A stretch of 64,000 nucleotides of DNA from Microbacterium oxydans (lineage in GTDB: Bacteria > Actinomycetota > Actinomycetes > Actinomycetales > Microbacteriaceae), in assembly GCF_000956405.1 (NCBI RefSeq), contig NZ_JYIV01000027.1, positions 186,001 through 250,000 of the forward strand, in the 5' to 3' direction. The stretch's first letter is position 1, and every line of letters starts with the position of its first letter. Shown here piece after piece: positions 1 through 64,000 of the stretch. The notes below the pieces were generated by a model. It saw only the letters and a program-made list of their open reading frames with translations, did not search any database and was not told the origin of the DNA. The position numbers and the translations under genes were made by a program.

Positions 1-871
1 CTGCGGCCCCGTTCGTCGGAGCCGTGACCACGCGACCACCCGCCGCGTTCTCCTCGTTCACGGCGAGTGCGAAGGCCCCGAGCCATTCGCCAGGGAGCTC
101 GCGATGCCCGTCGGCCTCCACCTCTTCGAGTTGACCGCGGATCACACCGGCACGCCGCTTGACCTTCAGGATCCCGGGGAGTGTGCCGTCGGCGTGGAGG
201 CCCGCATCGACGCAGCCCGACATCGCGTCCCAGATCGCATCGAGTCCGGCGGCGACCTCTTCCTCCGAGCGCAAGGACGTCTCGTTCAGGCGCGCGACCT
301 CGGCGATCGACAGCCCGTTCTCGTCGCAGAGGGCCAGCAGCGACGCGGCATCCGCGTAGGAGTACGGGAATCCCGCGGTCGTGAGCTTCGCCTCCTCGCC
401 GTCGCGTCGGATGAAGCCGCCTCCGACCGAGTAGTAGGTCTCCTCGGCGACCACCGCGCCTGAGTCGTCCCAGGCGGTGATCGTCATGGCATTCGGGTGT
501 CCGGGGAGCCGGGTGCGCGGCGCGAACACGATGTCGTCCTTCACGAACGGGACGTCGTGGGTGCCGTCGACACGGATCACGGCGTGCGCGGGCAGATCGG
601 TCCAGGCGGACCGCACGTCGGCCGGATCGCAGGTCTCCGGCGTGAGACCGCGCAGGCCGGCGACGACCGCATCCGGAGTGCCGTGGCCGATGCCCGTCGC
701 CCCGAGCGATCCGTAGAGGGTGCTGCCGATCCTGGCGACCTGCGGAAGAATGCCCGTCGCCGTGAGTCGCCGAGCGAAGTCCAGGGCCGCTCGCATCGGT
801 CCGACCGTATGGGAGCTCGATGGCCCCACTCCGATGGAGAAGAGGTCGAAGGCCGAGACGTACGCTGTCAC
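1..871 (-). CDS. sdaA: L-serine ammonia-lyase (serine dehydratase), C-terminus cut by window edge
   Basis: Deaminates L-serine to pyruvate and ammonia using a 4Fe-4S cluster. The minus strand is open from GTG at 871 to the left edge, 290 codons. Near residue 18 it reads SSHTVGPM, the family signature of the N-terminal domain, and at the edge it reads TAPTNGAA, the start of the conserved catalytic-domain loop. Single-chain SdaA is about 450-460 residues, so roughly 160 are missing. The GTG start is preceded by TAGCCT and then exactly six bases (ggaggg). A Shine-Dalgarno would be too close here, so a leaderless transcript fits better. Divergent from the acidic small protein at 998. Identification is secure from motifs; the missing end cannot be judged. 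Confidence 0.93.
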   Translation of the reverse strand, partial: MTAYVSAFDLFSIGVGPSSSHTVGPMRAALDFARRLTATGILPQVARIGSTLYGSLGATGIGHGTPDAVVAGLRGLTPETCDPADVRSAWTDLPAHAVIRVDGTHDVPFVKDDIVFAPRTRLPGHPNAMTITAWDDSGAVVAEETYYSVGGGFIRRDGEEAKLTTAGFPYSYADAASLLALCDENGLSIAEVARLNETSLRSEEEVAAGLDAIWDAMSGCVDAGLHADGTLPGILKVKRRAGVIRGQLEEVEADGHRELPGEWLGAFALAVNEENAAGGRVVTAPTNGAA

Positions 872-877
872 CCCTCC

Positions 878-883
878 AGGCTA
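878..883 (-). promoter_or_regulatory. -10 element (TAGCCT) for leaderless sdaA
   Basis: TAGCCT on the minus strand, six bases before the GTG start of sdaA. This is the actinobacterial leaderless arrangement, with transcription expected to begin at the start codon. Confidence 0.5.
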
Positions 884-997
884 CGCCGGATTCGCCACTT
901 CGGTTCACCGTGGTTAACTCATCAGCGCGTCAAGCCCCTTCCCGTTCTGCACGTGCGGAGCCATCCTGTTCGGACCACATCGTCGAAAGGGGTCATC

Positions 998-1294
998 ATG
1001 ACCGACACCACTCCCGATCCGGAGACCACGGACGAGTCCTCCCCCGAATCGCAGACCCCCACGCCCACGCCGTCGTCGGACACGAGCGAGGGCGAGGTCA
1101 CGACACCCGCCGAGGCGGAATCGCCCGAGGACGCGGACCCGAGCGAGGTGCCGAGCACCGAGGAGCTCGAAGAGCCCAGCACCGAGAAGGCCCCGGGTGA
1201 AGAGCCCAAGGCTCCGAAGCGCGAGGAGCCCGAGCCCGACCACGAAGCGGTCGGCATCGGCGTGATCGACACGGAAGAGCCCCCGTCCGACTGA
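998..1294 (+). CDS. small acidic, disordered protein of unknown function
   Basis: A 98-residue protein starting at ATG 998 with a purine-rich ribosome site (gaaagggg) about six bases upstream. Nearly the whole chain is Glu, Asp, Pro, Ser and Thr, with a short basic patch (KAPKREEPEP) and a less biased tail, HEAVGIGVIDTEE. It has no signal peptide, membrane segment or known domain, and should be unstructured and strongly acidic. A longer frame opens upstream at 497 but overlaps sdaA on the other strand, so the short start is preferred. Function not recognised. Confidence that it is a real gene rests on the start context and codon bias. Confidence 0.6.
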   Translation: MTDTTPDPETTDESSPESQTPTPTPSSDTSEGEVTTPAEAESPEDADPSEVPSTEELEEPSTEKAPGEEPKAPKREEPEPDHEAVGIGVIDTEEPPSD

Positions 1295-1325
1295 CCTCCC
1301 GCCTCCACCCGACCCGCGTAGAGCC

Positions 1326-1386
1326 GCTCCCGTCGCACTTTCTGTCGCTAAATCGTCGATCGAGCGACAGAAAGTGCGACGGGAGC
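1326..1386. repeat. long perfect hairpin, copy 1 of a dispersed intergenic element
   Basis: Two perfect 24-base arms (1326-1349 and 1363-1386) flank a 13-base loop. The outer arm reads GCTCCCGTCGCACTTTCTG. It lies between two convergent genes (acidic protein ending 1294, flavoprotein ending 1403), so it could end transcription from both sides, although it has no strong T-run. The same element recurs at 20816-20876 with one compensated base-pair change. Confidence 0.85.
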
Positions 1387-1402
1387 ACTCAGGCCGGGGG
1401 GG

Positions 1403-3133
1403 CTACTCGACGAGCTTGCCCTCGGTGTCGACCTCCCGCATGAGCTCAGCGATCTCGGGCGAGATCTCAGGGATCGCCTCGCGCGTCACACCGTCCTTCG
1501 GCGACCACACCAGGTTCACCTGCAGCGTCGGGTCGGTGTCAGGGAAGTCGCTGCGGTTGTGGCATCCGCGGGTCTCCCGACGTTCCAGCGCCGCCTCGAG
1601 GGTGGCGCGCGCGGCGAGCGCCGACGCCTTGAGATCGAAGGCATGCGCGAGATCCTGGAAGCCCGCGATGTCGGGGTGGATCCCGATGTCCTCCATGCGC
1701 CCCTCGATCATGTCGAGGTCGGCGAGCCCCGCGCGCAGCCCCTCCTCCGAGCGCACGACTCCCGCGTACTCGGTCATCAGGTTGCGGATCGCCCGCTGCA
1801 GGGCACGGACGTTCTCACGTCCCTCCGCGGCGAGCAGGTCGTCGATCTCCGCACGCGCCTCGGCGACGGCCGTCGCCGACCGACGCTGCGCATCCAGCCC
1901 GGCCGCATGCTCCATGGCGGCCTGCCCCACGATGCGCCCGTAGACGAGCAGCTCGATGAGCGAGTTGCCCCCGAGCCGGTTGGCACCGTGCAGTCCGCTC
2001 GAGGCCTCGCCGATCGCGTACAGGCCGTCGACGTCGGTCTGGTGGTCTTCCGGCCGCACCCACACACCGCCCATCGAATAGTGTGCGGTAGGCGCGATCT
2101 CGATCGGGTCGGTGGTGATGTCGAGCATCTGCAGCTCCATCATCGTCTGATAGACGCGCGGCAGGCGGGTCATGATGGTCTCGCGCGGCAGGTGCGACAC
2201 GTCGAGCCAGACGCCGCCGTTGTCGGTGCCGCGACCTTCCTGGATCTCGGTGTAGGCCGCGAGCGCGACGCGGTCCCGCGTCGACAGCTCCATCCGCTCG
2301 GGGTCGTACTTCGCCATGAACCGCTCGCCGAGCGCGTTGCGCAGGATGCCGCCCTCGCCGCGAGCCGCCTCGGAGATCAGGGTGCCCGCAGCGCTCTCCG
2401 GCTCGATGATGCCGGACGGGTGGAACTGCACGAGCTCGGGGTCGCGCAGACGGGCTCCCGCGTCCACCGCCAGCCGGAAGGAGTCGCCCGTGTTCTCGTC
2501 TCGGCGGGAGGAGGTGCGGCGCCAGATGCGGTTGTGTCCGCCCGCGGCGAGGATCACGGCATCCGCGTGGATGAGGTAGCGAGTGCCGTCGGCCTGGTCG
2601 AAGCCGTAGGCCCCGAACACCACGTTGTCGCGCACCAGGAGGCGGGTGATGTAGACGTGGTCGAGGATCGGCACGTCGAGCTGCTCGGCCTTCCGCACGA
2701 GGGTGCGCTGGATCTCGAGTCCCGTGTAGTCGCCGGCGAACGCCGTGCGGCGGAAGGTGTGCGCACCGAAGAACCGCTGCGAGATGCGGCCGTCGTCTTC
2801 ACGGGCGAAGTCCATGCCCCAGCGCTCGAGATCGCGGATGCCCCGCTCGGCGCCCTGGGTGACGATCTCGACCGTGTGGGGATTCGCGAGGAGGTAGCTC
2901 TCCTTGATGGTGTCTGCCGCGTGCTGCTGCCAGCTGTCCTCTGCGTCCATGGTGCCGAGAGCTGCGTTGATGCCACCGGCGGCGAGTGAGGTGTGCGCAT
3001 CCTGCCGCGGTCGTTTGCCCACCGCGAGCACGTCGACGCCGTGTTCGGCGATCTCGATCGCTGCCCGCAGGCCGGACCCTCCGGTGCCGATGACGAGGAC
3101 GGTGGTGGATATCTGACGTTCGCGCGTAGCCAT
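1403..3133 (-). CDS. FAD-dependent succinate dehydrogenase / fumarate reductase / aspartate oxidase-type flavoprotein
   Basis: A 576-residue soluble flavoprotein. The N-terminus carries the dinucleotide fold GTGGSG. Next comes HTSLAAGGINAALG, where His sits at the position that covalently holds FAD in SdhA/FrdA; L-aspartate oxidase lacks that His. Further on are HPSGI, RGEGGILRN, STRDR (catalytic Arg region), HYSMGG and NRLGGNSLIE, all class signatures. There are no iron-sulfur or membrane-anchor subunits beside it, so it is not an ordinary SDH/FRD complex. No nadA or nadC is present either. It is divergent from a LysR gene that may control it. ATG 3133 is preferred over GTG 3142 because a TACCGT hexamer lies seven bases before it. 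Family is sure; substrate unknown. Confidence 0.85.
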   Translation of the reverse strand: MATRERQISTTVLVIGTGGSGLRAAIEIAEHGVDVLAVGKRPRQDAHTSLAAGGINAALGTMDAEDSWQQHAADTIKESYLLANPHTVEIVTQGAERGIRDLERWGMDFAREDDGRISQRFFGAHTFRRTAFAGDYTGLEIQRTLVRKAEQLDVPILDHVYITRLLVRDNVVFGAYGFDQADGTRYLIHADAVILAAGGHNRIWRRTSSRRDENTGDSFRLAVDAGARLRDPELVQFHPSGIIEPESAAGTLISEAARGEGGILRNALGERFMAKYDPERMELSTRDRVALAAYTEIQEGRGTDNGGVWLDVSHLPRETIMTRLPRVYQTMMELQMLDITTDPIEIAPTAHYSMGGVWVRPEDHQTDVDGLYAIGEASSGLHGANRLGGNSLIELLVYGRIVGQAAMEHAAGLDAQRRSATAVAEARAEIDDLLAAEGRENVRALQRAIRNLMTEYAGVVRSEEGLRAGLADLDMIEGRMEDIGIHPDIAGFQDLAHAFDLKASALAARATLEAALERRETRGCHNRSDFPDTDPTLQVNLVWSPKDGVTREAIPEISPEIAELMREVDTEGKLVE

Positions 3134-3140
3134 GCGGTCC

Positions 3141-3146
3141 ACGGTA
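3141..3146 (-). promoter_or_regulatory. -10 element (TACCGT) for the flavoprotein gene
   Basis: TACCGT on the minus strand, seven bases before ATG 3133. It overlaps the alternative GTG start at 3142, which argues against that start. Confidence 0.4.
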
Positions 3147-3162
3147 GTTAGGCGATCCTAAT

Positions 3163-3179
3163 AACTCCAATGCATAGTT
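3163..3179. promoter_or_regulatory. candidate LysR operator in divergent promoter
   Basis: AACT-N9-AGTT dyad in the AT-rich gap between the divergent flavoprotein and LysR genes. LysR-type regulators typically bind such interrupted dyads near their own promoter. Assignment is by position and symmetry only. Confidence 0.35.
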
Positions 3180-3198
3180 CGACTTGAAACGATGCGGG

Positions 3199-3204
3199 TA
3201 GGCT
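3199..3204 (+). promoter_or_regulatory. -10 element (TAGGCT) for leaderless LysR gene
   Basis: TAGGCT ends six bases before ATG 3211, which makes 3211 rather than the adjacent ATG 3205 the likely start. Confidence 0.5.
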
Positions 3205-3210
3205 ATGGAC

Positions 3211-4143
3211 ATGAACCTCGAGCAGCTCCGCGGGTTCGTCGAGGTCGCGCGTCTCGGACACTTCACCCGCGCCTCCGAGCACCTGCACCTGGCACAGCCG
3301 TCATTGAGCCGGCAGATCTCGACGCTCGAGCGCGAGCTCGGCGCCGAACTGTTCCACCGCGCCCGTGGCCACATCGCGCTCACGGCAGCCGGCGAGACAC
3401 TGCTCCCCCGCGCACAGCGCATGCTGTCGGAGGCCGATGCCATCCGCGACGAGATGGGCGAGCTGGCGGGACTCCGACGGGGACGTGTGCGCCTCGGCGC
3501 CCCTCCCACGCTCTGCATCAGCCTCGTCGCAGAAGCGATCCGGTCCTTCCACACCGCGCACCCCGACGTCGACCTGCATCTCACGGAGAGCGGCTCCCGC
3601 CGCCTCGTCGAGGAACTCGCCGTCGGCGCGGTCGACATCGCACTCATCACGGAATCCGACGGCCCTCCACCCTCCGGATTCAGCCTCACGCGGATGCCGC
3701 TGCTCACCGAGGAACTCGTCGTCGTCTCGGCCGCGACCGAGCCGCCGGTATCGAGCTCGGCATCGATGACGCTTCTCCACCTCGCGACCCTCCCGCTGAT
3801 CGCGCTCGACGAAACCTACGAGCTTCGAGCCACGACCGATGCGGCCTTCCGCGCCGAGGGCCTCAGGCCCACCCATGTGCTCGAAGGCGCCGAGATGGAC
3901 GCGGTGCTGCGTTTCGTCGAGCGCGGTGTCGGCGTCGCCGTCGTTCCGGCGATGGTGCTGCTCGATCGGCCCGCGTTGCGGTCCGTCCGGTTGACGCACC
4001 CCATGATGACCCGCACGGTGAGCCTCGCCCACCGTGCGGACGTGACGCCCGCCGTCGCCGTCGCCGCGATCCGCGACGTGATCGTCGCGACCGCCGCCGA
4101 GGTGGCCGACCGCGACCCGGCGATCACGAGCCTGCTCACCTGA
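3211..4143 (+). CDS. LysR-family transcriptional regulator
   Basis: A 310-residue LysR protein. The N-terminal winged helix-turn-helix (residues 1-60) contains SEHLHLAQPSLSRQISTLE, the usual LysR recognition helix pattern. Residues about 90-300 form the periplasmic-binding-like effector domain (RGRVRLGAPPTLC, GVGVAVVPAMVL). It is divergent from the flavoprotein gene at 3133 with a shared promoter region, so that gene is the probable target. The effector is unknown. ATG 3211 is chosen over ATG 3205 because TAGGCT sits six bases upstream and LysR proteins usually open with MNLEQLR-type sequence. Confidence 0.9.
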   Translation: MNLEQLRGFVEVARLGHFTRASEHLHLAQPSLSRQISTLERELGAELFHRARGHIALTAAGETLLPRAQRMLSEADAIRDEMGELAGLRRGRVRLGAPPTLCISLVAEAIRSFHTAHPDVDLHLTESGSRRLVEELAVGAVDIALITESDGPPPSGFSLTRMPLLTEELVVVSAATEPPVSSSASMTLLHLATLPLIALDETYELRATTDAAFRAEGLRPTHVLEGAEMDAVLRFVERGVGVAVVPAMVLLDRPALRSVRLTHPMMTRTVSLAHRADVTPAVAVAAIRDVIVATAAEVADRDPAITSLLT

Positions 4144-4193
4144 CGGCCCGGGGGCTCGTCCGTAGGGATGAGCCGGCTCGCTCCCGGAAACGC

Positions 4194-4227
4194 AGAAACG
4201 GCCTCCACCGAAGTGGAAGCCGTTTCT
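4194..4227. terminator. terminator hairpin between LysR gene and tRNA-Arg
   Basis: AGAAACGGC and GCCGTTTCT arms, extended by CTCCAC/GTGGAA with one mismatch around a CGAA loop. It lies 3' of both the plus-strand LysR gene and the minus-strand tRNA, so it can serve both. Confidence 0.65.
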
Positions 4228-4245
4228 CACTGTCTCAACACAGTG

Positions 4246-4318
4246 TGCGCCCGAAGGGACTCGAACCCCTAACCTTCTGATCCGTAGTCAGATGCTCTAT
4301 CCATTGAGCTACGGGCGC
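4246..4318 (-). tRNA. tRNA-Arg (ACG)
   Basis: A 73-base cloverleaf on the minus strand: 7-bp acceptor GCGCCCG/CGGGCGC, D arm with AATGGAT loop, anticodon stem TCTGA/TCAGA around loop CTACGGA (anticodon ACG), and T loop GTTCGAGTCC. Discriminator A; CCA is not encoded. Confidence 0.96.
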
Positions 4319-4382
4319 CCGACCCGCTCAGCGGGCCGTAGAACAGCCTACAACAGTCGCGACGCGAAAGCGAAACGAGGCC

Positions 4383-4967
4383 TCAGCTGTCGGCCGATGC
4401 GGCCTTCTGCTGCTTCTTCCGCCTCTTGGCCTTGGCTCTCTGCTCCGACGAGAGCGCCTGCAGATCGACGAGCCGAAGGGCCTGCATCCGGGCTTCGCGC
4501 ATGCGGTTGTAGTCGGGATCCTGGTCGGGGCGCATGCCCTCGACACGCAGTCGACGGTCGAGGTTGTGGCGCACGTCGGCCCAGGCCGCGCTCCTCGCCT
4601 CCTCCACGATCGCGGCGAGCTGCTCCCTGTCCTGCATGATCTCGCGCAGACGCACGGCGACGCCGGTGGACTGCTTGGCCCGACGGCGGAGGTTGCGCAC
4701 ATCGCGGTCGCGGTAGTCGTGCGTTCCCACCGGGTCGGAGTGCCGGCCCCTCGCCCGCTTGCGCAGGGCGGTGACAGTGGCTGCGGCCTGTTCCGACTCC
4801 TCGGCCATGGCACGGAGTGCCTCACGCGCATCGTCGATGTACTTGTCCATGTCGAAGACGCCGTCTTCGGCGATGGTGCCGATGAGGATGTGGTTCTTGA
4901 CGGCAAGGCGCGCAGCAGCAGTCGCGATCGCGACGCCTTCGGCGATGGCATCCGCTGTCCGTCCCAC
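4383..4967 (-). CDS. conserved hypothetical charged helical protein
   Basis: A 194-residue, highly charged, mostly helical protein. Residues 1-50 hold an Ala-rich helical part (AEGVAIATAAARLAVKNH), and the middle is rich in Arg/Asp/Glu. The C-terminus is Lys-rich and basic (RAKAKRRKKQQK). No catalytic motif, signal peptide or membrane segment is visible. The start is GTG 4967, fixed by a strong AGGAGG at 4973-4978 five bases upstream. A much longer frame continues to 6275 but would overlap the SDR gene and ignore this ribosome site. Family not recognised; function unknown. It lies just downstream (3' end) next to tRNA-Arg and is divergent from the SDR. Confidence 0.75.
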   Translation of the reverse strand: MGRTADAIAEGVAIATAAARLAVKNHILIGTIAEDGVFDMDKYIDDAREALRAMAEESEQAAATVTALRKRARGRHSDPVGTHDYRDRDVRNLRRRAKQSTGVAVRLREIMQDREQLAAIVEEARSAAWADVRHNLDRRLRVEGMRPDQDPDYNRMREARMQALRLVDLQALSSEQRAKAKRRKKQQKAASADS

Positions 4968-5096
4968 CGGTACCTCCTCTCCTTGAGCGTACCGGTATCG
5001 ATGCAGCCCGGTGTCGGCCAGAATGGTCGGAATCAGCATGCCGCACACGTCCGACATCCGCGGGTCCGCACCCCGATCACGTCCTGCAGGAGACGC

Positions 5097-5936
5097 ATGA
5101 AGCACCTCGATCTCACCCGGGGCACCACCGTGATCACCGGAGGCGCCAACGGCATGGGCGCCGAGATCGCACGCCAGCTCGCCGCCCGTGGAACGGCCCT
5201 CGCGCTCATCGATCACGACACCGCGGCTCTCGACAGGATCACCGAAGAGCTTCGGGGCGCCCGTGTGTCGACGCACGTCGTCGACCTCCGCGACGACGAC
5301 GCCGTCTTCGCGGCCGTCTCGGACATCACCGAGACGCACCAGCGGATCAACGCGCTGATCACGTGCGCCGGCTCCTCCATGCTCGGCGACATCGACCAGC
5401 TGACGATGGAGGAGATGCGCTGGCTCACCGACGTGAACCTCTGGGGCACCGTCTCCGTCACCAAAGCGCTCCTCCCCGCGCTCCGCGCCGCCCCTGCCGC
5501 CCACATCACCCACCTGGCGAGCGTCTACGCCCTCGCCGCCCCCGCCGGACGGATCCCCTACGCGGTGAGCAAGTTCGCCGTACGCGCCTTCTCGGAAGCG
5601 CTGCGGCACGAGCTGGACGGCACCTCCGTGAGCGTCGGCGCCGTCTACCCGGCCGGGGTACGCACCGGGATCATCCTGCACGGCCGCTATGCCGCGGCGA
5701 TCGACCCGAAGGTCGCCGCCCGCGCCGCTGCCGCCCAGGCGGCGATGTACCACACCGAGCCGGCGGACGCGGCGGCACGGATCATCCGCGCGACCGAACG
5801 GCGGGCAGCACGCACGATGGTCGGGCGCGAGGCGCGCCTGATCGATGTGCTCACCCGTGTCGCGCCCTCGTCGTACTGGCGCGTGATGCGTCGGCCGCTG
5901 CGCGAAGCGATCGACACCACCACGCCGATCTCCTGA
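5097..5936 (+). CDS. short-chain dehydrogenase/reductase (SDR)
   Basis: A 279-residue classical SDR, NAD(P)-dependent. It shows TGGANGMG (cofactor loop, residues 14-21), a DLRDDDAV adenine-side segment, ITCAGSS in place of NNAG, and the catalytic set Ser (HLASVYA) and Tyr-x3-Lys (YAVSK). The C-terminal third has an Arg-rich tail (RVMRRPLREA) resembling SDRs with a peripheral-membrane end. The start ATG 5097 follows a caggaga ribosome site. No neighbour reveals the substrate. Family certain, reaction unknown. Confidence 0.9.
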   Translation: MKHLDLTRGTTVITGGANGMGAEIARQLAARGTALALIDHDTAALDRITEELRGARVSTHVVDLRDDDAVFAAVSDITETHQRINALITCAGSSMLGDIDQLTMEEMRWLTDVNLWGTVSVTKALLPALRAAPAAHITHLASVYALAAPAGRIPYAVSKFAVRAFSEALRHELDGTSVSVGAVYPAGVRTGIILHGRYAAAIDPKVAARAAAAQAAMYHTEPADAAARIIRATERRAARTMVGREARLIDVLTRVAPSSYWRVMRRPLREAIDTTTPIS

Positions 5937-5971
5937 GGCGGATGGCCCGCCCCGGAGAGAGCACACTGGCC

Positions 5972-6832
5972 TCAACGGACGACGCCCACCCAGATACCCG
6001 ATGCCCAGGCCTGCTGATCGCCGTTGCAGCCGACCGATCCGGGATACCCCCGCACAACGGCCATGCAGTTGGCGAGGAACTCCGGGTCGCTCCCGAACAG
6101 CGACCCGTAGGCCCCGGACGACGTGAGCGAGCCCCACACGCGGAACTGATAGATGTGCGCCAGCTCGTGCGCCATCGCCCAGTTCAGCCGGCCGGCACCC
6201 CAGTTCGCGATGTCGGCGCGGTACTTGATGTACCCGTTGCTGTTCGCGCAGGCGGGGGCGTTCCCACCTGCACACGATGACGACTCGTAGAGTCCGACAC
6301 CCCCGCCGCCGACGAGGTCGAGCGCCGCGCGCACCCTGGCGTAGCCGTCAGGGCCGCTCGACGACCATGCGGGTCCGCCCGGGCCCGAGCTCTGAGCCGC
6401 CTGCCACGAGGCGACCTCCGCGCCGACCTTCTCGGTGAGCGCGTGCACGGTCGCCGTGGCCGCAGCGACCGTGTCGGGGTTCTCCTTCTCGGCGGCGACC
6501 GTCTGCTGTGCCGAGAGTGCGGCAGCACGGTGCGCGGCGGTGTCGACCCGCCCCTCGGCCCCCTGAAGGGCGACGGCGAGCGCCTGCACCTCCGCGAGGA
6601 AGGCGGGGCGCTGGGCAAGGACGGCCGCGCGCTCGGCGGTGTCCTGCTCCGCACGACCGACCGCGCCGTCGAGGTAGTCGGTGCGCTGTCCGGCGTCGTG
6701 GTACTGCTCGGTGAGTGCGGCCAGCTGCGTCACCGCGGCCGTCCTGTCCTGCTCGAGGCCTTCTGACCTGCCGATCATCCCCGCGACGAGCAGGACAGAG
6801 GCAGCGAGCGTGACGGCCAGGGTGCGTCGCAT
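5972..6832 (-). CDS. secreted coiled-coil protein with HExxH metallopeptidase-like motif
   Basis: A 286-residue exported protein of unrecognised family. Residues 1-25 form a signal or anchor helix (MRRTLAVTLAASVLLVAG). Residues about 26-130 are predicted coiled coil (regular Ala/Gln/Glu heptads). A Gly/Ser linker follows, then a C-terminal globular domain with two Cys (SSSCAGGNAPACANS) and MAHELAHIYQFRVWG. HELAH is the zinc-binding HExxH core of many metallopeptidases, and two more Cys lie near the end. A third zinc ligand cannot be named. It overlaps the preceding small gene by one base (TGATG), so the two are translationally coupled. Peptidase activity is inference. Confidence 0.7.
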   Translation of the reverse strand: MRRTLAVTLAASVLLVAGMIGRSEGLEQDRTAAVTQLAALTEQYHDAGQRTDYLDGAVGRAEQDTAERAAVLAQRPAFLAEVQALAVALQGAEGRVDTAAHRAAALSAQQTVAAEKENPDTVAAATATVHALTEKVGAEVASWQAAQSSGPGGPAWSSSGPDGYARVRAALDLVGGGGVGLYESSSCAGGNAPACANSNGYIKYRADIANWGAGRLNWAMAHELAHIYQFRVWGSLTSSGAYGSLFGSDPEFLANCMAVVRGYPGSVGCNGDQQAWASGIWVGVVR

Positions 6833-7077
6833 CACGGCAGGAAACCTGTCGTGTCCGCGATCTGAGCGTCCTGCTCCGCAAGCTGCGAGCGCAACGCGGT
6901 CAGCTGCTCGGCGAGGTCGAGATTCTCGCCCCGCGTCGATTCCAGCGCGCGTTCGATCCGCACGACCTCCGCCTTGACCGCGGCGATCGACGCCAGACGC
7001 TCCTGATCGGCGATAGCCACGAGCGTGACCCCACCGACGAGCAAGAGGCATCCGATCGCGACAGCCAGACTCCGCAT
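6832..7077 (-). CDS. small membrane-anchored coiled-coil protein
   Basis: An 81-residue protein. One N-terminal membrane helix (LAVAIGCLLLVGGVTLVAIA) is followed by about 45 residues of heptad-patterned coiled coil and a short TTGFLP tail. The architecture resembles FtsL/DivIC-like bitopic proteins, but there is no sequence signature to claim that. Start ATG 7077 has a GGGGGCGAG ribosome site; an upstream in-frame start at 7134 lacks one. Its stop overlaps the start of the HExxH protein, which has its own coiled coil, so the two may pair at the cell surface. Confidence 0.65.
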   Translation of the reverse strand: MRSLAVAIGCLLLVGGVTLVAIADQERLASIAAVKAEVVRIERALESTRGENLDLAEQLTALRSQLAEQDAQIADTTGFLP

Positions 7078-7125
7078 CTCGCCCCCAGGACAGCGCACCA
7101 GTTCCGGACCCACTCCGATCGCCCC

Positions 7126-7131
7126 AATATA
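7126..7131 (-). promoter_or_regulatory. possible -10 element for the coiled-coil pair
   Basis: TATATT on the minus strand about 48 bases before ATG 7077, in an otherwise GC-rich stretch. A 14-base perfect palindrome CGGAGGGCCCTCCG (7136-7149) lies just upstream of it. No clear -35 was seen. Confidence 0.3.
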
Positions 7132-7185
7132 CAACCGGAGGGCCCTCCGCAGGCCCCCGAACGTGAGAGGGCGGGATCGTCAGGC

Positions 7186-7851
7186 TCAGACCGTCAGATC
7201 GCTGCTCTCCGCAAGACGTCGCTCCGCTGCGGACTGGCCGCTGGCGAGGTGCGCCGGCACGATGCGACGCAGTGCTTCCGTGTCACGAGCCGTCATCGCC
7301 TCCAGGATGATGCGATGCTCGTCCGCCATCGCGAGCAGGTCGTCGTGCTGACCGAACAGCCATCGCAGACGAGTGAGGAAGACGGCGATCAGCTCGCCGA
7401 GCATCTCGTTCGCGGCGAGTTCGACGGCCACCTCGTGGAACTCCGCTGCGGCGATCCGCGCAGCCTCGGAATCCTCCGCGCGGGCTGCGGCGAGCTCGCG
7501 CTCGTAGGCGGCCCTGATGCGGGCGATCCCGGCCTCGTCGTGCCGCTCCGCGGCGAACACGAAGATCAGCGTCTCGATGGCCTCGCGCACCTCGGCGAAA
7601 TCCTGGATGTCACGGTGCGTGAACTCCCGCACGACCGCCCAGGTGCGAGGACGGGCGACGACGATCCCCTCCGCGACGAGCGTGCGGATGGCTTCGCGCA
7701 CCGGAAGGCGCGACACGTTCAGCTCCGCCGCGATGTCCCGCTCGACGAGTCGCGCACCGGGCTTGCGTCGGCCGAGGATGATGTCATCGCGCAGGATGCG
7801 TGTGACCCGCACCGACTCGAGTTCTCCGCCTGCTGCTATAGCCCCCGCCAT
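7186..7851 (-). CDS. GntR-family regulator, FadR/FCD type
   Basis: A 221-residue regulator. Residues about 10-75 are the GntR winged helix (GARLVERDIAAELNVSRLPV, then REAIRTLVAEGIV). Residues about 90-210 are an all-helical FCD ligand domain with the family pattern FAEVREAIE, EFHEVAVELAAN and DEHRIILEAM, whose Asp/His residues usually bind a metal and an organic acid. A longer frame begins at 7959, but ATG 7851 matches the usual start of the HTH. A palindrome at 7890-7901 lies about 40 bases upstream and is the probable autoregulatory operator. Target pathway unknown; the downstream neighbour is the coiled-coil pair and the upstream one the NADP-binding protein. Confidence 0.87.
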   Translation of the reverse strand: MAGAIAAGGELESVRVTRILRDDIILGRRKPGARLVERDIAAELNVSRLPVREAIRTLVAEGIVVARPRTWAVVREFTHRDIQDFAEVREAIETLIFVFAAERHDEAGIARIRAAYERELAAARAEDSEAARIAAAEFHEVAVELAANEMLGELIAVFLTRLRWLFGQHDDLLAMADEHRIILEAMTARDTEALRRIVPAHLASGQSAAERRLAESSDLTV

Positions 7852-7889
7852 CTGGGCATTCTCGCATTCCCGGCGGTGTTCCTCAACTT

Positions 7890-7901
7890 TTGGTATCCCA
7901 A
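7890..7901. promoter_or_regulatory. candidate GntR/FadR operator
   Basis: TTGGTATCCCAA, a near-perfect dyad of the TTGGTAT-CCAA type bound by FCD-group GntR regulators, about 40 bases upstream of the GntR start. Confidence 0.45.
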
Positions 7902-7965
7902 GGCTCCGACCGGTGTGCTCCCGGCACGCGGGCGAGAGGACGCTTTCCCTCGCCCGCATCGCCGA

Positions 7966-8607
7966 TCAGGGCAGACGGTTCGCGCGTGCGAGGTTCGCCG
8001 TCAGCTCCTCCGCGTTCTGCCGGACGACGTACGCCGGACGGTCGCGCTCGACGCGCCACGACTCGCTGAGCGGACCGACGTTGACGGTGTCGAAGCCCGC
8101 TTCGTCGTAGAAACGCGTCACGAATGCGACAGCCTCGGCGTCATCACCGGCGGTGGCCAGCGCCCGGCGGTTCGGCGTGCCGGCAGGAGTGCCGTCCGAG
8201 GTGATCTCCGCGGCGTAGATGTGGTTGAAGGCCTTCGCGATCTTGGAGTTCGGGAGTGCGCGCTGCACCAGCTCAGACGTCGTGGTCTCCCCCTTGTCGA
8301 GTGCCTCGATGTGCCCGTCGCGCTCGAAGTAGTAGTTGTTCGTGTCGAGCACGATCTTGCCGGCGAGCTGCTCGGCCGGCAGGTCGTCGATCGCGCGGAG
8401 CGGCACCGTGACGACCGCGACATCCGCAGCAGCGGCGGCATCCTCCGCAGTGGCGGCACGAGCGTTCGGGCCGAGCTCGGCGACCAGGTCGGCGAGCGTC
8501 TCCGGTCCTCGTGAGTTCGCGATCACCACGTCGTACCCGTTCGCGATCGCCACGCGTGCGACCTGGCTGCCGATGTGTCCTGCACCGATGATTCCGAGAG
8601 TTGTCAT
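7966..8607 (-). CDS. NADPH-dependent F420 reductase-like / NADP oxidoreductase
   Basis: A 213-residue Rossmann protein. It opens with LGIIGAGHIGSQVARVA (GxGxxG dinucleotide site, residues 4-20) and VVIANSRGPETL. In the second group the Ser-Arg is where NADP phosphate is read in the F420H2:NADP oxidoreductase family. Later segments VVTVPLRAI, LDTNNYYFERDG and AFNHIYAAEI match that family, to which many single-domain oxidoreductases of unknown substrate also belong. Whether F420 or another cofactor is used cannot be told. It stands alone upstream of the GntR regulator. Confidence 0.8.
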   Translation of the reverse strand: MTTLGIIGAGHIGSQVARVAIANGYDVVIANSRGPETLADLVAELGPNARAATAEDAAAAADVAVVTVPLRAIDDLPAEQLAGKIVLDTNNYYFERDGHIEALDKGETTTSELVQRALPNSKIAKAFNHIYAAEITSDGTPAGTPNRRALATAGDDAEAVAFVTRFYDEAGFDTVNVGPLSESWRVERDRPAYVVRQNAEELTANLARANRLP

Positions 8608-8663
8608 GTCGGCACCAACGCCGGGAGCGCGGGGCTATTCCCGTCGCGTCTTCCGGTGACGAT

Positions 8664-9098
8664 TCAGCTGCGGGTGAGCGCGTCCTCTGCTGCGACCCAG
8701 GCGAGCATGGCGCATTTGACGCGTGCGACGTACTTCGACACCCCACCGAGCGCTGCGGCGTCCCCGAGCAGCTCCTCGTCGGGTTCGATCTTGCCGCGGG
8801 AGCGCATCGCCTCACGGAATGCGGCGATGCGCACCTCGAGATCTTCGACGCTGAGCCCCTCGGCGAGCTCTGCCAGCAGCGAGGCGGATGCCTGCGAGAT
8901 CGCGCACCCGTGGCCCTCCCAGGCGATCGCCTCGACGCTGCCGTCGGCTCCGCGGTGCACCTGGAGGGTGATCTCATCGCCGCAGGTCGGGTTCAGCTGG
9001 TGCGACTGCGCCGGGATCTCCTCCCGCAGCCCGTACCCGTGCGGGGTGCGCGAGTGGTCGAGGATCAGCTCCTGGTACAGGTTCTGCAGGTCGCTCAT
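8664..9098 (-). CDS. sufU: SufU iron-sulfur cluster assembly / sulfur-transfer protein
   Basis: A 144-residue SufU protein, the zinc-binding sulfur acceptor for SufS in Gram-positive bacteria. Its three conserved cysteines are visible: NPTCGDE, GHGCAISQAS and VKCAML, with the Asp of the first motif as the fourth zinc ligand. Its N-terminal part (LYQELILDHSRTPHGYG) is also typical. ATG 9098 overlaps the sufS stop by four bases (ATGA), so the pair is translated in a coupled way. The rest of the SUF operon (sufBDC) is not in this window. Confidence 0.95.
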   Translation of the reverse strand: MSDLQNLYQELILDHSRTPHGYGLREEIPAQSHQLNPTCGDEITLQVHRGADGSVEAIAWEGHGCAISQASASLLAELAEGLSVEDLEVRIAAFREAMRSRGKIEPDEELLGDAAALGGVSKYVARVKCAMLAWVAAEDALTRS

Positions 9099-10402
9099 GC
9101 GCCCCTCCGGAAGAAGTCGATGGCTCCGGCGACGCCTTCGATCACGGCCTCCACCTCGGCGTCGGTCGTGTACAGATAGGTGCTCGCCCTGGTGGAGGAT
9201 GTCACACCGAGCCGGCGGTGCAGCGGCTGTGCGCAGTGGTGCCCGACACGCACCGCGATGCCGAGATCGTCGAGGAACTGCCCCAAGTCGTGGGAGTGGA
9301 TGCCCTCGACTTCGAAGCTCGCCAGTCCGACCCGGGGCAGGTCGATGTCGGCGCCGAGCACGCGCACGCCGTCGATCGCACTCAGACCGTCGACGAGTCG
9401 CCGACCGAAAGCCGCCTCGTGTGCGGCGATGCGCGGCATCCCGACCTCGGTCAGGTAGCCGACCGCCGCGGCGAGCGCGATCGCCTGCGACACCCGCTGA
9501 GTGCCTGCCTCGAAGCGCTGCGGCGGCGCGAGGTACTCGGCTTCGGTCGTGGTGACCGTCGTGATCATCGACCCGCCCGTCAGGAACGGTGGCATCGCGG
9601 CCAGCACCTCGCGGCGACCGTAGAGGGCGCCGATCCCCGTCGGTCCGAGCATCTTGTGGCCGGAGAGCACGGCGAAGTCCACATCGAGCGCGCGCACGTC
9701 GAGGGGCAGATGCGGTGCCGACTGGCAGGCGTCGAGCAGCGTCAGCGCGCCGACCTCACGGGCGAGTGCGACCAGCTGCTCCACGGGGTTGATGACTCCC
9801 AGCACGTTCGAGACGTGTGTGAAGGCGACGAGCTTGGTTCGTGCCGTGATCAGCTCGGCGGCGATGTCGAGCCGCAGGGCACCGTCGTCGTCGAGGGGGA
9901 TCACCTTCAGGGTGGCGCCGGTGCGCGCCGCGAGCTCCTGCCAGGGGATGAGGTTCGCGTGGTGCTCCATCTCCGTGGTCACGATCTCGTCACCCTCTCG
10001 CAGCCGCAGGCGCTCCGCCGCCGCACCGCCGCGCCCGAGCGACGCGTTCGAGAGGGAGTAGGCGACGAGGTTGATCGCCTCGGTCGCGTTGGAGGTCCAG
10101 ACGATCTCGTCATCGTCGGCACCCACGAATCGCGCGACGGCCGCACGGGCGTCCTCGAACAACTCGGTCGCCTCGGCGGCGAGCGTATGCGCACCACGAT
10201 GCACAGCCGAGTTCATCGATGTGGCGAAGTCGCGCTCGGCGTCGAGCACAGCCAGTGGTCGCTGCGACGTCGCCCCGGAGTCCAGGTACACCAGCGGACG
10301 CCCGTGCACCTGCGCCCCCAGGATCGGGAAGTCCCCGCGGATGCGCCGCACCTCGGCATCGTTCAAGGGGGCGATCACGTCGACACCGGGAGAAGCGCTC
10401 AT
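9095..10402 (-). CDS. sufS: SufS group II cysteine desulfurase
   Basis: A 435-residue PLP enzyme that takes sulfur from L-cysteine, leaving alanine, and passes it to SufU. PLP lysine is K250 in LSGHKMLGP; the persulfide cysteine is C390 in RVGHHCAQP, the short loop of group II enzymes. THVSNVLG and EMEHHANLIPW are further family motifs. Start ATG 10402 has a GGAGGG next to it and a GAAAAT hexamer six bases before, so it may be leaderless. It overlaps sufU by four bases. Assignment secure. Confidence 0.96.
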   Translation of the reverse strand: MSASPGVDVIAPLNDAEVRRIRGDFPILGAQVHGRPLVYLDSGATSQRPLAVLDAERDFATSMNSAVHRGAHTLAAEATELFEDARAAVARFVGADDDEIVWTSNATEAINLVAYSLSNASLGRGGAAAERLRLREGDEIVTTEMEHHANLIPWQELAARTGATLKVIPLDDDGALRLDIAAELITARTKLVAFTHVSNVLGVINPVEQLVALAREVGALTLLDACQSAPHLPLDVRALDVDFAVLSGHKMLGPTGIGALYGRREVLAAMPPFLTGGSMITTVTTTEAEYLAPPQRFEAGTQRVSQAIALAAAVGYLTEVGMPRIAAHEAAFGRRLVDGLSAIDGVRVLGADIDLPRVGLASFEVEGIHSHDLGQFLDDLGIAVRVGHHCAQPLHRRLGVTSSTRASTYLYTTDAEVEAVIEGVAGAIDFFRRGA

Positions 10403-10445
10403 CCCTCCATTTTCCCACCTGCGGACCAGGGGTGGGCGCGAAGGG

Positions 10446-10826
10446 TCAGGGACCATCGAGAGTCTTCGCGTCGGCGGCCGCGTCGTAGCGGTCCTGCGCC
10501 TCGCGCACGTCCTCGACATGGGACTCCGCCCAGACCTGCAGCGCCTGGAGCGGCGCATACAGCGTGCGCCCGAGCGAAGTGAGCAGATAGCGGGAGTGCC
10601 CGTCGTCTCCGACGCCGCGCTCCAGCATCCCGTCGCGCTCGAGCGCACGGAGTGTGTCGATGAGGACCTTCTTCGTGATGCCGTCCATGCGTGTGTGCAG
10701 CTCGCCGAAGCGCAGCGGCTGTTCGTACAGGAGGACGACGATCATCGCGGTCCATTTGTTCGCGATGCGCGCGAGTGACGCGCGCGACGGGCAACTGGCC
10801 GAGAACACCGTCCACGTGTTCGACAT
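10446..10826 (-). CDS. HxlR-family transcriptional regulator
   Basis: A 126-residue winged helix protein. It has the HxlR pattern: N-terminal Cys (SASCPSRASLARIANKWT), then LRFGELHTRMDGITKKVL and TLRALERDGMLER, and the wing with YLLTSLGRTL. Such proteins often sense reactive carbonyls or quinones through the N-terminal Cys. The start is ATG 10826 with ggagggg upstream; a longer frame to 10901 would cross the divergent promoter. It is divergent from the NTF2-like gene, which it probably controls through the dyad at 10841-10858. Confidence 0.9.
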   Translation of the reverse strand: MSNTWTVFSASCPSRASLARIANKWTAMIVVLLYEQPLRFGELHTRMDGITKKVLIDTLRALERDGMLERGVGDDGHSRYLLTSLGRTLYAPLQALQVWAESHVEDVREAQDRYDAAADAKTLDGP

Positions 10827-10840
10827 CCGCTGCCCCTCCC

Positions 10841-10858
10841 GGTGACGTTGAAGTAACC
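10841..10858. promoter_or_regulatory. candidate HxlR operator
   Basis: An 18-base imperfect dyad, GGTGACGTTGAAGTAACC, 14 bases upstream of the HxlR start in the divergent gap. Most positions are symmetric (GGT-AC at one end, GT-ACC at the other). Confidence 0.4.
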
Positions 10859-10915
10859 GCGCCCCTGCCGAGACGCTGGATGCTCCACAGTACCGACCCA
10901 TCGAGAAGGAGCATC

Positions 10916-11338
10916 ATGTCGGCGATCGACGTCGTAGGACAGTACGGTGCGGCCATGGCCGCCGGAGACATGGAGGCGCTGTCGGCGACCTTCCATCCGG
11001 ACGCCGTCTGGCACCAGCCCGGAGCGAACCAGCTGTCAGGGGATCACGTCGGCCCCGACGCGATCATCGCGCACCTGGGTCGATTCATGCAGCTGAGCGG
11101 AGGCACATTCGTCCTCGAGACGGACTTGGCGACCGAGAGCGGCGCCCTGGTATCCGCCACCGTGCGATTCCGTGCACAGCGCCAGGCGCGGGACGACGGC
11201 GATCAGCACGTTCTCGATCAGCACGTTCTCGATCAGCACGGTGTCGACGTGTTCCGCGTCGCCGATGACCGCATCGTCGAGGTCTGGCTGATGAGCGAGG
11301 ACCAGGATGCGGAGGATCGCTTCTGGGGCACGGCCTGA
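10916..11338 (+). CDS. SnoaL/NTF2-like domain protein
   Basis: A 140-residue cone-fold protein of the SnoaL/DUF4440 type: VGQYGAAMAAGDMEAL at the N-terminus, then FHPDAVWHQPG, LATESGALVSATVRFRA and the final DRIVEVWLMSEDQ. Members include small isomerases, hydrolases and ligand-binding proteins; nothing here fixes the role. ATG 10916 follows an agaaggagc ribosome site. A 15-bp in-frame tandem repeat at 11201-11245 produces DQHVL-DQHVL-DQHGV in a surface loop, a probable recent expansion. Divergent from and probably regulated by the HxlR gene. Confidence 0.8.
   Translation: MSAIDVVGQYGAAMAAGDMEALSATFHPDAVWHQPGANQLSGDHVGPDAIIAHLGRFMQLSGGTFVLETDLATESGALVSATVRFRAQRQARDDGDQHVLDQHVLDQHGVDVFRVADDRIVEVWLMSEDQDAEDRFWGTA
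11201..11245 (+). repeat. 15-bp in-frame tandem repeat inside NTF2-like gene
   Basis: Unit GATCAGCACGTTCTC occurs twice exactly and a third time with changes at its end (GGTGTC). Because the unit is five codons, copy changes would keep the frame. Confidence 0.9.
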
Positions 11339-11361
11339 TCCGTCCCCTGATTCGCGCGATG

Positions 11362-11390
11362 CCGGGCGGTCACGGACCTCGACCGCCCGG
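11362..11390 (+). terminator. terminator hairpin after NTF2-like gene
   Basis: Perfect 9-bp stem CCGGGCGGT/ACCGCCCGG with an 11-base loop, 23 bases after the stop. There is no T-run, as is usual for actinobacterial terminators. Confidence 0.6.
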
Positions 11391-11402
11391 TGTCCGCACC
11401 CC

Positions 11403-11408
11403 TAAGCT
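11403..11408 (+). promoter_or_regulatory. -10 element (TAAGCT) for leaderless lysE-family gene
   Basis: TAAGCT followed by exactly six bases and ATG 11415; no ribosome site is present. Confidence 0.5.
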
Positions 11409-11414
11409 CATCCC

Positions 11415-12062
11415 ATGATCGCCCAGGACACGCTGCTCGCCTTCATCGTCGCGGCGTTCATCATGGTCGTCATCCCCGGGCCGACCGTGCTCTTCACGAT
11501 CGGCCGAGCCATGGCGCTCGGCCGGATGGGGGGATTCCTCAGCGTCCTCGGCACGGCGGCCGGATCGATCGTGCTCGTCGTCGCGGTGGCTCTCGGCGTC
11601 GGCACCGTGATCGCGCAGTCGGTCGTGCTGTTCACGATCGTCAAGGTGCTGGGCGCCGGGTATCTGATCTTCCTCGGCATCCAGGCCATCCGCCACCGGA
11701 GAGAGGCGGCCAGGGCCATGGCCACGACGCAGGCCAGACGCTCCGGCTGGCGACTGTTCACGGAGGGTTTCGTCGTCGGCGTCACGAACCCGAAGTCGAT
11801 CGCGTTCTTCCTCGCGATCCTCCCCCAATTCGTCGATCTGCAGGCTGGATCGGTGCCGGCACAGCTGGTCCTGCTCGGGGTGATCGTCGTCGTGATCGGT
11901 GTGACCTGCGACGCCGTATGGGTGCTCCTGGCGAGCGCCGCCCGCGACTGGTTCGGCCGCTCGCCCCGACGCATCGAGGCGATGGGGGCGACCGGTGGCG
12001 GGTTGATGATCGCTCTCGGCGCGTTCCTGCTGGTGTGGAGTGAGAAGCCGGCCACCGCCTGA
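11415..12062 (+). CDS. LysE/RhtB-family amino acid exporter
   Basis: A 215-residue inner-membrane exporter of the LysE superfamily with about six hydrophobic helices. The N-terminus has the family stretch MVVIPGPTVLFTIGRAMALG, with the helix-1 Pro-Gly-Pro. Then come LGAGYLIFLGIQAI and the conserved loop FVVGVTNPKSIAFFLAILPQFV. These proteins export amino acids or related metabolites by proton exchange; the substrate cannot be read from sequence. It appears leaderless. It is convergent with DUF1206 with only 10 bases between stops. Confidence 0.92.
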   Translation: MIAQDTLLAFIVAAFIMVVIPGPTVLFTIGRAMALGRMGGFLSVLGTAAGSIVLVVAVALGVGTVIAQSVVLFTIVKVLGAGYLIFLGIQAIRHRREAARAMATTQARRSGWRLFTEGFVVGVTNPKSIAFFLAILPQFVDLQAGSVPAQLVLLGVIVVVIGVTCDAVWVLLASAARDWFGRSPRRIEAMGATGGGLMIALGAFLLVWSEKPATA

Positions 12063-12072
12063 ACGCGCAGGA

Positions 12073-12873
12073 TCACATCCGGGCGAAGCGGGCCCTGGCG
12101 ATGCAGAAGACGCCGTAGACGGCGAACCCCGCGCCGACCGCTCCCAGGACGAGCCCGCCCAGGGGCAGATCGAGCAGACTGTGCAGGGCGGCATCGAGCC
12201 CTGCCCCCTTCTCCGGGTCCTGCGTGACGGCGGCGACGACAAAGAGCACTCCGGTCACGGCCACGGCGATGCCCTTGCCGAGGTAGCCGATCACTCCCAG
12301 CGTCACGATGCCCCCGCGGGCGACTCCGGACGGCAGGTCGAGCAGCTTCTCGAAACCGCGGGTGAAGCCGCCGACGACGAACCCGACGCCCACCCCGACG
12401 ACCGAGAGCCCCACGACGACCAGCAGGGCCACGCCACCCGGAGCCGAGAGCAGGACAGCGCTGAGTGTCTTCGATGCCGTCTCCGAATCGGCTTTGCCGC
12501 CCACGGCGTAGATCAGAGCCATGCCGCCGACCACGAGGTAGGCGGCTGCGATGCCGAAGAGCTTGACGCGCTGGCCCCACTTCTTGGTCTCGGCCGGGTC
12601 GGCGGCGAGGAAGGCACTCGCGATCTGCCACACGGCCAGCGCGATCAGCCCGGCGGCCACGAGCACGAGCAGCAGCCCACCGATCGGGCTCTGACGGATC
12701 TGCTCCATCGCTCCGTCCTGGTCGGCGTCACCGGAGGCACCCGCCGCGATGGAGATCGCCACCGAGCCGATGATGACGTGGATGAGGCCGAGCACGACGA
12801 AGCCGACACGGGCGATCCGTCGGAACGTCGACGACCTCTTGGCCACGCGTGCCGCGTGCTTGACCGTGCTCAT
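12073..12873 (-). CDS. DUF1206 membrane protein
   Basis: A 266-residue membrane protein with six hydrophobic helices arranged as three similar pairs, the DUF1206 pattern. Each repeat has an Arg-rich lead and an ARxGFxxLGxxH-like helix: RIARVGFVVLGLIHVIIG, KLFGIAAAYLVVGG and GVIGYLGKGIAVAVTG. Function of the family is unknown. ATG 12873 lies six bases after TACGCT, so it is probably leaderless. Confidence 0.85.
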   Translation of the reverse strand: MSTVKHAARVAKRSSTFRRIARVGFVVLGLIHVIIGSVAISIAAGASGDADQDGAMEQIRQSPIGGLLLVLVAAGLIALAVWQIASAFLAADPAETKKWGQRVKLFGIAAAYLVVGGMALIYAVGGKADSETASKTLSAVLLSAPGGVALLVVVGLSVVGVGVGFVVGGFTRGFEKLLDLPSGVARGGIVTLGVIGYLGKGIAVAVTGVLFVVAAVTQDPEKGAGLDAALHSLLDLPLGGLVLGAVGAGFAVYGVFCIARARFARM

Positions 12874-12879
12874 CGTTGC

Positions 12880-12885
12880 AGCGTA
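12880..12885 (-). promoter_or_regulatory. -10 element (TACGCT) for DUF1206 gene
   Basis: TACGCT on the minus strand, six bases before ATG 12873. Confidence 0.45.
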
Positions 12886-12935
12886 TCCGTCGTGCGGATT
12901 CCCACCGAGGGGCTTGATTTCGCGCCGCCCATCAC

Positions 12936-13568
12936 TCAGGCGCGTGCCACCGGCTGCCGGAGGATCGTGCGCAGCTTCGCCGGGTCGGCGCGGCGCAGAT
13001 CGCTCAGGTAGATCTCGTGATGGAGCCCCCGCATCTGCAGCCCGTTGTCGGGGATGAAGTGGTGATGCAGCTCTTCGAGCACCCGTCCTTCGTCGTCGAA
13101 CGGTCCGATATGGAGTGTCTGCACGCAGGTGCCCTCCTCGAGGGTCTGCAGCCGCACGGAGTCGAGCGCCGGGAGCGGCTCCTTCTTCTTCGCGGCCTTC
13201 TGCGACACGGAGTCGACGGCTGCCGCGAACATCTCCGGGTTGACGTGATCGCCGACCATGATCATCATCGTCCACAACCAGGCCGACTTGTCGCGGCGCG
13301 AGGTGAACGACTCCATGTCGGGTGCATGCCACAACCCTTCGAGGGGCATGACCACGGCGTCGATGCCGAGGTCGTTCCGGCTCGCGAACTTCAGCGCGTA
13401 TGCCAGGGGGAACAGCGCCGACACAGCATCCCGGTAGGCCGGCGCGGTGTTCGGGTCTCCTGCCCCGTCGATCATGAGGTACTGCAGGGGCGGCACCTCG
13501 ACCACGCGGAACTCGCCCCGCTTCGCCCGATACGCGTCGAGCGTCTTCTTGAGATCGATCGCCGCCAT
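12936..13568 (-). CDS. GyrI-like small-molecule-binding domain protein
   Basis: A 210-residue stand-alone GyrI-like (SHS2-fold) protein: the opening DLKKTLDAYRAKRGEF, MIDGAGDPN, the central MPLEGLWHA and a late HIGPFDDEGRVLEELHHHF. Such domains bind drugs or small hydrophobic ligands; some hydrolyse them. ATG 13568 has GGGAGGCACGTG upstream; the longer frame to 13628 lacks a site. It follows an AraC gene that carries a GyrI-like domain of its own, 84 bases upstream on the same strand, so the two probably respond to related compounds. Confidence 0.8.
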   Translation of the reverse strand: MAAIDLKKTLDAYRAKRGEFRVVEVPPLQYLMIDGAGDPNTAPAYRDAVSALFPLAYALKFASRNDLGIDAVVMPLEGLWHAPDMESFTSRRDKSAWLWTMMIMVGDHVNPEMFAAAVDSVSQKAAKKKEPLPALDSVRLQTLEEGTCVQTLHIGPFDDEGRVLEELHHHFIPDNGLQMRGLHHEIYLSDLRRADPAKLRTILRQPVARA

Positions 13569-13652
13569 CACGTGCCTCCCTGGATCGTGCGCCCAGTGTC
13601 GCACGGGCCACGGACACGGGGTGGGCACGCACGCGCACCCACCCCTTCGGCC

Positions 13653-14519
13653 TCAGGCCGGCTCGACCGGAAGCCAGAGCTCGCACGACGCGGAGTCGCC
13701 GCTGAACTCGAGGTAGCGCACGATCGACGGACCGGGACGCAGCCGCCACGGGTTCGAGGGGAACCACTCGGTCGCCGTGGCAGCCCACAGCGTCTGCAAC
13801 GTCTCGGGGAAGGGGCCGCTGGCGGCGAAGACCGCCCATGAGCCCTCTTCGACCGGGAGCACGTCGAGGTCGTCCGGAGCCGATGCATTGTTCTGCACCG
13901 CGACTCCGTGCAGATACGTCAGCAGCGAGCCTTCCGGAGCATCGGGTTCGACATCTGCCGTGACGGCCAGGATCCCGGACGGCTCTGCATCGCCGAGACC
14001 CTTGAGACGCGCATGCTCTTCGGGTGGGATCGCCGCGATGTGCGCCTGGATGTGCGGATTGACGCCTTCGTGGATCAGCGGAACCTCGACGGCGTGACCG
14101 ACGAGCACGAGTGCGGGGCGGTGGCTGATGGTGACGTGCATGGGGATGCTCCCTTCGACGCTCAGGCGGAACCGGAGCGTGGGTTGTGTTCGAAGAGGAC
14201 CCCCGTCACGGCGCGCATCGGCCGGGCCGATGCCGTGCACCGCACGGAAGGCGCGAGCGAACGCCTCGACCGAGCCGTACCCGTGGCGCACGGCCACGTC
14301 GAGCAGGCTCGGAGCGCCCGCCGCGAGTGCCGCTCCCGCGTGCGTCATCCGGCGACGACGCACGTACTCCGAGAGCGGCATCCCCGCCAGCGCCGAGAAC
14401 ATCCGACGCAGGTGGTACTCCGTCGTGCCGTGCTCACGGGCGAACGTGTCGACGTCGATCTCCCCCACGACACCGTGGGTGTCGACGAGGTCGACCAGGG
14501 CGTTCAGCGTGCCGATCAT
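13653..14519 (-). CDS. AraC-family regulator with GyrI-like ligand domain
   Basis: A 288-residue regulator in the order HTH first, sensor second. Residues 1-100 hold two AraC helix-turn-helix units (HLRRMFSALAGMPLSEYVRR and LLDVAVRHGYGSVEAFARAF). Residues about 125-288 form a GyrI-like effector-binding domain (RPALVLVGHAVEVPL, GHP-type end WRLRPGPSIVRYLEF). This is the Rob/BmrR-like layout for drug sensing. Start ATG 14519 is favoured: GGAGG lies five bases upstream, while ATG 14531 has none. The stand-alone GyrI protein follows. Confidence 0.88.
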   Translation of the reverse strand: MIGTLNALVDLVDTHGVVGEIDVDTFAREHGTTEYHLRRMFSALAGMPLSEYVRRRRMTHAGAALAAGAPSLLDVAVRHGYGSVEAFARAFRAVHGIGPADARRDGGPLRTQPTLRFRLSVEGSIPMHVTISHRPALVLVGHAVEVPLIHEGVNPHIQAHIAAIPPEEHARLKGLGDAEPSGILAVTADVEPDAPEGSLLTYLHGVAVQNNASAPDDLDVLPVEEGSWAVFAASGPFPETLQTLWAATATEWFPSNPWRLRPGPSIVRYLEFSGDSASCELWLPVEPA

Positions 14520-14561
14520 GAGGTCCTCCATTCCCCACCATCGTCGCCGCGCACCGCATAC

Positions 14562-14595
14562 GCCGACCCGACTTCTCCGGTCGGATCGGGTCGGC
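14562..14595 (-). terminator. terminator hairpin after metS
   Basis: Perfect 10-bp stem GCCGACCCGA/TCGGGTCGGC with a 14-base loop, 18 bases past the metS stop. Confidence 0.6.
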
Positions 14596-14612
14596 TCTCC
14601 GCCGACGCCCGA

Positions 14613-14747
14613 TCAGAGCTCGACGGGAGGCGCCGGCTCCGTCTCCGCTTCCTCCGGATGCCGCGCGAGGTTCACGATGCCGGCGACCAGACCGCCCCAG
14701 ACCGTGACCATGGCGATGATCATCATGACGATCGCGACCGGAGTCAT
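14613..14747 (-). CDS. metS: MetS, small subunit of methionine/alanine NSS importer
   Basis: A 44-residue membrane peptide: one N-terminal helix (VAIVMMIIAMVTVWGGLVAG) followed by IVNLARHPEEAETEP. This is the pattern of MetS, the small partner that Corynebacterium glutamicum MetP needs for methionine uptake. ATG 14747 overlaps the metP stop by four bases (ATGA), the arrangement expected for a coupled subunit. Called from reading the minus strand directly. Confidence 0.85.
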   Translation of the reverse strand: MTPVAIVMMIIAMVTVWGGLVAGIVNLARHPEEAETEPAPPVEL

Positions 14748-16366
14748 GCGCTCGCTCCCTTCGTCGTGGTGCCGACCGCCGGGATCGCGGACGTCTCCGC
14801 ATCCGGCTCGTACTCCTCTTCGACGAGGAACTCGTCGTACTCAGGATCGTCCTTCGCGTGAGAACGGCCGCTCCATGGCAGCGCCGACAGGATCAGGGCC
14901 AGCACCACGAGGGCGATGACCATGCCCCATCCGAAGACGGCGAGGAACCAGGCGGGGTAGCCGCTGTACGGCTCGGACGTCTTCGCGATGAGCTCGCTGA
15001 TGAAGAGGTACCCGAGCACGACGGGTGCCAGCACGCCGACGAGCAGCTTCCAGACGGTACCCACCCGGAAGCTCGATCGCCGATTGAGGTGCTCGACCAG
15101 GACCGGCAGCTTGTGCAGCAACCAGGCCACGATGATCACGGCCACCAGGGCGACAGCCATGATGCCGAAGGAGTTGACGAAGGCATCGACGGTATCGAGC
15201 ACCGATAGTGCTGTCGTCGTCGAGAACAGTGCCATCGAGACGATCGCGAGCGGGATCGCCACGGTCAGGGTCGTGCGCACACGCGCCCAGCCCAGCTTGT
15301 CCTGCAGCGCGGCGACGATCACCTCGAGGATCGAGATGAGCGAGGTGACGCCGGCGAACACCAGGGCCCCGAAGAACAGGACGCCGATGATCGATCCGCC
15401 CGTCGCCTGCGACACGATCGTCGGGAACGCGATGAACGCCAACCCGATGCCGGAAGAGGCGACCCCTGACACGTCTGTCCCCTGTGCCTGCGCCATGAAG
15501 CCGAGGGCTGCGAACACACCGATGCCGGCGAGGATCTCGAAGCCCGAGTTCGCGAAGGCCACGACGAGACCGGAACCGGTCAGGTCGGTCTTGCGCTTGA
15601 GATACGAGGAATAGGTCACCATGATGCCGAACGCGACCGACAGCGAGAAGAAGATGTGCCCGTAGGCGGAGGCCCAGACCCCCGGGTCGGCGAGCGCCTC
15701 CCAGTTCGGGGTGAAGAACGCGTTGAGGCCGTCCATCGCACCGGGGAGGAACAGCGACTGCACCACGAGGATCGCGAACATGACCGTGAGCAACGGCATC
15801 AGGATCATGTTCGCCCTGCCGATGCCGCGCTTCACGCCGAGCGCCATGATCACGATGACGATGAGCCACACGACCACGAGGGGGATGCCGACCTGGGGGA
15901 CGAAGTCGGTCGAGACGCCGACCTCGGCCACGTCAGCCGAGCGCAGGAAGTCGACGAAGAAGAAGTCGTTCTCATTCCCCGCGCCCCAGGTGAGCTGGGC
16001 CGAGAACCAGGTGTACATGGCCGCCCACGCGATGATCACGGCGTAGTAGACGGCGATCACGACGCAGATGAGTACCTGCCACCATCCGAGGGGCTCGGCC
16101 GCACGGTGCAGGCGACGGAAGGCGAGAGGAGCTGATCCGCGGTAGCGATGACCGATCGCGTAGTCGAAGAACAGCAGCGGGATGCCGGCGGTCAGCAGCG
16201 CGCACAGGTACGGGATGAGGAACGCCCCGCCGCCGCCCTCGTAGGCGACGTAGGGGAACCGCCAGATGTTCCCGAGACCGACCGCGGAGCCGATCGCCGA
16301 GAGGATGAACACGTTGCGCGAACCGAAGGCTTCGCGTTTGTGGGTCTGCGTCGTGGCGGAAGACAT
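14744..16366 (-). CDS. metP: MetP, sodium-dependent methionine/alanine transporter (NSS family)
   Basis: A 540-residue sodium symporter with about twelve helices. Helix 1 has the neurotransmitter-sodium-symporter signature GSAVGLGNIWRFPYVAY followed by EGGGGAFLIPYL, the Na+ and substrate site. VTYSSYLKRK and SGIGLAFIAFPTIVSQ are further family segments, and the C-terminal tail is acidic (DDPEYDEFLVEEEYEPD). With metS directly behind it, the methionine/alanine MetPS system is the best call, though other small amino acids are possible. ATG 16366 follows TAGCCT by seven bases; the GTG six bases further up is less likely. Confidence 0.9.
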   Translation of the reverse strand: MSSATTQTHKREAFGSRNVFILSAIGSAVGLGNIWRFPYVAYEGGGGAFLIPYLCALLTAGIPLLFFDYAIGHRYRGSAPLAFRRLHRAAEPLGWWQVLICVVIAVYYAVIIAWAAMYTWFSAQLTWGAGNENDFFFVDFLRSADVAEVGVSTDFVPQVGIPLVVVWLIVIVIMALGVKRGIGRANMILMPLLTVMFAILVVQSLFLPGAMDGLNAFFTPNWEALADPGVWASAYGHIFFSLSVAFGIMVTYSSYLKRKTDLTGSGLVVAFANSGFEILAGIGVFAALGFMAQAQGTDVSGVASSGIGLAFIAFPTIVSQATGGSIIGVLFFGALVFAGVTSLISILEVIVAALQDKLGWARVRTTLTVAIPLAIVSMALFSTTTALSVLDTVDAFVNSFGIMAVALVAVIIVAWLLHKLPVLVEHLNRRSSFRVGTVWKLLVGVLAPVVLGYLFISELIAKTSEPYSGYPAWFLAVFGWGMVIALVVLALILSALPWSGRSHAKDDPEYDEFLVEEEYEPDAETSAIPAVGTTTKGASA

Positions 16367-16373
16367 GCGCACG

Positions 16374-16379
16374 AGGCTA
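16374..16379 (-). promoter_or_regulatory. -10 element (TAGCCT) for metP
   Basis: TAGCCT on the minus strand, seven bases before ATG 16366. Confidence 0.45.
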
Positions 16380-16435
16380 CCCGAGGGCTGAGCCGAATGT
16401 CGGGTCGGACACAGACACGAGACGATCCCGCCGCT

Positions 16436-17110
16436 TCAGCCCAACTCCTCCGCCAGCTCGGCCAGGCTGGAGAAGTGCCCGTCGAAGGAGTCGGTGTCCG
16501 CGGGCGGATCACCCGCCGGACGCGGCACGTAGGCGGTCCTCATCCCCACGGCTCCGGCGCCTCGGAGGTCCCAGGCGTGAGCGGCGACCATGAGCACGCG
16601 CGTCGGGTCGCCGCCCGCCTCCTCCACCGCGAGCCGGTAGACCCGTGGGGAGGGCTTGTAGGCCTCGACGGCGTCCGCGGAGAGGGCTCCGTGCCACGGC
16701 AGTCCGGTGTGCTTCTCGAGCGCGTGCAGCGACTCCGGGTTCGCGTTCGACAGCCCGAGCACACGGAAGCGGGCGGCGAGACGCTCGACGCCCTCGCGCG
16801 AATCCGGCCAGGCGGGAAGACGCTGCGTCACGGTGGCGAGGCGATCGATGGCCGCGGGATCCGTGATCCCCGTGGTTTGCGCCACCCGTGTCGCCGCCTC
16901 GCGATCCAGGATCCCGGAGTCGACGTAGTCGCGCTCACCCCGTGCGATCCGGCGCTGCTCCCCGTCGACATGACGTTCCCAGACGGCGAGGAGTTCATCG
17001 GAATCTCGCGGAGAGCCGCCCGCCTCCTCGATGGCGGCCCGAAGCCCTCCGGGCTCGTCGACCAGGGTACCCAGCACGTCGAAGACGATGGTGGTGATGT
17101 CGCGAAGCAT
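16436..17110 (-). CDS. haloacid dehalogenase type II-like HAD hydrolase
   Basis: A 224-residue HAD enzyme. Motif I is FDVLGTLVDE with nucleophile Asp near residue 10, motif II LGLSNAN, motif III Lys in AYKPSPRVY, and motif IV MVAAHAWDLRGAGAVG. The Ala-His-x-Trp-Asp form of motif IV points to the L-2-haloacid dehalogenase (type II) subgroup. Whether it dehalogenates or removes phosphate cannot be told from sequence. The frame stays open to 17302, but that passes through tRNA-Ser, so ATG 17110 is the start; a CAGACT hexamer sits six bases before it. Confidence 0.85.
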   Translation of the reverse strand: MLRDITTIVFDVLGTLVDEPGGLRAAIEEAGGSPRDSDELLAVWERHVDGEQRRIARGERDYVDSGILDREAATRVAQTTGITDPAAIDRLATVTQRLPAWPDSREGVERLAARFRVLGLSNANPESLHALEKHTGLPWHGALSADAVEAYKPSPRVYRLAVEEAGGDPTRVLMVAAHAWDLRGAGAVGMRTAYVPRPAGDPPADTDSFDGHFSSLAELAEELG

Positions 17111-17156
17111 GATTCGAGTCTGCCCCGACAAGGGGACGCAGGGGCCGGGAACGAGA

Positions 17157-17178
17157 AACCCCCGCCGGAGCGGGGGTT
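17157..17178 (-). terminator. terminator of tRNA-Ser(GCT)
   Basis: Perfect 9-bp stem AACCCCCGC/GCGGGGGTT with a 4-base loop, seven bases past the 3' end of the minus-strand tRNA and followed by TTCTC. Confidence 0.75.
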
Positions 17179-17184
17179 CTTCTG

Positions 17185-17273
17185 CGGAGACGAGGGGATT
17201 TGAACCCCTGGTCCCCGTGAGGGGACTCCACCTTAGCAGGGTGGTGCACTCGGCCGGACTATGCGACGTCTCC
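17185..17273 (-). tRNA. tRNA-Ser (GCT)
   Basis: An 89-base class II tRNA on the minus strand: acceptor GGAGACG/CGTCTCC, anticodon stem CCACC/GGTGG around CTGCTAA (anticodon GCT), a long variable arm (TCCCCTCACGGGGA) and T loop GTTCAAATC. Discriminator G. Confidence 0.95.
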
Positions 17274-17432
17274 AGGCATCCGACCCGAAAGCGCGGATGC
17301 ACCTAGCCATCATAACGGGTCCGGGGAGCGGACACGAACCGCGCCCGGCCGGTCGTCCCTCCTCGTCTTCGTCCGCCTGGGATACTGACCGCAGATCGCG
17401 GACGTCGCCAGCCGCTGATCCGGAGGGACGCC

Positions 17433-18140
17433 ATGACCGAGAAGCTGACCGAGCACGGGACCGACTCCTCACCGTCCAGCGGCCTGTGGAGCCGACGCGC
17501 AGCCGGGTACGGAGTGGTGCTCGTGCTCCTGGTCGTCTCCTACGGGCTGTGCGCGACCCAACCGAGCACCGACCCGAGCCCGTGGGCCTTCCTGCCGATG
17601 CTGGCGACCGTCGCCGTGGTCTTCTACGTCACCGGAGCGACGCGTCTGGCGCAGCGCGTCTCGTGGGTGGTGCTCTCCGCTGCCGGTCTCGCCGCGGTCA
17701 TCGCCGGCGCACTCGGTCTCGACGGCCCGCTCTTGGCCATCCCGCTCTCCGCCGCCTCGATGCTCGCCCTTCTCGTGGCGCCGTGGGTCATCATCGCGCA
17801 CCAGGTCACCCGTCGCGGGCTCGACTTCGAAGCGCTCCTGGCCGCGGTCACCGCGTACATCCTCGTCGGGATGTTCTTCGCGTTCGTGTACAACCTGATG
17901 TCGCAGCTGTCCCCGACCCCGCTGTTCGGCGACAAGACCGCGGAGTCGCTGGGAAACCAGCTGTTCTTCTCCTTCACGGCCCTCACGACGACGGGCTACG
18001 GCAACATCGTCCCGGTCGGAACCGGTGGGCAGGCGGTCGCGATCGCCGAGGGCATCACAGGACAGCTGTTCCTCATCACGGCCGTCGCCCGGATCATGCG
18101 GGGCGCCAGCGCCACGCGCACCCCGGCGGCGTCCGAGTGA
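17433..18140 (+). CDS. potassium channel family protein
   Basis: A 235-residue membrane protein with about six hydrophobic segments. The last two flank a pore loop with the filter TTTGYGNI and the start LFFSFTALT, the potassium-channel signature. The four preceding helices do not show the Arg ladder of a voltage sensor. The N-terminal 20 residues are polar and cytosolic. ATG 17433 has ggaggga upstream. It lies 52 bases upstream of the rhamnosidase gene on the same strand; no functional link is evident. Confidence 0.88.
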   Translation: MTEKLTEHGTDSSPSSGLWSRRAAGYGVVLVLLVVSYGLCATQPSTDPSPWAFLPMLATVAVVFYVTGATRLAQRVSWVVLSAAGLAAVIAGALGLDGPLLAIPLSAASMLALLVAPWVIIAHQVTRRGLDFEALLAAVTAYILVGMFFAFVYNLMSQLSPTPLFGDKTAESLGNQLFFSFTALTTTGYGNIVPVGTGGQAVAIAEGITGQLFLITAVARIMRGASATRTPAASE

Positions 18141-18191
18141 ACCTCGACAGAGCATCGACATCCGACGAACTGCAGGAGCAGGAAGAAGCAT

Positions 18192-20798
<2,607 letters not shown>

Positions 20799-20815
20799 CC
20801 GCCTGACCGGACGCC

Positions 20816-20876
20816 GCTCCCGTCGCAGTTTCTGTCGTTCTCCCTCCGCGGGAGCGACAGAAACTGCGACGGGAGC
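20816..20876. repeat. long hairpin, copy 2 of the dispersed intergenic element
   Basis: Perfect 22-base arms (20816-20837 and 20855-20876) beginning GCTCCCGTCGCAGTTTCTG. The loop can extend the stem through G-U pairs. Relative to copy 1 at 1326, C in the left arm is G here, and the matching base in the right arm changes with it, so pairing is kept. It also lies between convergent genes (GH78 ending 20798, GH3 ending 20901). Confidence 0.85.
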
Positions 20877-20900
20877 GAAGTTCTGTGACGCGGTGGGGGG

Positions 20901-23186
20901 TCAGCGCGCGGGTGAGCCCCCCGCGTTCGCTGCGGCGATGAGCTGCTCGATCTGCTCGAAGTCGACGGGAAGGCCCGGGAAACCGGCCAGGCGACCGATC
21001 GGGAACGACGCCATCATCTTCTGCATCGCCTCGTCGTTCGGCATCATCGACGCCCCTGCCGCATCGCCGCCGGCTCCGCCGAGAAGACCACCGAGAGCCT
21101 GCTGCACGATCGGACCGGCGACCGGGTGCGACATCAGGTCTCCGATGGAGGAGTTCATGGTCAGCTCCTGGTGCACCACGTCTCCGGCGATGTCGACGGC
21201 CGCGGTGGAGCGGATGTCACGGCTGGAGGCGGCCACGTCGACGGTGTACTCGCCGCCCTCCACCACCCAGCGGTCGACGCGGACATCCCAGTAGGCGAGG
21301 TCCTCGCGCCGCACGACCAGCTCGACCGTGCGGGTCTCCCCTGCGGCGAGCGCGACGGAGGAGAAGGCCTTGAGCTCACGGGGTGCGCGCTGCACGATCG
21401 ATGTCACCGGTGCGACGTACACCTGCACGACTTCGCGGCCGTCACGGTCGCCGGAGTTCGTCACGTCGACGCGCACCATGACATCGCCGCCCTCCCCGAC
21501 CTCGGCCGTCGCGGGTGCGTAGTCGAACGTCGTGTACGAGAGACCGTGGCCGAAGGGGAAGGTCACGTCGAGACCCTTCGCGTCGTACCAGCGGTAGCCC
21601 ACCAACAGGCCCTCCCCGTAGCGGACATGTCCGAACTCGCCGGGGAAATTGCCGAACGAGGGGTTGTCCTCGAGCCGCACCGGCACGGTCTCGGTGAGCT
21701 TGCCCGACGGGTTCACCGCTCCGTAGAGCACGTCAGCCACAGCGCTGCCGCCCGCCTGGCCGAGCAGCCAGCTCTCGACGATCACGGGCACACGGTCAGC
21801 GAAGGGCAGCGCGACCACGCCGCCGTTCGACAGCACCACCACGACACGAGGGTTCACCTCGAGCACGGCATCGAGCACCGCGAGCTGCTCGGCGGGCAGA
21901 TCGATGTGGTCGCGGTCGAAGCCCTCCGACTCCTCTGCAGCCGGGAGCCCGAGGAAGAGCACGGCCACGTCGGCCGCCGTCGCGATGTCGACGGCTTCTG
22001 CCCGGAGGTCTTCCGCCGAGCGTCCGGACGCAGCGACGGCGCCGCCTTCGACCGCGAAGCCCGCAGCGTGGGTGATGTGCTCGCCGCCGATGGCGCGCAG
22101 TGCGTCGAGGGCCTTGTCGACGCGCGTGGGGTTGATCAGTGAAGACCCCGCCCCCTGGAAGCGCGGCTCGGTGGCGAACGCACCGATCACGGCGACCTTC
22201 TGATCGTCGGCGAGCGGCAGCAGCGCACCGTCGTTCTTCAGGAGCACGATGGACCGACCGGCGGCCTCCCTGGCCAGCGCGTGGTGCGCGTCGACGTCGA
22301 GCGGGCCGGACACGGCAGGACGCTCACCGGCCTTGCGCACGAGGTCGATCGCACGACCGGCTGCGGTGTCGAGCACGCTCTCGGCGAGCTCACCTGCCCG
22401 CACGGCTGCGACGAGCTGCGCATCCGTCCTCCCACCGGAGGAGGGCATCTCCAGGTCGAGTCCTGCGGCGACGCCGGTGACACGATCGTTCACGGCCCCC
22501 CAGTCCGAGACGACGAGACCGTCGAAGCCCCAGTCATCGCGGAGGACGCTGGTGAGCAGCCAGGGGTCCTCGGAGGTCCAGACGCCGTTGAGCTTGTTGT
22601 AGGAGCACATGACGGTCCAGGGGGAGGCGTCCTTCACGACGCGCTCGAATCCGCGCAGGTAGATCTCCCGCAGCGGACGCGGGTCCACGTCCGAGCTCGC
22701 GCGCATACGGTCGAACTCCTGATTGTTCGCGGCGAAATGCTTGAGCGAAGTGCCGACGCCCTTCGACTGGATGCCCCGGACGGAGGCGGCTCCGAGCACG
22801 CCCGAGACGATCGGATCTTCCGAGAAGTACTCGAAGTTGCGGCCGCACAGGGGTGAGCGCTTGATGTTGATGCCGGGCCCGAGCACGACCGCGACGTCCT
22901 CGATCGCGGCTTCCACGCCGATGGCGGCGCCCACGCGCTCGATGAGGTCCGGATCCCACGATGAGCCGATGCCGACGGCGGGCGGGAAGCACGTGGCGGG
23001 GACGCTGGCCGCGAGCCCGAGGTGATCGGTGCTGCCCGACTGCTTGCGCAGTCCATGCGGCCCGTCGGTCATCATCACCGAGGGGATGCCCACGCGGTCG
23101 ATCGCCTTCGTCGTCCAGAAGTCCGCACCACTGGTGAGCGAAGCCTTCTCCTCGAGGGTCAGGTCGGAAGCCGAGTTCTCGGTCAT
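20901..23186 (-). CDS. beta-glucosidase, glycoside hydrolase family 3
   Basis: A 761-residue GH3 enzyme, cytosolic (no signal peptide). N-terminal TIM-barrel domain with MTDGPHGLR, SPLCGRNFEYFSEDP, KHFAANNQE (substrate-binding Lys-His) and the nucleophile D228 in LVVSDWGAV. Next is the alpha/beta sandwich domain, then a fibronectin III-like domain around residues 560-680 (GDRDGREVVQVYV). The last 90 residues are an extra Met/Gly/Ala-rich tail beyond the usual end of the FnIII domain, function unknown. It would hydrolyse imported beta-glucosides or related oligosaccharides. Divergent from the TetR gene, which may regulate it. Confidence 0.94.
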   Translation of the reverse strand: MTENSASDLTLEEKASLTSGADFWTTKAIDRVGIPSVMMTDGPHGLRKQSGSTDHLGLAASVPATCFPPAVGIGSSWDPDLIERVGAAIGVEAAIEDVAVVLGPGINIKRSPLCGRNFEYFSEDPIVSGVLGAASVRGIQSKGVGTSLKHFAANNQEFDRMRASSDVDPRPLREIYLRGFERVVKDASPWTVMCSYNKLNGVWTSEDPWLLTSVLRDDWGFDGLVVSDWGAVNDRVTGVAAGLDLEMPSSGGRTDAQLVAAVRAGELAESVLDTAAGRAIDLVRKAGERPAVSGPLDVDAHHALAREAAGRSIVLLKNDGALLPLADDQKVAVIGAFATEPRFQGAGSSLINPTRVDKALDALRAIGGEHITHAAGFAVEGGAVAASGRSAEDLRAEAVDIATAADVAVLFLGLPAAEESEGFDRDHIDLPAEQLAVLDAVLEVNPRVVVVLSNGGVVALPFADRVPVIVESWLLGQAGGSAVADVLYGAVNPSGKLTETVPVRLEDNPSFGNFPGEFGHVRYGEGLLVGYRWYDAKGLDVTFPFGHGLSYTTFDYAPATAEVGEGGDVMVRVDVTNSGDRDGREVVQVYVAPVTSIVQRAPRELKAFSSVALAAGETRTVELVVRREDLAYWDVRVDRWVVEGGEYTVDVAASSRDIRSTAAVDIAGDVVHQELTMNSSIGDLMSHPVAGPIVQQALGGLLGGAGGDAAGASMMPNDEAMQKMMASFPIGRLAGFPGLPVDFEQIEQLIAAANAGGSPAR

Positions 23187-23268
23187 TGTGTTCCTTTCGC
23201 GGGCGACGCCGATGTCCTTGCGAAAACCTTATGCCTTTCAGTTTTAGATTTCAAACGTCATTCAGGAT

Positions 23269-23274
23269 TAGGCT
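23269..23274 (+). promoter_or_regulatory. -10 element (TAGGCT) for leaderless tetR-family gene
   Basis: TAGGCT followed by six bases and ATG 23281. The 80-base gap to the GH3 start is unusually AT-rich and serves both divergent genes. Confidence 0.5.
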
Positions 23275-23280
23275 CGAGTC

Positions 23281-23865
23281 ATGGCACAGCGAGGTTCGTA
23301 TGCAAAGGGCGTCGCTCGACGCGCCGAGATCCTCGAGAGCGCCCTCGATGTGATCGGGCGCAAGGGCTATCAGAACGCCTCGCTCAAGGAGATCGCCGAG
23401 GCTGTGGGCGTCACGCCCGCCGCACTCCTGCACTACTTCGGCTCCAAAGAGGAGCTCTTCACCGAGATCCTCCGCACCCGCGATGCGCAGGACGGCCTCG
23501 ACCCGGCAGGGCTCGATGCCGACGACGCCCGCACCGCCTTCCTCGACGTGATCCGCCACAACACCGAGATCCCCGGCGTCGTCGCGCTGTTCTCGCGCCT
23601 CTCGGTGGATGCGGCCGATCCGGAGCATCCGGCCCACCGGTACTTCCTGGACCGGAGCGAGCGGCTGCGGGAGTCGATCGCCGAGGGCTTCGAAGCCGAA
23701 GGCCGCCGATCCCCCCTGGATCCCGAGGCCCTCGCGCGCGTGATCCAGGCGGCTTCCGACGGCCTTCAGCTGCAGTGGATGATCGACCCGACCGTCGACA
23801 TGCCCGGCATCATGGGCGCCCTCATCGACGCGCTGCTTCCCCCGACCCCGACGCCGCCCGCCTGA
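23281..23865 (+). CDS. TetR-family transcriptional regulator
   Basis: A 194-residue TetR regulator. The N-terminal HTH reads GVARRAEILESALDVIGRKG and NASLKEIAEAVGVTPAALLHYFGSK, standard for the family (residues 9-58). The helical C-terminal domain (about 75-190) has a TetR_C pattern with FLDVIRHNTEIPGVVALFSRL. Divergent from the GH3 beta-glucosidase across a short AT-rich promoter, which is its probable target. No clean operator dyad could be defined by eye. Confidence 0.9.
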   Translation: MAQRGSYAKGVARRAEILESALDVIGRKGYQNASLKEIAEAVGVTPAALLHYFGSKEELFTEILRTRDAQDGLDPAGLDADDARTAFLDVIRHNTEIPGVVALFSRLSVDAADPEHPAHRYFLDRSERLRESIAEGFEAEGRRSPLDPEALARVIQAASDGLQLQWMIDPTVDMPGIMGALIDALLPPTPTPPA

Positions 23866-23867
23866 GC

Positions 23868-23951
23868 CGTCGAGACCCACCGCCATCGCCGAGACCCATC
23901 GCGGGAAGCGTCACCTGCGATGGGTCTCGGCGGGGAACGTGGGTCTCGACG
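23868..23951. repeat. nested double hairpin between convergent genes
   Basis: Outer arms CGTCGAGACCCAC (23868-23880) and its perfect complement (23939-23951). Inner arms CGCCGAGACCCATCGC (23887-23902) and its complement (23917-23932), loop 14 bases. The octamer GAGACCCA thus occurs four times in alternating orientation. It sits between the tetR stop (23865) and the minus-strand permease stop (23956), consistent with a bidirectional terminator or a dispersed repeat. Confidence 0.85.
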
Positions 23952-23955
23952 CGTC

Positions 23956-24903
23956 TCACCCCTTCACGGCACCGCCGAGACCGGCCGAGCGCAGGAACAC
24001 CGACTGGAAGATCAGGAACATCGCGATCGGGATGAGGGTCGCGATCGCCAGCGCCGCCAGGAACACATCCAGTTCGGTCTGCGACTGCACGGCGGGAAGC
24101 CGTACCGACAGCGGCTGCACCGCGGGGTCGGGCAGCACCAGCATGGGCCAGAGGTAGTCCTTCCACGCGGCGATGATCGCGAAGACCGAGACCACGCCGA
24201 GGATCGGCTTGGACATCGGGAGCACGATCGACCAGAACAGCCGGAAAGGTCCGGCGCCATCGGTGCGCGCGGCCTCGAACACCTCACGCGGCAGCGAGTC
24301 GAAGAACCGCTTCACCAACAGGATGTTGAACGCGTTCGCGCCCATCGGCAGCCACACCGCGAGGTAGTTGTTGAGCAGGCTCACATCGCCGAGCAGCGGC
24401 GGACGGACGATCGTCAGGTACAGCGGCACCAGCAGCACGATGCCGGGGATGAACAGCGTCGCCAGCACCAGTGCGTTCAGGATCGGCGCGTAGGCCGGAC
24501 GCAGCACCGAGAGCGCGTAGCCCGCTGTCGTCGCGATGAACAGCTGCACGAACCAGGCGCCGAGCGCGATGATCACCGTGTTGAAGAAGTACTGATCGAT
24601 GTGGATGTCGTTCCACGCGGTCGAGAGGTTCTCCCAGTCCATGCCGTTCGGCCACAGTGCGAACGGCTGCTGCAGTGTGTCCTGCGTCGGCGTGATCGCG
24701 GACTTCGCGAGCCACAGGATGGGCCCGAGTCCGGCGACGACCAGACCGACGGCGAGGAACACGTGCGTGAGCGACATCCCGATGCGGATACCGGGCCGCC
24801 GACGTTCGGAGTCGGAGATGACCGTGCGATCACCCGCACTGTCGGCGGCCTTCTCCGCGGCCTTCTCTGCAGCGCGCGTCGACAGGCGGGTGGTGAGGCT
24901 CAC
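23956..24903 (-). CDS. sugar ABC transporter permease (MalG-like)
   Basis: A 315-residue inner-membrane permease with about six helices after a charged 45-residue N-terminus. The cytoplasmic EAA loop reads EAARTDGAGPFRLFWSIVLP, where it contacts the ATPase. It pairs with the permease upstream. The GTG start at 24903 overlaps the previous stop by four bases (GTGA). The shared ATPase (MsiK/UgpC type) is not in the window, as is common for actinobacterial sugar importers. Confidence 0.93.
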   Translation of the reverse strand: MSLTTRLSTRAAEKAAEKAADSAGDRTVISDSERRRPGIRIGMSLTHVFLAVGLVVAGLGPILWLAKSAITPTQDTLQQPFALWPNGMDWENLSTAWNDIHIDQYFFNTVIIALGAWFVQLFIATTAGYALSVLRPAYAPILNALVLATLFIPGIVLLVPLYLTIVRPPLLGDVSLLNNYLAVWLPMGANAFNILLVKRFFDSLPREVFEAARTDGAGPFRLFWSIVLPMSKPILGVVSVFAIIAAWKDYLWPMLVLPDPAVQPLSVRLPAVQSQTELDVFLAALAIATLIPIAMFLIFQSVFLRSAGLGGAVKG

Positions 24904-25865
24904 GTCGTGCTCCAACGGTCGGTCAGCTTGAAGTACAGCCAGGAGAGGAGAGCGAGGACGACTGCGAGCAGCACCGAGACGGCCGTCGCCTCGCCATAGT
25001 CGCCACCCAGACTGTTCCGGAAGGCCTTGTCGTAGATGTACAGCAGCACGGTCTTGGTCGCCCCCGCGGGCCCGCCGCCGGTGAACAGGAACGGCTCGAG
25101 GAAGACCTGCGCGGTCGCGATCACCTGCAGGATCAGCATGATGAAGAGGATGCCCCGCAGCTGCGGCAGCGTGACGTGCCAGACCTTCTTCCAGATGCCG
25201 GCACCGTCGACCTCGGCAGCGTCATACAGCTCGGGGGGCACGCCGAGCAGCGCGGCGAGGTAGATGATGATCGATCCCCCGGCCCCTGCCCAGGTGGCCT
25301 CGAGCACGAGCGAGGGCATCGCCTGCACGGCGTCCTGGATCCACGGCTGCGGAGGGATGCCGACGAACCCGAGCACGGTGTTGAACACACCCGACGGGTC
25401 GGCGCTGTAGAAGAACTTCCACAGCAGCACGGCCACCACCGGCGGGATGACGACCGGGAGGTAGGCGAGCGCGGAGTAGATGCCCTTGCCGCGGCGCACC
25501 TCGCTCATCAGCACCGCCATCAGCAGCGGCAGCGGGAACCCGAAGAGCAGGGCGAGCACGGCGAACCACAGCGTGTTGATCACAGCGCGACCGAGCTCCG
25601 GGTCGCCGATCACCGCGAGGTAGTTGTCGAAGCCGACCCACTCGGAGACGATCAGGTTGGTCTTCTGCAGACTCATCGCCACGGACTGCACGATGGGCGA
25701 CCACGAGAAGAACACGAACACGAACAGCATCGGGAGCACGAACAGGAGGTTCGCGAGCCCGCCGCCGCGGAACCAGGTGAGGGGTGAGCGGCGGCGGGAG
25801 CGGCGCACAGCGGGCGGCGGAGAATCCTCCACCGCCGCCCGCTGCTCGGGGAGCGTCATCGTCAT
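24900..25865 (-). CDS. sugar ABC transporter permease (MalF-like)
   Basis: A 321-residue permease with an Arg-rich cytosolic N-terminus and six helices. The EAA loop is DAAEVDGAGIWKKVWHVTLP, and the typical first-helix region is LPMLFVFVFFSWSPIVQS. It lies six bases after the binding-protein gene and overlaps the second permease by four bases, forming one transcript. It forms the channel half-site facing the MalG-like partner. Confidence 0.93.
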   Translation of the reverse strand: MTMTLPEQRAAVEDSPPPAVRRSRRRSPLTWFRGGGLANLLFVLPMLFVFVFFSWSPIVQSVAMSLQKTNLIVSEWVGFDNYLAVIGDPELGRAVINTLWFAVLALLFGFPLPLLMAVLMSEVRRGKGIYSALAYLPVVIPPVVAVLLWKFFYSADPSGVFNTVLGFVGIPPQPWIQDAVQAMPSLVLEATWAGAGGSIIIYLAALLGVPPELYDAAEVDGAGIWKKVWHVTLPQLRGILFIMLILQVIATAQVFLEPFLFTGGGPAGATKTVLLYIYDKAFRNSLGGDYGEATAVSVLLAVVLALLSWLYFKLTDRWSTT

Positions 25866-25871
25866 GGAGCG

Positions 25872-27242
25872 TTACTCGTCGAGCTTCGCCTGCGCATCGC
25901 TCTGCGCCTGAGCCAGGAGAGCGTCGATGTCGGCGTTCCGGTCGGTCAGCACGGTCTGCACGACCGTGTCGAGAAGCGCGTAGACCTCCTGAGTCTTGAC
26001 CTTCGGCTCCCCCACGGGGGTCTGATCCCAGATGCGGTCGCTGAAGGGCGCCATCTGCTCGACAGGCACGTTGATGTAGTCGGCGATCCACTCCTGCGAC
26101 TCGTCGTACAGCTCGCGGCTGAGCACCGGCAGCAGCGGAGTGCCGACGGCCTGACCCGACTCGTTCAGGGTCTTCGCATCGAGCACCGCGGCATCCTTGT
26201 CCATGAGCTTCTGCATGTAGTACCAGTCGATCCAGGTCACTGCGGCTTCCTTGGTCGCATCGTCGACCGTGGGGCTGATCACCGCGATGTCACCACCGCC
26301 GAGCGTGCCGGGGTCGTCGCCCTCCATCGGCACGACGGTCATGCCGTAGATGTCCGAGTCCATGCCGAAGTCACGGACGAGGGCCGTGTAGATGTCCGAG
26401 CCGGAGGTGTACATGCCGATGTTGCCCGCGGCGAACTCCTGGTTGATGGTCCCCCAGTCGAGGTCGACCTTCGAGCCGAAGGCGTTGTCCTCCCACTTCA
26501 CGTCGTGCAGGAACTGGAGGGAGGCCTTGGTCGCATCGTTGTCGATGGTCGACTCGGCCGTGCCGTCGCCGTTGTCGGTCTGTGTGCGACCACCACGAGC
26601 CACGGTCTGCGACGTCAGCTGCCATCCTCCGGTGTTGTTGATCGCCATCTGCGCGTAGCCGGCCTTGCCGGTGGCATCGGTGATCTTCTTGGCGGCAGCG
26701 CGGATCTCATCCCACGTCTCCGGCGGGCTGTCGGGGTCGAGCCCCGCCTGCTCGAACAGGTCGCGGTTGTAGTGCAGTGCTGCCGCATAGGCCTGCCGCG
26801 GGAAGCCGTAGAGCTTGCCGTCGGCGCCGGTGACCCCGTCGAGGATGATGGGGTTGAACTTGTCCGTGTACCCGAGCTTCTCGATCGCGTCGGTCACGTC
26901 CATGAGCTGACCGTTCTCGAGCAGCGTCTTGGAGTCGGTGAACGGCACGGTGAAGACGTCGGGCAGGCTGCCCCCGGCGAGCTGCACGGCGAAGGTCGGC
27001 CCCTCCCACTCGTACTCGACACCGATGATGTCGATGTTCGGGTGCTCTTTCTCGAACTGCTTCTCCTGGGCGGCGAACGCGTCGTACGCGGCGGCGTCCG
27101 CTCCGGGCGGGAACGTCGCGACGCGCAGCTCGAGTCGTCCGTCGGCGCTGTCCCCGTCGCCGGCGGACGTGCATCCGGCAAGGGCGCCGACCGTCGCGAG
27201 CACGGCGAGGCCGGCGGCCATGGCCTTCGTTGGTGACTTCAT
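25872..27242 (-). CDS. extracellular sugar-binding lipoprotein of ABC transporter
   Basis: A 456-residue solute-binding protein. The signal peptide ends in the lipobox LAGC (Cys about residue 23), so it is tethered to the membrane. The mature part has the family-1 sugar-binding fold (EKQFEKEHPNIDIIGVEYEW, AGGSLPDVF, FAAGNIGMYTSGSDIY). Start ATG 27242 follows GGAAGGA. It delivers its sugar to the two permeases downstream. With a GH13 alpha-glucosidase upstream the ligand is likely an alpha-glucoside oligosaccharide, but this is inference from context. Confidence 0.92.
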   Translation of the reverse strand: MKSPTKAMAAGLAVLATVGALAGCTSAGDGDSADGRLELRVATFPPGADAAAYDAFAAQEKQFEKEHPNIDIIGVEYEWEGPTFAVQLAGGSLPDVFTVPFTDSKTLLENGQLMDVTDAIEKLGYTDKFNPIILDGVTGADGKLYGFPRQAYAAALHYNRDLFEQAGLDPDSPPETWDEIRAAAKKITDATGKAGYAQMAINNTGGWQLTSQTVARGGRTQTDNGDGTAESTIDNDATKASLQFLHDVKWEDNAFGSKVDLDWGTINQEFAAGNIGMYTSGSDIYTALVRDFGMDSDIYGMTVVPMEGDDPGTLGGGDIAVISPTVDDATKEAAVTWIDWYYMQKLMDKDAAVLDAKTLNESGQAVGTPLLPVLSRELYDESQEWIADYINVPVEQMAPFSDRIWDQTPVGEPKVKTQEVYALLDTVVQTVLTDRNADIDALLAQAQSDAQAKLDE

Positions 27243-27294
27243 TGTCTGTCCTTCCATGTGGTGCTGAGCGGGTGGTGCAGGGTCGTCTCGGCGC

Positions 27295-28974
27295 TCACTG
27301 CGAGCGCGCGGGGGTGGCGCGCAGGGCGAGCCAGGCGGTGGAGTCGGGAGGCAGCACGCCATCGAGGCGCGAGCTGGCGAGGAGGACCTCGTGATGCGCG
27401 GGCAGCGGCACGGGCACAGCGCCGAGGTTGGTGACGCTGAGTGTGCCGTCGCCGCGGCGGAATGCCAGGACGTCGGCACCCAGTTCGAGCCACTCCAGGT
27501 CATCGCCGGCGAAGTCGTCGATCCTGCGACGCAGAGCGATGGCCTGACGGTAGAGGTTCAGCGTCGAAGCCGGGTCCGCCTCCTGCGCGTCGACCGTGAG
27601 CGCGGCCCAGTCGTCCGGCTGCGGGAGCCAAGGGGTGCCGCCGAAGCCGTACGGGCTCGTCGCGCCCGTCCAGGGCAGCGGCACACGGCAGCCGTCCCGC
27701 CCCGGGTCGATCCCGCCGGACCGGAAGTGCATCGGGTCCTCGATGGCCGCGAGCGGCAGCTCCACCTCAGGCAGGCCGAGTTCGTCGCCCTGGTAGATGT
27801 AGAGGCTGCCAGGCAACGCGGCGACGAGCAGCGCGGCAGCACGAGCTCGGCGAACGCCGCGAGCCGTGTCGGTCGCCGTGCCGAAGCGCTTGCGCTCGAA
27901 CGCGAACGAGGAATCCGCCTGTCCGTATCTCGTGGCGGGACGAGTGACGTCGTGGTTCGAGAGGACCCACGTCGCCGGGGCTCCCACAGGCGCGTGCTCC
28001 GCAAGCGTGCGGGTGATGGAGTCGCGCATGGCACGGGCGTTCCACGGCTGTGTCATGAAGCCGAAGTTGAAGGCGGTGTGCATCTCCCCGGGCCGCAGAT
28101 AGCGCGCGAACCGCTCCGCGTCGTCGAGCCACACTTCGCCGACGAGCACCCGTTCCCCGTCGTACTCATCGGCCACCGCGCGCCACTCCCGATAGATCTC
28201 GTGCAACTCGTCGCGGTCGATGTGCGGGTGGTCCAGGGTGGGCGCCGAACCTGCGGGGAGATCCGGGAGGGCGGGGTCTTTGACCGGAAGGGCAGCCGAG
28301 TCGATCCGGACACCCGCGACCCCACGGTCGAACCAGAACCGCAGCACGGCTTCGTGTTCACGACGCACATCTGGGTGGTTCCAGTTCAGATCAGGCTGCT
28401 CAGGCGTGAAGAGGTGCAGGTACCACTCGCCGTCGGTGCCGTCGGGGTTCTGCGTGCGCGACCACGTCTCCCCCTGAAAGCTCGACACCCAGTTCGTCGG
28501 AATGGTGTCGCCGTGTTCGCCGCGACCCGGATGGAACCAGAACCGTTCCCGCTCCGGGCTGCCGGGGCCCGCTGCCAGAGCCTGCTGGAACCACTCGTGC
28601 TGATCCGAGATGTGGTTGGGGACGATGTCGACGATCGTGCGGATGCCCAGCGCGAGCGCTTCCGCGATCAGCTGCTCCGCTTCCTCGAGGGAACCGAAAC
28701 GGGGATCGATGCGGCGGTAGTCCTGCACGTCGTATCCGCCGTCGGCGAGGGGGCTCTGGTACCAGGGGGTGAACCAGAGCGCGTCCACTCCGAGGCTCTT
28801 CAGGTACGGCAGCCTCGAGCGGACGCCGGCGAGATCACCGATGCCGTCGCCATTGCCGTCCGCGAAGCTGCGTACGTACACCTGGTAGATCACGGCCGTT
28901 CGCCACCAGCCGGCGTCGACGGGCATGGCCAGGGCGCGGGCGGGGGCCGCTGTGCGCAGAACGTCAGTGTCCAC
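27295..28974 (-). CDS. alpha-glucosidase, glycoside hydrolase family 13
   Basis: A 559-residue GH13 enzyme without signal peptide. TIM-barrel motifs: DIVPNH (region I), GVRIDSA with nucleophile D225 (region II), VGEVWL with acid/base E280 (region III) and LSNHDV (region IV). The opening AVIYQVYVRSFADGNGDGIGDL is typical of oligo-1,6- and alpha-1,4-glucosidases, whose calcium site it forms. The product spectrum cannot be read. It is first in the importer operon and lies downstream of a perfect LacI-type palindrome at 29050-29063. Confidence 0.94.
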   Translation of the reverse strand: MDTDVLRTAAPARALAMPVDAGWWRTAVIYQVYVRSFADGNGDGIGDLAGVRSRLPYLKSLGVDALWFTPWYQSPLADGGYDVQDYRRIDPRFGSLEEAEQLIAEALALGIRTIVDIVPNHISDQHEWFQQALAAGPGSPERERFWFHPGRGEHGDTIPTNWVSSFQGETWSRTQNPDGTDGEWYLHLFTPEQPDLNWNHPDVRREHEAVLRFWFDRGVAGVRIDSAALPVKDPALPDLPAGSAPTLDHPHIDRDELHEIYREWRAVADEYDGERVLVGEVWLDDAERFARYLRPGEMHTAFNFGFMTQPWNARAMRDSITRTLAEHAPVGAPATWVLSNHDVTRPATRYGQADSSFAFERKRFGTATDTARGVRRARAAALLVAALPGSLYIYQGDELGLPEVELPLAAIEDPMHFRSGGIDPGRDGCRVPLPWTGATSPYGFGGTPWLPQPDDWAALTVDAQEADPASTLNLYRQAIALRRRIDDFAGDDLEWLELGADVLAFRRGDGTLSVTNLGAVPVPLPAHHEVLLASSRLDGVLPPDSTAWLALRATPARSQ

Positions 28975-29049
28975 GGAACTCCTCGTCGTCGGTGGCGATG
29001 AGTCGAATGTAGCTTTTTCAACCGCTTAACGCAAGAAGTAAACGAGATG

Positions 29050-29063
29050 TCGCAAATTTGCGA
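29050..29063. promoter_or_regulatory. LacI-family operator upstream of the sugar operon
   Basis: Perfect 14-base palindrome TCGCAAATTTGCGA in the 132-base gap upstream of the GH13 gene. It shares the GCAA-TTGC core with two palindromes upstream of the adjacent LacI gene. Confidence 0.7.
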
Positions 29064-29106
29064 TGGCTTGCGAGCGCGCCGAAAGAACGAACCGCAGGCG
29101 GCTCGC

Positions 29107-30114
29107 TCAGAGAGTCAGAGGTCCCGTCGACGCGCGCAGGACCAGCTCGGGCTCGAACAGGAGCTCGTCACCGGGCTGGGCCGTGCCGGCGATCTGAGCG
29201 AGCAGGAGAGCGATCACGGCTCGTCCCATCGACTCGATCGGCTGCCGAACCGTCGTCAACGGCGGCTCGGTGCAGCTCATCAGCGCGGAGTCGTCGAACC
29301 CGACGATGCTCACGTCTCCCGGCACCGACAGACCGGCGCGCCGAGCCGCGCGCACGGCCCCGAGAGCCATCGGGTCACTCGCGCACACGATGGCGGTCGC
29401 GCCGGCGGCGAACAGCCGCGCGGCCCCCGCCTGCCCCGACTCGAGCGAGTACATGCCACGCACCACGAGCTCGTCCGAGAGCGGCGCACCGAGCGAATCG
29501 AGCAGTCGACGCGCGGACTCGAGCTTGCGACGGGAGGGTATGTGGTCTTCCGGCCCCAGGAGCAGTCCGATCTTGCGGTGCCCGAGCTGGTGCACGTGCA
29601 GCACCGCCTGCTCGGCGGCTGCGGCGTCATCGGTCGACACCGTGGCGAACGGCAGCTCCGGCACGCGGGCGTTGACGAGCACGGTCGGGAGGTTGACCTG
29701 ACGCAACCGCTCGTAGTGCTGATGCGCGGCATCCGCCTGCGTGTAGTTCCCTCCGAGGAAGATGACGCCGGACACCTGCTGTGCGAGGAGCAGGTCGACG
29801 TAGTCGGACTCCGTGACACCTCCTGCGTTCTGCGTGCAGAGCAGTGGCGTGTAGCCGTTCTGAGTGAGCGCTCCCCCGACGATCTCGGCGAACGCGGGGA
29901 AGATCGGATTCTGCAGCTCGGGCAGCACGAGCCCCACGAGGCGGGCGCGTTCTCCCCGCAGCTTCGTCGGCCGCTCGTAACCGAGCACGTCGAGTGCGGT
30001 GAGGACCGCCTGCCGTGTGGCGTCGGAGACCCCCGGCTTCTCGTTGAGTACGCGACTGACCGTCGCCTCGCTCACTCCGACCTTGCGGGCTACCTCGGCG
30101 AGTCGCTTCGACAT
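29107..30114 (-). CDS. LacI-family transcriptional repressor
   Basis: A 335-residue LacI regulator. The HTH and hinge helix read RLAEVARKVGVSEATVSRVL, followed by NEKPGVSD (residues 3-30). Residues 60-330 are a periplasmic-binding-like sensor (LVGLVLPELQNPIFPAF, SIVGFDDSALMSCTEPPLTTV). It lies just upstream of the GH13/ABC operon in the same direction and is the obvious local repressor. Two palindromes at 30128 and 30147 flank its own promoter, implying autoregulation. ATG 30114 follows TACACT by six bases. Confidence 0.95.
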   Translation of the reverse strand: MSKRLAEVARKVGVSEATVSRVLNEKPGVSDATRQAVLTALDVLGYERPTKLRGERARLVGLVLPELQNPIFPAFAEIVGGALTQNGYTPLLCTQNAGGVTESDYVDLLLAQQVSGVIFLGGNYTQADAAHQHYERLRQVNLPTVLVNARVPELPFATVSTDDAAAAEQAVLHVHQLGHRKIGLLLGPEDHIPSRRKLESARRLLDSLGAPLSDELVVRGMYSLESGQAGAARLFAAGATAIVCASDPMALGAVRAARRAGLSVPGDVSIVGFDDSALMSCTEPPLTTVRQPIESMGRAVIALLLAQIAGTAQPGDELLFEPELVLRASTGPLTL

Positions 30115-30120
30115 GCGATC

Positions 30121-30126
30121 AGTGTA
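30121..30126 (-). promoter_or_regulatory. -10 element (TACACT) for leaderless lacI-family gene
   Basis: TACACT on the minus strand, six bases before ATG 30114; the first operator starts two bases upstream of it, so a bound repressor would block polymerase. Confidence 0.5.
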
Positions 30127-30127
30127 C

Positions 30128-30139
30128 GCAAGTACTTGC
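30128..30139. promoter_or_regulatory. LacI-family autoregulatory operator 1
   Basis: Perfect 12-base palindrome GCAAGTACTTGC immediately upstream of the lacI-family -10 element. Confidence 0.65.
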
Positions 30140-30146
30140 AAGAACG

Positions 30147-30161
30147 CGCAAACAGTTTGCG
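30147..30161. promoter_or_regulatory. LacI-family autoregulatory operator 2
   Basis: Perfect palindrome CGCAAACAGTTTGCG with a single central base, eight bases from operator 1. Flanking AGAAC/GTTCT extends the symmetry. Confidence 0.65.
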
Positions 30162-30174
30162 TTCTCGCGAGGGC

Positions 30175-31428
30175 TCAGCGGACGTTGCCGTTGGAGCAGG
30201 TCTGCTGAGCGGCGGAGTTGCCCTTGATCGAGTCGGGGAGCGCCACGACGTTGTCCGGGGTCGCCGCGGGGTCCGGCGTGGCGGCGGGATCCGTCGCCGG
30301 CTGCTCGACGGGTGCGGTCGGCTCCTGCACGATCACGCCGTCGTTCTTGTTGTTCTCATGTGTGATCTGCAGTTGCGCGTTCTCGGCAAGCGCGTCCCAG
30401 AGCGCAGCGGCTGCGGTGTAGTTGGGGACGACCTTGTTGGGGTTCGCCGAATCGGTGCCGTTCGGGTACTGCACGAAGACGATGTCCTCGAACGGCACCG
30501 ACTTGACCGCGAGCGCGATCTGCACGAGCGTCATCGGATTCGTGAGCGACTCGCTCGGCTCGAGGTTCTGGATGGCCGTGTTCGCGAGCTTGAGCATGAC
30601 CGGCACGTTGCCGAGCACCTCGCCGCTGATCATCTTGCGCGCCAGGCTCGACATGTACTGCTGCTGGTTGCCGATACGGCCGAGGTCGCTGCCGTCGCCG
30701 ACTCCGTGGCGGGTGCGCAGGAACTGGAGCGCCTGCAGACCCTCCACCGTGTGCGTGCCCGCGGCCATGTCGAGTCCGGTGTAGCGGTCCTTGATCGGGT
30801 TGGCGAGGCAGACGTCGACACCACCGATGGCGTTCGTGATCTCGATCACGCCGCCGAACGTGACTCCGGCCGCGAACTGGATCTCCTGATCGGTGAGCTC
30901 GGAGATGGTCTTCACGACGCAGTTCAGCCCGCCGTCCGTGTACGCGGTGTTCAACGGCTGCTTGCTCATGGCCGACGTCGCGTTGCCGTTCTTGTCCGTG
31001 CAGGACGGGATCGGCACCATCAGGTCACGGGGGAAGCTGACGACCGTGATACGTCGCGGCTCCTGCGAGACATGGACCAGGAGGTTCACATCGTTGAGGG
31101 TGCCCTCGGCATCCGCCCCCGAGCACCGCGCCCCGAACAGGTCCTTGTACTTCTCCTCGCAGGTGTCCACCCCGGTGAGCACCATGTTGAAGCCGCCCTT
31201 GTACTCGCCGATGTCCGGCGGGATGGGATCCTGACCCTCGATCTCGACGGCGTTCGCCGAGACCGTGCTCGTGAGGTCGTAGAAGACGTAGGCGCCGACA
31301 CCGAGGCCGCTCACCAGCACCACGGCGAGGCCGATGGCGATGAACTTCAGGAGCTGGCCGACGGTACCGGGGGTGCCCAGCTGACCATGGCGCGCGATCG
31401 TGTGCCGGCGTCGGGGGTTCTGGCTCAC
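30175..31428 (-). CDS. LytR-CpsA-Psr (LCP) family cell-wall glycopolymer ligase
   Basis: A 417-residue membrane-anchored enzyme. One helix (FIAIGLAVVLVSGLGVGAYVF) follows a basic cytosolic tail. The extracellular LCP domain, about residues 75-320, has SFPRDLMVPIP, GGLNCVVKTISELT and the Arg motif RTRHGVGDGSDLGR followed by NQQQYMSSL, which bind the polyprenyl-phosphate substrate. The tail is Pro/Ala-rich with a late Cys. LCP enzymes attach anionic polymers to peptidoglycan. GTG 31428 has gaaagg upstream. Next to tRNA-Ser. Confidence 0.93.
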   Translation of the reverse strand: MSQNPRRRHTIARHGQLGTPGTVGQLLKFIAIGLAVVLVSGLGVGAYVFYDLTSTVSANAVEIEGQDPIPPDIGEYKGGFNMVLTGVDTCEEKYKDLFGARCSGADAEGTLNDVNLLVHVSQEPRRITVVSFPRDLMVPIPSCTDKNGNATSAMSKQPLNTAYTDGGLNCVVKTISELTDQEIQFAAGVTFGGVIEITNAIGGVDVCLANPIKDRYTGLDMAAGTHTVEGLQALQFLRTRHGVGDGSDLGRIGNQQQYMSSLARKMISGEVLGNVPVMLKLANTAIQNLEPSESLTNPMTLVQIALAVKSVPFEDIVFVQYPNGTDSANPNKVVPNYTAAAALWDALAENAQLQITHENNKNDGVIVQEPTAPVEQPATDPAATPDPAATPDNVVALPDSIKGNSAAQQTCSNGNVR

Positions 31429-31478
31429 TCGGGACCTTTCGGATTCAGCGTCGGTGCGGGGGCACCGTGCTCACAATG

Positions 31479-31563
31479 CGGAGGGTGTGGGATTCGAACC
31501 CACGAGACATCTCTGCCCACTGGTTTTCAAGACCAGCTCCATCGGCCGCTCGGACAACCCTCC
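31479..31563 (-). tRNA. tRNA-Ser (TGA)
   Basis: An 85-base class II tRNA on the minus strand: acceptor GGAGGGT/ACCCTCC, anticodon stem CTGGT/ACCAG around CTTGAAA (anticodon TGA), a long variable arm and T loop GTTCGAATC. Discriminator G. Confidence 0.95.
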
Positions 31564-31605
31564 CGGCAGGCACTTCTGCCGACCAGGCGTGAGTCTAGCC
31601 GAGAA

Positions 31606-32427
31606 CTATTCTCCTGCGCTGACCTGGGCGAGGGCTGGAAGTGTGTCGAGCGCCCGCGCCAGCCCGCCTTCGGCGACGTCTGCGGTGACCTCGCCGGCCG
31701 CATCCTTGACCACGTCGGGAGCCTGGCCCATCGCGACGGCACGACCGCCGAGCGCACGAGCCCAGCCGAACATGCCGATGTCGTTGCGCCCGTCTCCGGC
31801 GACGAGGATGCGGTCCTCGCCGAGCCCGAGCTCGGTGCGCACCTGCTCCAGCGCTGTGCCCTTGTCCACGCCCTGCGGCGCGATGTCCAGCCATGCCGTC
31901 CAGCCGATGGCATACGACACCTCGTTCAGACCGGCGTCCGCCACCAGACGGTGGAAGTCCTCTTCGTCGTGACCGGGAGAGACGACGACGATGCGCGAGA
32001 CGGGCAGAGCGCCGAGTTCATCGAAGTCGACCTGTCGGCCGCCGTCCAGCGTCCAATCGTCGAGCTGCTCCGTGAACAGCCGCTGCCCGGAAGCGAGTTC
32101 CACCATGTACCTGGCGTCGGGCAGTCGCTCACGCAGCAGGTCGAGAACCGGCGTGGGGTCGAACGTCTCGACGTTCCAGCGCTCCCAGTCGTCACCGGAG
32201 CGCCGCATCGTCACCGCCCCGTTGGAGCACACCACGTAGTCCGCGGTCAGCCCGAGTTCCTCGACGTAAGGCCGCGTCGCCATCCAGCTGCGTCCGGTCG
32301 CGATCGTGACGATATGCCCACCGTCGCGCACCCGGGCGATGGCTTCGGGGACGCCGGGGCTCATCGTCTCGTCCTGCAGCAGGATGGTCCCGTCGACGTC
32401 GAGGCCGACCAGCCAGGCCTCGGTCAT
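31606..32427 (-). CDS. Cof-type HAD phosphatase
   Basis: A 273-residue HAD of the Cof/IIB group: motif [10 protein letters not shown] with the two Asp, TIATGRSW (motif II Thr), Lys in [10 protein letters not shown] and motif [14 protein letters not shown]. The cap domain between residues about 85 and 185 is the alpha/beta IIB cap. These enzymes dephosphorylate sugar phosphates or cofactors; the substrate is unknown. ATG 32427 overlaps the serS stop by four bases, so it is translated together with serS. Confidence 0.92.
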
Positions 32428-33740
32428 CGGGCAGCCCGCCCGTCGCCGAGCGGCTCGATCACTTCGAGGCCACCGAGGTAGGGGCGCAGCACCTCGGGCA
32501 CGCGCACGGAGCCGTCTGCCTGCTGGTGCGTCTCGAGCAGCGCCACGATCCAGCGCGTCGTGGCCAGCGTGCCGTTCAACGTGGCGACGTGCTGCGTCTT
32601 CGCCGTGCCCTGTGCCGCACCATCCGCCGCATCCACCGCCGGTCGGTACCGCACATCGAGGCGACGCGCCTGGAACGTCGTGCAGTTCGAGGTGGAAGTG
32701 AGCTCGCGGAAGGCGTCCTGCGTGGGCACCCAGGCCTCGATGTCGTACTTGCGTGCGGCGCTCGAACCGAGATCTCCCGCCGCCACGTCGATCACGCGGT
32801 AGGCGAGGCCCAGCGACGTCAGCATCTCCTCCTGCAGCGCGACGAGGCGCAGGTGCTCGGCCTCCGCGTCCTCTGCCGTCGTGTAGACGAACATCTCGAG
32901 CTTGTTGAACTGGTGCACGCGGATGATGCCGCGAGTGTCCTTGCCGTGCGAGCCCGCTTCACGGCGGTAGCAGGTCGACCACCCGGCGTACCGGAGGGCG
33001 CCGTCGGCCAGGTCGACGATCTCGTCCTTGTGGTACCCGGCGAGCGCGACCTCGCTGGTGCCGACGAGATACAGGTCGTCGTCCTTGTCGAGGTGGTAGA
33101 CCTCGTCGGCGTGCTCGCCGAGGAATCCGGTTCCCTGCATGATCTCGGGGCGCACGAGCGTCGGGGTGATCAACGGCACGAAGCCGTTCTGCAACGCCTT
33201 GTCGAGGGCGAGGTTCATGAGCGCGATCTCGAGACGCGCACCGATCCCGCGCAGGAAGTAGAAGCGGGCACCGGAGACCTTGGCACCGCGTTCCATGTCG
33301 ATCGCACCGAGGAGCTCGCCGAGCTCGAGGTGGTCCTTCGGCTCGAAGTCGAAGGCGGGCACCTCGCCGACACGGCGCAGCTCGACGAAGTCGGCTTCAC
33401 CGCCCGCGGGCACGCCGTCGATGACGACGTTCTCGATCCGCGCGAGCGCGGCGGCCGCTGCCTCAGCCGCTTCGTTCGCGGCGTGCTGGGCCTGCTTGAC
33501 GCGCTCGGCCAGGTCCTTCGCCTGAGCGACCAGCGCGGCCTTCTCCTCCTTCGGAGCCTTCGCGACCAGTTTCCCGAAGGCGTTCTGCTCAGCCCGCAGC
33601 TCCTCGAACGCGGAGAGCGCCGCCCTGCGCGATCGATCGGCCTCGAGTGCGATGTCGACGGTGCTCTGGTCGTTTCCACGAGCGGTCTGCGAGCGGCGGA
33701 CGATCTCCGGATTGTCGCGGAGGAGTGCGAGGTCGATCAT
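32424..33740 (-). CDS. serS: seryl-tRNA synthetase
   Basis: A 438-residue class II aminoacyl-tRNA synthetase. N-terminal coiled-coil arm (residues about 30-110, [21 protein letters not shown]) binds the tRNA-Ser long arm. The catalytic core has [20 protein letters not shown], motif 2 [20 protein letters not shown] and motif 3 [20 protein letters not shown] 33740 lies six bases after TAGACT, so it is probably leaderless. It shares its divergent gap with the lipid-kinase gene at 33843. Confidence 0.97.
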
Positions 33741-33746
33741 CCACCA

Positions 33747-33752
33747 AGTCTA
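33747..33752 (-). promoter_or_regulatory. -10 element (TAGACT) for leaderless serS
   Basis: TAGACT on the minus strand, six bases before ATG 33740. Confidence 0.5.
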
Positions 33753-33830
33753 CGGTGAACGCCCGGGCGCGCCGGATGTCACACTCGCACCCGGGAGGCG
33801 CCGGAGGGACGTCACGAGTGGATCGCGGTT

Positions 33831-33836
33831 TAGAGT
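33831..33836 (+). promoter_or_regulatory. -10 element (TAGAGT) for leaderless lipid kinase gene
   Basis: TAGAGT then six bases (agcgcc) and ATG 33843; no ribosome site is present. Confidence 0.5.
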
Positions 33837-33842
33837 AGCGCC

Positions 33843-34841
33843 ATGACCACGAGCGCACCCGTCCGGCGACAGGCGGCGCTCGTCTACAACCCGATCAAGG
33901 TCGATGGCAAGCACCTCCGCGCCCTGGTGCGCGATCTCTCTCGGGAGGCCGGGTGGGAGCATCCCGCCTTCTACCCGACGACAGTCGAGGACGCCGGCCA
34001 GCACGCCACGGCGCAGGCTCTGGAGCGTGGGGTGGACGTGGTGCTGGTGGCGGGAGGCGACGGCACGGTGCGGGCCGTGTCGGAGGCGATCGCGAACAGC
34101 GGGGTGCCGTTGGCGATCCTGCCCAGCGGCACCGGCAATCTGCTCGCGCGCAACCTCGGGCTCCCACTGGGCGATCCGACCGAGATGATCCAGGCGGCGC
34201 TCGGCGACTTCCGGCACCCGATCGACGTCGGCTGGGCGCGGCTGACGCGGCAGGACGGCGAGGAGGCGCAGCACGCTTTCGTCGTGCTCGCCGGCATGGG
34301 GCTCGACGCCGACATGATCGCGAACACCCGCTCGGATCTGAAGAGATCCGTGGGGTGGATCGCGTACGTCGACGGCGCTGCCCGCTCGCTGCCCCGCGCG
34401 AAGCCGTTCCGCGCGGTCTACCAGATCGACGATGGACGCCTGCACACCCACCGCGCCTACAGCCTGCTGTTCGCGAACTGCGGCACGCTCCCCGCCGGGA
34501 TCTCTCTGATCCCGGACGCATCGATCACCGATGCCGCCCTCGACGTGGCCGTCATCCAGCCGACCGGCATGCTCGGCTGGTTCGCCGTCTGGCGGAAGAT
34601 CTGGTGGGACAACTCGGTGCTGCGACGCTTCCGCGCGGGACGCCGAGTCCTGGAGCGGCGCGGGAAGAACGCCTCCGTCCACTACTTCCACGGTGCCGCG
34701 GCCGAGGCTGCCGCGCCCGACCCGATCCCGATCGAGCTCGACGGCGACGAGTTCGGCGAAGCCGTGCGCATCACCTGCTGGGCGGACCCGGGGGCACTTC
34801 TCCTGGCGTTGCCGACAGGCCACCCCGTGCACATCCTCTGA
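33843..34841 (+). CDS. diacylglycerol kinase-family lipid kinase
   Basis: A 332-residue soluble kinase. The nucleotide motif VLVAGGDGTVRAVSEAI and ILPSGTGNLLARNLGLPLG define the DAGK catalytic domain (residues 1-130). The C-terminal beta domain follows, with VLAGMGLDADMI and the late SL-IELDGDEFGE catalytic-Asp region. Members phosphorylate diacylglycerol, sphingosine or related lipids. Divergent from serS. Confidence 0.92.
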   Translation: MTTSAPVRRQAALVYNPIKVDGKHLRALVRDLSREAGWEHPAFYPTTVEDAGQHATAQALERGVDVVLVAGGDGTVRAVSEAIANSGVPLAILPSGTGNLLARNLGLPLGDPTEMIQAALGDFRHPIDVGWARLTRQDGEEAQHAFVVLAGMGLDADMIANTRSDLKRSVGWIAYVDGAARSLPRAKPFRAVYQIDDGRLHTHRAYSLLFANCGTLPAGISLIPDASITDAALDVAVIQPTGMLGWFAVWRKIWWDNSVLRRFRAGRRVLERRGKNASVHYFHGAAAEAAAPDPIPIELDGDEFGEAVRITCWADPGALLLALPTGHPVHIL

Positions 34842-34861
34842 GGTCCCGCGGGCCCCTATGG

Positions 34862-35590
34862 TCAGCGAACCTCGACCGTGCCTTCGAGGCCTCCCCCGAC
34901 CAGGGTCAACGTGAACGGCGCGTCGTCGTCGACCGCGTCGTCCCCGAAGGAGAGCAGCGTGGCCCGCGGAGCCATGTCCATCGTGCAGGCCTTGGTCTCA
35001 TCCGTCTCGAAGGTCGCCGTGCCGCTGTTCCCCGAGCCCTCGAGGGATTCGATCACCGGCGGGCAGGACGACGACCCCCAGGTGAGCAGCACCAGACCAC
35101 CGTCGCCGAACCACCCGGCCGACGGCAGGTACTCGGTCGGCGTGCCTGGTGTCCCCGACGCGGCAGGGTCGCCGTCGATGTCGACCTCGTCGGTGACGTC
35201 GCCGTAGGTGACCTCGAGGGTGATGTCGGCGGTGGGGTCGATGCCCTCGGGGAGCGCGCCGATGCTGGCGCGCGGAGCGAGGTCTTTCGTGCACGGCCTC
35301 GGCGACTCCCCCTCCGGATCGACGAGGGTCACCGTGACGGTCTGTCCCTCGGCGCTGACCTCGTCGACCTGGGGCACGCACGTCGAGGAGCCCACCGTGA
35401 CGACGGCGAACATGCGCCCGTCGTCGAGCAGCGCAGCCTCGATGTCGTTCCGGTCGTCGACGCCACCCGCGCTCGGTGCAGGGGAGCTCGTCGGCGTCTC
35501 CGCACCGGGGCCCGTGGTGCAGCCGGCGACGAGGAGGGCCGCGGCGACGAGACCGACGACGGAGGCGAGGGGGCGAAGCACGGAGGTCAT
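34862..35590 (-). CDS. lipoprotein with an internally duplicated Cys-pair domain
   Basis: A 242-residue lipoprotein, function unknown. The signal peptide ends at the lipobox VAGC (Cys about residue 24), followed by a Thr/Ser/Pro-rich linker. The rest is two copies of one domain. Copy 1, about residues 58-130, has VVTVGSSTCVPQVDEVS and CTKDLAPRASI. Copy 2, about 160-242, has LLTWGSSSCPPVIESLE and CTMDMAPRATL. Each copy keeps one Cys pair, likely a disulfide outside the cell. ATG 35590 follows TACCCT by six bases. It is convergent with the lipid kinase. Confidence 0.8.
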   Translation of the reverse strand: MTSVLRPLASVVGLVAAALLVAGCTTGPGAETPTSSPAPSAGGVDDRNDIEAALLDDGRMFAVVTVGSSTCVPQVDEVSAEGQTVTVTLVDPEGESPRPCTKDLAPRASIGALPEGIDPTADITLEVTYGDVTDEVDIDGDPAASGTPGTPTEYLPSAGWFGDGGLVLLTWGSSSCPPVIESLEGSGNSGTATFETDETKACTMDMAPRATLLSFGDDAVDDDAPFTLTLVGGGLEGTVEVR

Positions 35591-35596
35591 GCTCAC

Positions 35597-35602
35597 AGGG
35601 TA
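35597..35602 (-). promoter_or_regulatory. -10 element (TACCCT) for lipoprotein gene
   Basis: TACCCT on the minus strand, six bases before ATG 35590. Confidence 0.45.
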
Positions 35603-35637
35603 GCCCTCGCGAACTTCCGGCGGATAGCGCGTGACGG

Positions 35638-37098
35638 CTACTGCAGCGCGGAGGTGAGGCGGGCGAGGTTGTCGAGCACCGTCGAGCGCAGCGGCTGCTG
35701 CATCCATTCCTCCAGCGTCAGCTCGCGGCTGAGGGAGCGGTACTTGTCCTCGACCTCTCGCATCTCGGCGACGAATTCCTCGCCGCGCACCAGCATCGAG
35801 ACCTCGAGGTTCAGACCGAAGGAACGCATGTCCATGTTGCTCGATCCGACCACCGCGACCTCGTCGTCGATCGTCAGCGTCTTGGTGTGCAGGATGTAGG
35901 GCTTGCGGTACATCCAGATGCGGACCCCCGCCTTGAGCAGGACCTCGTAGTAGCTGCGCTGGGCGTGGTAGACCATCGCCTGGTCGCCCTCTTCCGACAC
36001 GAACAGCTCGACGTGCACACCGCGGTCGACGGCGGCCGTGACCGCGAGCAGCAGGGCCTCGTCTGGCACGAAGTAGGGGCTGACGATCATGATCTTCTTC
36101 TTCGCCGCGTAGAGCAGAGCGAGGAAGAGACGGAGGTTGTTCTCGACTTCGAATCCGGGCCCGGACGGCACGACCTGGCAGTCGAGGTCACCGGAGCCGA
36201 TGTTCGCGTGGGCGATGTCGATGCCCTCGAGCACCGTATCGGTCTCGCTGTACCAGTCCGCGACGAAGATCGCGTTCACGCTCAACACCACTGGGCCGTC
36301 GAGACGGACCATCAGGTCGACCCAGTGCAGACCTCGCTTGATGTTCTTCTTCAGGTTGTAGGTCGAGTCGGTGATGTTCTGCGAACCGAGGAACGCGACA
36401 TTGCCGTCGACGACGAGGAGCTTCCGGTGGTTGCGCAGATCGGGGCGCTGCATCTTGCCCTTGAGTGGTTGCACCGGCAGCATCAGGTGCCAGTTCGCTC
36501 CCATCGCGTTGAGCCGTGCGATGGTCTGCTTGTAGCGGGGCTTTCCGCGGTTCGCCCAGTGATCGAGCAGCACCCGGACCTCGACGCCTCGCGCGCAGAC
36601 CTCTTCGAGCGCACGGAAGAAGTTGTCGGTCGAATCGTCCGACTGCAGGATGTAGAACTCGACGTGCACGTACTCCTGCGCCGTGCGGATGGCCTCGGCC
36701 ATCTCATCGAGCGACTCCTGATAGTCGGAGATGAGGTGGGCGCCGTTGTCACCGGAGAGCGGAAGGGCACCGAGCTTCTGGTTCATCTGCACGATCGGGC
36801 CGAACCACGCGGGCGCGTGAGGACGCAGGGTCCCGAAATGCAGGTGCTCGCTGGTCTCCGCGATGTACTCGTTGATCTGATCCTGCTTGCGTCGACGCGC
36901 CCGCGGAAGGCGCGGGTTGCCGATCATGAGGAAGAGGAAGACGCCGACGAACGGGATGAAGAAGACGGCCAGCAGCCACGCCATCGCGGCGGTGGGGCGA
37001 CGGTTGCGGGGGATGACGATGATCGCCGTGACACGGATGGTGATGTCGAGCACCAGAAGGAAGGTGGCGATCCACCACCCCCAGGTGTCCGGAGTCAT
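35638..37098 (-). CDS. cls: cardiolipin synthase (phospholipase D superfamily)
   Basis: A 486-residue membrane enzyme. Two N-terminal helices (WWIATFLLVLDITIRVTAII and AMAWLLAVFFIPFVGVFLFL) precede two PLD domains whose HKD motifs are visible: HRKLLVVDGN and HTKTLTIDDE, each followed by the GSxN/S loop (GSQNI, GSSNMDMRS). It joins phospholipids to make cardiolipin. The start has gaggggg upstream. A perfect 20-base palindrome lies 39 bases further upstream. Confidence 0.95.
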   Translation of the reverse strand: MTPDTWGWWIATFLLVLDITIRVTAIIVIPRNRRPTAAMAWLLAVFFIPFVGVFLFLMIGNPRLPRARRRKQDQINEYIAETSEHLHFGTLRPHAPAWFGPIVQMNQKLGALPLSGDNGAHLISDYQESLDEMAEAIRTAQEYVHVEFYILQSDDSTDNFFRALEEVCARGVEVRVLLDHWANRGKPRYKQTIARLNAMGANWHLMLPVQPLKGKMQRPDLRNHRKLLVVDGNVAFLGSQNITDSTYNLKKNIKRGLHWVDLMVRLDGPVVLSVNAIFVADWYSETDTVLEGIDIAHANIGSGDLDCQVVPSGPGFEVENNLRLFLALLYAAKKKIMIVSPYFVPDEALLLAVTAAVDRGVHVELFVSEEGDQAMVYHAQRSYYEVLLKAGVRIWMYRKPYILHTKTLTIDDEVAVVGSSNMDMRSFGLNLEVSMLVRGEEFVAEMREVEDKYRSLSRELTLEEWMQQPLRSTVLDNLARLTSALQ

Positions 37099-37136
37099 CG
37101 TGCCCCCTCGCCACCGCAGTGACCGTCACAGCTCAT

Positions 37137-37156
37137 GCGCATCTGAGCAGATGCGC
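37137..37156. repeat. perfect palindrome upstream of cls
   Basis: GCGCATCTGAGCAGATGCGC, 9-bp arms and a 2-base centre, between the small membrane gene (stop 37185) and cls (start 37098). It could be a compact terminator of the former or an operator of the latter. Confidence 0.6.
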
Positions 37157-37184
37157 TGGCTTCACAGTAGCCGATGGGTGGGAC

Positions 37185-37358
37185 TCAGCCGCGCGGCGGG
37201 AGACCCCGTGCCGCGCGTTCCTCGGCTTCGATCTGTGCGTGCACCTTGCGCTCGGTGCGGTCGAACCGCAGGATGCCCCGGACCACGAGGAAGAACACGA
37301 CGCTCACGCCGACGGTCGGCAGAAGCGACCATGCCGCAGCGAGCCAGAAGTTGTCCAT
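37185..37358 (-). CDS. small single-pass membrane protein
   Basis: A 57-residue protein: one membrane helix (LAAAWSLLPTVGVSVVFFLVVRGIL) then a charged helix (RFDRTERKVHAQIEAEERAA) ending GLPPRG. Family not recognised. ATG 37358 is preceded by TACCAT and then six bases (ggaggg), the leaderless layout, with a GGAGGG too near the start to act normally. Much longer upstream frame is an overlap with DUF4192. It precedes cls on the same strand. Confidence 0.7.
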   Translation of the reverse strand: MDNFWLAAAWSLLPTVGVSVVFFLVVRGILRFDRTERKVHAQIEAEERAARGLPPRG

Positions 37359-37364
37359 CCCTCC

Positions 37365-37370
37365 ATGGTA
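37365..37370 (-). promoter_or_regulatory. -10 element (TACCAT) for small membrane protein
   Basis: TACCAT on the minus strand, six bases before ATG 37358. Confidence 0.45.
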
Positions 37371-37470
37371 CGCGAGCCACTGTTCGTGCACACTTCGGCT
37401 CTCACAGGGTCTGCATCCACAGGCCCGCTTTTCGTCCCCGAGGGGCCGCGCTGTCACGCACACTCTCGGG

Positions 37471-38580
37471 ATGACCACAGTTCTCCGTGCCACCGATTCC
37501 GCTGCTTTCCTCGGCATCGTCCCCTCCCTCGCAGGCTTCACGCCCCGTCGGAGCATGGTGCTCCTGCCGTTCCACGGCTCACGCACCGACGGCGCCATGC
37601 GTCTGGACCTGCCCGACGAGAGAACCGATCTCGAGCTCTACGCCGATGCCGCGGTCGGGCTCGTGGCACGGGTCTCCGGAACGGACGCCGTCGCCGTCGT
37701 CGTCTACACCGATGAGCAAGCGCACCCGACGCGTGACGGCCTGGTGCTCCCGCACGCAGTGGTGATCGACGAAGTGCTGGGCTGCGCCGAGGATGCAGGT
37801 CTGCGGGTCGTCGACGCGCTGTGTGTGACGCCCTCTGGCTGGTCCAGCTACATCGAGGAAGAACCTGAGCTCGGGCCGCTCGCGCAGATCCGCCTCCCGT
37901 CCGACCTGCCGCCGATGGCAGGAGACCAGAAGGACGGGACGGAGCTTCCGCGCGTCGACCTGGCGGAGAAGGAGCGGGTCGGGAGAGCATCCAGCGACCT
38001 GGCCGCCCTCCTCGATCGACGTGGGCGGGCTCCGTTGGACGGGCAGGAGAGTCCGCAGACCATCGCCGCGCTCCTCTTGCTCGACGACGTGCCGGCGTTC
38101 CTCGAGTCAGTCCTGACCGAACCCGAACAGCTTCCGCCCTTCGCGACCGCCGCGCTGCTGTGGTGCCTGGAGAAGCCGCTGCTGCGCGATGTCGCGATCG
38201 CGCAATGGGCGACCGATCTCCCGAGAGGCATCCGCACGCTCGAAGCCCAGACCGCATTCGCCGAGTCCGGAGTCATGGTTCCCGATGACGTCGGCGAGGT
38301 GTTCCTCGGGCGCGGGCCGACCCCCGACATCGAACGCCTCCGGCGCGCGCTCACGGTGGCACGCGAAGCGGCGGCCCGTGCACCTCGACTCGCGCGACCG
38401 GCGCCTCTCACCGTGGCGGCGTGGCTCTCCTGGGCTCTGGGTCGCGCCAGTCACGCGGGCCGCTACCTCGAGATGGTGCGCGAGATCGACCCTCGTTACT
38501 CGCTCGCCGCACTGATGGAGACCATGATCGGCGCAGCGATGCTGCCTGAATGGGCCTTCCGACGCGGCCCGATGGAATGA
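37471..38580 (+). CDS. DUF4192 domain protein
   Basis: A 369-residue soluble protein of the actinobacterial DUF4192 family. It opens with FLGIVPSLAGFTPRRSMVLL, then VSGTDAVAVVVYTDE, CVTPSGWSSYIE, and late PAPLTVAAWLSWALGRASHAG followed by GRYLEMVREIDPRYSLA. No catalytic motif is known. The start ATG 37471 is supported by family resemblance rather than by a clear ribosome site. It is convergent with lysS, 12 bases apart. Confidence 0.82.
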   Translation: MTTVLRATDSAAFLGIVPSLAGFTPRRSMVLLPFHGSRTDGAMRLDLPDERTDLELYADAAVGLVARVSGTDAVAVVVYTDEQAHPTRDGLVLPHAVVIDEVLGCAEDAGLRVVDALCVTPSGWSSYIEEEPELGPLAQIRLPSDLPPMAGDQKDGTELPRVDLAEKERVGRASSDLAALLDRRGRAPLDGQESPQTIAALLLLDDVPAFLESVLTEPEQLPPFATAALLWCLEKPLLRDVAIAQWATDLPRGIRTLEAQTAFAESGVMVPDDVGEVFLGRGPTPDIERLRRALTVAREAAARAPRLARPAPLTVAAWLSWALGRASHAGRYLEMVREIDPRYSLAALMETMIGAAMLPEWAFRRGPME

Positions 38581-38592
38581 ACGCCGAGTGGA

Positions 38593-40125
38593 CTACTTCA
38601 CCAGCGGGAAGAGGATGGTCTCCCGGATGCCCAGGCCCGTGATGGCCATCAGCAGTCGGTCGATCCCCATGCCCATTCCGCCGGACGGCGGCATGCCGTG
38701 TTCGAGAGCCCGAAGGAACTCCTCGTCGACGGGCATGGCCTCGACGTCGCCGCGTGCTGCGAGCTTGGCCTGCTCGACGAAGCGCTCCCGCTGGATCACG
38801 GGATCGACGAGCTCGGAGTATCCCGTCGCCAGCTCGAAGCCGCGGATGTACAGGTCCCACTTCTCCACGACACCCGCGATCGAGCGGTGCTCACGCACGA
38901 GGGGCGACGTGTCGACAGGGAAGTCCATCACGAACGTGGGGCGGACCAGGTCGCCCTTCACGAAGTGCTCCCACAGCTCCTCGACGAGCTTGCCGTGGGT
39001 GGCCTGCGGCGGCAGGTCGACATCGTTGGCCTCCGCGAAGGCGATGAGGTCCTCGACCGAATCCTGCGGAGTGATCGTGCGACCCGACGCGGCCGACAGC
39101 GACTCGTACATCGAGATGCGGTCCCACTCACCGCCGAGCTCGTACTCCGTGCCGTCGGCCCAGGTCACCGTGGTGGAGCCGGCGACCGCGACCGCAGCGT
39201 TCTGCACGAGCTCCTGTGTGAGGGCGGCCATCTGGTTGTAGTCGCCGTACGCCTGGTAGGCCTCGAGCATCGCGAACTCGGGGCTGTGCGTGGAGTCGGC
39301 GCCTTCGTTGCGGAAGTTGCGGTTGATCTCATAGACGCGCTCGATGCCGCCGACGACCGCTCGCTTGAGGTACAGCTCCGGCGCGATGCGCAGATACAGC
39401 TCGGTGTCGAACGCGTTCGAGTGCGTGATGAACGGGCGTGCAGAAGCGCCTCCGTGCTGCACCTGCAGCATGGGCGTCTCCACCTCGAGGTAGTCGTGGC
39501 TCGTGAAGGTCGAACGCAGGCTCGCATTGACCGCGGCCCGAGCGCGCACGGTGTTGCGGGCCTGTTCGCGCACGATCAGGTCGAGGTAGCGGCTGCGGAC
39601 GCGGCCCTCCTCGCTGAGCTCGGAGTACGCGTTGGGCAGCGGGAGGATCGCCTTCGCAGCGATCGTCCAGTCGTCGGCCATGATCGACAGCTCGCCGCGG
39701 CGGCTCGAGATGACTTCACCGTGCACGAAGACGTGGTCGCCCAGGTCGACGTACTCCTTCCAGTCCGCGAGGGACTCCTCGCCGACGTTCGCAAGGGAGA
39801 TCATGGCCTGGATGCGCGACCCGTCACCGGCCTGCAGAGTGGCGAAGCAGAGCTTGCCGGTGTTGCGGCTGAACACCACACGACCGGCGACGCCGACGAC
39901 GACACCGGTCTCGGCGCCCGCCTCGAGCTCGCCGTACTCCGCACGCAGTGCAGGGATCGTGTGCGTGACGGGCACACCGACGGGGAACGCTCCTCCCCCG
40001 GCATTCGACCGCTTCTCGATCAGACGCTCGCGCTTGGCGAGACGCACGGCCTTCTGCTCGTGGACGTCCTCCTCGGCAGAGGGGTCGGTCGATGCTGATT
40101 CGGGCGCGGGAGACGCGTCAGTCAT
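38593..40125 (-). CDS. lysS: lysyl-tRNA synthetase, class II
   Basis: A 510-residue class II synthetase. The OB-fold anticodon domain (VVGVAGRVVFSRNTGKLCFATL) is followed by the catalytic domain with motif 1 (FTSHDYLEVETPML), motif 2 (INRNFRNEGADSTHSPEF) and motif 3 (GMGMGIDRLLMAITGL). A 35-residue acidic N-terminal extension precedes the usual start. AAGGAG lies about ten bases before ATG 40125, with TAAACT further up, so this one has a normal leader. It is divergent from the DUF2207 gene. Confidence 0.97.
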   Translation of the reverse strand: MTDASPAPESASTDPSAEEDVHEQKAVRLAKRERLIEKRSNAGGGAFPVGVPVTHTIPALRAEYGELEAGAETGVVVGVAGRVVFSRNTGKLCFATLQAGDGSRIQAMISLANVGEESLADWKEYVDLGDHVFVHGEVISSRRGELSIMADDWTIAAKAILPLPNAYSELSEEGRVRSRYLDLIVREQARNTVRARAAVNASLRSTFTSHDYLEVETPMLQVQHGGASARPFITHSNAFDTELYLRIAPELYLKRAVVGGIERVYEINRNFRNEGADSTHSPEFAMLEAYQAYGDYNQMAALTQELVQNAAVAVAGSTTVTWADGTEYELGGEWDRISMYESLSAASGRTITPQDSVEDLIAFAEANDVDLPPQATHGKLVEELWEHFVKGDLVRPTFVMDFPVDTSPLVREHRSIAGVVEKWDLYIRGFELATGYSELVDPVIQRERFVEQAKLAARGDVEAMPVDEEFLRALEHGMPPSGGMGMGIDRLLMAITGLGIRETILFPLVK

Positions 40126-40193
40126 GTGGGGGGCTCCTTGGAAGTCCCTCCCAGTTTACCGAGGCGACGTGCCGCCATCGGGCGCACGCTGGG

Positions 40194-40199
40194 TAGCCT
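40194..40199 (+). promoter_or_regulatory. -10 element (TAGCCT) for DUF2207 gene
   Basis: TAGCCT, six bases, then ATG 40206. Confidence 0.45.
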
Positions 40200-40205
40200 C
40201 GGAGA

Positions 40206-42083
40206 ATGGCCCACACACGGATCCTCCGCGCGTTCGCTGCACTCTCCCTCGCCCTGGTGGGCACCCTCACCCCGGCCGCGGCGTTCGCGACGCCAGCCGA
40301 GCCGGCCGCTGACGTCGCGGCCGGTCCTGTCCGTGCCACCACGACCGATGTCGATGACTTCTCCTACAGCTCCTGGGACGCCGCATACGAGGTCGGACTC
40401 GATGACGACGGCCGCGCGCGGATGCGTGTGACGGAGACGCTCGTGGCGCGTTTCCCCGACGTCGATCAGAATCACGGCATCGTCCGCGGACTCGCCGCCT
40501 CGTACAAAGGGGCGAGCACGGAGACGACGGTCCTGTCCGTGACCGACGGGAACGGCGCGGAGGTGCCCTACGAGACAGACGAAGAGGATGGTCTCCTCTA
40601 CGTGCTCACAGGCAACGACGATGACTTCGTGCGAGGACTCACGACCTACGTGATCGAGTACGAGATGCGCGACGTGATCCTCGAGACGAAGCCCTCGGCA
40701 GGGTCGTCGACTCCCATCGTCGACGAGTTCTACTGGGACCTGCTCCCCCTCGACAGCACCCAGCCCATCGATCGCTTCCGGGCCGACATCACGTTCGACC
40801 CCTCCTTGAGCGCCGCGCTGAACGGAGCCACGCGCTGCTACACCGGTCCGTCCGGATCGAGGGACGAATGCGAGCTGGACGGTCCCATCGCCGACGGACG
40901 CGACGCGACGTTCCGGGTCGAATCAGGCGCCCGTCCCGCCGGCGACGGAGTGACCGTCGCCATCGGCTTCGCCGCCGGCACCGTCACACAGCCTCTCGCC
41001 CGCACGCCCGACCCCGTGGCAGACGTCACCCCGATCGTCGCCGCTGTCGGGGCACTCGGCCTCTCGGCCGGCAGCTGGGTGGCTGTGTCCGCCCTCACCC
41101 GCAGACGGCGAAGGGCAACGGGGATCGTGGTCGCCCAGTACGACGTGCCGGATTCGCTGCCACCGTTGCTGGCCGCCGCCGTCGTTCCGGGCGCCAGCGA
41201 CGTGATCCCCTCGGAGATCGTGCACCTCGCCGTCCGCGGCACGCTGCGTATCGAGGAGGGCGCGGAAGACGAGGAGCCCAGACTGCGGCGAATGCCCGGA
41301 ACGCGCCTGCCCGACCCGCTAGACGTCGAGGCTCTCGACACGCTGTTCACGGACGCAGACGCTGAGGGAGTCGTGGATCTGCCCGCCGCGGATGAGACCT
41401 TCGCCGCGCGAATGACCGCCCTCCAGCAACGGGGGACGACCGAGGCGCAGGACCGCGGCCTCACCGAGAGGGTGCGCAGTCGGGCGGCCGTGATCCTGCA
41501 GTGGTGTGCGATCGGCATCGCGGTCATCGGTCTGGCGTTCGGGATCTGGAGCGCGGCCAGCGGGCGCCTCTCCGCGATTCCCGCTCTCGTCGTGATCTCC
41601 TTCGGCGCCTTCCTGGTGCTGCTCTCCAGCATCTACGGCTTCTCGAAGCACACGGTGCTCACGGCCGAAGGTGCCCGCACCTACGAGTACCTGCGCGGCG
41701 TCGAGGAGTTCATCCGCGTCGCGGACGCCGACCGCCTGCGCATGCTGCAGTCTTACAGCGGGGCGGAGCGCCGAGCGGACGGCACCGCCGACGTCATCCA
41801 CATCTACGAGCGGCTCCTCCCCTACGCCATCCTCTTCGGCCTGGAAGACGAGTGGGGCGACGTGCTGGAGAAGGCGTACACGCGCGAGCAGCACGGAGCA
41901 ACCTGGATCGGCGACCCGACCTCGTTCGTGCTACGCGCGCAGCTCGCCTCCTTCGTGGCTTCGTCGCACTCGGCGGCGACGTACTCGGCACCGTCCACGG
42001 GCTCGTCCTCCAGCGCGGGCGGTTCCTTCGGAGGCGGATTCTCCGGTGGCGGGGGCGGCGGAGGATTTTCGGGCGGACGGTGA
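40206..42083 (+). CDS. DUF2207 membrane protein
   Basis: A 625-residue exported membrane protein. Signal peptide to about residue 32 (LRAFAALSLALVGTLTP), then an extracellular beta-rich DUF2207 domain (40-260, DVDQNHGIVRGL, VDEFYWDLLPLDST). A membrane helix near 285 is followed by a cytosolic winged-helix-like region (IPSEIVHLAVRGTLRI). Two helices lie at about 435-480, and the tail is Ser/Gly-rich ending in GGGFSGGGGGGGFSGGR. Family function is unknown. Possibly leaderless. Divergent from lysS. Confidence 0.85.
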   Translation: MAHTRILRAFAALSLALVGTLTPAAAFATPAEPAADVAAGPVRATTTDVDDFSYSSWDAAYEVGLDDDGRARMRVTETLVARFPDVDQNHGIVRGLAASYKGASTETTVLSVTDGNGAEVPYETDEEDGLLYVLTGNDDDFVRGLTTYVIEYEMRDVILETKPSAGSSTPIVDEFYWDLLPLDSTQPIDRFRADITFDPSLSAALNGATRCYTGPSGSRDECELDGPIADGRDATFRVESGARPAGDGVTVAIGFAAGTVTQPLARTPDPVADVTPIVAAVGALGLSAGSWVAVSALTRRRRRATGIVVAQYDVPDSLPPLLAAAVVPGASDVIPSEIVHLAVRGTLRIEEGAEDEEPRLRRMPGTRLPDPLDVEALDTLFTDADAEGVVDLPAADETFAARMTALQQRGTTEAQDRGLTERVRSRAAVILQWCAIGIAVIGLAFGIWSAASGRLSAIPALVVISFGAFLVLLSSIYGFSKHTVLTAEGARTYEYLRGVEEFIRVADADRLRMLQSYSGAERRADGTADVIHIYERLLPYAILFGLEDEWGDVLEKAYTREQHGATWIGDPTSFVLRAQLASFVASSHSAATYSAPSTGSSSSAGGSFGGGFSGGGGGGGFSGGR

Positions 42084-42151
42084 CACGGCGGCCCCCTCTG
42101 GCCCCGCGAGGCCCCGTGCCCCGTGGACCGGCGAGGCTCATCCGGAGCGGT

Positions 42152-42844
42152 TCAGATCAACGGCGGGGCGTCTGAGGCTTCGCGCAATGCTCTCTCGACG
42201 GTCGACTGCACGAGGGCCGAGAGGTAGCCTCCCGGATTCTCCACACCGATCTCCCGCAGTCGCGCGGTCGACTGACCGATGATCGACCGGGAGAACTCGG
42301 TGGCCGTCGCGATCGCGTCCGCGTACGCGGGACGGTCCGCTTCCGCGATCACGACGGGCTCGCACCCCATCTCCACCGCGAGGGCCTGGGCGATCGGCAG
42401 CACGGCGGCAGGGGCGGTCACCGCGGCGAACCCGGCCTGGAGCTGGCGGAGGTCGATCGACGTCCCGGTGAAGGTGATCGCCGGATGCACGGCGAGGGGG
42501 ATCGCTCCGCGTTCGGCCGCGGGACGCAGCACCTCGATGCCGTAGCCGGGATCGGTGTGCAGCACGAGCTGACCGATCTGCCAGCCGCCGACCTCCGCGA
42601 TGCCTGCGACCAGAGAGGGCAGCTGTTCCGAGGGGACCGCGATGATGACGAGCTCGGCTCGACGCACGACCTCCAAGGCATCGAGCACGGGCACATCCGG
42701 GAGCACGGCAGAGGCGCGCTCATCATCGGAGCCTCCGGTGATCCCGATCACCGCGTGGCCCGCACCGCCGAGGGCGGCGCCGACGACGGGACCCACACGG
42801 CCGGCACCGATGATGCCGACCCCGAGACGCCCGTCACGCGCCAT
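42152..42844 (-). CDS. Rossmann-like DUF2520 oxidoreductase-type protein
   Basis: A 230-residue protein: N-terminal dinucleotide fold VGIIGAGRVGPVVGAAL (residues 8-24), LVIIAVPSEQL, then LHTDPGYGIEVL and HPAITFTGT, and a DUF2520 C-terminal domain (YADAIATATEFSRSII). In actinobacteria this family usually sits beside panC and lysS and is thought to be a 6-phosphogluconate-dehydrogenase-like enzyme of unknown substrate. It overlaps the PH-domain gene by 11 bases, the last gene of the folate/ftsH operon. Confidence 0.85.
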   Translation of the reverse strand: MARDGRLGVGIIGAGRVGPVVGAALGGAGHAVIGITGGSDDERASAVLPDVPVLDALEVVRRAELVIIAVPSEQLPSLVAGIAEVGGWQIGQLVLHTDPGYGIEVLRPAAERGAIPLAVHPAITFTGTSIDLRQLQAGFAAVTAPAAVLPIAQALAVEMGCEPVVIAEADRPAYADAIATATEFSRSIIGQSTARLREIGVENPGGYLSALVQSTVERALREASDAPPLI

Positions 42845-44867
42845 CGTCGCTCCTTCTCCGCCGTCGCAGCGGAGGCTCGGCAGGGTTCGTCGGCGTGACC
42901 GGGGGCGCGATCGGAGGAACCGGGGGCGCGGGCGGGGTGCTCACGGCCGGTGAAGACGGAGACATTGGAGCCACGGGAGGCAGCGGCGGAGCGACCGGTG
43001 CTGCCGTCTGCGGCGAGACCGCAGGCGCAGGTGGCGCCGCGGGAGGTGCAGGTGGCGCTGCCGGAGACGCAGGCGGAGCCGTGTGTCCTGGCGCGGGGAA
43101 GACCGGAGGCGCCCCCGTGTACGCCGGAGGCGCGGCGACCGGCTGCGGCCCCGCGTAGGCGGGAGGTGCAGGAGGTGCGGCGACCGACTGCGGTGCCGCA
43201 TGCTCGCTCCACCGGTGGGTGGTGTCACGCGAGGCGGCCTCCACAGCCGCGGAGGTGACCTCGTCGATCAGTGCCAGCGCGTCAGCTCGCTCGAGACCCG
43301 ACAGGTACCCGGTGATGGGGCCGGGCACGGTGTGCACCTGCGCACCGGACACGCGCTGCGCGCGGTCGATCGGGCCCTGGCTCAGCGAGACGCCCTGCAG
43401 CCGTGCGAGCGGGAACACGGCGAGCTTGCGCCACACGTTCCCGCGGCGGAGCAGCAGCCCGAAGTCGGCGACCAGGTAGCCGTGACGCTTCCAGGAGAAC
43501 GGACGTCGCCACCGTGCGCGACGGGGCATGGTCCGATAGGCGTCCTCGCCCGCGGGGCCGGCGATCCCTTGGTCCCACAGGCCCGAGATGCTCTCGGCAG
43601 GCACGTCGGGAAGCACCAGCGCGAGAACGCGTTCGACATCGACGCGCTTACCCACCGGCAGCACCACGTTGAACTGCTGTCCGCTGCCCGAGGACTGCTG
43701 GGCCGCGCTCTTGCCGCTCATCCGGTTGATCTTGATCGTCCACCAGCCGAAGGGACGCCACAGCAGCGACTGCGACACCTCTACCGCGAAGATCCGACCG
43801 GGAGGGAGCGTCTCGGTGACGGTCGTCAGGAGGCCGTAGGTGATCCGCACGCCGTCCGGCGTCGGCGCGATGGAGTACCGCAGCGATTTGGAGATCTGCG
43901 CCCAGGTGATACCGACGACGGCGATGATCATGGGCACGCCCATGCCGAGTCCGAGCCCGAGGAGGACGAACCCTCCGTCCGAGGTGCCGTCGGCGAGCAT
44001 CCCGATCAGGGCGCTGCCGATCGCGATCGCGAAGATCGCTCCGAAGAACACGAACCACAGCAGACCGGAGATGAGCTGGGACCCCACCAGCCGACCGGTG
44101 GGGATCTTCACGACGCTCTCGGGCACCACATCGGCGAGGTCGACCCCGGAGATCAGACCGTTGACGCCGGCGTTCATCGATCCGACCAGCTGCGCACGCG
44201 CGGATGCCGGTGCGGCCGCCGCCGCTGCAGCTGCTGCCGGGTTGAGCGCCGCGTCGCGCGCGGCACGCGCTCCGGACGCCAGTCGCAGGATGTCGGCGCG
44301 CACGGACTCGGCACGCGGAGTCGCGAGGTATTCGAGCTCGACGTTCGCGTCGTTGCCGGCACCGACGACTTCGAGCTTCGCGAGGCCGATGATGCGCGCG
44401 GGGAACGGACGCGTCAGGTTGACGCCCTGCACGCGGTCGAGCGGCGCGCGCCGGTGCGAACGGAAGATGATGCCCTTGCGGACCTCGACGTGGTCGCCGG
44501 TGATGCGGAACTGCTGGAAGCGCCAGATGAACCAGAAGATCAGGATCAGCACGATCACGAGACCCAGCACGCTCAGCAACGCGACCAGGATCAGGTTGTT
44601 CGACAGCACCCAGTCCACGGGGTCGGCACCGGCGTAGTCACCGTAGTGCGCCTCTTCGGGCGCGAAGAGGGCGACAGCCCACGTGATGAGACGGTCCCGC
44701 ATGTTCGCGATGACGATGCCGCCGATGATGATCAGCGCCAGGCCGCCCTTGAACAGCGGGGTGAGCGGGTGCATCCGGTGCCACTCGCCGTTCGCGAGGG
44801 TGTTCGGCGCCTCTCCGGACGGTGCCTGCGCGACAGGCGGAGCGACAGGAGGCTGCTGCTCGCTCAC
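42834..44867 (-). CDS. membrane protein with three bacterial PH (YdbS-like) domains
   Basis: A 677-residue membrane protein. After a Pro/Ala N-terminus there are three YdbS-type units, each a helix pair followed by a PH-like fold. Their hallmark segments are DHVEVRKGIIFRSHRRAPLD, DGVRITYGLLTTVTETLPPG and FGLLLRRGNVWRKLAVFPLA. About residues 200-220 form an Ala-rich spacer. The last 120 residues are a Pro/Ala-rich disordered tail ending in RRRRRSDDGA. Family function is unknown. GTG 44867 overlaps the preceding stop by four bases (GTGA). Confidence 0.88.
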   Translation of the reverse strand: MSEQQPPVAPPVAQAPSGEAPNTLANGEWHRMHPLTPLFKGGLALIIIGGIVIANMRDRLITWAVALFAPEEAHYGDYAGADPVDWVLSNNLILVALLSVLGLVIVLILIFWFIWRFQQFRITGDHVEVRKGIIFRSHRRAPLDRVQGVNLTRPFPARIIGLAKLEVVGAGNDANVELEYLATPRAESVRADILRLASGARAARDAALNPAAAAAAAAAPASARAQLVGSMNAGVNGLISGVDLADVVPESVVKIPTGRLVGSQLISGLLWFVFFGAIFAIAIGSALIGMLADGTSDGGFVLLGLGLGMGVPMIIAVVGITWAQISKSLRYSIAPTPDGVRITYGLLTTVTETLPPGRIFAVEVSQSLLWRPFGWWTIKINRMSGKSAAQQSSGSGQQFNVVLPVGKRVDVERVLALVLPDVPAESISGLWDQGIAGPAGEDAYRTMPRRARWRRPFSWKRHGYLVADFGLLLRRGNVWRKLAVFPLARLQGVSLSQGPIDRAQRVSGAQVHTVPGPITGYLSGLERADALALIDEVTSAAVEAASRDTTHRWSEHAAPQSVAAPPAPPAYAGPQPVAAPPAYTGAPPVFPAPGHTAPPASPAAPPAPPAAPPAPAVSPQTAAPVAPPLPPVAPMSPSSPAVSTPPAPPVPPIAPPVTPTNPAEPPLRRRRRSDDGA

Positions 44868-45445
44868 AGGCCTGTCCGACGGGTCTCGGCGACGTGGATG
44901 AGCGTGTCGCGCAGCGCCTCGGCTGCTTCCTGGGTCAGACCGGGGATCTGCACGCCTGTCGTCGCGGCAGCCGTGACCATCTTGAGCTGGGCGATCCCGA
45001 ATGCACGGTCGAGCGGTCCCTGGGTGATGTCGACGAGCTGCATGCGGCCGTAAGGCACGGCGATCATGCGCTGCCAGAGGATCCCCTTGCGGAAGACGAT
45101 GTCGTCGGCGCGGAGCATGTAGCCGATCGCCCTCGCCTGCCGCGGGAGGATGATCAAGGTGATGACCGTGATCAGCAGGATCAGACCGGCCGGGATCCAC
45201 ACCCAGTCCTGCTCCAGCACGATGTTCAGCACGATCGCGGCGGCGGCGACGATCACGAGGAAGATCACGTTCTGCACGATCTGCGACACGACGTAGCGCG
45301 GCGAGATCTGGTGCCAGGTACCGTCGAGTTCGAGGCGGGCCTCGTTGCGCGCCGTGCGCAGCTGCGTGTACGTGCCACGGTCGAGGGCGTCGAGGTCAGT
45401 GCCCTCCGCCGGGTTCAGGGGCGCGGTCTCTGGGTTCTGAGTCAT
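44864..45445 (-). CDS. PH (YdbS-like) domain membrane protein
   Basis: A 193-residue protein with one bacterial PH unit: helix pair (QNVIFLVIVAAAAIVLNIVL, VWIPAGLILLITVITLIILP) then GYMLRADDIVFRKGILWQRM and VPYGRMQLVDITQGPLDRAF. The N-terminal 45 residues are polar. It is the single-unit partner of the three-unit protein behind it. Its first 50 bases overlap the DUF3180 gene, so translation is coupled. Confidence 0.88.
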   Translation of the reverse strand: MTQNPETAPLNPAEGTDLDALDRGTYTQLRTARNEARLELDGTWHQISPRYVVSQIVQNVIFLVIVAAAAIVLNIVLEQDWVWIPAGLILLITVITLIILPRQARAIGYMLRADDIVFRKGILWQRMIAVPYGRMQLVDITQGPLDRAFGIAQLKMVTAAATTGVQIPGLTQEAAEALRDTLIHVAETRRTGL

Positions 45446-45878
45446 CAGGATCCTTCGGCAGTGTGCAGAACTGTTCGGCGATGAGCGCAGCGATCACGAG
45501 GACGATCGCACTTCCGATCAGGGCCAGCATGGCCACAGTCGACCCTACCGGCGGAACGATGGGGCGCGACAGGAGGAAGACCATCAGCCCCGCTCCGAAG
45601 CCCGCCATGATGGCGCCGAGCAGACTGGAGGCCCTGGCGAGCGTGGCCGCTCTGAGCGCGCGGAAGGGGTCTATGCGGATGCCCGAACGCACACTGCGAC
45701 GCACCGGCCACGCCACACCGAGAGATGCCGCGGCGATCAGCAGCAGCAGCACCGGCAGGAGGAACGACGGTGTGAACGTCACGCGCCCCGAAGCGGTGAG
45801 CAGATGATCGAGCAGGAACCCGACGCCGCCGCCCAACAGCGCGAGGACGACGAGCACGCCCGCTGAGGTGCGTCTCAT
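45396..45878 (-). CDS. DUF3180 membrane protein
   Basis: A 160-residue membrane protein with four hydrophobic helices in two pairs (VLVVLALLGGGVGFLLDHLL, LLPVLLLLIAAASLGVAWPV, LLGAIMAGFGAGLMVFLLSR, VAMLALIGSAIVLVIAALIA). FRALRAATLARASSLLGA between the pairs is the DUF3180 hallmark. It always sits after folK in this group; function unknown. Start overlaps the folK stop by four bases. Confidence 0.88.
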   Translation of the reverse strand: MRRTSAGVLVVLALLGGGVGFLLDHLLTASGRVTFTPSFLLPVLLLLIAAASLGVAWPVRRSVRSGIRIDPFRALRAATLARASSLLGAIMAGFGAGLMVFLLSRPIVPPVGSTVAMLALIGSAIVLVIAALIAEQFCTLPKDPDDSEPRDRAPEPGGGH

Positions 45879-46414
45879 CCCTCACCCCTGGCCCGAAGAT
45901 CTGCCGCGAGGTCGGCGACCTTCCCCCGACCGAGCAGCACCGCGTCCTCATCGACGTCCAGCCAGGGGTCGAGCACGAAGAGCCGATCGGCGGCACGGGG
46001 GTGCGGCAGCTGCAGGTCCGGCTCGTCGGAGATGACGTCGCCGTACGCGATGAGGTCGAGGTCGAGGGTGCGGTCGCCCCAGCGCTCACGGCGCTCCCGA
46101 CCGTTCTCGTCTTCGATGGCGTGCAGCATCCCGAGCAGGATCTCGGGGGCGAGGCGCGTGGTGACCAGTGCCACCGCGTTGACGTAACCGGGAGCATCGG
46201 GGTCGGGGCCATCGAGCCGGAGGGCGACCGTCTCGAACAGCTTCGACAATCGCACCTCGCTCACCAGCGGCAGTCGGGCGATCCGTTCGGCGGCAGCCCT
46301 GATCGTGTCGTGGCGATCGCCGAGGTTCGCGCCAAGCGCGACGACGGCCGTGACCTCAGGCCTCCCCGGGCGAGGCGCCGGCATTGTGGGTGGGTTCGCG
46401 AGGTTGCGACTCAT
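45875..46414 (-). CDS. folK: 2-amino-4-hydroxy-6-hydroxymethyldihydropteridine pyrophosphokinase
   Basis: A 179-residue enzyme that transfers pyrophosphate from ATP to hydroxymethyl-dihydropterin in folate synthesis. Signature segments: ALGANLGDRHDTI, VSEVRLSKLFET and RWGDRTLDLDLIAYGD, with the catalytic Asp pair and HPRAADRLFVLDPW. About 18 extra residues precede the usual start. ATG 46414 overlaps the folB stop by four bases. Confidence 0.95.
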   Translation of the reverse strand: MSRNLANPPTMPAPRPGRPEVTAVVALGANLGDRHDTIRAAAERIARLPLVSEVRLSKLFETVALRLDGPDPDAPGYVNAVALVTTRLAPEILLGMLHAIEDENGRERRERWGDRTLDLDLIAYGDVISDEPDLQLPHPRAADRLFVLDPWLDVDEDAVLLGRGKVADLAADLRARGEG

Positions 46415-46806
46415 GCGGTGGTGTCCTCTTGCGCGTCAGGGGTTCGGCTGCGATGCACGGTGACCGCCACATCGGCGAAGTTCAGGGGAATCGGGGCGTG
46501 CGGCTTGTGCACGGTCACGACGACCTGCTGCACCCGACGGTCCTCGAGGCCCACGTCGGCGATGCGGTCGGCGAGCGTCTCGATCAGATTCACGGGTTCG
46601 CCGGCCACGACCGCGGCGACCTTCTCGGCCAGCTCGCCGTAGTGCACCGTGTCCACGACGTCGTCTGAGTGGGCGGCCGGTGTGAGGGAGAGTCGCAGCC
46701 GCAGGTCGATCGTGAACTCCTGGCCGTCCCGGCGCTCGTGATCGAACACGCCGTGCCGGCCGAACACCGTCAGACCGGTGAGGACGATCTCGTCGAGGGG
46801 CTCCAT
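46411..46806 (-). CDS. folB: dihydroneopterin aldolase
   Basis: A 131-residue enzyme giving hydroxymethyl-dihydropterin and glycolaldehyde. Signatures GLTVFGRHGVFDHERRDGQ, VHYGELAEKV and NLIETLADRIAD (substrate Glu), and Lys in TVHKPHAPIP. A longer frame to 46986 overlaps folP, so ATG 46806 is used. TACGCT sits six bases before it, giving folB an internal leaderless promoter in addition to read-through from folP, 34 bases upstream. Confidence 0.94.
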   Translation of the reverse strand: MEPLDEIVLTGLTVFGRHGVFDHERRDGQEFTIDLRLRLSLTPAAHSDDVVDTVHYGELAEKVAAVVAGEPVNLIETLADRIADVGLEDRRVQQVVVTVHKPHAPIPLNFADVAVTVHRSRTPDAQEDTTA

Positions 46807-46812
46807 GCGTCT

Positions 46813-46818
46813 AGCGTA
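46813..46818 (-). promoter_or_regulatory. -10 element (TACGCT), internal promoter for folB
   Basis: TACGCT on the minus strand, six bases before ATG 46806, in the only gap of more than a few bases inside the folate run. Confidence 0.45.
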
Positions 46819-46840
46819 CGGGGATCGCCCCGAGGCGCCC

Positions 46841-47650
46841 TCAGCCTTCCCAGGCGTGCGCGATCGCGAGGGCATCGCGCGTGGATGCCACGTCGTGCAC
46901 CCGCACGGCCCAGACTCCGGCCCTGACCGCGAGTGCACTCGTGACGGCGGTGGCGAGGTCAAGGCGGGATTCGGAGACCTCCTCATCGCGACCTGTCTCC
47001 TGACGGAGGATGTCGGCGAGGAACCGCTTGCGGGACGTGCCGATCAACACCCGAGGGCCGAGCGCGACGATCTCGTCGAGTCCGCGCAGCATCTCCCAGT
47101 TCTGTGCCCCCGACTTCGCGAATCCGATGCCCGGATCGACGATGAGACGAGAAGGCGCGATCCCCGACGAAGCCGCCTCGCCGACACGCTCTCGCAGCTC
47201 CCCGGCGACCTCTCGTGCGACGCGGCCGTAGTCGGCGTTCGCGTACATGTCCGCGGAGAATCCCCGCCAGTGCCCGATCGCGAAGTCGGCTCCGGACTCG
47301 GCGACGGCGGCACGCATCTCCGGATCGGCGAGGCCTCCGGAGACGTCGTTGACGATCCTGGCTCCCGCTCGCACGGCAGCGGCCGCCGTCGCGGCGCTGA
47401 GCGTGTCGACACTGACCGGCACCCCTGCGGCAGCGAGCTGCTCGATCACGGGGATCACCCGCTGCTGCTCGACGTCGGCCCCGACCCGTTCTGCACCGGG
47501 CCTGGTCGATTCACCGCCCACATCGAGCACGGCTGCTCCCTCGGCGCGCAGCCGCAGCCCGTGGGCCACCGCACGATCGACGTCGAGATAGCGCCCGCCG
47601 TCGCTGAACGAGTCGGGAGTGACGTTGACGATGCCCCAGATGCCGGTCAT
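46841..47650 (-). CDS. folP: dihydropteroate synthase
   Basis: A 269-residue TIM-barrel enzyme that joins pterin and p-aminobenzoate, the sulfonamide target. Signatures IVNVTPDSFSDGGRY, DVGGESTRPGAERV, SVDTLSAATA and IVDPGIGFAKSGAQNWE, with the final KRFL and RVHDVAST segments. ATG 47650 overlaps the folE stop by four bases. Confidence 0.96.
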   Translation of the reverse strand: MTGIWGIVNVTPDSFSDGGRYLDVDRAVAHGLRLRAEGAAVLDVGGESTRPGAERVGADVEQQRVIPVIEQLAAAGVPVSVDTLSAATAAAAVRAGARIVNDVSGGLADPEMRAAVAESGADFAIGHWRGFSADMYANADYGRVAREVAGELRERVGEAASSGIAPSRLIVDPGIGFAKSGAQNWEMLRGLDEIVALGPRVLIGTSRKRFLADILRQETGRDEEVSESRLDLATAVTSALAVRAGVWAVRVHDVASTRDALAIAHAWEG

Positions 47651-48252
47651 CCGTGCGCTGCTCCGAAGCCGCCCGCGCCGATGAGGGTGATGACCTCGGC
47701 ACGGGAGACGGGATCGTCGTATTCGCCGCGCGCCGCGATGGTGAGCGTCGAGGCCTCGGTCTGGCGTCCACCGCGCATCGTGACGCAGCCGTGCGACGCA
47801 TCGAGCACGACCAGCACGCCCCGGGTGTCGAGGTGCTCCGCGATCGTGTCGGCGATCTGCTCGCCCAACCGCTCCTGCACCTGCGGACGCGCGGCGAGGA
47901 TCTCGACGACCCGCACGAGCGCTCCCAACCCCACGACCTGCTCGCCGGGGAGATAGGCGATGTGCGCGTGCCCGGCGAAGGGCAGCAGGTGATGCTCGCA
48001 GACGGAGCGGAAACGGATGTCCCGCAGGAGCACGGCTCCGGACGGCAGCGTGTCCGGCGCCGGGCCTCGGGAGACGCTGATGGTGCGCGCGAGCGGCTCG
48101 GCCGGATCTTCGCCCACTCCCGAGAAGAACTCCGTGTACAGCTCCGCCATGCGCGTCGGTGTCTGCTTCAATCCCGGTCGGTCCGGGTCTTCGCCGATCG
48201 CCGCGAGAAGCTCTCGCGTGAGCCGCTCGACGCGCTCTCTGTCGACCGTCAC
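47647..48252 (-). CDS. folE: GTP cyclohydrolase I
   Basis: A 201-residue enzyme making dihydroneopterin triphosphate from GTP, the first folate step. Zinc ligands appear in SVCEHHLLPF and SHGCVTMRG; RLGEQIADTIAEHL is the family helix. GTG 48252 begins one base after the ftsH stop. Longer frame to 48627 lies inside ftsH and is rejected. Confidence 0.96.
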   Translation of the reverse strand: MTVDRERVERLTRELLAAIGEDPDRPGLKQTPTRMAELYTEFFSGVGEDPAEPLARTISVSRGPAPDTLPSGAVLLRDIRFRSVCEHHLLPFAGHAHIAYLPGEQVVGLGALVRVVEILAARPQVQERLGEQIADTIAEHLDTRGVLVVLDASHGCVTMRGGRQTEASTLTIAARGEYDDPVSRAEVITLIGAGGFGAAHG

Positions 48253-48253
48253 G

Positions 48254-50254
<2,001 letters not shown>

Positions 50255-50367
50255 GATCGGATCAGCGTATCGCGCGCGCCCTAGGGGGTCGCTGTGCGTT
50301 CACCCACGGCGTAGCGTTCGACGGTCACGTCGGAGTCGCCGCGTCTCAGCGGCCGTGTCTGCCCGTC

Positions 50368-50919
<552 letters not shown>

Positions 50920-50925
50920 GGATCG

Positions 50926-50931
50926 ATTTTA
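50926..50931 (-). promoter_or_regulatory. -10 element (TAAAAT) for leaderless hpt
   Basis: TAAAAT on the minus strand, six bases before ATG 50919, the closest of the set to the TATAAT consensus. Confidence 0.55.
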
Positions 50932-51051
50932 GGCGACGCGATCGGATGCTCGGTCCCCGGCCGGCTCATCGGGAGGGCATCTGCCCATCACGAGGCATCC
51001 GCACTACTGTGAGCGGTGATGCGGGCGGACGCCCCGACGGAAGGATTCACC

Positions 51052-51645
51052 ATGGCTCTTGACGACATCCTCAACCAGGTGCCGATCGACGACATCGCCG
51101 AGAAGCTGGGCGTCTCGCGGGACGAAGCCAAGGTCGCGGTCGAGCAGGGCGGCGCGGTGCTGCTCGGCGGCCTCGCCAAGAACGCCGAGACGGATGAGGG
51201 CTCCGCGGCGATCCGGAACGCGCTGAAGAAGCATGAGGGTGCTTCCGGCGCGTCGAAGGTCGACGACATCGATCAGGCCGACGGCGGCAAGATCGTCTCC
51301 CACATCCTCGGTTCGAAGGAGAAGGAGGTGACGAAGGAGCTCACGGAGTCGAAGGCGACCCCCGGCATCGACTTCGGCAAGCTCCTTCCGATCCTCGCCC
51401 CGATCGTGATGGGCCTGATCGCGAACGCGACCAAGGACAAGTCGGCGAAGACGGATGCAGGCGCGGAGGGCTCCGGCGGCATCGGCGACGTGATCGGCGG
51501 GCTGCTCGGCGGCGGCAACGGCGGCGGCTCGTCCGGAGGCATCGGCGACGTGATCGGCGGTCTCCTCGGCGGCGGCAACAGCGGTTCCGGCGGCGGCATC
51601 GACCTCGGCGGGATTCTCGGCGGCCTGTTCGGCGGCAAGAAGTAG
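51052..51645 (+). CDS. DUF937-type Gly-rich protein
   Basis: A 197-residue protein. Residues 1-115 are helical and charged (VPIDDIAEKLGVSRDEAKVA, ADGGKIVSHILGSKEKEV), matching the DUF937 pattern. Residue 125 to the end is a low-complexity tail with two exact GGIGDVIGGLLGGGN units and a diverged third (GGIDLGGILGGLFGG). Family role unknown. ATG 51052 has GGAAGGA upstream; the frame to 51016 lacks it. It lies on the opposite strand between tilS and hpt, splitting that otherwise common run. Confidence 0.7.
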   Translation: MALDDILNQVPIDDIAEKLGVSRDEAKVAVEQGGAVLLGGLAKNAETDEGSAAIRNALKKHEGASGASKVDDIDQADGGKIVSHILGSKEKEVTKELTESKATPGIDFGKLLPILAPIVMGLIANATKDKSAKTDAGAEGSGGIGDVIGGLLGGGNGGGSSGGIGDVIGGLLGGGNSGSGGGIDLGGILGGLFGGKK

Positions 51646-51657
51646 GACCACGACGCA

Positions 51658-51703
51658 CGCATCCGGTCGCGCGGCGGAGGACCCCGCTCAGCGACCGGAT
51701 GCG
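51658..51703. terminator. bidirectional terminator hairpin DUF937 / tilS
   Basis: Perfect 13-bp stem CGCATCCGGTCGC/GCGACCGGATGCG. Its right arm runs into the last codons of tilS (stop at 51688), so the hairpin can serve both convergent genes. Confidence 0.6.
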
Positions 51704-52680
51704 GCGAAGACGATGCGCCCCCCGCGGCGTACGGCCGAGCATTCCGGCAGGTCGATCGGACCCTGACCGCTCCAGTCGGTGACCAGCCGCGCGACCTCGA
51801 CCGTCTGAGACCTGGTCAGGCTCACCCCGAACTCGCTGTCGACGACGAGCCGGATGATCCTGTTGCGCAGGGCTGCGGGATTCGCGGCGAGCGCTGCCAC
51901 GCTGACCGAGATCCCGGCTTCCGCATGCTCGACGATGTCCTCGATCGTCTCGTGGATCATCTCGTCGAACGCCTCCGCGTCCTCCCGCAACTGCTCGGCC
52001 GTGCGGACGAGCGCCTCGGCGATCCCGGGACCGAGCTCGTCTTCGAGAACCGGGAGCACACGCTCGCGCACCCGGACCCTGGCGTAGCGGTCGTCGCGGT
52101 TGTGGGGGTCGTCCCACGGTGTGAGGTCGGAGGCCACACAGAAAGCACGCGTCGTCTCGCGGCGCACCGCGAGGAGCGGACGCACCCATCGCACGCCGTC
52201 GTCGTCCTCACGGACCGGAGCCATCCCCTGCAGGCTCGCAGCCCCTGAGCCACGAGCCAGTCCGAGCAGCACGGTCTCCGCCTGGTCGTCGAGCGTGTGC
52301 CCGAGAAGCACTGCGGAGGCTCCGGCGTCGACAGCGGCGTCTCGCAGTACCCGGTAGCGAGCCTCGCGGGCCGCAGCCTCGGGGCCGCCCTCCCCCGCGA
52401 CATCGACTCGCACGATCAACGGGTCGAGGCCCAGCACTGCGGCGGCTTGCGCTGTCCGGGACGCGACGTCGGCCGAGTCGTGCTGCAGGCCGTGATCGAC
52501 TGTCAAGGACGCGGCGCGAAGACCGAGCTTGGGCGCTTCGAACGCGGTGGCGGCGGCGAGCGCGAGAGAGTCCGCCCCTCCGGACAGAGCGACGATCACA
52601 GTCGCCCCCTCGGGGAGGTCAGCGAGCGCGGTGCGCACGGCGAGGCGGATCTCGGCGATGGCGGGAGCGAGTGACGGCAC
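51688..52680 (-). CDS. tilS: tRNA(Ile) lysidine synthetase
   Basis: A 330-residue ATP-pyrophosphatase that converts C34 of tRNA-Ile2 (CAU) to lysidine. P-loop VIVALSGGADSLALA (residues 27-41), then LTVDHGLQHDS, VLLGHTLDDQAETVLLGLARGSG and WDDPHNRDDRYARVRVRERVLP. The C-terminal part is short, as in actinobacteria. GTG 52680 follows TAGCGT by six bases (ggaggc), the leaderless layout. Confidence 0.95.
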   Translation of the reverse strand: MPSLAPAIAEIRLAVRTALADLPEGATVIVALSGGADSLALAAATAFEAPKLGLRAASLTVDHGLQHDSADVASRTAQAAAVLGLDPLIVRVDVAGEGGPEAAAREARYRVLRDAAVDAGASAVLLGHTLDDQAETVLLGLARGSGAASLQGMAPVREDDDGVRWVRPLLAVRRETTRAFCVASDLTPWDDPHNRDDRYARVRVRERVLPVLEDELGPGIAEALVRTAEQLREDAEAFDEMIHETIEDIVEHAEAGISVSVAALAANPAALRNRIIRLVVDSEFGVSLTRSQTVEVARLVTDWSGQGPIDLPECSAVRRGGRIVFAASGR

Positions 52681-52686
52681 GCCTCC

Positions 52687-52692
52687 ACGCTA
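52687..52692 (-). promoter_or_regulatory. -10 element (TAGCGT) for leaderless tilS
   Basis: TAGCGT on the minus strand, six bases before GTG 52680. Confidence 0.5.
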
Positions 52693-52751
52693 GGGCACCA
52701 CTTCGATCGGCGCGTCCTCTCGCGGTCGGTACCGACGGGCGCGGCCAGGGC

Positions 52752-52757
52752 TATCCT
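52752..52757 (+). promoter_or_regulatory. -10 element (TATCCT) for leaderless TMEM175-like gene
   Basis: TATCCT, six bases, then GTG 52764. It fixes the GTG as start over the longer frame from 52671. Confidence 0.5.
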
Positions 52758-52763
52758 GGCGCC

Positions 52764-53429
52764 GTGACCGATAAGACGCGTGCACGACCGTTCCGCACCG
52801 AGAGGTTCAAGGCCTTCGTCGACGCGGTCGTCGCGATCGCCATGACTCTGCTCATCCTCCCGCTTATGGAGTCGGTCTCCGAAGCGGCCTCCGGGCATCT
52901 GACCACCGCCGAGTTCCTGAACGAGCATGCGGGTCAGCTGCTCAGCTTCGGGCTGAGCTTCCTCCTCATCGCGACGTTCTGGATGGGCCACCATCGCCAG
53001 TACCGCGACGTCGAGTGGGTCACGGTCCCCCTGCTGTGGATCAACGTCGCGTGGATGGCCACCATCGTCTGGTTGCCCGTTCCCACCGCGATGATCGGTC
53101 AGATGGACACGGATGCCCTCCAGGCCGTGGTCTATATCGGCACGCTGATCATGACGCAGGTGACGACTCTCGCCGGCTGGCTCTATCTCGCGCGCCACCG
53201 CGAGCTGACCACGGCGTCGACCGAGACGATCCGGCTGGGCGCGATCGGCGACCTCGCCGCGATCATCCTGTTCGCCGCGGCGCTCGCCATCGCCGTCCTC
53301 GCCTCCCCGAACGGGTACGCGGGTCTTTTCCTGCTGCTGTTGAGCGACCCGACGAGCAGGCTGCTGAACCGGCTGCTGCGGAGACGTCGGTCCGGCGAAC
53401 CGTCCCCGGAGGCTGATGCCGCTCCCTGA
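52764..53429 (+). CDS. TMEM175 / DUF1211 family ion channel-like protein
   Basis: A 221-residue membrane protein with six helices. The first carries the family filter segment RFKAFVDAVVAIAMTLLILP (RxxxFSD in other members, with Phe-Val-Asp here). Bacterial TMEM175 homologues are tetrameric potassium channels. Helices 4-6 (GAIGDLAAIILFAAALAIAV) resemble the first three. The tail is Arg-rich then acidic. Channel activity is inferred from family. Confidence 0.85.
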   Translation: MTDKTRARPFRTERFKAFVDAVVAIAMTLLILPLMESVSEAASGHLTTAEFLNEHAGQLLSFGLSFLLIATFWMGHHRQYRDVEWVTVPLLWINVAWMATIVWLPVPTAMIGQMDTDALQAVVYIGTLIMTQVTTLAGWLYLARHRELTTASTETIRLGAIGDLAAIILFAAALAIAVLASPNGYAGLFLLLLSDPTSRLLNRLLRRRRSGEPSPEADAAP

Positions 53430-53512
53430 GCGTGCGGGGCCCGCGAAGCTGTGAGCGCCGCAGGTAGGCTAGTCCGCGGCATCCAACCGAACTTTTCCTG
53501 AGGAGCACACGC

Positions 53513-54004
53513 ATGGGCGCACACGACGCCGTCATCGAGATCCCGCGCGGCAGCCGCGTGAAGTACGAGGTCGACCACGAGACCGGGCGAGTGCACCTCG
53601 ACCGCGTGCTCTACACGACCTTCGGCTACCCGGCCGACTACGGCTACTTCGACAACACGCTCGGCGAGGACGGCGACCCGCTCGACGTGCTGGTGCTCCT
53701 CGACCACGCGATCTACCCTGGCGTCGTCGTCGAGGTCCGCCCCGTCGCCGTGCTCAAGATGAGCGACGAAGCCGGCGGAGACGACAAGCTCGTCGCCGTG
53801 CTCTCCAAGGATCCGCGCTGGGCGCACATCCAGGACATCGACGACATCGCCGAGTACACGAAGAAGGAGATCGCGCACTTCTTCGAGCACTACAAGGACC
53901 TCGAGCCCAACAAGTGGGTCAAGGTCGACGAGTGGGGGAACGCGGCCGAGGCGCAGCGCATCCTCGACGAGGCGATCGTCCGTTTCGGCGAGCAGGGTCA
54001 CTGA
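53513..54004 (+). CDS. ppa: inorganic pyrophosphatase, family I
   Basis: A 163-residue soluble enzyme hydrolysing pyrophosphate. The signature DYGYFDNTLGEDGDPLDVLV holds the metal-binding Asp cluster; YEVDHETGRVHLDRVLYT and EIAHFFEHYKDLEPNKWVKV are family segments. ATG 53513 has aggag eight bases upstream and TAGGCT about 44 bases upstream, so it has a leader. A strong terminator follows. Confidence 0.97.
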   Translation: MGAHDAVIEIPRGSRVKYEVDHETGRVHLDRVLYTTFGYPADYGYFDNTLGEDGDPLDVLVLLDHAIYPGVVVEVRPVAVLKMSDEAGGDDKLVAVLSKDPRWAHIQDIDDIAEYTKKEIAHFFEHYKDLEPNKWVKVDEWGNAAEAQRILDEAIVRFGEQGH

Positions 54005-54015
54005 CCCCCACGCAC

Positions 54016-54056
54016 GAAGAGACCCCCGGATCCGCTCAGCGGCCGGGGGTCTTCTT
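54016..54056 (+). terminator. ppa terminator
   Basis: Stem AGACCCCCGG/CCGGGGGTCT with a 13-base loop followed by TCTTC, 12 bases after the ppa stop; AAG/CTT extends the stem. Confidence 0.8.
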
Positions 54057-54074
54057 CATGTCAGGAGGGGTGTC

Positions 54075-55448
54075 TCAGGCGGACACTCCACGCTCGCCGA
54101 GGAAGGCGACGGGGTTCACGGGGCGACCGCCGACGTAGACCTCGAAGTGGAGGTGGCAGCCGAAGGAACGGCCGGTGTTGCCTGCATAGGCGATGACCTG
54201 ACCGGAGTTCACCCGCTGTCCGGATCGCACGAGGATGCCGCCGTCGCGGATGTGGGCGTAACCGGTTCCGACGCCGCCGCCGTGCTGGATGCGGATGTAG
54301 TTGCCGTAGCCGTCGTTGGGGCCTGCGTAGTCGACCGTGCCGGAGTTCGCTGCATAGATCGGGGATCCGCAGCCGTTGGCGAAGTCGGTTCCGTAGTGGA
54401 ACGACGAGGAGCATCCCTGCGAGCCGCACTGCACCGAGCGCGGACCGTAGCCGGAGCTCTTTCCGCCGCCGTGCGGACGGCACCAGCCGCCGGAGCCCTG
54501 GCTGCCGCCGCCTCCCCCGCCGCCTCCGCCGCCACCACCGGCTGCTGCAGCTGCAGCGGCTGCAGCAGCACGCTCGGCAGCCTCACGTTCGCGGCGGGCC
54601 TTCGCCTCGGCCTCGACGCCCGCCTGGTAGCCGGCGACGGTCTGGGTCGTCGTGTCCTTGAGTGCGGCGAGCTGGGCCTGCATCGTCGCGAGGTTTGTCG
54701 TCTGCTCGTCCAAGGCAGCCTGAGCGGCTTCCGCCGCCTGCTGCGCCACGACCATCTTCTCTTCGGCGATCTTCTGCAGTCGGTCGCGCTCGTTGCGGGC
54801 GACGACAGCCTGGTCGCTGAGGGACTGCGCGGAGTTGCGTGCGGCGACAGCCTTGTCGTAGACGGACTGGTTGTACTCGAGCAGCTTGTCCATCGTGCCG
54901 AGCCGCGCAAGGAGGTCATCGGCGTTGTTCGCGGAGCCGGCGAAGAACAGCTCCATCGACGTGTCGTCGCCGCCGTTGCGGTAGAGCTGTGCGGCGACCT
55001 GCCCCGCCTTGCGAGCCGCCGTGTCGGCGACCGCTGCCTGCTCGTCGGCCTTCGCCTGGAGGGTGTCGGCTTCCGTGGCCGCAGCGAAGTAGTCCTGCTG
55101 CGCCGCGTAGAACTCCGCGGACGCCGCCTTGGCCGCAGCCTGAGTCTCGGCGACCTTCTGGGTGAGCGACTGGATGAGCCCCTCGATGCGCGAGACCTCG
55201 GCAGCCTTCGCCGCCTCGTTGTTCTTCGCCCGCTGCACATCGTCCCAGCTCGGGTACGCGGCGGCATAGGCCGCAGAGACACCGTTGGTGATGCCGAAGG
55301 CACTCAGCGCCACCACGCTGAGAGCGCCGATGCCGAGTGCGCCTCGACGAGTGATGCCGAACGCGCGGCGCTCTGACGGAGTGGGCGCACAGCCGCAGTC
55401 CTCTGATGCTGCAGCAACTGCAGCATCGAGTGTGATCTTGTCGTTCAC
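54075..55448 (-). CDS. secreted M23-family peptidoglycan endopeptidase with coiled coil
   Basis: A 457-residue cell-wall hydrolase of the NlpD/EnvC layout. The Tat-like signal ITRRGALGIGALSVVALSA lies near residue 35. A long coiled coil follows (about 65-290), then a run of 11 Ala and 12 Gly as flexible linker. The M23 domain has zinc ligands in FHYGTDFANG (His, Asp) and CHLHFEV (His-x-His), so it should be active. Start GTG 55448 has GGAAGGGG upstream. The frame to 55529 would add a Cys-rich stretch that is really promoter DNA. Convergent with ppa. Confidence 0.93.
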   Translation of the reverse strand: MNDKITLDAAVAAASEDCGCAPTPSERRAFGITRRGALGIGALSVVALSAFGITNGVSAAYAAAYPSWDDVQRAKNNEAAKAAEVSRIEGLIQSLTQKVAETQAAAKAASAEFYAAQQDYFAAATEADTLQAKADEQAAVADTAARKAGQVAAQLYRNGGDDTSMELFFAGSANNADDLLARLGTMDKLLEYNQSVYDKAVAARNSAQSLSDQAVVARNERDRLQKIAEEKMVVAQQAAEAAQAALDEQTTNLATMQAQLAALKDTTTQTVAGYQAGVEAEAKARREREAAERAAAAAAAAAAGGGGGGGGGGGGSQGSGGWCRPHGGGKSSGYGPRSVQCGSQGCSSSFHYGTDFANGCGSPIYAANSGTVDYAGPNDGYGNYIRIQHGGGVGTGYAHIRDGGILVRSGQRVNSGQVIAYAGNTGRSFGCHLHFEVYVGGRPVNPVAFLGERGVSA

Positions 55449-55468
55449 ACGGCCCCTTCCGCCGGTTT

Positions 55469-55486
55469 CACAGTTGCCACAGTAAC
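55469..55486. promoter_or_regulatory. direct repeat upstream of M23 peptidase
   Basis: Two adjacent 9-base units, CACAGTTGC and CACAGTAAC (minus strand GTTACTGTG-GCAACTGTG), 20-40 bases before the start. Flanking TTTCACA occurs on both sides. Direct repeats of this style are bound by MtrA-type response regulators at cell-wall genes; the regulator here is a guess. Confidence 0.35.
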
Positions 55487-55616
55487 AACAACTTTCACAT
55501 CCGCACCAGGGGCCTGGCGGCTTTTCCACCCGTTCCCGACCCCTCGATCGTGCCCCGGGAACACGCCCGGGTTGCGGCGCCGCGCCCTCGATTCGCGATT
55601 TGCCCGAAACATCCCT

Positions 55617-55622
55617 TATGCT
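55617..55622 (+). promoter_or_regulatory. possible -10 element of the tRNA cluster
   Basis: TATGCT about 35 bases before tRNA-Glu in an AT-richer pocket; no convincing -35. Confidence 0.3.
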
Positions 55623-55657
55623 TGAGCGTCGGCAAGGAAGTCCCCCGGGACTGACTC

Positions 55658-55730
55658 GGCCCCATCGTTTAGCGGCCTAGGACGCCGCCCTTTCACGGCG
55701 GTAGCACGGGTTCGAATCCCGTTGGGGTCA
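55658..55730 (+). tRNA. tRNA-Glu (TTC)
   Basis: A 73-base cloverleaf: acceptor GGCCCCA/TGGGGTC, anticodon stem CCGCC/GGCGG around CTTTCAC (anticodon TTC), T loop GTTCGAATCC. Discriminator A. Confidence 0.96.
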
Positions 55731-55740
55731 CACCTTCCGA

Positions 55741-55746
55741 TATAAT
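55741..55746 (+). promoter_or_regulatory. consensus -10 element (TATAAT) before tRNA-Asp
   Basis: A perfect TATAAT 11 bases before tRNA-Asp in a 27-base AT-rich spacer, suggesting its own start site in addition to read-through from tRNA-Glu. Confidence 0.35.
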
Positions 55747-55757
55747 TAAACAAGTAT

Positions 55758-55831
55758 GGCCCTGTAGCGCAGTTGGTTAGCGTGCCGCCCTGTCACGGCG
55801 GAGGTCGCGGGTTCAAGTCCCGTCAGGGTCG
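55758..55831 (+). tRNA. tRNA-Asp (GTC)
   Basis: A 74-base cloverleaf: acceptor GGCCCTG/CAGGGTC, anticodon loop CTGTCAC (anticodon GTC) on CCGCC/GGCGG, T loop GTTCAAGTCC. Discriminator G. Confidence 0.96.
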
Positions 55832-55842
55832 CTCCGTGCGAC

Positions 55843-55866
55843 GAGCTCTTTCTTCGGAGAGGGCTC
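55843..55866 (+). terminator. weak hairpin after tRNA-Asp
   Basis: GAGCTCTTT and AGAGGGCTC pair with several G-U pairs around a CTTCGG loop, 11 bases past tRNA-Asp. It may be a processing or partial termination signal before tRNA-Phe. Confidence 0.35.
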
Positions 55867-55900
55867 TTCGTCTAGGACGCGACAGGTTCGCCGGTCGCGC

Positions 55901-55973
55901 GGCTCTGTAGCTCAGTTGGTAGAGCGTTCGACTGAAAATCGAAAGGTCACCGGATCGATGCCGGTCGGAGCCA
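55901..55973 (+). tRNA. tRNA-Phe (GAA)
   Basis: A 73-base cloverleaf: acceptor GGCTCTG/CGGAGCC with one G-U, anticodon stem TCGAC/ATCGA region around CTGAAAA (anticodon GAA), T loop GATCGATGCC with an A in place of the usual first T. Discriminator A. Confidence 0.94.
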
Positions 55974-56001
55974 CACGAGTGATCGTTACAATCACTCCAG
56001 A

Positions 56002-56040
56002 AACCCTCGCCTAGCTTCTACATGGCGGGGGTTTTGCTTT
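56002..56040 (+). terminator. terminator of the tRNA cluster
   Basis: Stem AACCCTCGCC/GGCGGGGGTT (one G-U), 12-base loop, then TTGCTTT, 28 bases past tRNA-Phe. Confidence 0.8.
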
Positions 56041-56079
56041 GTCCCCCATGCCCCGGCGCCGTGTGATCAACTGGTCCGT

Positions 56080-57015
56080 ATGCGTCCAGAGCAATCGTCC
56101 GTGATCCCGGTCGATGTCCTCCGAGGCTTCCAGTCCCGGGACGACACGACGCGCGAATGGGCGGCCCAGGTCTCAGTTGTCGCGCGGGGCCTGTTGCAGC
56201 GGTGGGAGCTCCGCCCTGACGGCACGGTCCGATCGGGCGAAGCGGGAATCCTCGTGCCGGTGCGCCGCGCCGACGGCTCTCCCGCGGCGTTGAAGCTGCA
56301 GGTCCCCCGCGCCGAGACCACGGCTGCGATCATCGGCCTCACCCGTTGGCAGGGAGCCGGCATCGTCCGCCTGCTGGACAGCGATGCCGACCGTGGAGCG
56401 ATGCTGCTCGAACGCCTCTACGGAGACCGCACTCTGGAGACCGTCGAAGACGACGATGCTGCCGTTCGCGTGGTCGGTGGCCTCCTCGCGCGCCTACACG
56501 CTGTGCCCGCCCCCGACGGACTCCCCCAGCTCGCCACGGTCACCGGCGAGATGCTCGCCGACGCTCCCACGGCCGCACGCGTGCTCGACGACGAAGACCG
56601 GTCGCGGCTGGACCGATGGGTCGACACGGTGTCGGCGGTGGCCGATGACACAGGCGACCGCCTCCTGCACTGGGACCTGCACTACGGCAACGTGCTCGCG
56701 GCCGACCGCGAGCCCTGGCTGGCGATCGACCCGGAGCCACTCGTCGGCGATCCCGGATTCGACCTCTGGCCCGCCCTCGACAGCGGGTGGGGCGACGATC
56801 CCACCCGCACCGATGCCCCCCGGCTCGTACGGCGACGCTTCGACATCCTCACCGAGATGCTCGACCTCGACCGCCACCGCGCTGCCGCCTGGACCGGTGC
56901 CCGCCTGCTGCAGAACACGCTGTGGGACATCGAAGACGGTCAGCCGGCCATCAGCGCGGCAGCGAAGCTGGTCGACGATGCTCTCCTCACCGCCTACAGC
57001 TCCGACGGAGCCTGA
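56080..57015 (+). CDS. aminoglycoside 6-phosphotransferase-like (streptomycin/hydroxyurea kinase family) protein
   Basis: A 311-residue kinase-fold protein. N-lobe with LVPVRRADGSPAALKLQVP (ATP-binding Lys) and the C-lobe Brenner loop HWDLHYGNVLAA, then the metal-binding AIDPEPLVGDPGFDLWP. This is the APH(6)/hydroxyurea-kinase family. Chromosomal members in soil actinobacteria are common and often do not confer measurable resistance; the real substrate is unknown. It is convergent with the lig operon, 21 bases apart. Confidence 0.88.
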   Translation: MRPEQSSVIPVDVLRGFQSRDDTTREWAAQVSVVARGLLQRWELRPDGTVRSGEAGILVPVRRADGSPAALKLQVPRAETTAAIIGLTRWQGAGIVRLLDSDADRGAMLLERLYGDRTLETVEDDDAAVRVVGGLLARLHAVPAPDGLPQLATVTGEMLADAPTAARVLDDEDRSRLDRWVDTVSAVADDTGDRLLHWDLHYGNVLAADREPWLAIDPEPLVGDPGFDLWPALDSGWGDDPTRTDAPRLVRRRFDILTEMLDLDRHRAAAWTGARLLQNTLWDIEDGQPAISAAAKLVDDALLTAYSSDGA

Positions 57016-57036
57016 CGCCTCCTGCGTCGCGAACCC

Positions 57037-57732
57037 CTACGCGCGGAAGCCGTGCGACCGTGCGATCTCCCTCGCCTGGGGTGACGAGAAGAAGTCGAGC
57101 AGTTCACGCCCGGCATCGGCGTTCACCGACACACTCGCCACCGCGCCGCCGAACACCGTGACGATCGCGCAATCGTGAGGGAGCACGCCGATGACGCGGA
57201 CACCCTCACGATCCACCAGTTCGCTGAGCTGCTGGAACGCCAGGTCGACATCACCCTGGGCCAGGAGTGCGGCGACCGGAACACCGGGGCGCGCCTGCAC
57301 GAGCTTCGGCCCGACCACGTCCATGAGCCCCCAACGCTGGATCATGTCCACGAGAGCATCGCCGCTCGGCCCCGTGGAGTAGCCGACCCGTTCCGCCGAC
57401 ACGAGGGCTGCACGCACCTGCTCCGCATTCGCGAACGCTGCGCCGCCGGGATCGACACTCGCGTGTCCGCGTCGCCCGCGGACACCCACGGCGACCTCGG
57501 AGAACACCAGATCCGTCACGGAGGCCGGGTCGACGTGACCACGCTCGGCGAGCGCATCCAGCGCACCGGCGGCGAGGAAGACCAGATCCACCTGCTCCCC
57601 GCTCGCCACGCGCCGCGACGCGTCCACACCTCCCACCGACTCGACCTCGACGTGCGGGAGCCCGGCATCGACCGCCGCGACCGCGAGGTCGGCGAGCAGC
57701 CCACGCGTGGCCATGGACGAGAGGGCTCTCAT
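57037..57732 (-). CDS. ModA-like periplasmic-binding-fold protein without signal peptide
   Basis: A 231-residue protein with the type 2 periplasmic-binding fold: MRALSSMATRGLLADLAVAA, ASGEQVDLVFLAAGALDAL, VGYSTGPSGDALVDMIQRWG and LLAQGDVDLAFQQLSEL, ending in FFSSPQAREIARSHGF. It resembles molybdate-binding ModA but has no signal peptide or lipobox from either possible start (57744 or 57732), so it should be cytosolic. It is the last gene of the lig operon, 58 bases after ligC. Role in the pathway unknown; no tautomerase (ligU/galD type) gene is present in the operon. Confidence 0.7.
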   Translation of the reverse strand: MRALSSMATRGLLADLAVAAVDAGLPHVEVESVGGVDASRRVASGEQVDLVFLAAGALDALAERGHVDPASVTDLVFSEVAVGVRGRRGHASVDPGGAAFANAEQVRAALVSAERVGYSTGPSGDALVDMIQRWGLMDVVGPKLVQARPGVPVAALLAQGDVDLAFQQLSELVDREGVRVIGVLPHDCAIVTVFGGAVASVSVNADAGRELLDFFSSPQAREIARSHGFRA

Positions 57733-57790
57733 ACCGCCGCACATCCGAGGATGACGAGCCCTGCACCGTCGAGGCGACCACGCGGGAATC

Positions 57791-58744
57791 TCACGTGAGC
57801 TGCTCCTCGAGCTCTCCGAGCACCCGGTAGCAGTCGATGACCTGGCGGAGCGAGGAGTTCGGTTCGCGTCCCTCGCGGATGGCGGAGACGAACTCCCGGT
57901 CCTGCAACTCGATGCCGTTCATGCTCACGGCCACGTCGGTCACGTCGATCTGCTCGTCCGCACCGGTGAACAGGTCGTCGTAGCGGGCGATGTACGTGGC
58001 GGTGTCCCCGATGTAGCGGAAGAAGCTGCCGAACGGACCCTCGTTGTTGAACGACAGCGACAGCGTGCAGATCGCGCCGGACTCGCTCTTCAACTGCACC
58101 GACATGTCCATCGCGATGCCGAGTTCCGGGTGGATCGGCCCCTGCATGGCATGTGCTTCGACGATCCGACCCGCCTGGTACGCGAACAGATCGACCGTGT
58201 GCGCGGCGTGATGCCACAGCAGATGATCGGTCCACGACCTGCGCTCACCCTTGGCGTTCGTGTTGGTGCGTCGGAAGAAGTACGTCTGCACGTCCATCTG
58301 CTGCACCGCGAACTCGCCGGCCTCGATCCGCTGATGCACGAGCTGATGCGAGGGGTTGAACCGGCGGGTGTGCCCCACCATCGCGATGCGATCCGATGCC
58401 TCGGCGACGGCGAGCGTGGCCTCCGCTCCCGCCCACGAGTCGGCCACGGGGATCTCGACCTGAACATGCTTGCCGGCAGCGAGCACGGCCTGCGTCTGCG
58501 CGGCGTGCAACCCCGTGGGAGTGGCGAGGATCACGGCATCGACGTCGTCGCGCTCCAGCACGGCGTCGAGTCCGACGACCGCGTGCGCGACGCCGTACTG
58601 CGCGGCGACGGCTTCAGCCTTCTCCATCGAGGTCGCGCTGACGACCGTGACGACCGCGTCGTCGATGTTCGCGAGTCCGTCGAGGTGCTTCATCCCGAAG
58701 GCACCGTTCGCGCCGACGACGGCGATGCGGATCTTGTCCGTCAT
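57791..58744 (-). CDS. ligC: 4-carboxy-2-hydroxymuconate-6-semialdehyde dehydrogenase
   Basis: A 317-residue Gfo/Idh/MocA-fold enzyme that oxidises the ring-cleavage product, as its hemiacetal, to 2-pyrone-4,6-dicarboxylate with NAD(P)+. N-terminal Rossmann site IAVVGANGAFGMKHLDGL, then ILATPTGLHAAQT, VQVEIPVADSW (in place of EKP) and HTRRFNPSHQLVHQ. These and the position beside ligAB identify LigC. ATG 58744 overlaps the ligAB stop by four bases. Confidence 0.93.
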   Translation of the reverse strand: MTDKIRIAVVGANGAFGMKHLDGLANIDDAVVTVVSATSMEKAEAVAAQYGVAHAVVGLDAVLERDDVDAVILATPTGLHAAQTQAVLAAGKHVQVEIPVADSWAGAEATLAVAEASDRIAMVGHTRRFNPSHQLVHQRIEAGEFAVQQMDVQTYFFRRTNTNAKGERRSWTDHLLWHHAAHTVDLFAYQAGRIVEAHAMQGPIHPELGIAMDMSVQLKSESGAICTLSLSFNNEGPFGSFFRYIGDTATYIARYDDLFTGADEQIDVTDVAVSMNGIELQDREFVSAIREGREPNSSLRQVIDCYRVLGELEEQLT

Positions 58745-60054
58745 GCGGAAACCTCCTGAGAAGGGTTCGAGATCACCAGATGGCCGACCGCGGTGTTGGA
58801 CGCAGGCACATGGTAGAACCGGTGATCGACATCGGGGGCGTCGCCACCGAACTGATCGTCCATCGCGCCTCGGGCGATGAGCCAGTCGACCAGCTCGATC
58901 CCCTCGGAACCGGCCTCATCCACGTACTCCATGTGCTGCCATTCGGTGAGGCCCAGCGGGTCGGCGATCAGGTGGTCGAGGAACGCGTTGTCCCACTCCT
59001 TGTTGATGAGCCCGGCACGAGGACCCTGCAGCTGATGACTCATGCCTCCCGTGCCCCAGATCTGGACGTTCAGCTTCTCGCCGTCCCACTTGTCGATCGC
59101 CCGTCGCAGCGCCTTGCCGAGCTCGTAGCAGCGGCGCCCCGAAGGCACCGGATACTGCACGACGTTCACGGCGAGCGGGATGACCCGTACGGGCCACTCC
59201 TCCACGTCCCCGTACACGAGTGAGAGCGGAACCGTCAGACCGTGATCGACCACCATCTCGTTGACCAGCGTGAGGTCGAAGTCGTCCTGGATGATCGACT
59301 GTGCGAGATGCGCGGCGAACTCGGGGTACCCGTTCACCCCCGGCACCGGCCGCGGTCCGTACCCCTCGTCGGCCACCGGATAGTGCGCTCCGGTGCCGAG
59401 CACGAACGTGGGGATGATCGAGGCGTCGAACGCGGTGGCGTGGTCGTTGTAGACGAGGATGACCACGTCGGGAGTGTTCTCCTTCGCCCATTCCCGAGTC
59501 CACCGGTAGCCGTCGAAGACCTTCTTCCAGTACGGCTCCTCCGTCTTTCCGAGATCCATGGCCGCACCGATGGCCGGCACGTGCGAGGTGAACAGCGCCG
59601 AGGTGTAGTACGCCGGCGCGTCCGGCCGGAAGGTGTCGGCCTTCTCGCCCGGCTGCGGCGGGGTCCAGCCGTCCAGGTCCTTCCGACGATTGCCCTCGGG
59701 GTTGCGTCCGCCGCCGATCATCATGTCGCGGTAGGCGGCCTCGCTCATCCCGGTCATCGACCCGGCCATCTGCTGGAAGCTCAGTCCATGCGTGGCGCCG
59801 ATCTTGCTCAGGAAGTAGATGTTGCCGCCCTCGGCGATCATGGTGTTCAGATCCATGTCGAGAACCGCCTGCCGCTGCACGGGGGTGAGCGACCAGTCGT
59901 CGAGGTAGGCCTCCTGATCCGCGAGGAACCGCGCACGGTTCTCGGGCTGCATGAGGGACATCGAGAACTGATTGAGGTGATATCCCTTGCGGGCCTGCTC
60001 GGCATCGTAGATCGTGGTGCCGGGAATGTCCTTGTACGGCTTGTCGAGTGCCAT
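58741..60054 (-). CDS. ligAB: protocatechuate 4,5-dioxygenase, fused alpha-beta chain
   Basis: A 437-residue type II extradiol dioxygenase opening protocatechuate between C4 and C5 with O2 and Fe(II). Residues 1 to about 118 are the LigA alpha domain (YHLNQFSMSLMQPENRARFL, DMDLNTMIAEGGNIYFLSKI). Residues about 145-437 are the LigB beta domain, with iron ligands His158 (FTSHVPAIG) and His205 (YNDHATAF). VWGTGGMSHQLQG and PRAGLINKEW are close LigB matches. Sphingobium makes two chains; a fused chain is known from Arthrobacter keyseri PcmA. Alpha-first order differs from gallate dioxygenases. ATG 60054 is two bases after ligI. Confidence 0.94.
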   Translation of the reverse strand: MALDKPYKDIPGTTIYDAEQARKGYHLNQFSMSLMQPENRARFLADQEAYLDDWSLTPVQRQAVLDMDLNTMIAEGGNIYFLSKIGATHGLSFQQMAGSMTGMSEAAYRDMMIGGGRNPEGNRRKDLDGWTPPQPGEKADTFRPDAPAYYTSALFTSHVPAIGAAMDLGKTEEPYWKKVFDGYRWTREWAKENTPDVVILVYNDHATAFDASIIPTFVLGTGAHYPVADEGYGPRPVPGVNGYPEFAAHLAQSIIQDDFDLTLVNEMVVDHGLTVPLSLVYGDVEEWPVRVIPLAVNVVQYPVPSGRRCYELGKALRRAIDKWDGEKLNVQIWGTGGMSHQLQGPRAGLINKEWDNAFLDHLIADPLGLTEWQHMEYVDEAGSEGIELVDWLIARGAMDDQFGGDAPDVDHRFYHVPASNTAVGHLVISNPSQEVSA

Positions 60055-60056
60055 GG

Positions 60057-60995
60057 TCAGTCTCCTTCTTCTTTCCAGTAGAGGCGCCGGGGATTGTCGA
60101 CGAGCAGCTTGCGCTGCAGCTCGACGGTCGTCGCGATCTGCGGGATGTAGTCGACCAGCAGGCCGTCATCGGGCATGTGGTCCTTGAGGTTCGGGTGCGG
60201 CCAGTCCGTGCCCCAGAGCACACGATCCGGGAACTCCTCGATCACACGTCGGGCGAAGGGCACGACATCGGCGTAGGCATGCTGCTCTCCGTCGAGGGCT
60301 GTCGGTCCCGTGACGCTGAGTCGCTCGGGGCACGACACCTTCGTCCACACGTTGTCGTTCTCGCGCAGGAAACGCAGGAACAGGCCGAAGTCTTCACCGT
60401 CCGGATCCTTCGTCACGTCGGGTCGACCCATGTGATCGACGACCACCGTCACCGGGATCGCCGAGAAGAAGTCGTACAGCTCCGGCAGGTCTTCGGCCTC
60501 GAAGTAGATGACCACGTGCCAGCCGAGCGGAGCGATCTTCGACACGATCTCCTCCAGCGAATCCGTGGGAACCCGGTCGACGAGGCGCGTGACGAAGTTG
60601 AACCGCACTCCGCGCACCCCGGCCTCGTGCAGCTCCGCGAGCTCCTCCTCGGTGATGTCACGTCGCACGGTGGCGACGCCCCTGGCCCGACCCGCACCAC
60701 GACGGAGGGCATCGACGAGGGCGCTGTTGTCGGAGCCGTGGCACGTGGCCTGCACGACGACATTGCAGTCGAAGCCGAGACGGTCGCGCAACGCGAAGAG
60801 CTGTGCGGCCGAAGCATCACACGGGGTGTACTTGCGCTCGGGAGCGTACGGGAACTGCGCGCCGGGGCCGAAGACGTGGCAGTGCGCATCGACCGCTCCC
60901 TCGGGCAGCGTGAACGTCGGCACCGATGGGGCCTCGTACCAGTCCAGCCAGCCAGGAGTCTTCTCGAAGTCGCCCGAGGTGTCACCGTGAGCCAT
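60057..60995 (-). CDS. ligI: 2-pyrone-4,6-dicarboxylate lactonase
   Basis: A 312-residue amidohydrolase-superfamily enzyme that opens the pyrone lactone to 4-oxalomesaconate, without needing a metal. Signatures: VDAHCHVFGPGAQFPYAPER, VVQATCHGSDN, VRGVRFNFV, VTVVVDHMGRPD and the catalytic Asp in VLWGTDWPHPN. It lies one base after ligK (TGAGATG) and two before ligAB. Confidence 0.95.
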   Translation of the reverse strand: MAHGDTSGDFEKTPGWLDWYEAPSVPTFTLPEGAVDAHCHVFGPGAQFPYAPERKYTPCDASAAQLFALRDRLGFDCNVVVQATCHGSDNSALVDALRRGAGRARGVATVRRDITEEELAELHEAGVRGVRFNFVTRLVDRVPTDSLEEIVSKIAPLGWHVVIYFEAEDLPELYDFFSAIPVTVVVDHMGRPDVTKDPDGEDFGLFLRFLRENDNVWTKVSCPERLSVTGPTALDGEQHAYADVVPFARRVIEEFPDRVLWGTDWPHPNLKDHMPDDGLLVDYIPQIATTVELQRKLLVDNPRRLYWKEEGD

Positions 60996-60996
60996 C

Positions 60997-61697
60997 TCAG
61001 TCCTCCACGTACTCGAGGCCGGCGTCGGTCAGGCGCTCTCGCATGCCGTACAGGTCGAGGCCGAGAACGCCGTCTCGGAACCGCTGCCGTTTGGACTCCT
61101 CGTCGTCCTCACGCCTCCGGCAGACGTCCGCCACTGCACCCACGATCCCTCTGGGCACGACGACGACGCCATCGACATCCGCCACGACGACATCGCCGGG
61201 GTTCACGAGCGCGTTCGCCACGACCACCGGCACGTTGACCGAGCCGAGCGTCGCCTTGACCGTGCCCTTCGCGTTGACCGCACGGGAGAAGACCGGGAAC
61301 CGCATCCGCTCCAGGTCGGCGACGTCGCGGACTCCCCCGTCGATCACGAGGCCCCGACATCCGCGAGCCGCCAGCGAGGTCGCCAGCAGCTCTCCGAAGA
61401 ACCCGTCCTCGCTCTCGGTCGTGCAGCCGGCCACGACCACATCGCCCTCCTGCACCTGTTCCGCGGCGACGTGGAGCATCCAGTTGTCGCCCGGCTGCAG
61501 CAGCACCGTCACAGCAGGGCCGCACAGCCGAGCGCCGCGATCCACGGGGCGGATGTACGGGCGCATCAGGCCCACACGCCCCATGGCCTCATGGCCTCAT
61601 GGATGGTCGCCACACCGAACTCGGAGAGGCGAGCCACCTCGCCGCAGTCTGGCCGCTCGATGCGGGTGCGGACGATGCCGAGGTCGTTCAGACGCAT
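60997..61697 (-). pseudogene. ligK: 4-carboxy-4-hydroxy-2-oxoadipate aldolase, frameshifted by an 8-bp duplication
   Basis: LigK (RraA-fold class II aldolase) cleaves the last intermediate to pyruvate and oxaloacetate. ATG 61697 with GGAG upstream begins MRLNDLGIVRTRIERPDCGE and runs to GVATIHEAM. There a second copy of an 8-base unit (61583-61602) shifts the frame, and translation stops at TGA 61568-61566 after 43 residues. Removing eight bases restores [20 protein letters not shown] and a 230-residue protein, the normal LigK length, with [12 protein letters not shown] and [10 protein letters not shown] intact. That TGA overlaps an in-frame ATG (TGATG), so restart could give a protein lacking about 40 residues. 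Either a true mutation, a slippage switch, or a sequencing error. Confidence 0.85.
61583..61602 (-). repeat. 8-bp tandem repeat causing the ligK frameshift
   Basis: ATGGCCTC-ATGGCCTC-ATGG on the plus strand (GAGGCCAT units on the coding strand). One unit fewer gives the intact frame. Confidence 0.95.
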
Positions 61698-61713
61698 CTC
61701 TTGTTCTCCGATC

Positions 61714-62745
61714 TCACAGGCCGCGCAGGGTCAAGGCGCGGTCGAGGCGCGGGTAGACACGTCGGGCGTTGCCCTCGAAGATCTGCTCCCGCTGGGCTGG
61801 GCCGAGGTTCGTCGTCGCGTCGATGTAGCGCCGGGTGTCGTCGAAGTGGTGTCCCGTGCGCGGATCGATATCGCGCACGGCACCGATCATCTCGCTGGCG
61901 AACAGGATGTTCTCCGTCGGGATCACCTCGGTCAACAGGTCGATGCCCGCCTGGTGGTACACGCAGGTGTCGAAGTACACGTTCCCCAGCAGGTGCTCCT
62001 CGAGATCGGGCCTGCCCAGCGCCATCGCGAGCCCGCGGAAACGGCCCCAGTGGTACGGCACGGCACCGCCGCCGTGCGGGATCACCAGCGCGAGGTCGGG
62101 GAAGTCCCGGAACAGATCCCCCTTGATGAGCTGCATCACCGCGGTGGTGTCCGCGCCGAGATAGTGGTCGCCGGTCGTGTGGAACACATCGGGCCGACAC
62201 GTGGTGCTGACGTGGATCATCGCGGGGATCCCGTACTCCACGAGCTTCTCGTAGACCGGGTACCAGGAGCGGTCGGTCAGCGCGGGAGCCGACCACCGAC
62301 CGCCGGAGGGATCGGGGTTGATGTTCACCGTGACGGCGCCGAGCTCTTCGACCGCGCGGGTCAGCTCGGCGATCGTCGTCGCGGGGCTCGCCTCCGGAGA
62401 CTGCGGCAGCATCGCCCCCATCAGGAACCTGTCCGGGAAGAGCCGACTGACACGCGCGACGAGATCGTTGCAGATGCGGGCCCAGGTCTCGCTCACCGCG
62501 AGGTCTCCGACGTGATGCGCCATGAACGACGCACGCGGGCTGAAGACCGTGATGTCGCTACCCCGCTCGTCCATGAGCCGCAGCTGGTTCGCCTCGATCG
62601 TCTCGCGGATCTCGTCATCGGTGATCTGCAGGGCATCGGGGTCGGGAGCCGAGCCGCCGCCCTCAGCGAACGCGATCTGCAGGTCACGCCACGCGCCGAG
62701 CGATACGGGTGCGGTCGTGTAGTGACCGTGGATGTCGATGATCAA
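61714..62745 (-). CDS. ligJ: 4-oxalomesaconate hydratase
   Basis: A 343-residue zinc amidohydrolase-superfamily enzyme that adds water to 4-oxalomesaconate, giving 4-carboxy-4-hydroxy-2-oxoadipate. Signatures: IIDIHGHYTTAP (metal His-x-His), DDEIRETIEANQLRLMDERG, FSPRASFMAHHVGD, AVTVNINPDPSGG, MIHVSTTC and VIPHGGGAVPYHWGRFRGLA. The start is probably TTG 62745, with AAGGA nine bases upstream and length equal to known LigJ; GTG 62787 has no ribosome site. First gene of the lig operon, 16 bases before ligK. Confidence 0.93.
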   Translation of the reverse strand: MIIDIHGHYTTAPVSLGAWRDLQIAFAEGGGSAPDPDALQITDDEIRETIEANQLRLMDERGSDITVFSPRASFMAHHVGDLAVSETWARICNDLVARVSRLFPDRFLMGAMLPQSPEASPATTIAELTRAVEELGAVTVNINPDPSGGRWSAPALTDRSWYPVYEKLVEYGIPAMIHVSTTCRPDVFHTTGDHYLGADTTAVMQLIKGDLFRDFPDLALVIPHGGGAVPYHWGRFRGLAMALGRPDLEEHLLGNVYFDTCVYHQAGIDLLTEVIPTENILFASEMIGAVRDIDPRTGHHFDDTRRYIDATTNLGPAQREQIFEGNARRVYPRLDRALTLRGL

Positions 62746-62798
62746 CGCGTGTCGTCCTTGCCACTCGGAGGGTGATGACGTCGACACTAGGTCGGGGA

Positions 62799-62834
62799 CT
62801 TTCCACTAGTCCAATAGATGCGTAAGTGGCAAAG
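62799..62834. promoter_or_regulatory. candidate LysR operator of the lig operon
   Basis: Inverted repeat CTTTCCACT (62799-62807) and AGTGGCAAAG (62825-62834), complementary apart from one extra G, in the divergent gap between ligJ and the LysR gene. Confidence 0.45.
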
Positions 62835-62852
62835 AATAGAGATGATCTATGC

Positions 62853-63776
62853 ATGTCGATCACCGATCTGAACCAGCTGCGCACGTTCGTCGTGCTCTAC
62901 GAGCTGCGGAGCGTCACGGCGGCCGCCGAGCACCTGCACGTGACCCAGCCGACCGTCAGCTACACACTGCGCCGACTCCGTGATCGATTCAAGGACGAGC
63001 TGTTCCGCCGCGAAGGGCACGAGATGGTGCCCACCGCGAAGGCGACCGCGCTGTTCATGCCGCTGCACGAGGCTCTGGCGCAGATCGACGCCACGGTGAG
63101 CGACCCCGACGCCTTCGATCCCGCCCGCTTCACCGGGGAGCTGACCCTCGGCCTCACCTCGATCGGCGAGCAGACCTTCCTCCCCCCGGTGATGGCGGCA
63201 CTCGCCCACCAGCACGCCCGACCGCATCTCAAGGTCGAACGCCTCGACGCCGACCACGTCGAGGAGGGCCTCATCCGGGGCTCCATCGACCTGGCGATGA
63301 CGGTGTCGGTGCTCGAGGGACCACGCCTGTGGCGCTCACGCGTGCGAGCGGTCGAGTACGTGGCTCTCTCCTCAGCGCTTGCTCCGCTCCCCGCGACAGC
63401 GCCCGACATGTTCGATGGCCGTCACTTCGTGCGGGTGTCGGCGCGCGGTGGACACGTGTTCCCCCTGCAGGCGCTGATCGAGAACGGTCTCATGTCGCAG
63501 GTGTCCCTCACGGTCCAGGAGTACGCGACCGTGCCGACCGTGGTGCAGACCACCGATCTGGTGGCTCTGCTGCCCCGACACGTGGCGGAGGTGTTCAGCG
63601 GCTGGTTCGACGGGCTCCGCATCAGCGACCTGCCATGGCCCGCGCAGAGCACCCCGGTCTCCCTGTACACCCGACGCGACGCCGCCCTCTCCCCCGCTCA
63701 GCGCTGGTTCCGCGGCCTCGTGCGGGACGCGGTGAGCACCGAGGAGTACCTCCACCCCGCGGGAGAGACCGACTAG
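62853..63776 (+). CDS. LysR-family regulator of the protocatechuate meta operon
   Basis: A 307-residue LysR protein. HTH: LNQLRTFVVLYELRSVTAAA and EHLHVTQPTVSYTLRRLRDR. The effector domain spans about residues 95-300 (ELTLGLTSIGEQTFLPPVMA). It is divergent from ligJ and the natural activator, as for PmdR/LigR-type regulators that sense a pathway intermediate. ATG 62853 is chosen over GTG 62826, which would sit inside the putative operator. Its TAG stop shares CTAG with the stop of the convergent gene. Confidence 0.9.
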   Translation: MSITDLNQLRTFVVLYELRSVTAAAEHLHVTQPTVSYTLRRLRDRFKDELFRREGHEMVPTAKATALFMPLHEALAQIDATVSDPDAFDPARFTGELTLGLTSIGEQTFLPPVMAALAHQHARPHLKVERLDADHVEEGLIRGSIDLAMTVSVLEGPRLWRSRVRAVEYVALSSALAPLPATAPDMFDGRHFVRVSARGGHVFPLQALIENGLMSQVSLTVQEYATVPTVVQTTDLVALLPRHVAEVFSGWFDGLRISDLPWPAQSTPVSLYTRRDAALSPAQRWFRGLVRDAVSTEEYLHPAGETD

Positions 63777-64000
63777 CGGCGAGACGTGCGGTTCCAGCTG
63801 GCCTTCGCCGGGGCGAACGGGCTGCGCACGTGGATCGACCACGTCGAGTGGGGGTGGATCGAGAGGATCGCGCGTTCGTACCACCCGCGTGCGTCGTCGT
63901 CGAGCACGGCCAGGACCGCGTCCTTGTCGAGGTCGTCCTCGGGGCGGGGACGCAGTGCCTTCCAGACCAACTGCAGCTGCGGCGCCCCGATCGGAACGCC
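63773..64000 (-). CDS. C-terminal end of an unidentified protein, cut by window edge
   Basis: The minus strand is open from the right edge to TAG 63773, 75 codons. It reads LVWKALRPRPEDDLDKDAVL, LDDDARGWYERAILSIHPHS and TWSIHVRSPFAPAKASWNRT. No family is recognised from this fragment. Its stop codon overlaps the LysR stop through a shared CTAG. The start lies outside the window. Confidence 0.6.
   Translation of the reverse strand, partial: GVPIGAPQLQLVWKALRPRPEDDLDKDAVLAVLDDDARGWYERAILSIHPHSTWSIHVRSPFAPAKASWNRTSRR

Follow-up and report, generated by a model that had tools for sequence, protein, structure and literature searches.

Dispersed palindromes of Microbacterium oxydans resemble those bounding a putative Vsr/DUF559-type nuclease gene and may belong to a REPtron-like selfish system

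The window, i.e. the whole 64,000-nt stretch of Microbacterium oxydans DNA analysed here (G000:C27:186001-250000; the assembly is 94.5% complete), carries two copies of a long hairpin. Copy 1 (1326-1386) consists of a left arm (1326-1347; GCTCCCGTCGCACTTTCTGTCG), a 17-nt loop (1348-1364) whose outermost two bases on each side pair and whose centre is unlike that of other copies, and a right arm (1365-1386; CGACAGAAAGTGCGACGGGAGC) that is the perfect reverse complement of the left one. It lies 31 nt after the end of a 98-aa open reading frame with no Pfam match (998-1294, forward strand) and 16 nt before the 3' end of a gene for a FAD flavoprotein of the fumarate reductase/succinate dehydrogenase type (1403-3142, reverse strand). 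Copy 2 (20816-20876; left arm 20816-20837, 17-nt loop 20838-20854, right arm 20855-20876, CGACAGAAACTGCGACGGGAGC) starts 17 nt after an alpha-L-rhamnosidase gene (18192-20798, forward strand) and is followed after 24 nt by the 3' end of a GH3 glycosidase gene (20901-23186, reverse strand). An earlier reading of the window made from its letters alone (hereafter the sequence-only reading) had described two hairpins sharing an arm with one compensated base pair in otherwise unrelated surroundings, and we confirmed both points: the arms differ only at position 13, where a C-G pair in copy 1 is a G-C pair in copy 2, changed on both sides so that both hairpins are perfect, and inspection by eye revealed no resemblance between the surroundings. 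Arm matches with up to three mismatches were found four times in the window and 0 times in 100 dinucleotide shuffles. Both strands of both copies fold strongly as RNA (z = -9.3 to -11.5; approximately -56 to -59 kcal/mol on either strand), while single arms alone reach only -0.5 to -1.9 kcal/mol, i.e. the fold comes from arm-to-arm pairing. Rfam at the gathering score returned six matches in the window, all of them tRNAs and none on the hairpin copies.

The same reading had taken the element to exist in two copies, which turned out to be far too few. A search of the 3.69-Mb genome for the arm found 48 arms, 24 per strand and every one of them paired, and hence 24 hairpins (the arm pattern read backwards, used as a control, gave 0 matches); a covariance model built from these 24 copies raised the number to 26, the two additional copies being more divergent. 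The family is thus a 61-nt palindrome with 22-nt arms and a 17-nt loop. In the alignment of 24 copies, 23 measure 61 nt and the remaining one 60 nt, the arms are nearly invariant, and the loop is free in sequence at a fixed length. Double-sided changes occur at 6 of 25 pairs, a number that 64 of 500 shuffles also reach, while the share of paired cells (93.8%) and the covariation score (0.121) were matched by 0 of 500 shuffles; pairing has been maintained through compensating changes, as the sequence-only reading had it. By the table of a purpose-made gene caller, from which orientations and distances were taken, 25 of the 26 copies are intergenic (one overlaps a doubtful open reading frame) and 23 of the 26 have the 3' end of a gene within 54 nt, which supports the earlier description of a dispersed palindromic element. 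A position between convergent genes, in contrast, holds for both window copies but for only 11 of the 26 sites across the family, where nearness to a 3' end is the general feature; 14 sites are tandem and one is divergent. Since the gene pairs of these loci that are separated by 61 nt or more comprise 77 tandem, 53 divergent and 29 convergent cases, divergent sites appear to be avoided. We saw no target duplication beside the 24 copies when inspecting them by eye, and the arm consensus lacks a GTAG-type tag. For a segment of about 7.4 kb holding one palindrome (L048, 4673-12112), the syntenic locus L123 of G029 offers no equivalent of the same length.

Two copies of this family on another contig, 1.2 kb apart (C28:365227-365287 and 366400-366460), bound a gene for a 325-aa putative nuclease (C28:365368-366345), and its homologue in G041 is likewise flanked by palindromes. 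A search of the genus with the M. oxydans protein gave a top tier of 42 matches in 35 genomes above a score gap (264.6 / 200.4 bits), all of which were examined: palindromes were present on both flanks of 29 genes, on one flank of 8 and on neither flank of 5. The 260 control genes, taken from the window and G040, included a single one with palindromes on both flanks, its arms being unlike, and 34 with a palindrome on one flank (Fisher p 3e-29, a test that, like the other flank tests, ignores species kinship). Flank palindromes are 57-63 nt long in 52 of 66 cases, and for 30 of 34 upstream ones the distance from their end to the gene is 50-104 nt. Arm sequence varies between species and matches across both sides of a single nuclease gene, with an upstream/downstream arm identity per locus of 0.81 as opposed to 0.50 when shuffled (shuffle maximum 0.58; 0/2000). 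The match also held within eight both-flanked units at one common home locus, a subset free of the kinship limitation (0.94 vs 0.67; 0/5000). Eleven top-tier units share one home locus and four second-tier units share another, and in both the arms have changed together on the two sides. The home-locus units thus behave largely as resident genes do, with palindromes evolving in concert. For second-tier homologues, 11 of 41 loci had palindromes on both flanks, 19 on one and 11 on none, counts that give no fair rate as 20 of the loci were those ranking next and 21 had been chosen by hand, some for their genome; arm identity in this set was 0.77 vs 0.50 (0/2000).

Likeness between arms also tracks identity between proteins (Mantel r 0.571 with 48 units, 0.584 with 37; 0/5000 each), a test that ignores species kinship as well, and common ancestry of a gene and its flanks at a home locus can alone yield part of this signal. 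Genomes with two top-tier units are exempt from the kinship limitation: four of them (G021, G042, G066 and G075) have two clearly different arm types, in G129 the two units have the outer arm half in common, and G026 and G057 could not be judged.

The protein is likely a nuclease of the Vsr/DUF559 type with a PD-(D/E)XK-like core, as judged from profile matches and conserved residues. In a set of 41 members, Pfam at E 0.05 assigned PF04480 (DUF559) to 39, PF18741 (the MTES_1575 nuclease) to 28 and AbiEi_4 to 4, with no transposase family among the matches. The M. oxydans protein itself scores 20.2 bits against PF04480, just below the curated 20.6, and the G041 homologue lies above it with 25 bits. 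Residues E229, E273, H279 and D286 are invariant in the 41 proteins and D262 is conserved in at least 90%; these five are the predicted catalytic residues. PADLOC returned one weak AbiEi match (E 0.007), the structure search a single weak match to the endonuclease-like 3hrl (E 0.008), and NCBIfam nothing useful for this protein, while a single-sequence structure model had a pLDDT of 33.7, too low for fold assignment.

We then compared the palindromes bounding the nuclease genes with the solo copies dispersed through the same genomes. The full GTATGAGTT palindrome occurs in 5 of 149 genomes, with 17, 17, 8, 3 and 1 copies including flanks, and the three rich genomes (G021, 17; G036, 17; G014, 8) are exactly those with a GTATGAGTT-flanked nuclease gene. 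The loops of the G021 solo copies look related to one another, some being inverted, unlike those of M. oxydans, which suggests a more recent amplification. Elsewhere the correspondence is looser. The CACTTGCGCTGAACGTAC type is found in 4 of 149 genomes (9, 7, 6 and 4 copies), with a unit of exactly this type only in G049; the units examined in G028, G052 and G101 have arms that are related to it yet different, and units of G028, G065 and G137 at the same home locus as the G049 unit have shifted arms. The open nuclease gene of G029 (L226, G029:C1:840421-841374) is flanked on both sides by the GTCGCGATATTCC type, while the solo copies of that genome, among the matches listed, are mostly of the GTCGCACTTTCTGTCG type, with an inner arm unlike the GTCGCGATATTCC flanks. 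We had considered this gene a pseudogene and rejected the idea, as the stop codon is the normal gene end. In G022, G077 and G088 the unit arms and the solo arms, again among the matches listed, agree in their outer half only. Overall, unit and solo arms match exactly in certain genomes and only in part elsewhere. Of the 35 genomes with a top-tier gene, 17 had at least ten model matches, vs 10 of the 114 without such a gene, a comparison that counts both strands, is uncorrected for phylogeny and uses a model favouring its own arm type. Despite model matches, G002, G040, G092, G107 and G127 contain no nuclease homologue at E 0.001.

The unit and the solo copies both differ between related genomes. 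The surroundings of the M. oxydans unit were sought in 18 genomes, and the unit was missing in all 15 that could be read across (G040 and 14 others). At the empty site of the sister species G040, the flanks are 96-98% identical and TTCTGCGTCC is present once, while in M. oxydans it stands on both sides of the insert as a 10-bp direct repeat, directly behind a terminator-like hairpin; the repeat could be microhomology. The insert includes approximately 95 nt ahead of the left palindrome and a few nucleotides past the right one. Seven of the 24 M. oxydans solo copies could be compared with G040, where one is shared, four are absent and two are replaced by an unrelated hairpin; solo insertions lack sharp boundaries. 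In three of the four genomes tested, solo copies are concentrated around the unit, and in one of these strongly so: 6 of 15 lie within 35 kb of it in G036 (p 1e-6), 2 of 15 in G021 (p 0.04), 2 of 24 in M. oxydans (p 0.04) and 0 of 7 in G049. Carriage on plasmids or phages was rejected, as the 61-nt element had no match at E 0.001 in plasmid and phage collections and the protein had weak partial matches only, in four plasmid records and one phage record; viral contigs contained no relative.

Within the genus, 82 of 149 genomes gave covariance-model matches at E 0.01, in a search that applied stricter filters and scored no more than 36 candidates for any genome. In a family sample searched at E 0.001, 28 of 199 genomes matched, two of which belong to Microbacterium; several of the matching genomes each have one characteristic palindrome length. 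The copies that the sequence-only reading had suggested looking for are therefore found both in the genome itself and in the genus. The hairpin is frequently preserved at orthologous positions between genes, with compensated stems and drifted loops, as at the M. oxydans locus L044, where it is retained as eight other distinct sequences; most loci in this retention survey had been fetched for holding an element and form a biased set. A survey of the two window sites through their flanks, independent of the hairpin, took the best matches from 134 and 131 genomes, 30 loci for each site. Among the 29 other loci at site 1, that of copy 1, six have the M. oxydans arm type (L176, L177, L179, L180, L181 and L191; two are compound), four have a 32-nt short form (L182, L184, L186 and L187, from G135, G144, G126 and G128), one has the GTATGAGTT type (L185, G021), one has the GTCGCGAAAGATCC type (L199, G143), six have an unrelated hairpin (L175, L188, L189, L190, L195 and L196), and the remainder have no hairpin that was found or are not comparable. 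The G021 and G143 palindromes at this site are of the type that flanks each genome's own nuclease gene. At site 2, that of copy 2, G040 alone among the loci surveyed has a recognisable relative, L173 (G028) has the CACTTGCGCTGAACGTAC type, and many other loci matched one-sidedly. In the 32-nt short form just the outer stem, GCTCCCGTCGC, is left, closed by a 10-nt loop, and the hairpins of G005, G083 and G088 (L190, L195 and L196) belong to a different family, CTTCGACAGGCTCAGGGACC and variants. Single arms also occur as direct repeats about 31 nt apart (G077:C12:147883-147966, G022:C1:1664180-1664232 and G066:C54:34946-34998), while M. oxydans has the paired form.

We propose, with a probability of roughly 0.6, that the hairpins are solo copies within a selfish system that resembles a REPtron, has two components and is based on a Vsr-like nuclease. 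One component would be the nuclease gene bounded by two palindromes, its product having an AbiEi-like N-terminus in some members and a Vsr/DUF559-type PD-(D/E)XK-like C-terminus; the other would be the dispersed solo palindromes. The proposal builds on what was observed directly, namely dispersal, fixed geometry, compensated pairing, the flanking of the gene, like flanks, the covariation of arms and protein, the empty site, and the turnover of solo palindromes among sister species. Binding, cutting and movement by the nuclease are predictions. The protein would recognise two inverted arms at fixed spacing and nick or cut at the palindrome, possibly when it is extruded as a cruciform or single-stranded during replication; repair would then copy or insert palindromes, spreading them and homogenising the arms within each genome while the loops are left to drift. 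Placement behind genes would reflect selection or a preference for terminator hairpins, and a settled copy may additionally act as a 3' hairpin. Several observations run counter to this scheme: 10 of the 27 genomes with at least ten model matches lack a top-tier gene, five genomes with model matches contain no homologue at E 0.001, the palindrome is absent from one or both flanks in 13 of 42 units, unit and solo arms agree only partly in some genomes, units at shared home loci behave largely as resident genes do, and the edges of solo insertions are unclean. A tentative further step would be to see here a selfish element of a new class: with neither transposase nor recombinase, a PD-(D/E)XK/Vsr-like nuclease would use break repair to spread the palindromes it recognises and to keep them homogeneous, as a homing-like drive on dispersed hairpins whose arm specificity diverges fast between species along with the enzyme. 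We consider the odds to be slightly against this reading. In the open-licence literature we found no paper linking such palindromes to a DUF559/Vsr-like nuclease, which does not establish that none is in print.

The main competing explanation, which we regard as unlikely, is that the palindromes are operators: an AbiEi-like N-terminal domain would bind the inverted 22-nt arms and repress its own gene from the upstream copy, and solo copies would be selected binding sites. AbiEi antitoxins bind inverted repeats within their own promoters. A fixed arm spacing with a free loop suits two half-sites and is explained equally well in this way. The position of the upstream copy (within 50-104 nt of the gene for 30 of 34 top-tier units), the covariation of arm type with the protein and the few AbiEi matches (the PADLOC match at E 0.007, and AbiEi_4 at E 0.05 in 4 of the 41 members) point in the same direction. 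Operators, however, would be poorly placed in a second copy behind the gene or in solo copies at 3' ends (23 of 26 within 54 nt), and the M. oxydans unit is an insertion while solo sites differ among sister species.

A further possibility is that the palindromes act as bidirectional terminators, as the sequence-only reading had also suggested, or stabilise 3' ends; selection would then act on the RNA hairpin, conversion would keep the copies alike, and the link to the nuclease would be secondary. The strong fold of both strands (approximately -56 to -59 kcal/mol) close to gene ends fits such a role, which the copies may have, and the sister genome G040 has an unrelated hairpin at window site 1 and at L057:16106. 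Intrinsic terminators are likewise strong hairpins just 3' of genes, but at least five T in the eight bases behind the stem occur at only 1 of 52 strand-ends of the 26 copies, and the window copies are absent from the terminator-scan lists. A terminator also needs no conserved arm sequence, fixed loop length or match to the flanks of a nuclease gene, so that genome-specific arms and the nuclease-flank match would be left unexplained, and we consider this account improbable. A purely vertical terminator as the sole explanation, which the compensated orthologous stems had favoured, was dropped given the unit flanks, the arm likeness and the Mantel covariation.

Miniature elements (MITEs) derived from a classical insertion sequence whose terminal inverted repeats are 22 nt long would account for the inverted ends and for the 10-bp direct repeat around the unit insertion, but this is very improbable, as the 24 aligned copies have no common interior (loop), the unit ends are whole palindromes instead of single inverted repeats, and the gene matches no transposase family in Pfam. 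REP or REPIN sequences mobilised by a RAYT (a Y1 HUH transposase) follow a similar logic of dispersed 3'-end palindromes, a repeat-flanked gene and covariation, yet we give them almost no weight here since PF01797 is absent from the M. oxydans genome (in its 94.5% complete assembly) and present in 1 of 149 genus genomes vs 5 of 14 control genomes, and the arms do not fold alone. The sole match to a Y1 transposase in the 149 genus genomes lies in G041 (L143, G041:C15:20980-21342), a genome whose palindromes are 62 nt long, not 61.

The preferred REPtron-like system would therefore work like a REPtron without being a REP/RAYT system, because there is no RAYT and the arms do not fold by themselves; the REP membership suggested earlier is not supported for the same reasons, although dispersed, mostly extragenic palindromes and a repeat-flanked gene, here a nuclease gene, are present. 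According to the available parts of PMC8266576 and PMC3733652, REP/REPIN-RAYT systems share with the present one short palindromes lying mostly behind genes, a repeat-bounded gene whose presence goes with repeat abundance and which is often resident-like, and the co-evolution of repeat and protein. They differ, in the same parts, in having a Y1 HUH enzyme instead of a Vsr/DUF559-type nuclease and tagged REPs of 20-50 nt instead of one 61-nt palindrome with a 17-nt loop, and the available text of PMC8266576 reports no evidence of tnpAREP mobility, in contrast to the unit insertion seen here. CGTC-tagged REPs, as far as described in the accessible portion of PMC3733652, combine stems of 8-9 bp and loops of 4-5 nt with an unpaired tag and have been reported from five phyla, Actinobacteria not among them; they resemble our family in being dispersed palindromes without a RAYT, but the stems here are at least 22 bp long and a dedicated gene was found. 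That portion leaves open what moves RAYT-less palindromic repeats. The MTES_1575 domain has been described in giant HEPN fusion proteins proposed to act in defence; the REase_MTES_1575/DUF559/Vsr account (PMC3710099, in the part available) shares the C-terminal nuclease domain and does not mention palindromic repeats there.

The genus thus offers a natural series of enzymes and palindromes, with apparently different specificities, two per genome in some cases, palindromes without an enzyme, and an empty site, which makes protein-DNA co-evolution and a possible non-transposase mobility directly testable and might provide nucleases with readable and diverse recognition sequences. The window also contains a second, unrelated long palindrome (23868-23951; CGTCGAGACCCACC.../...GGGTCTCGACG), which the CGAGACCCACC palindrome of the G117 locus L150 resembles.
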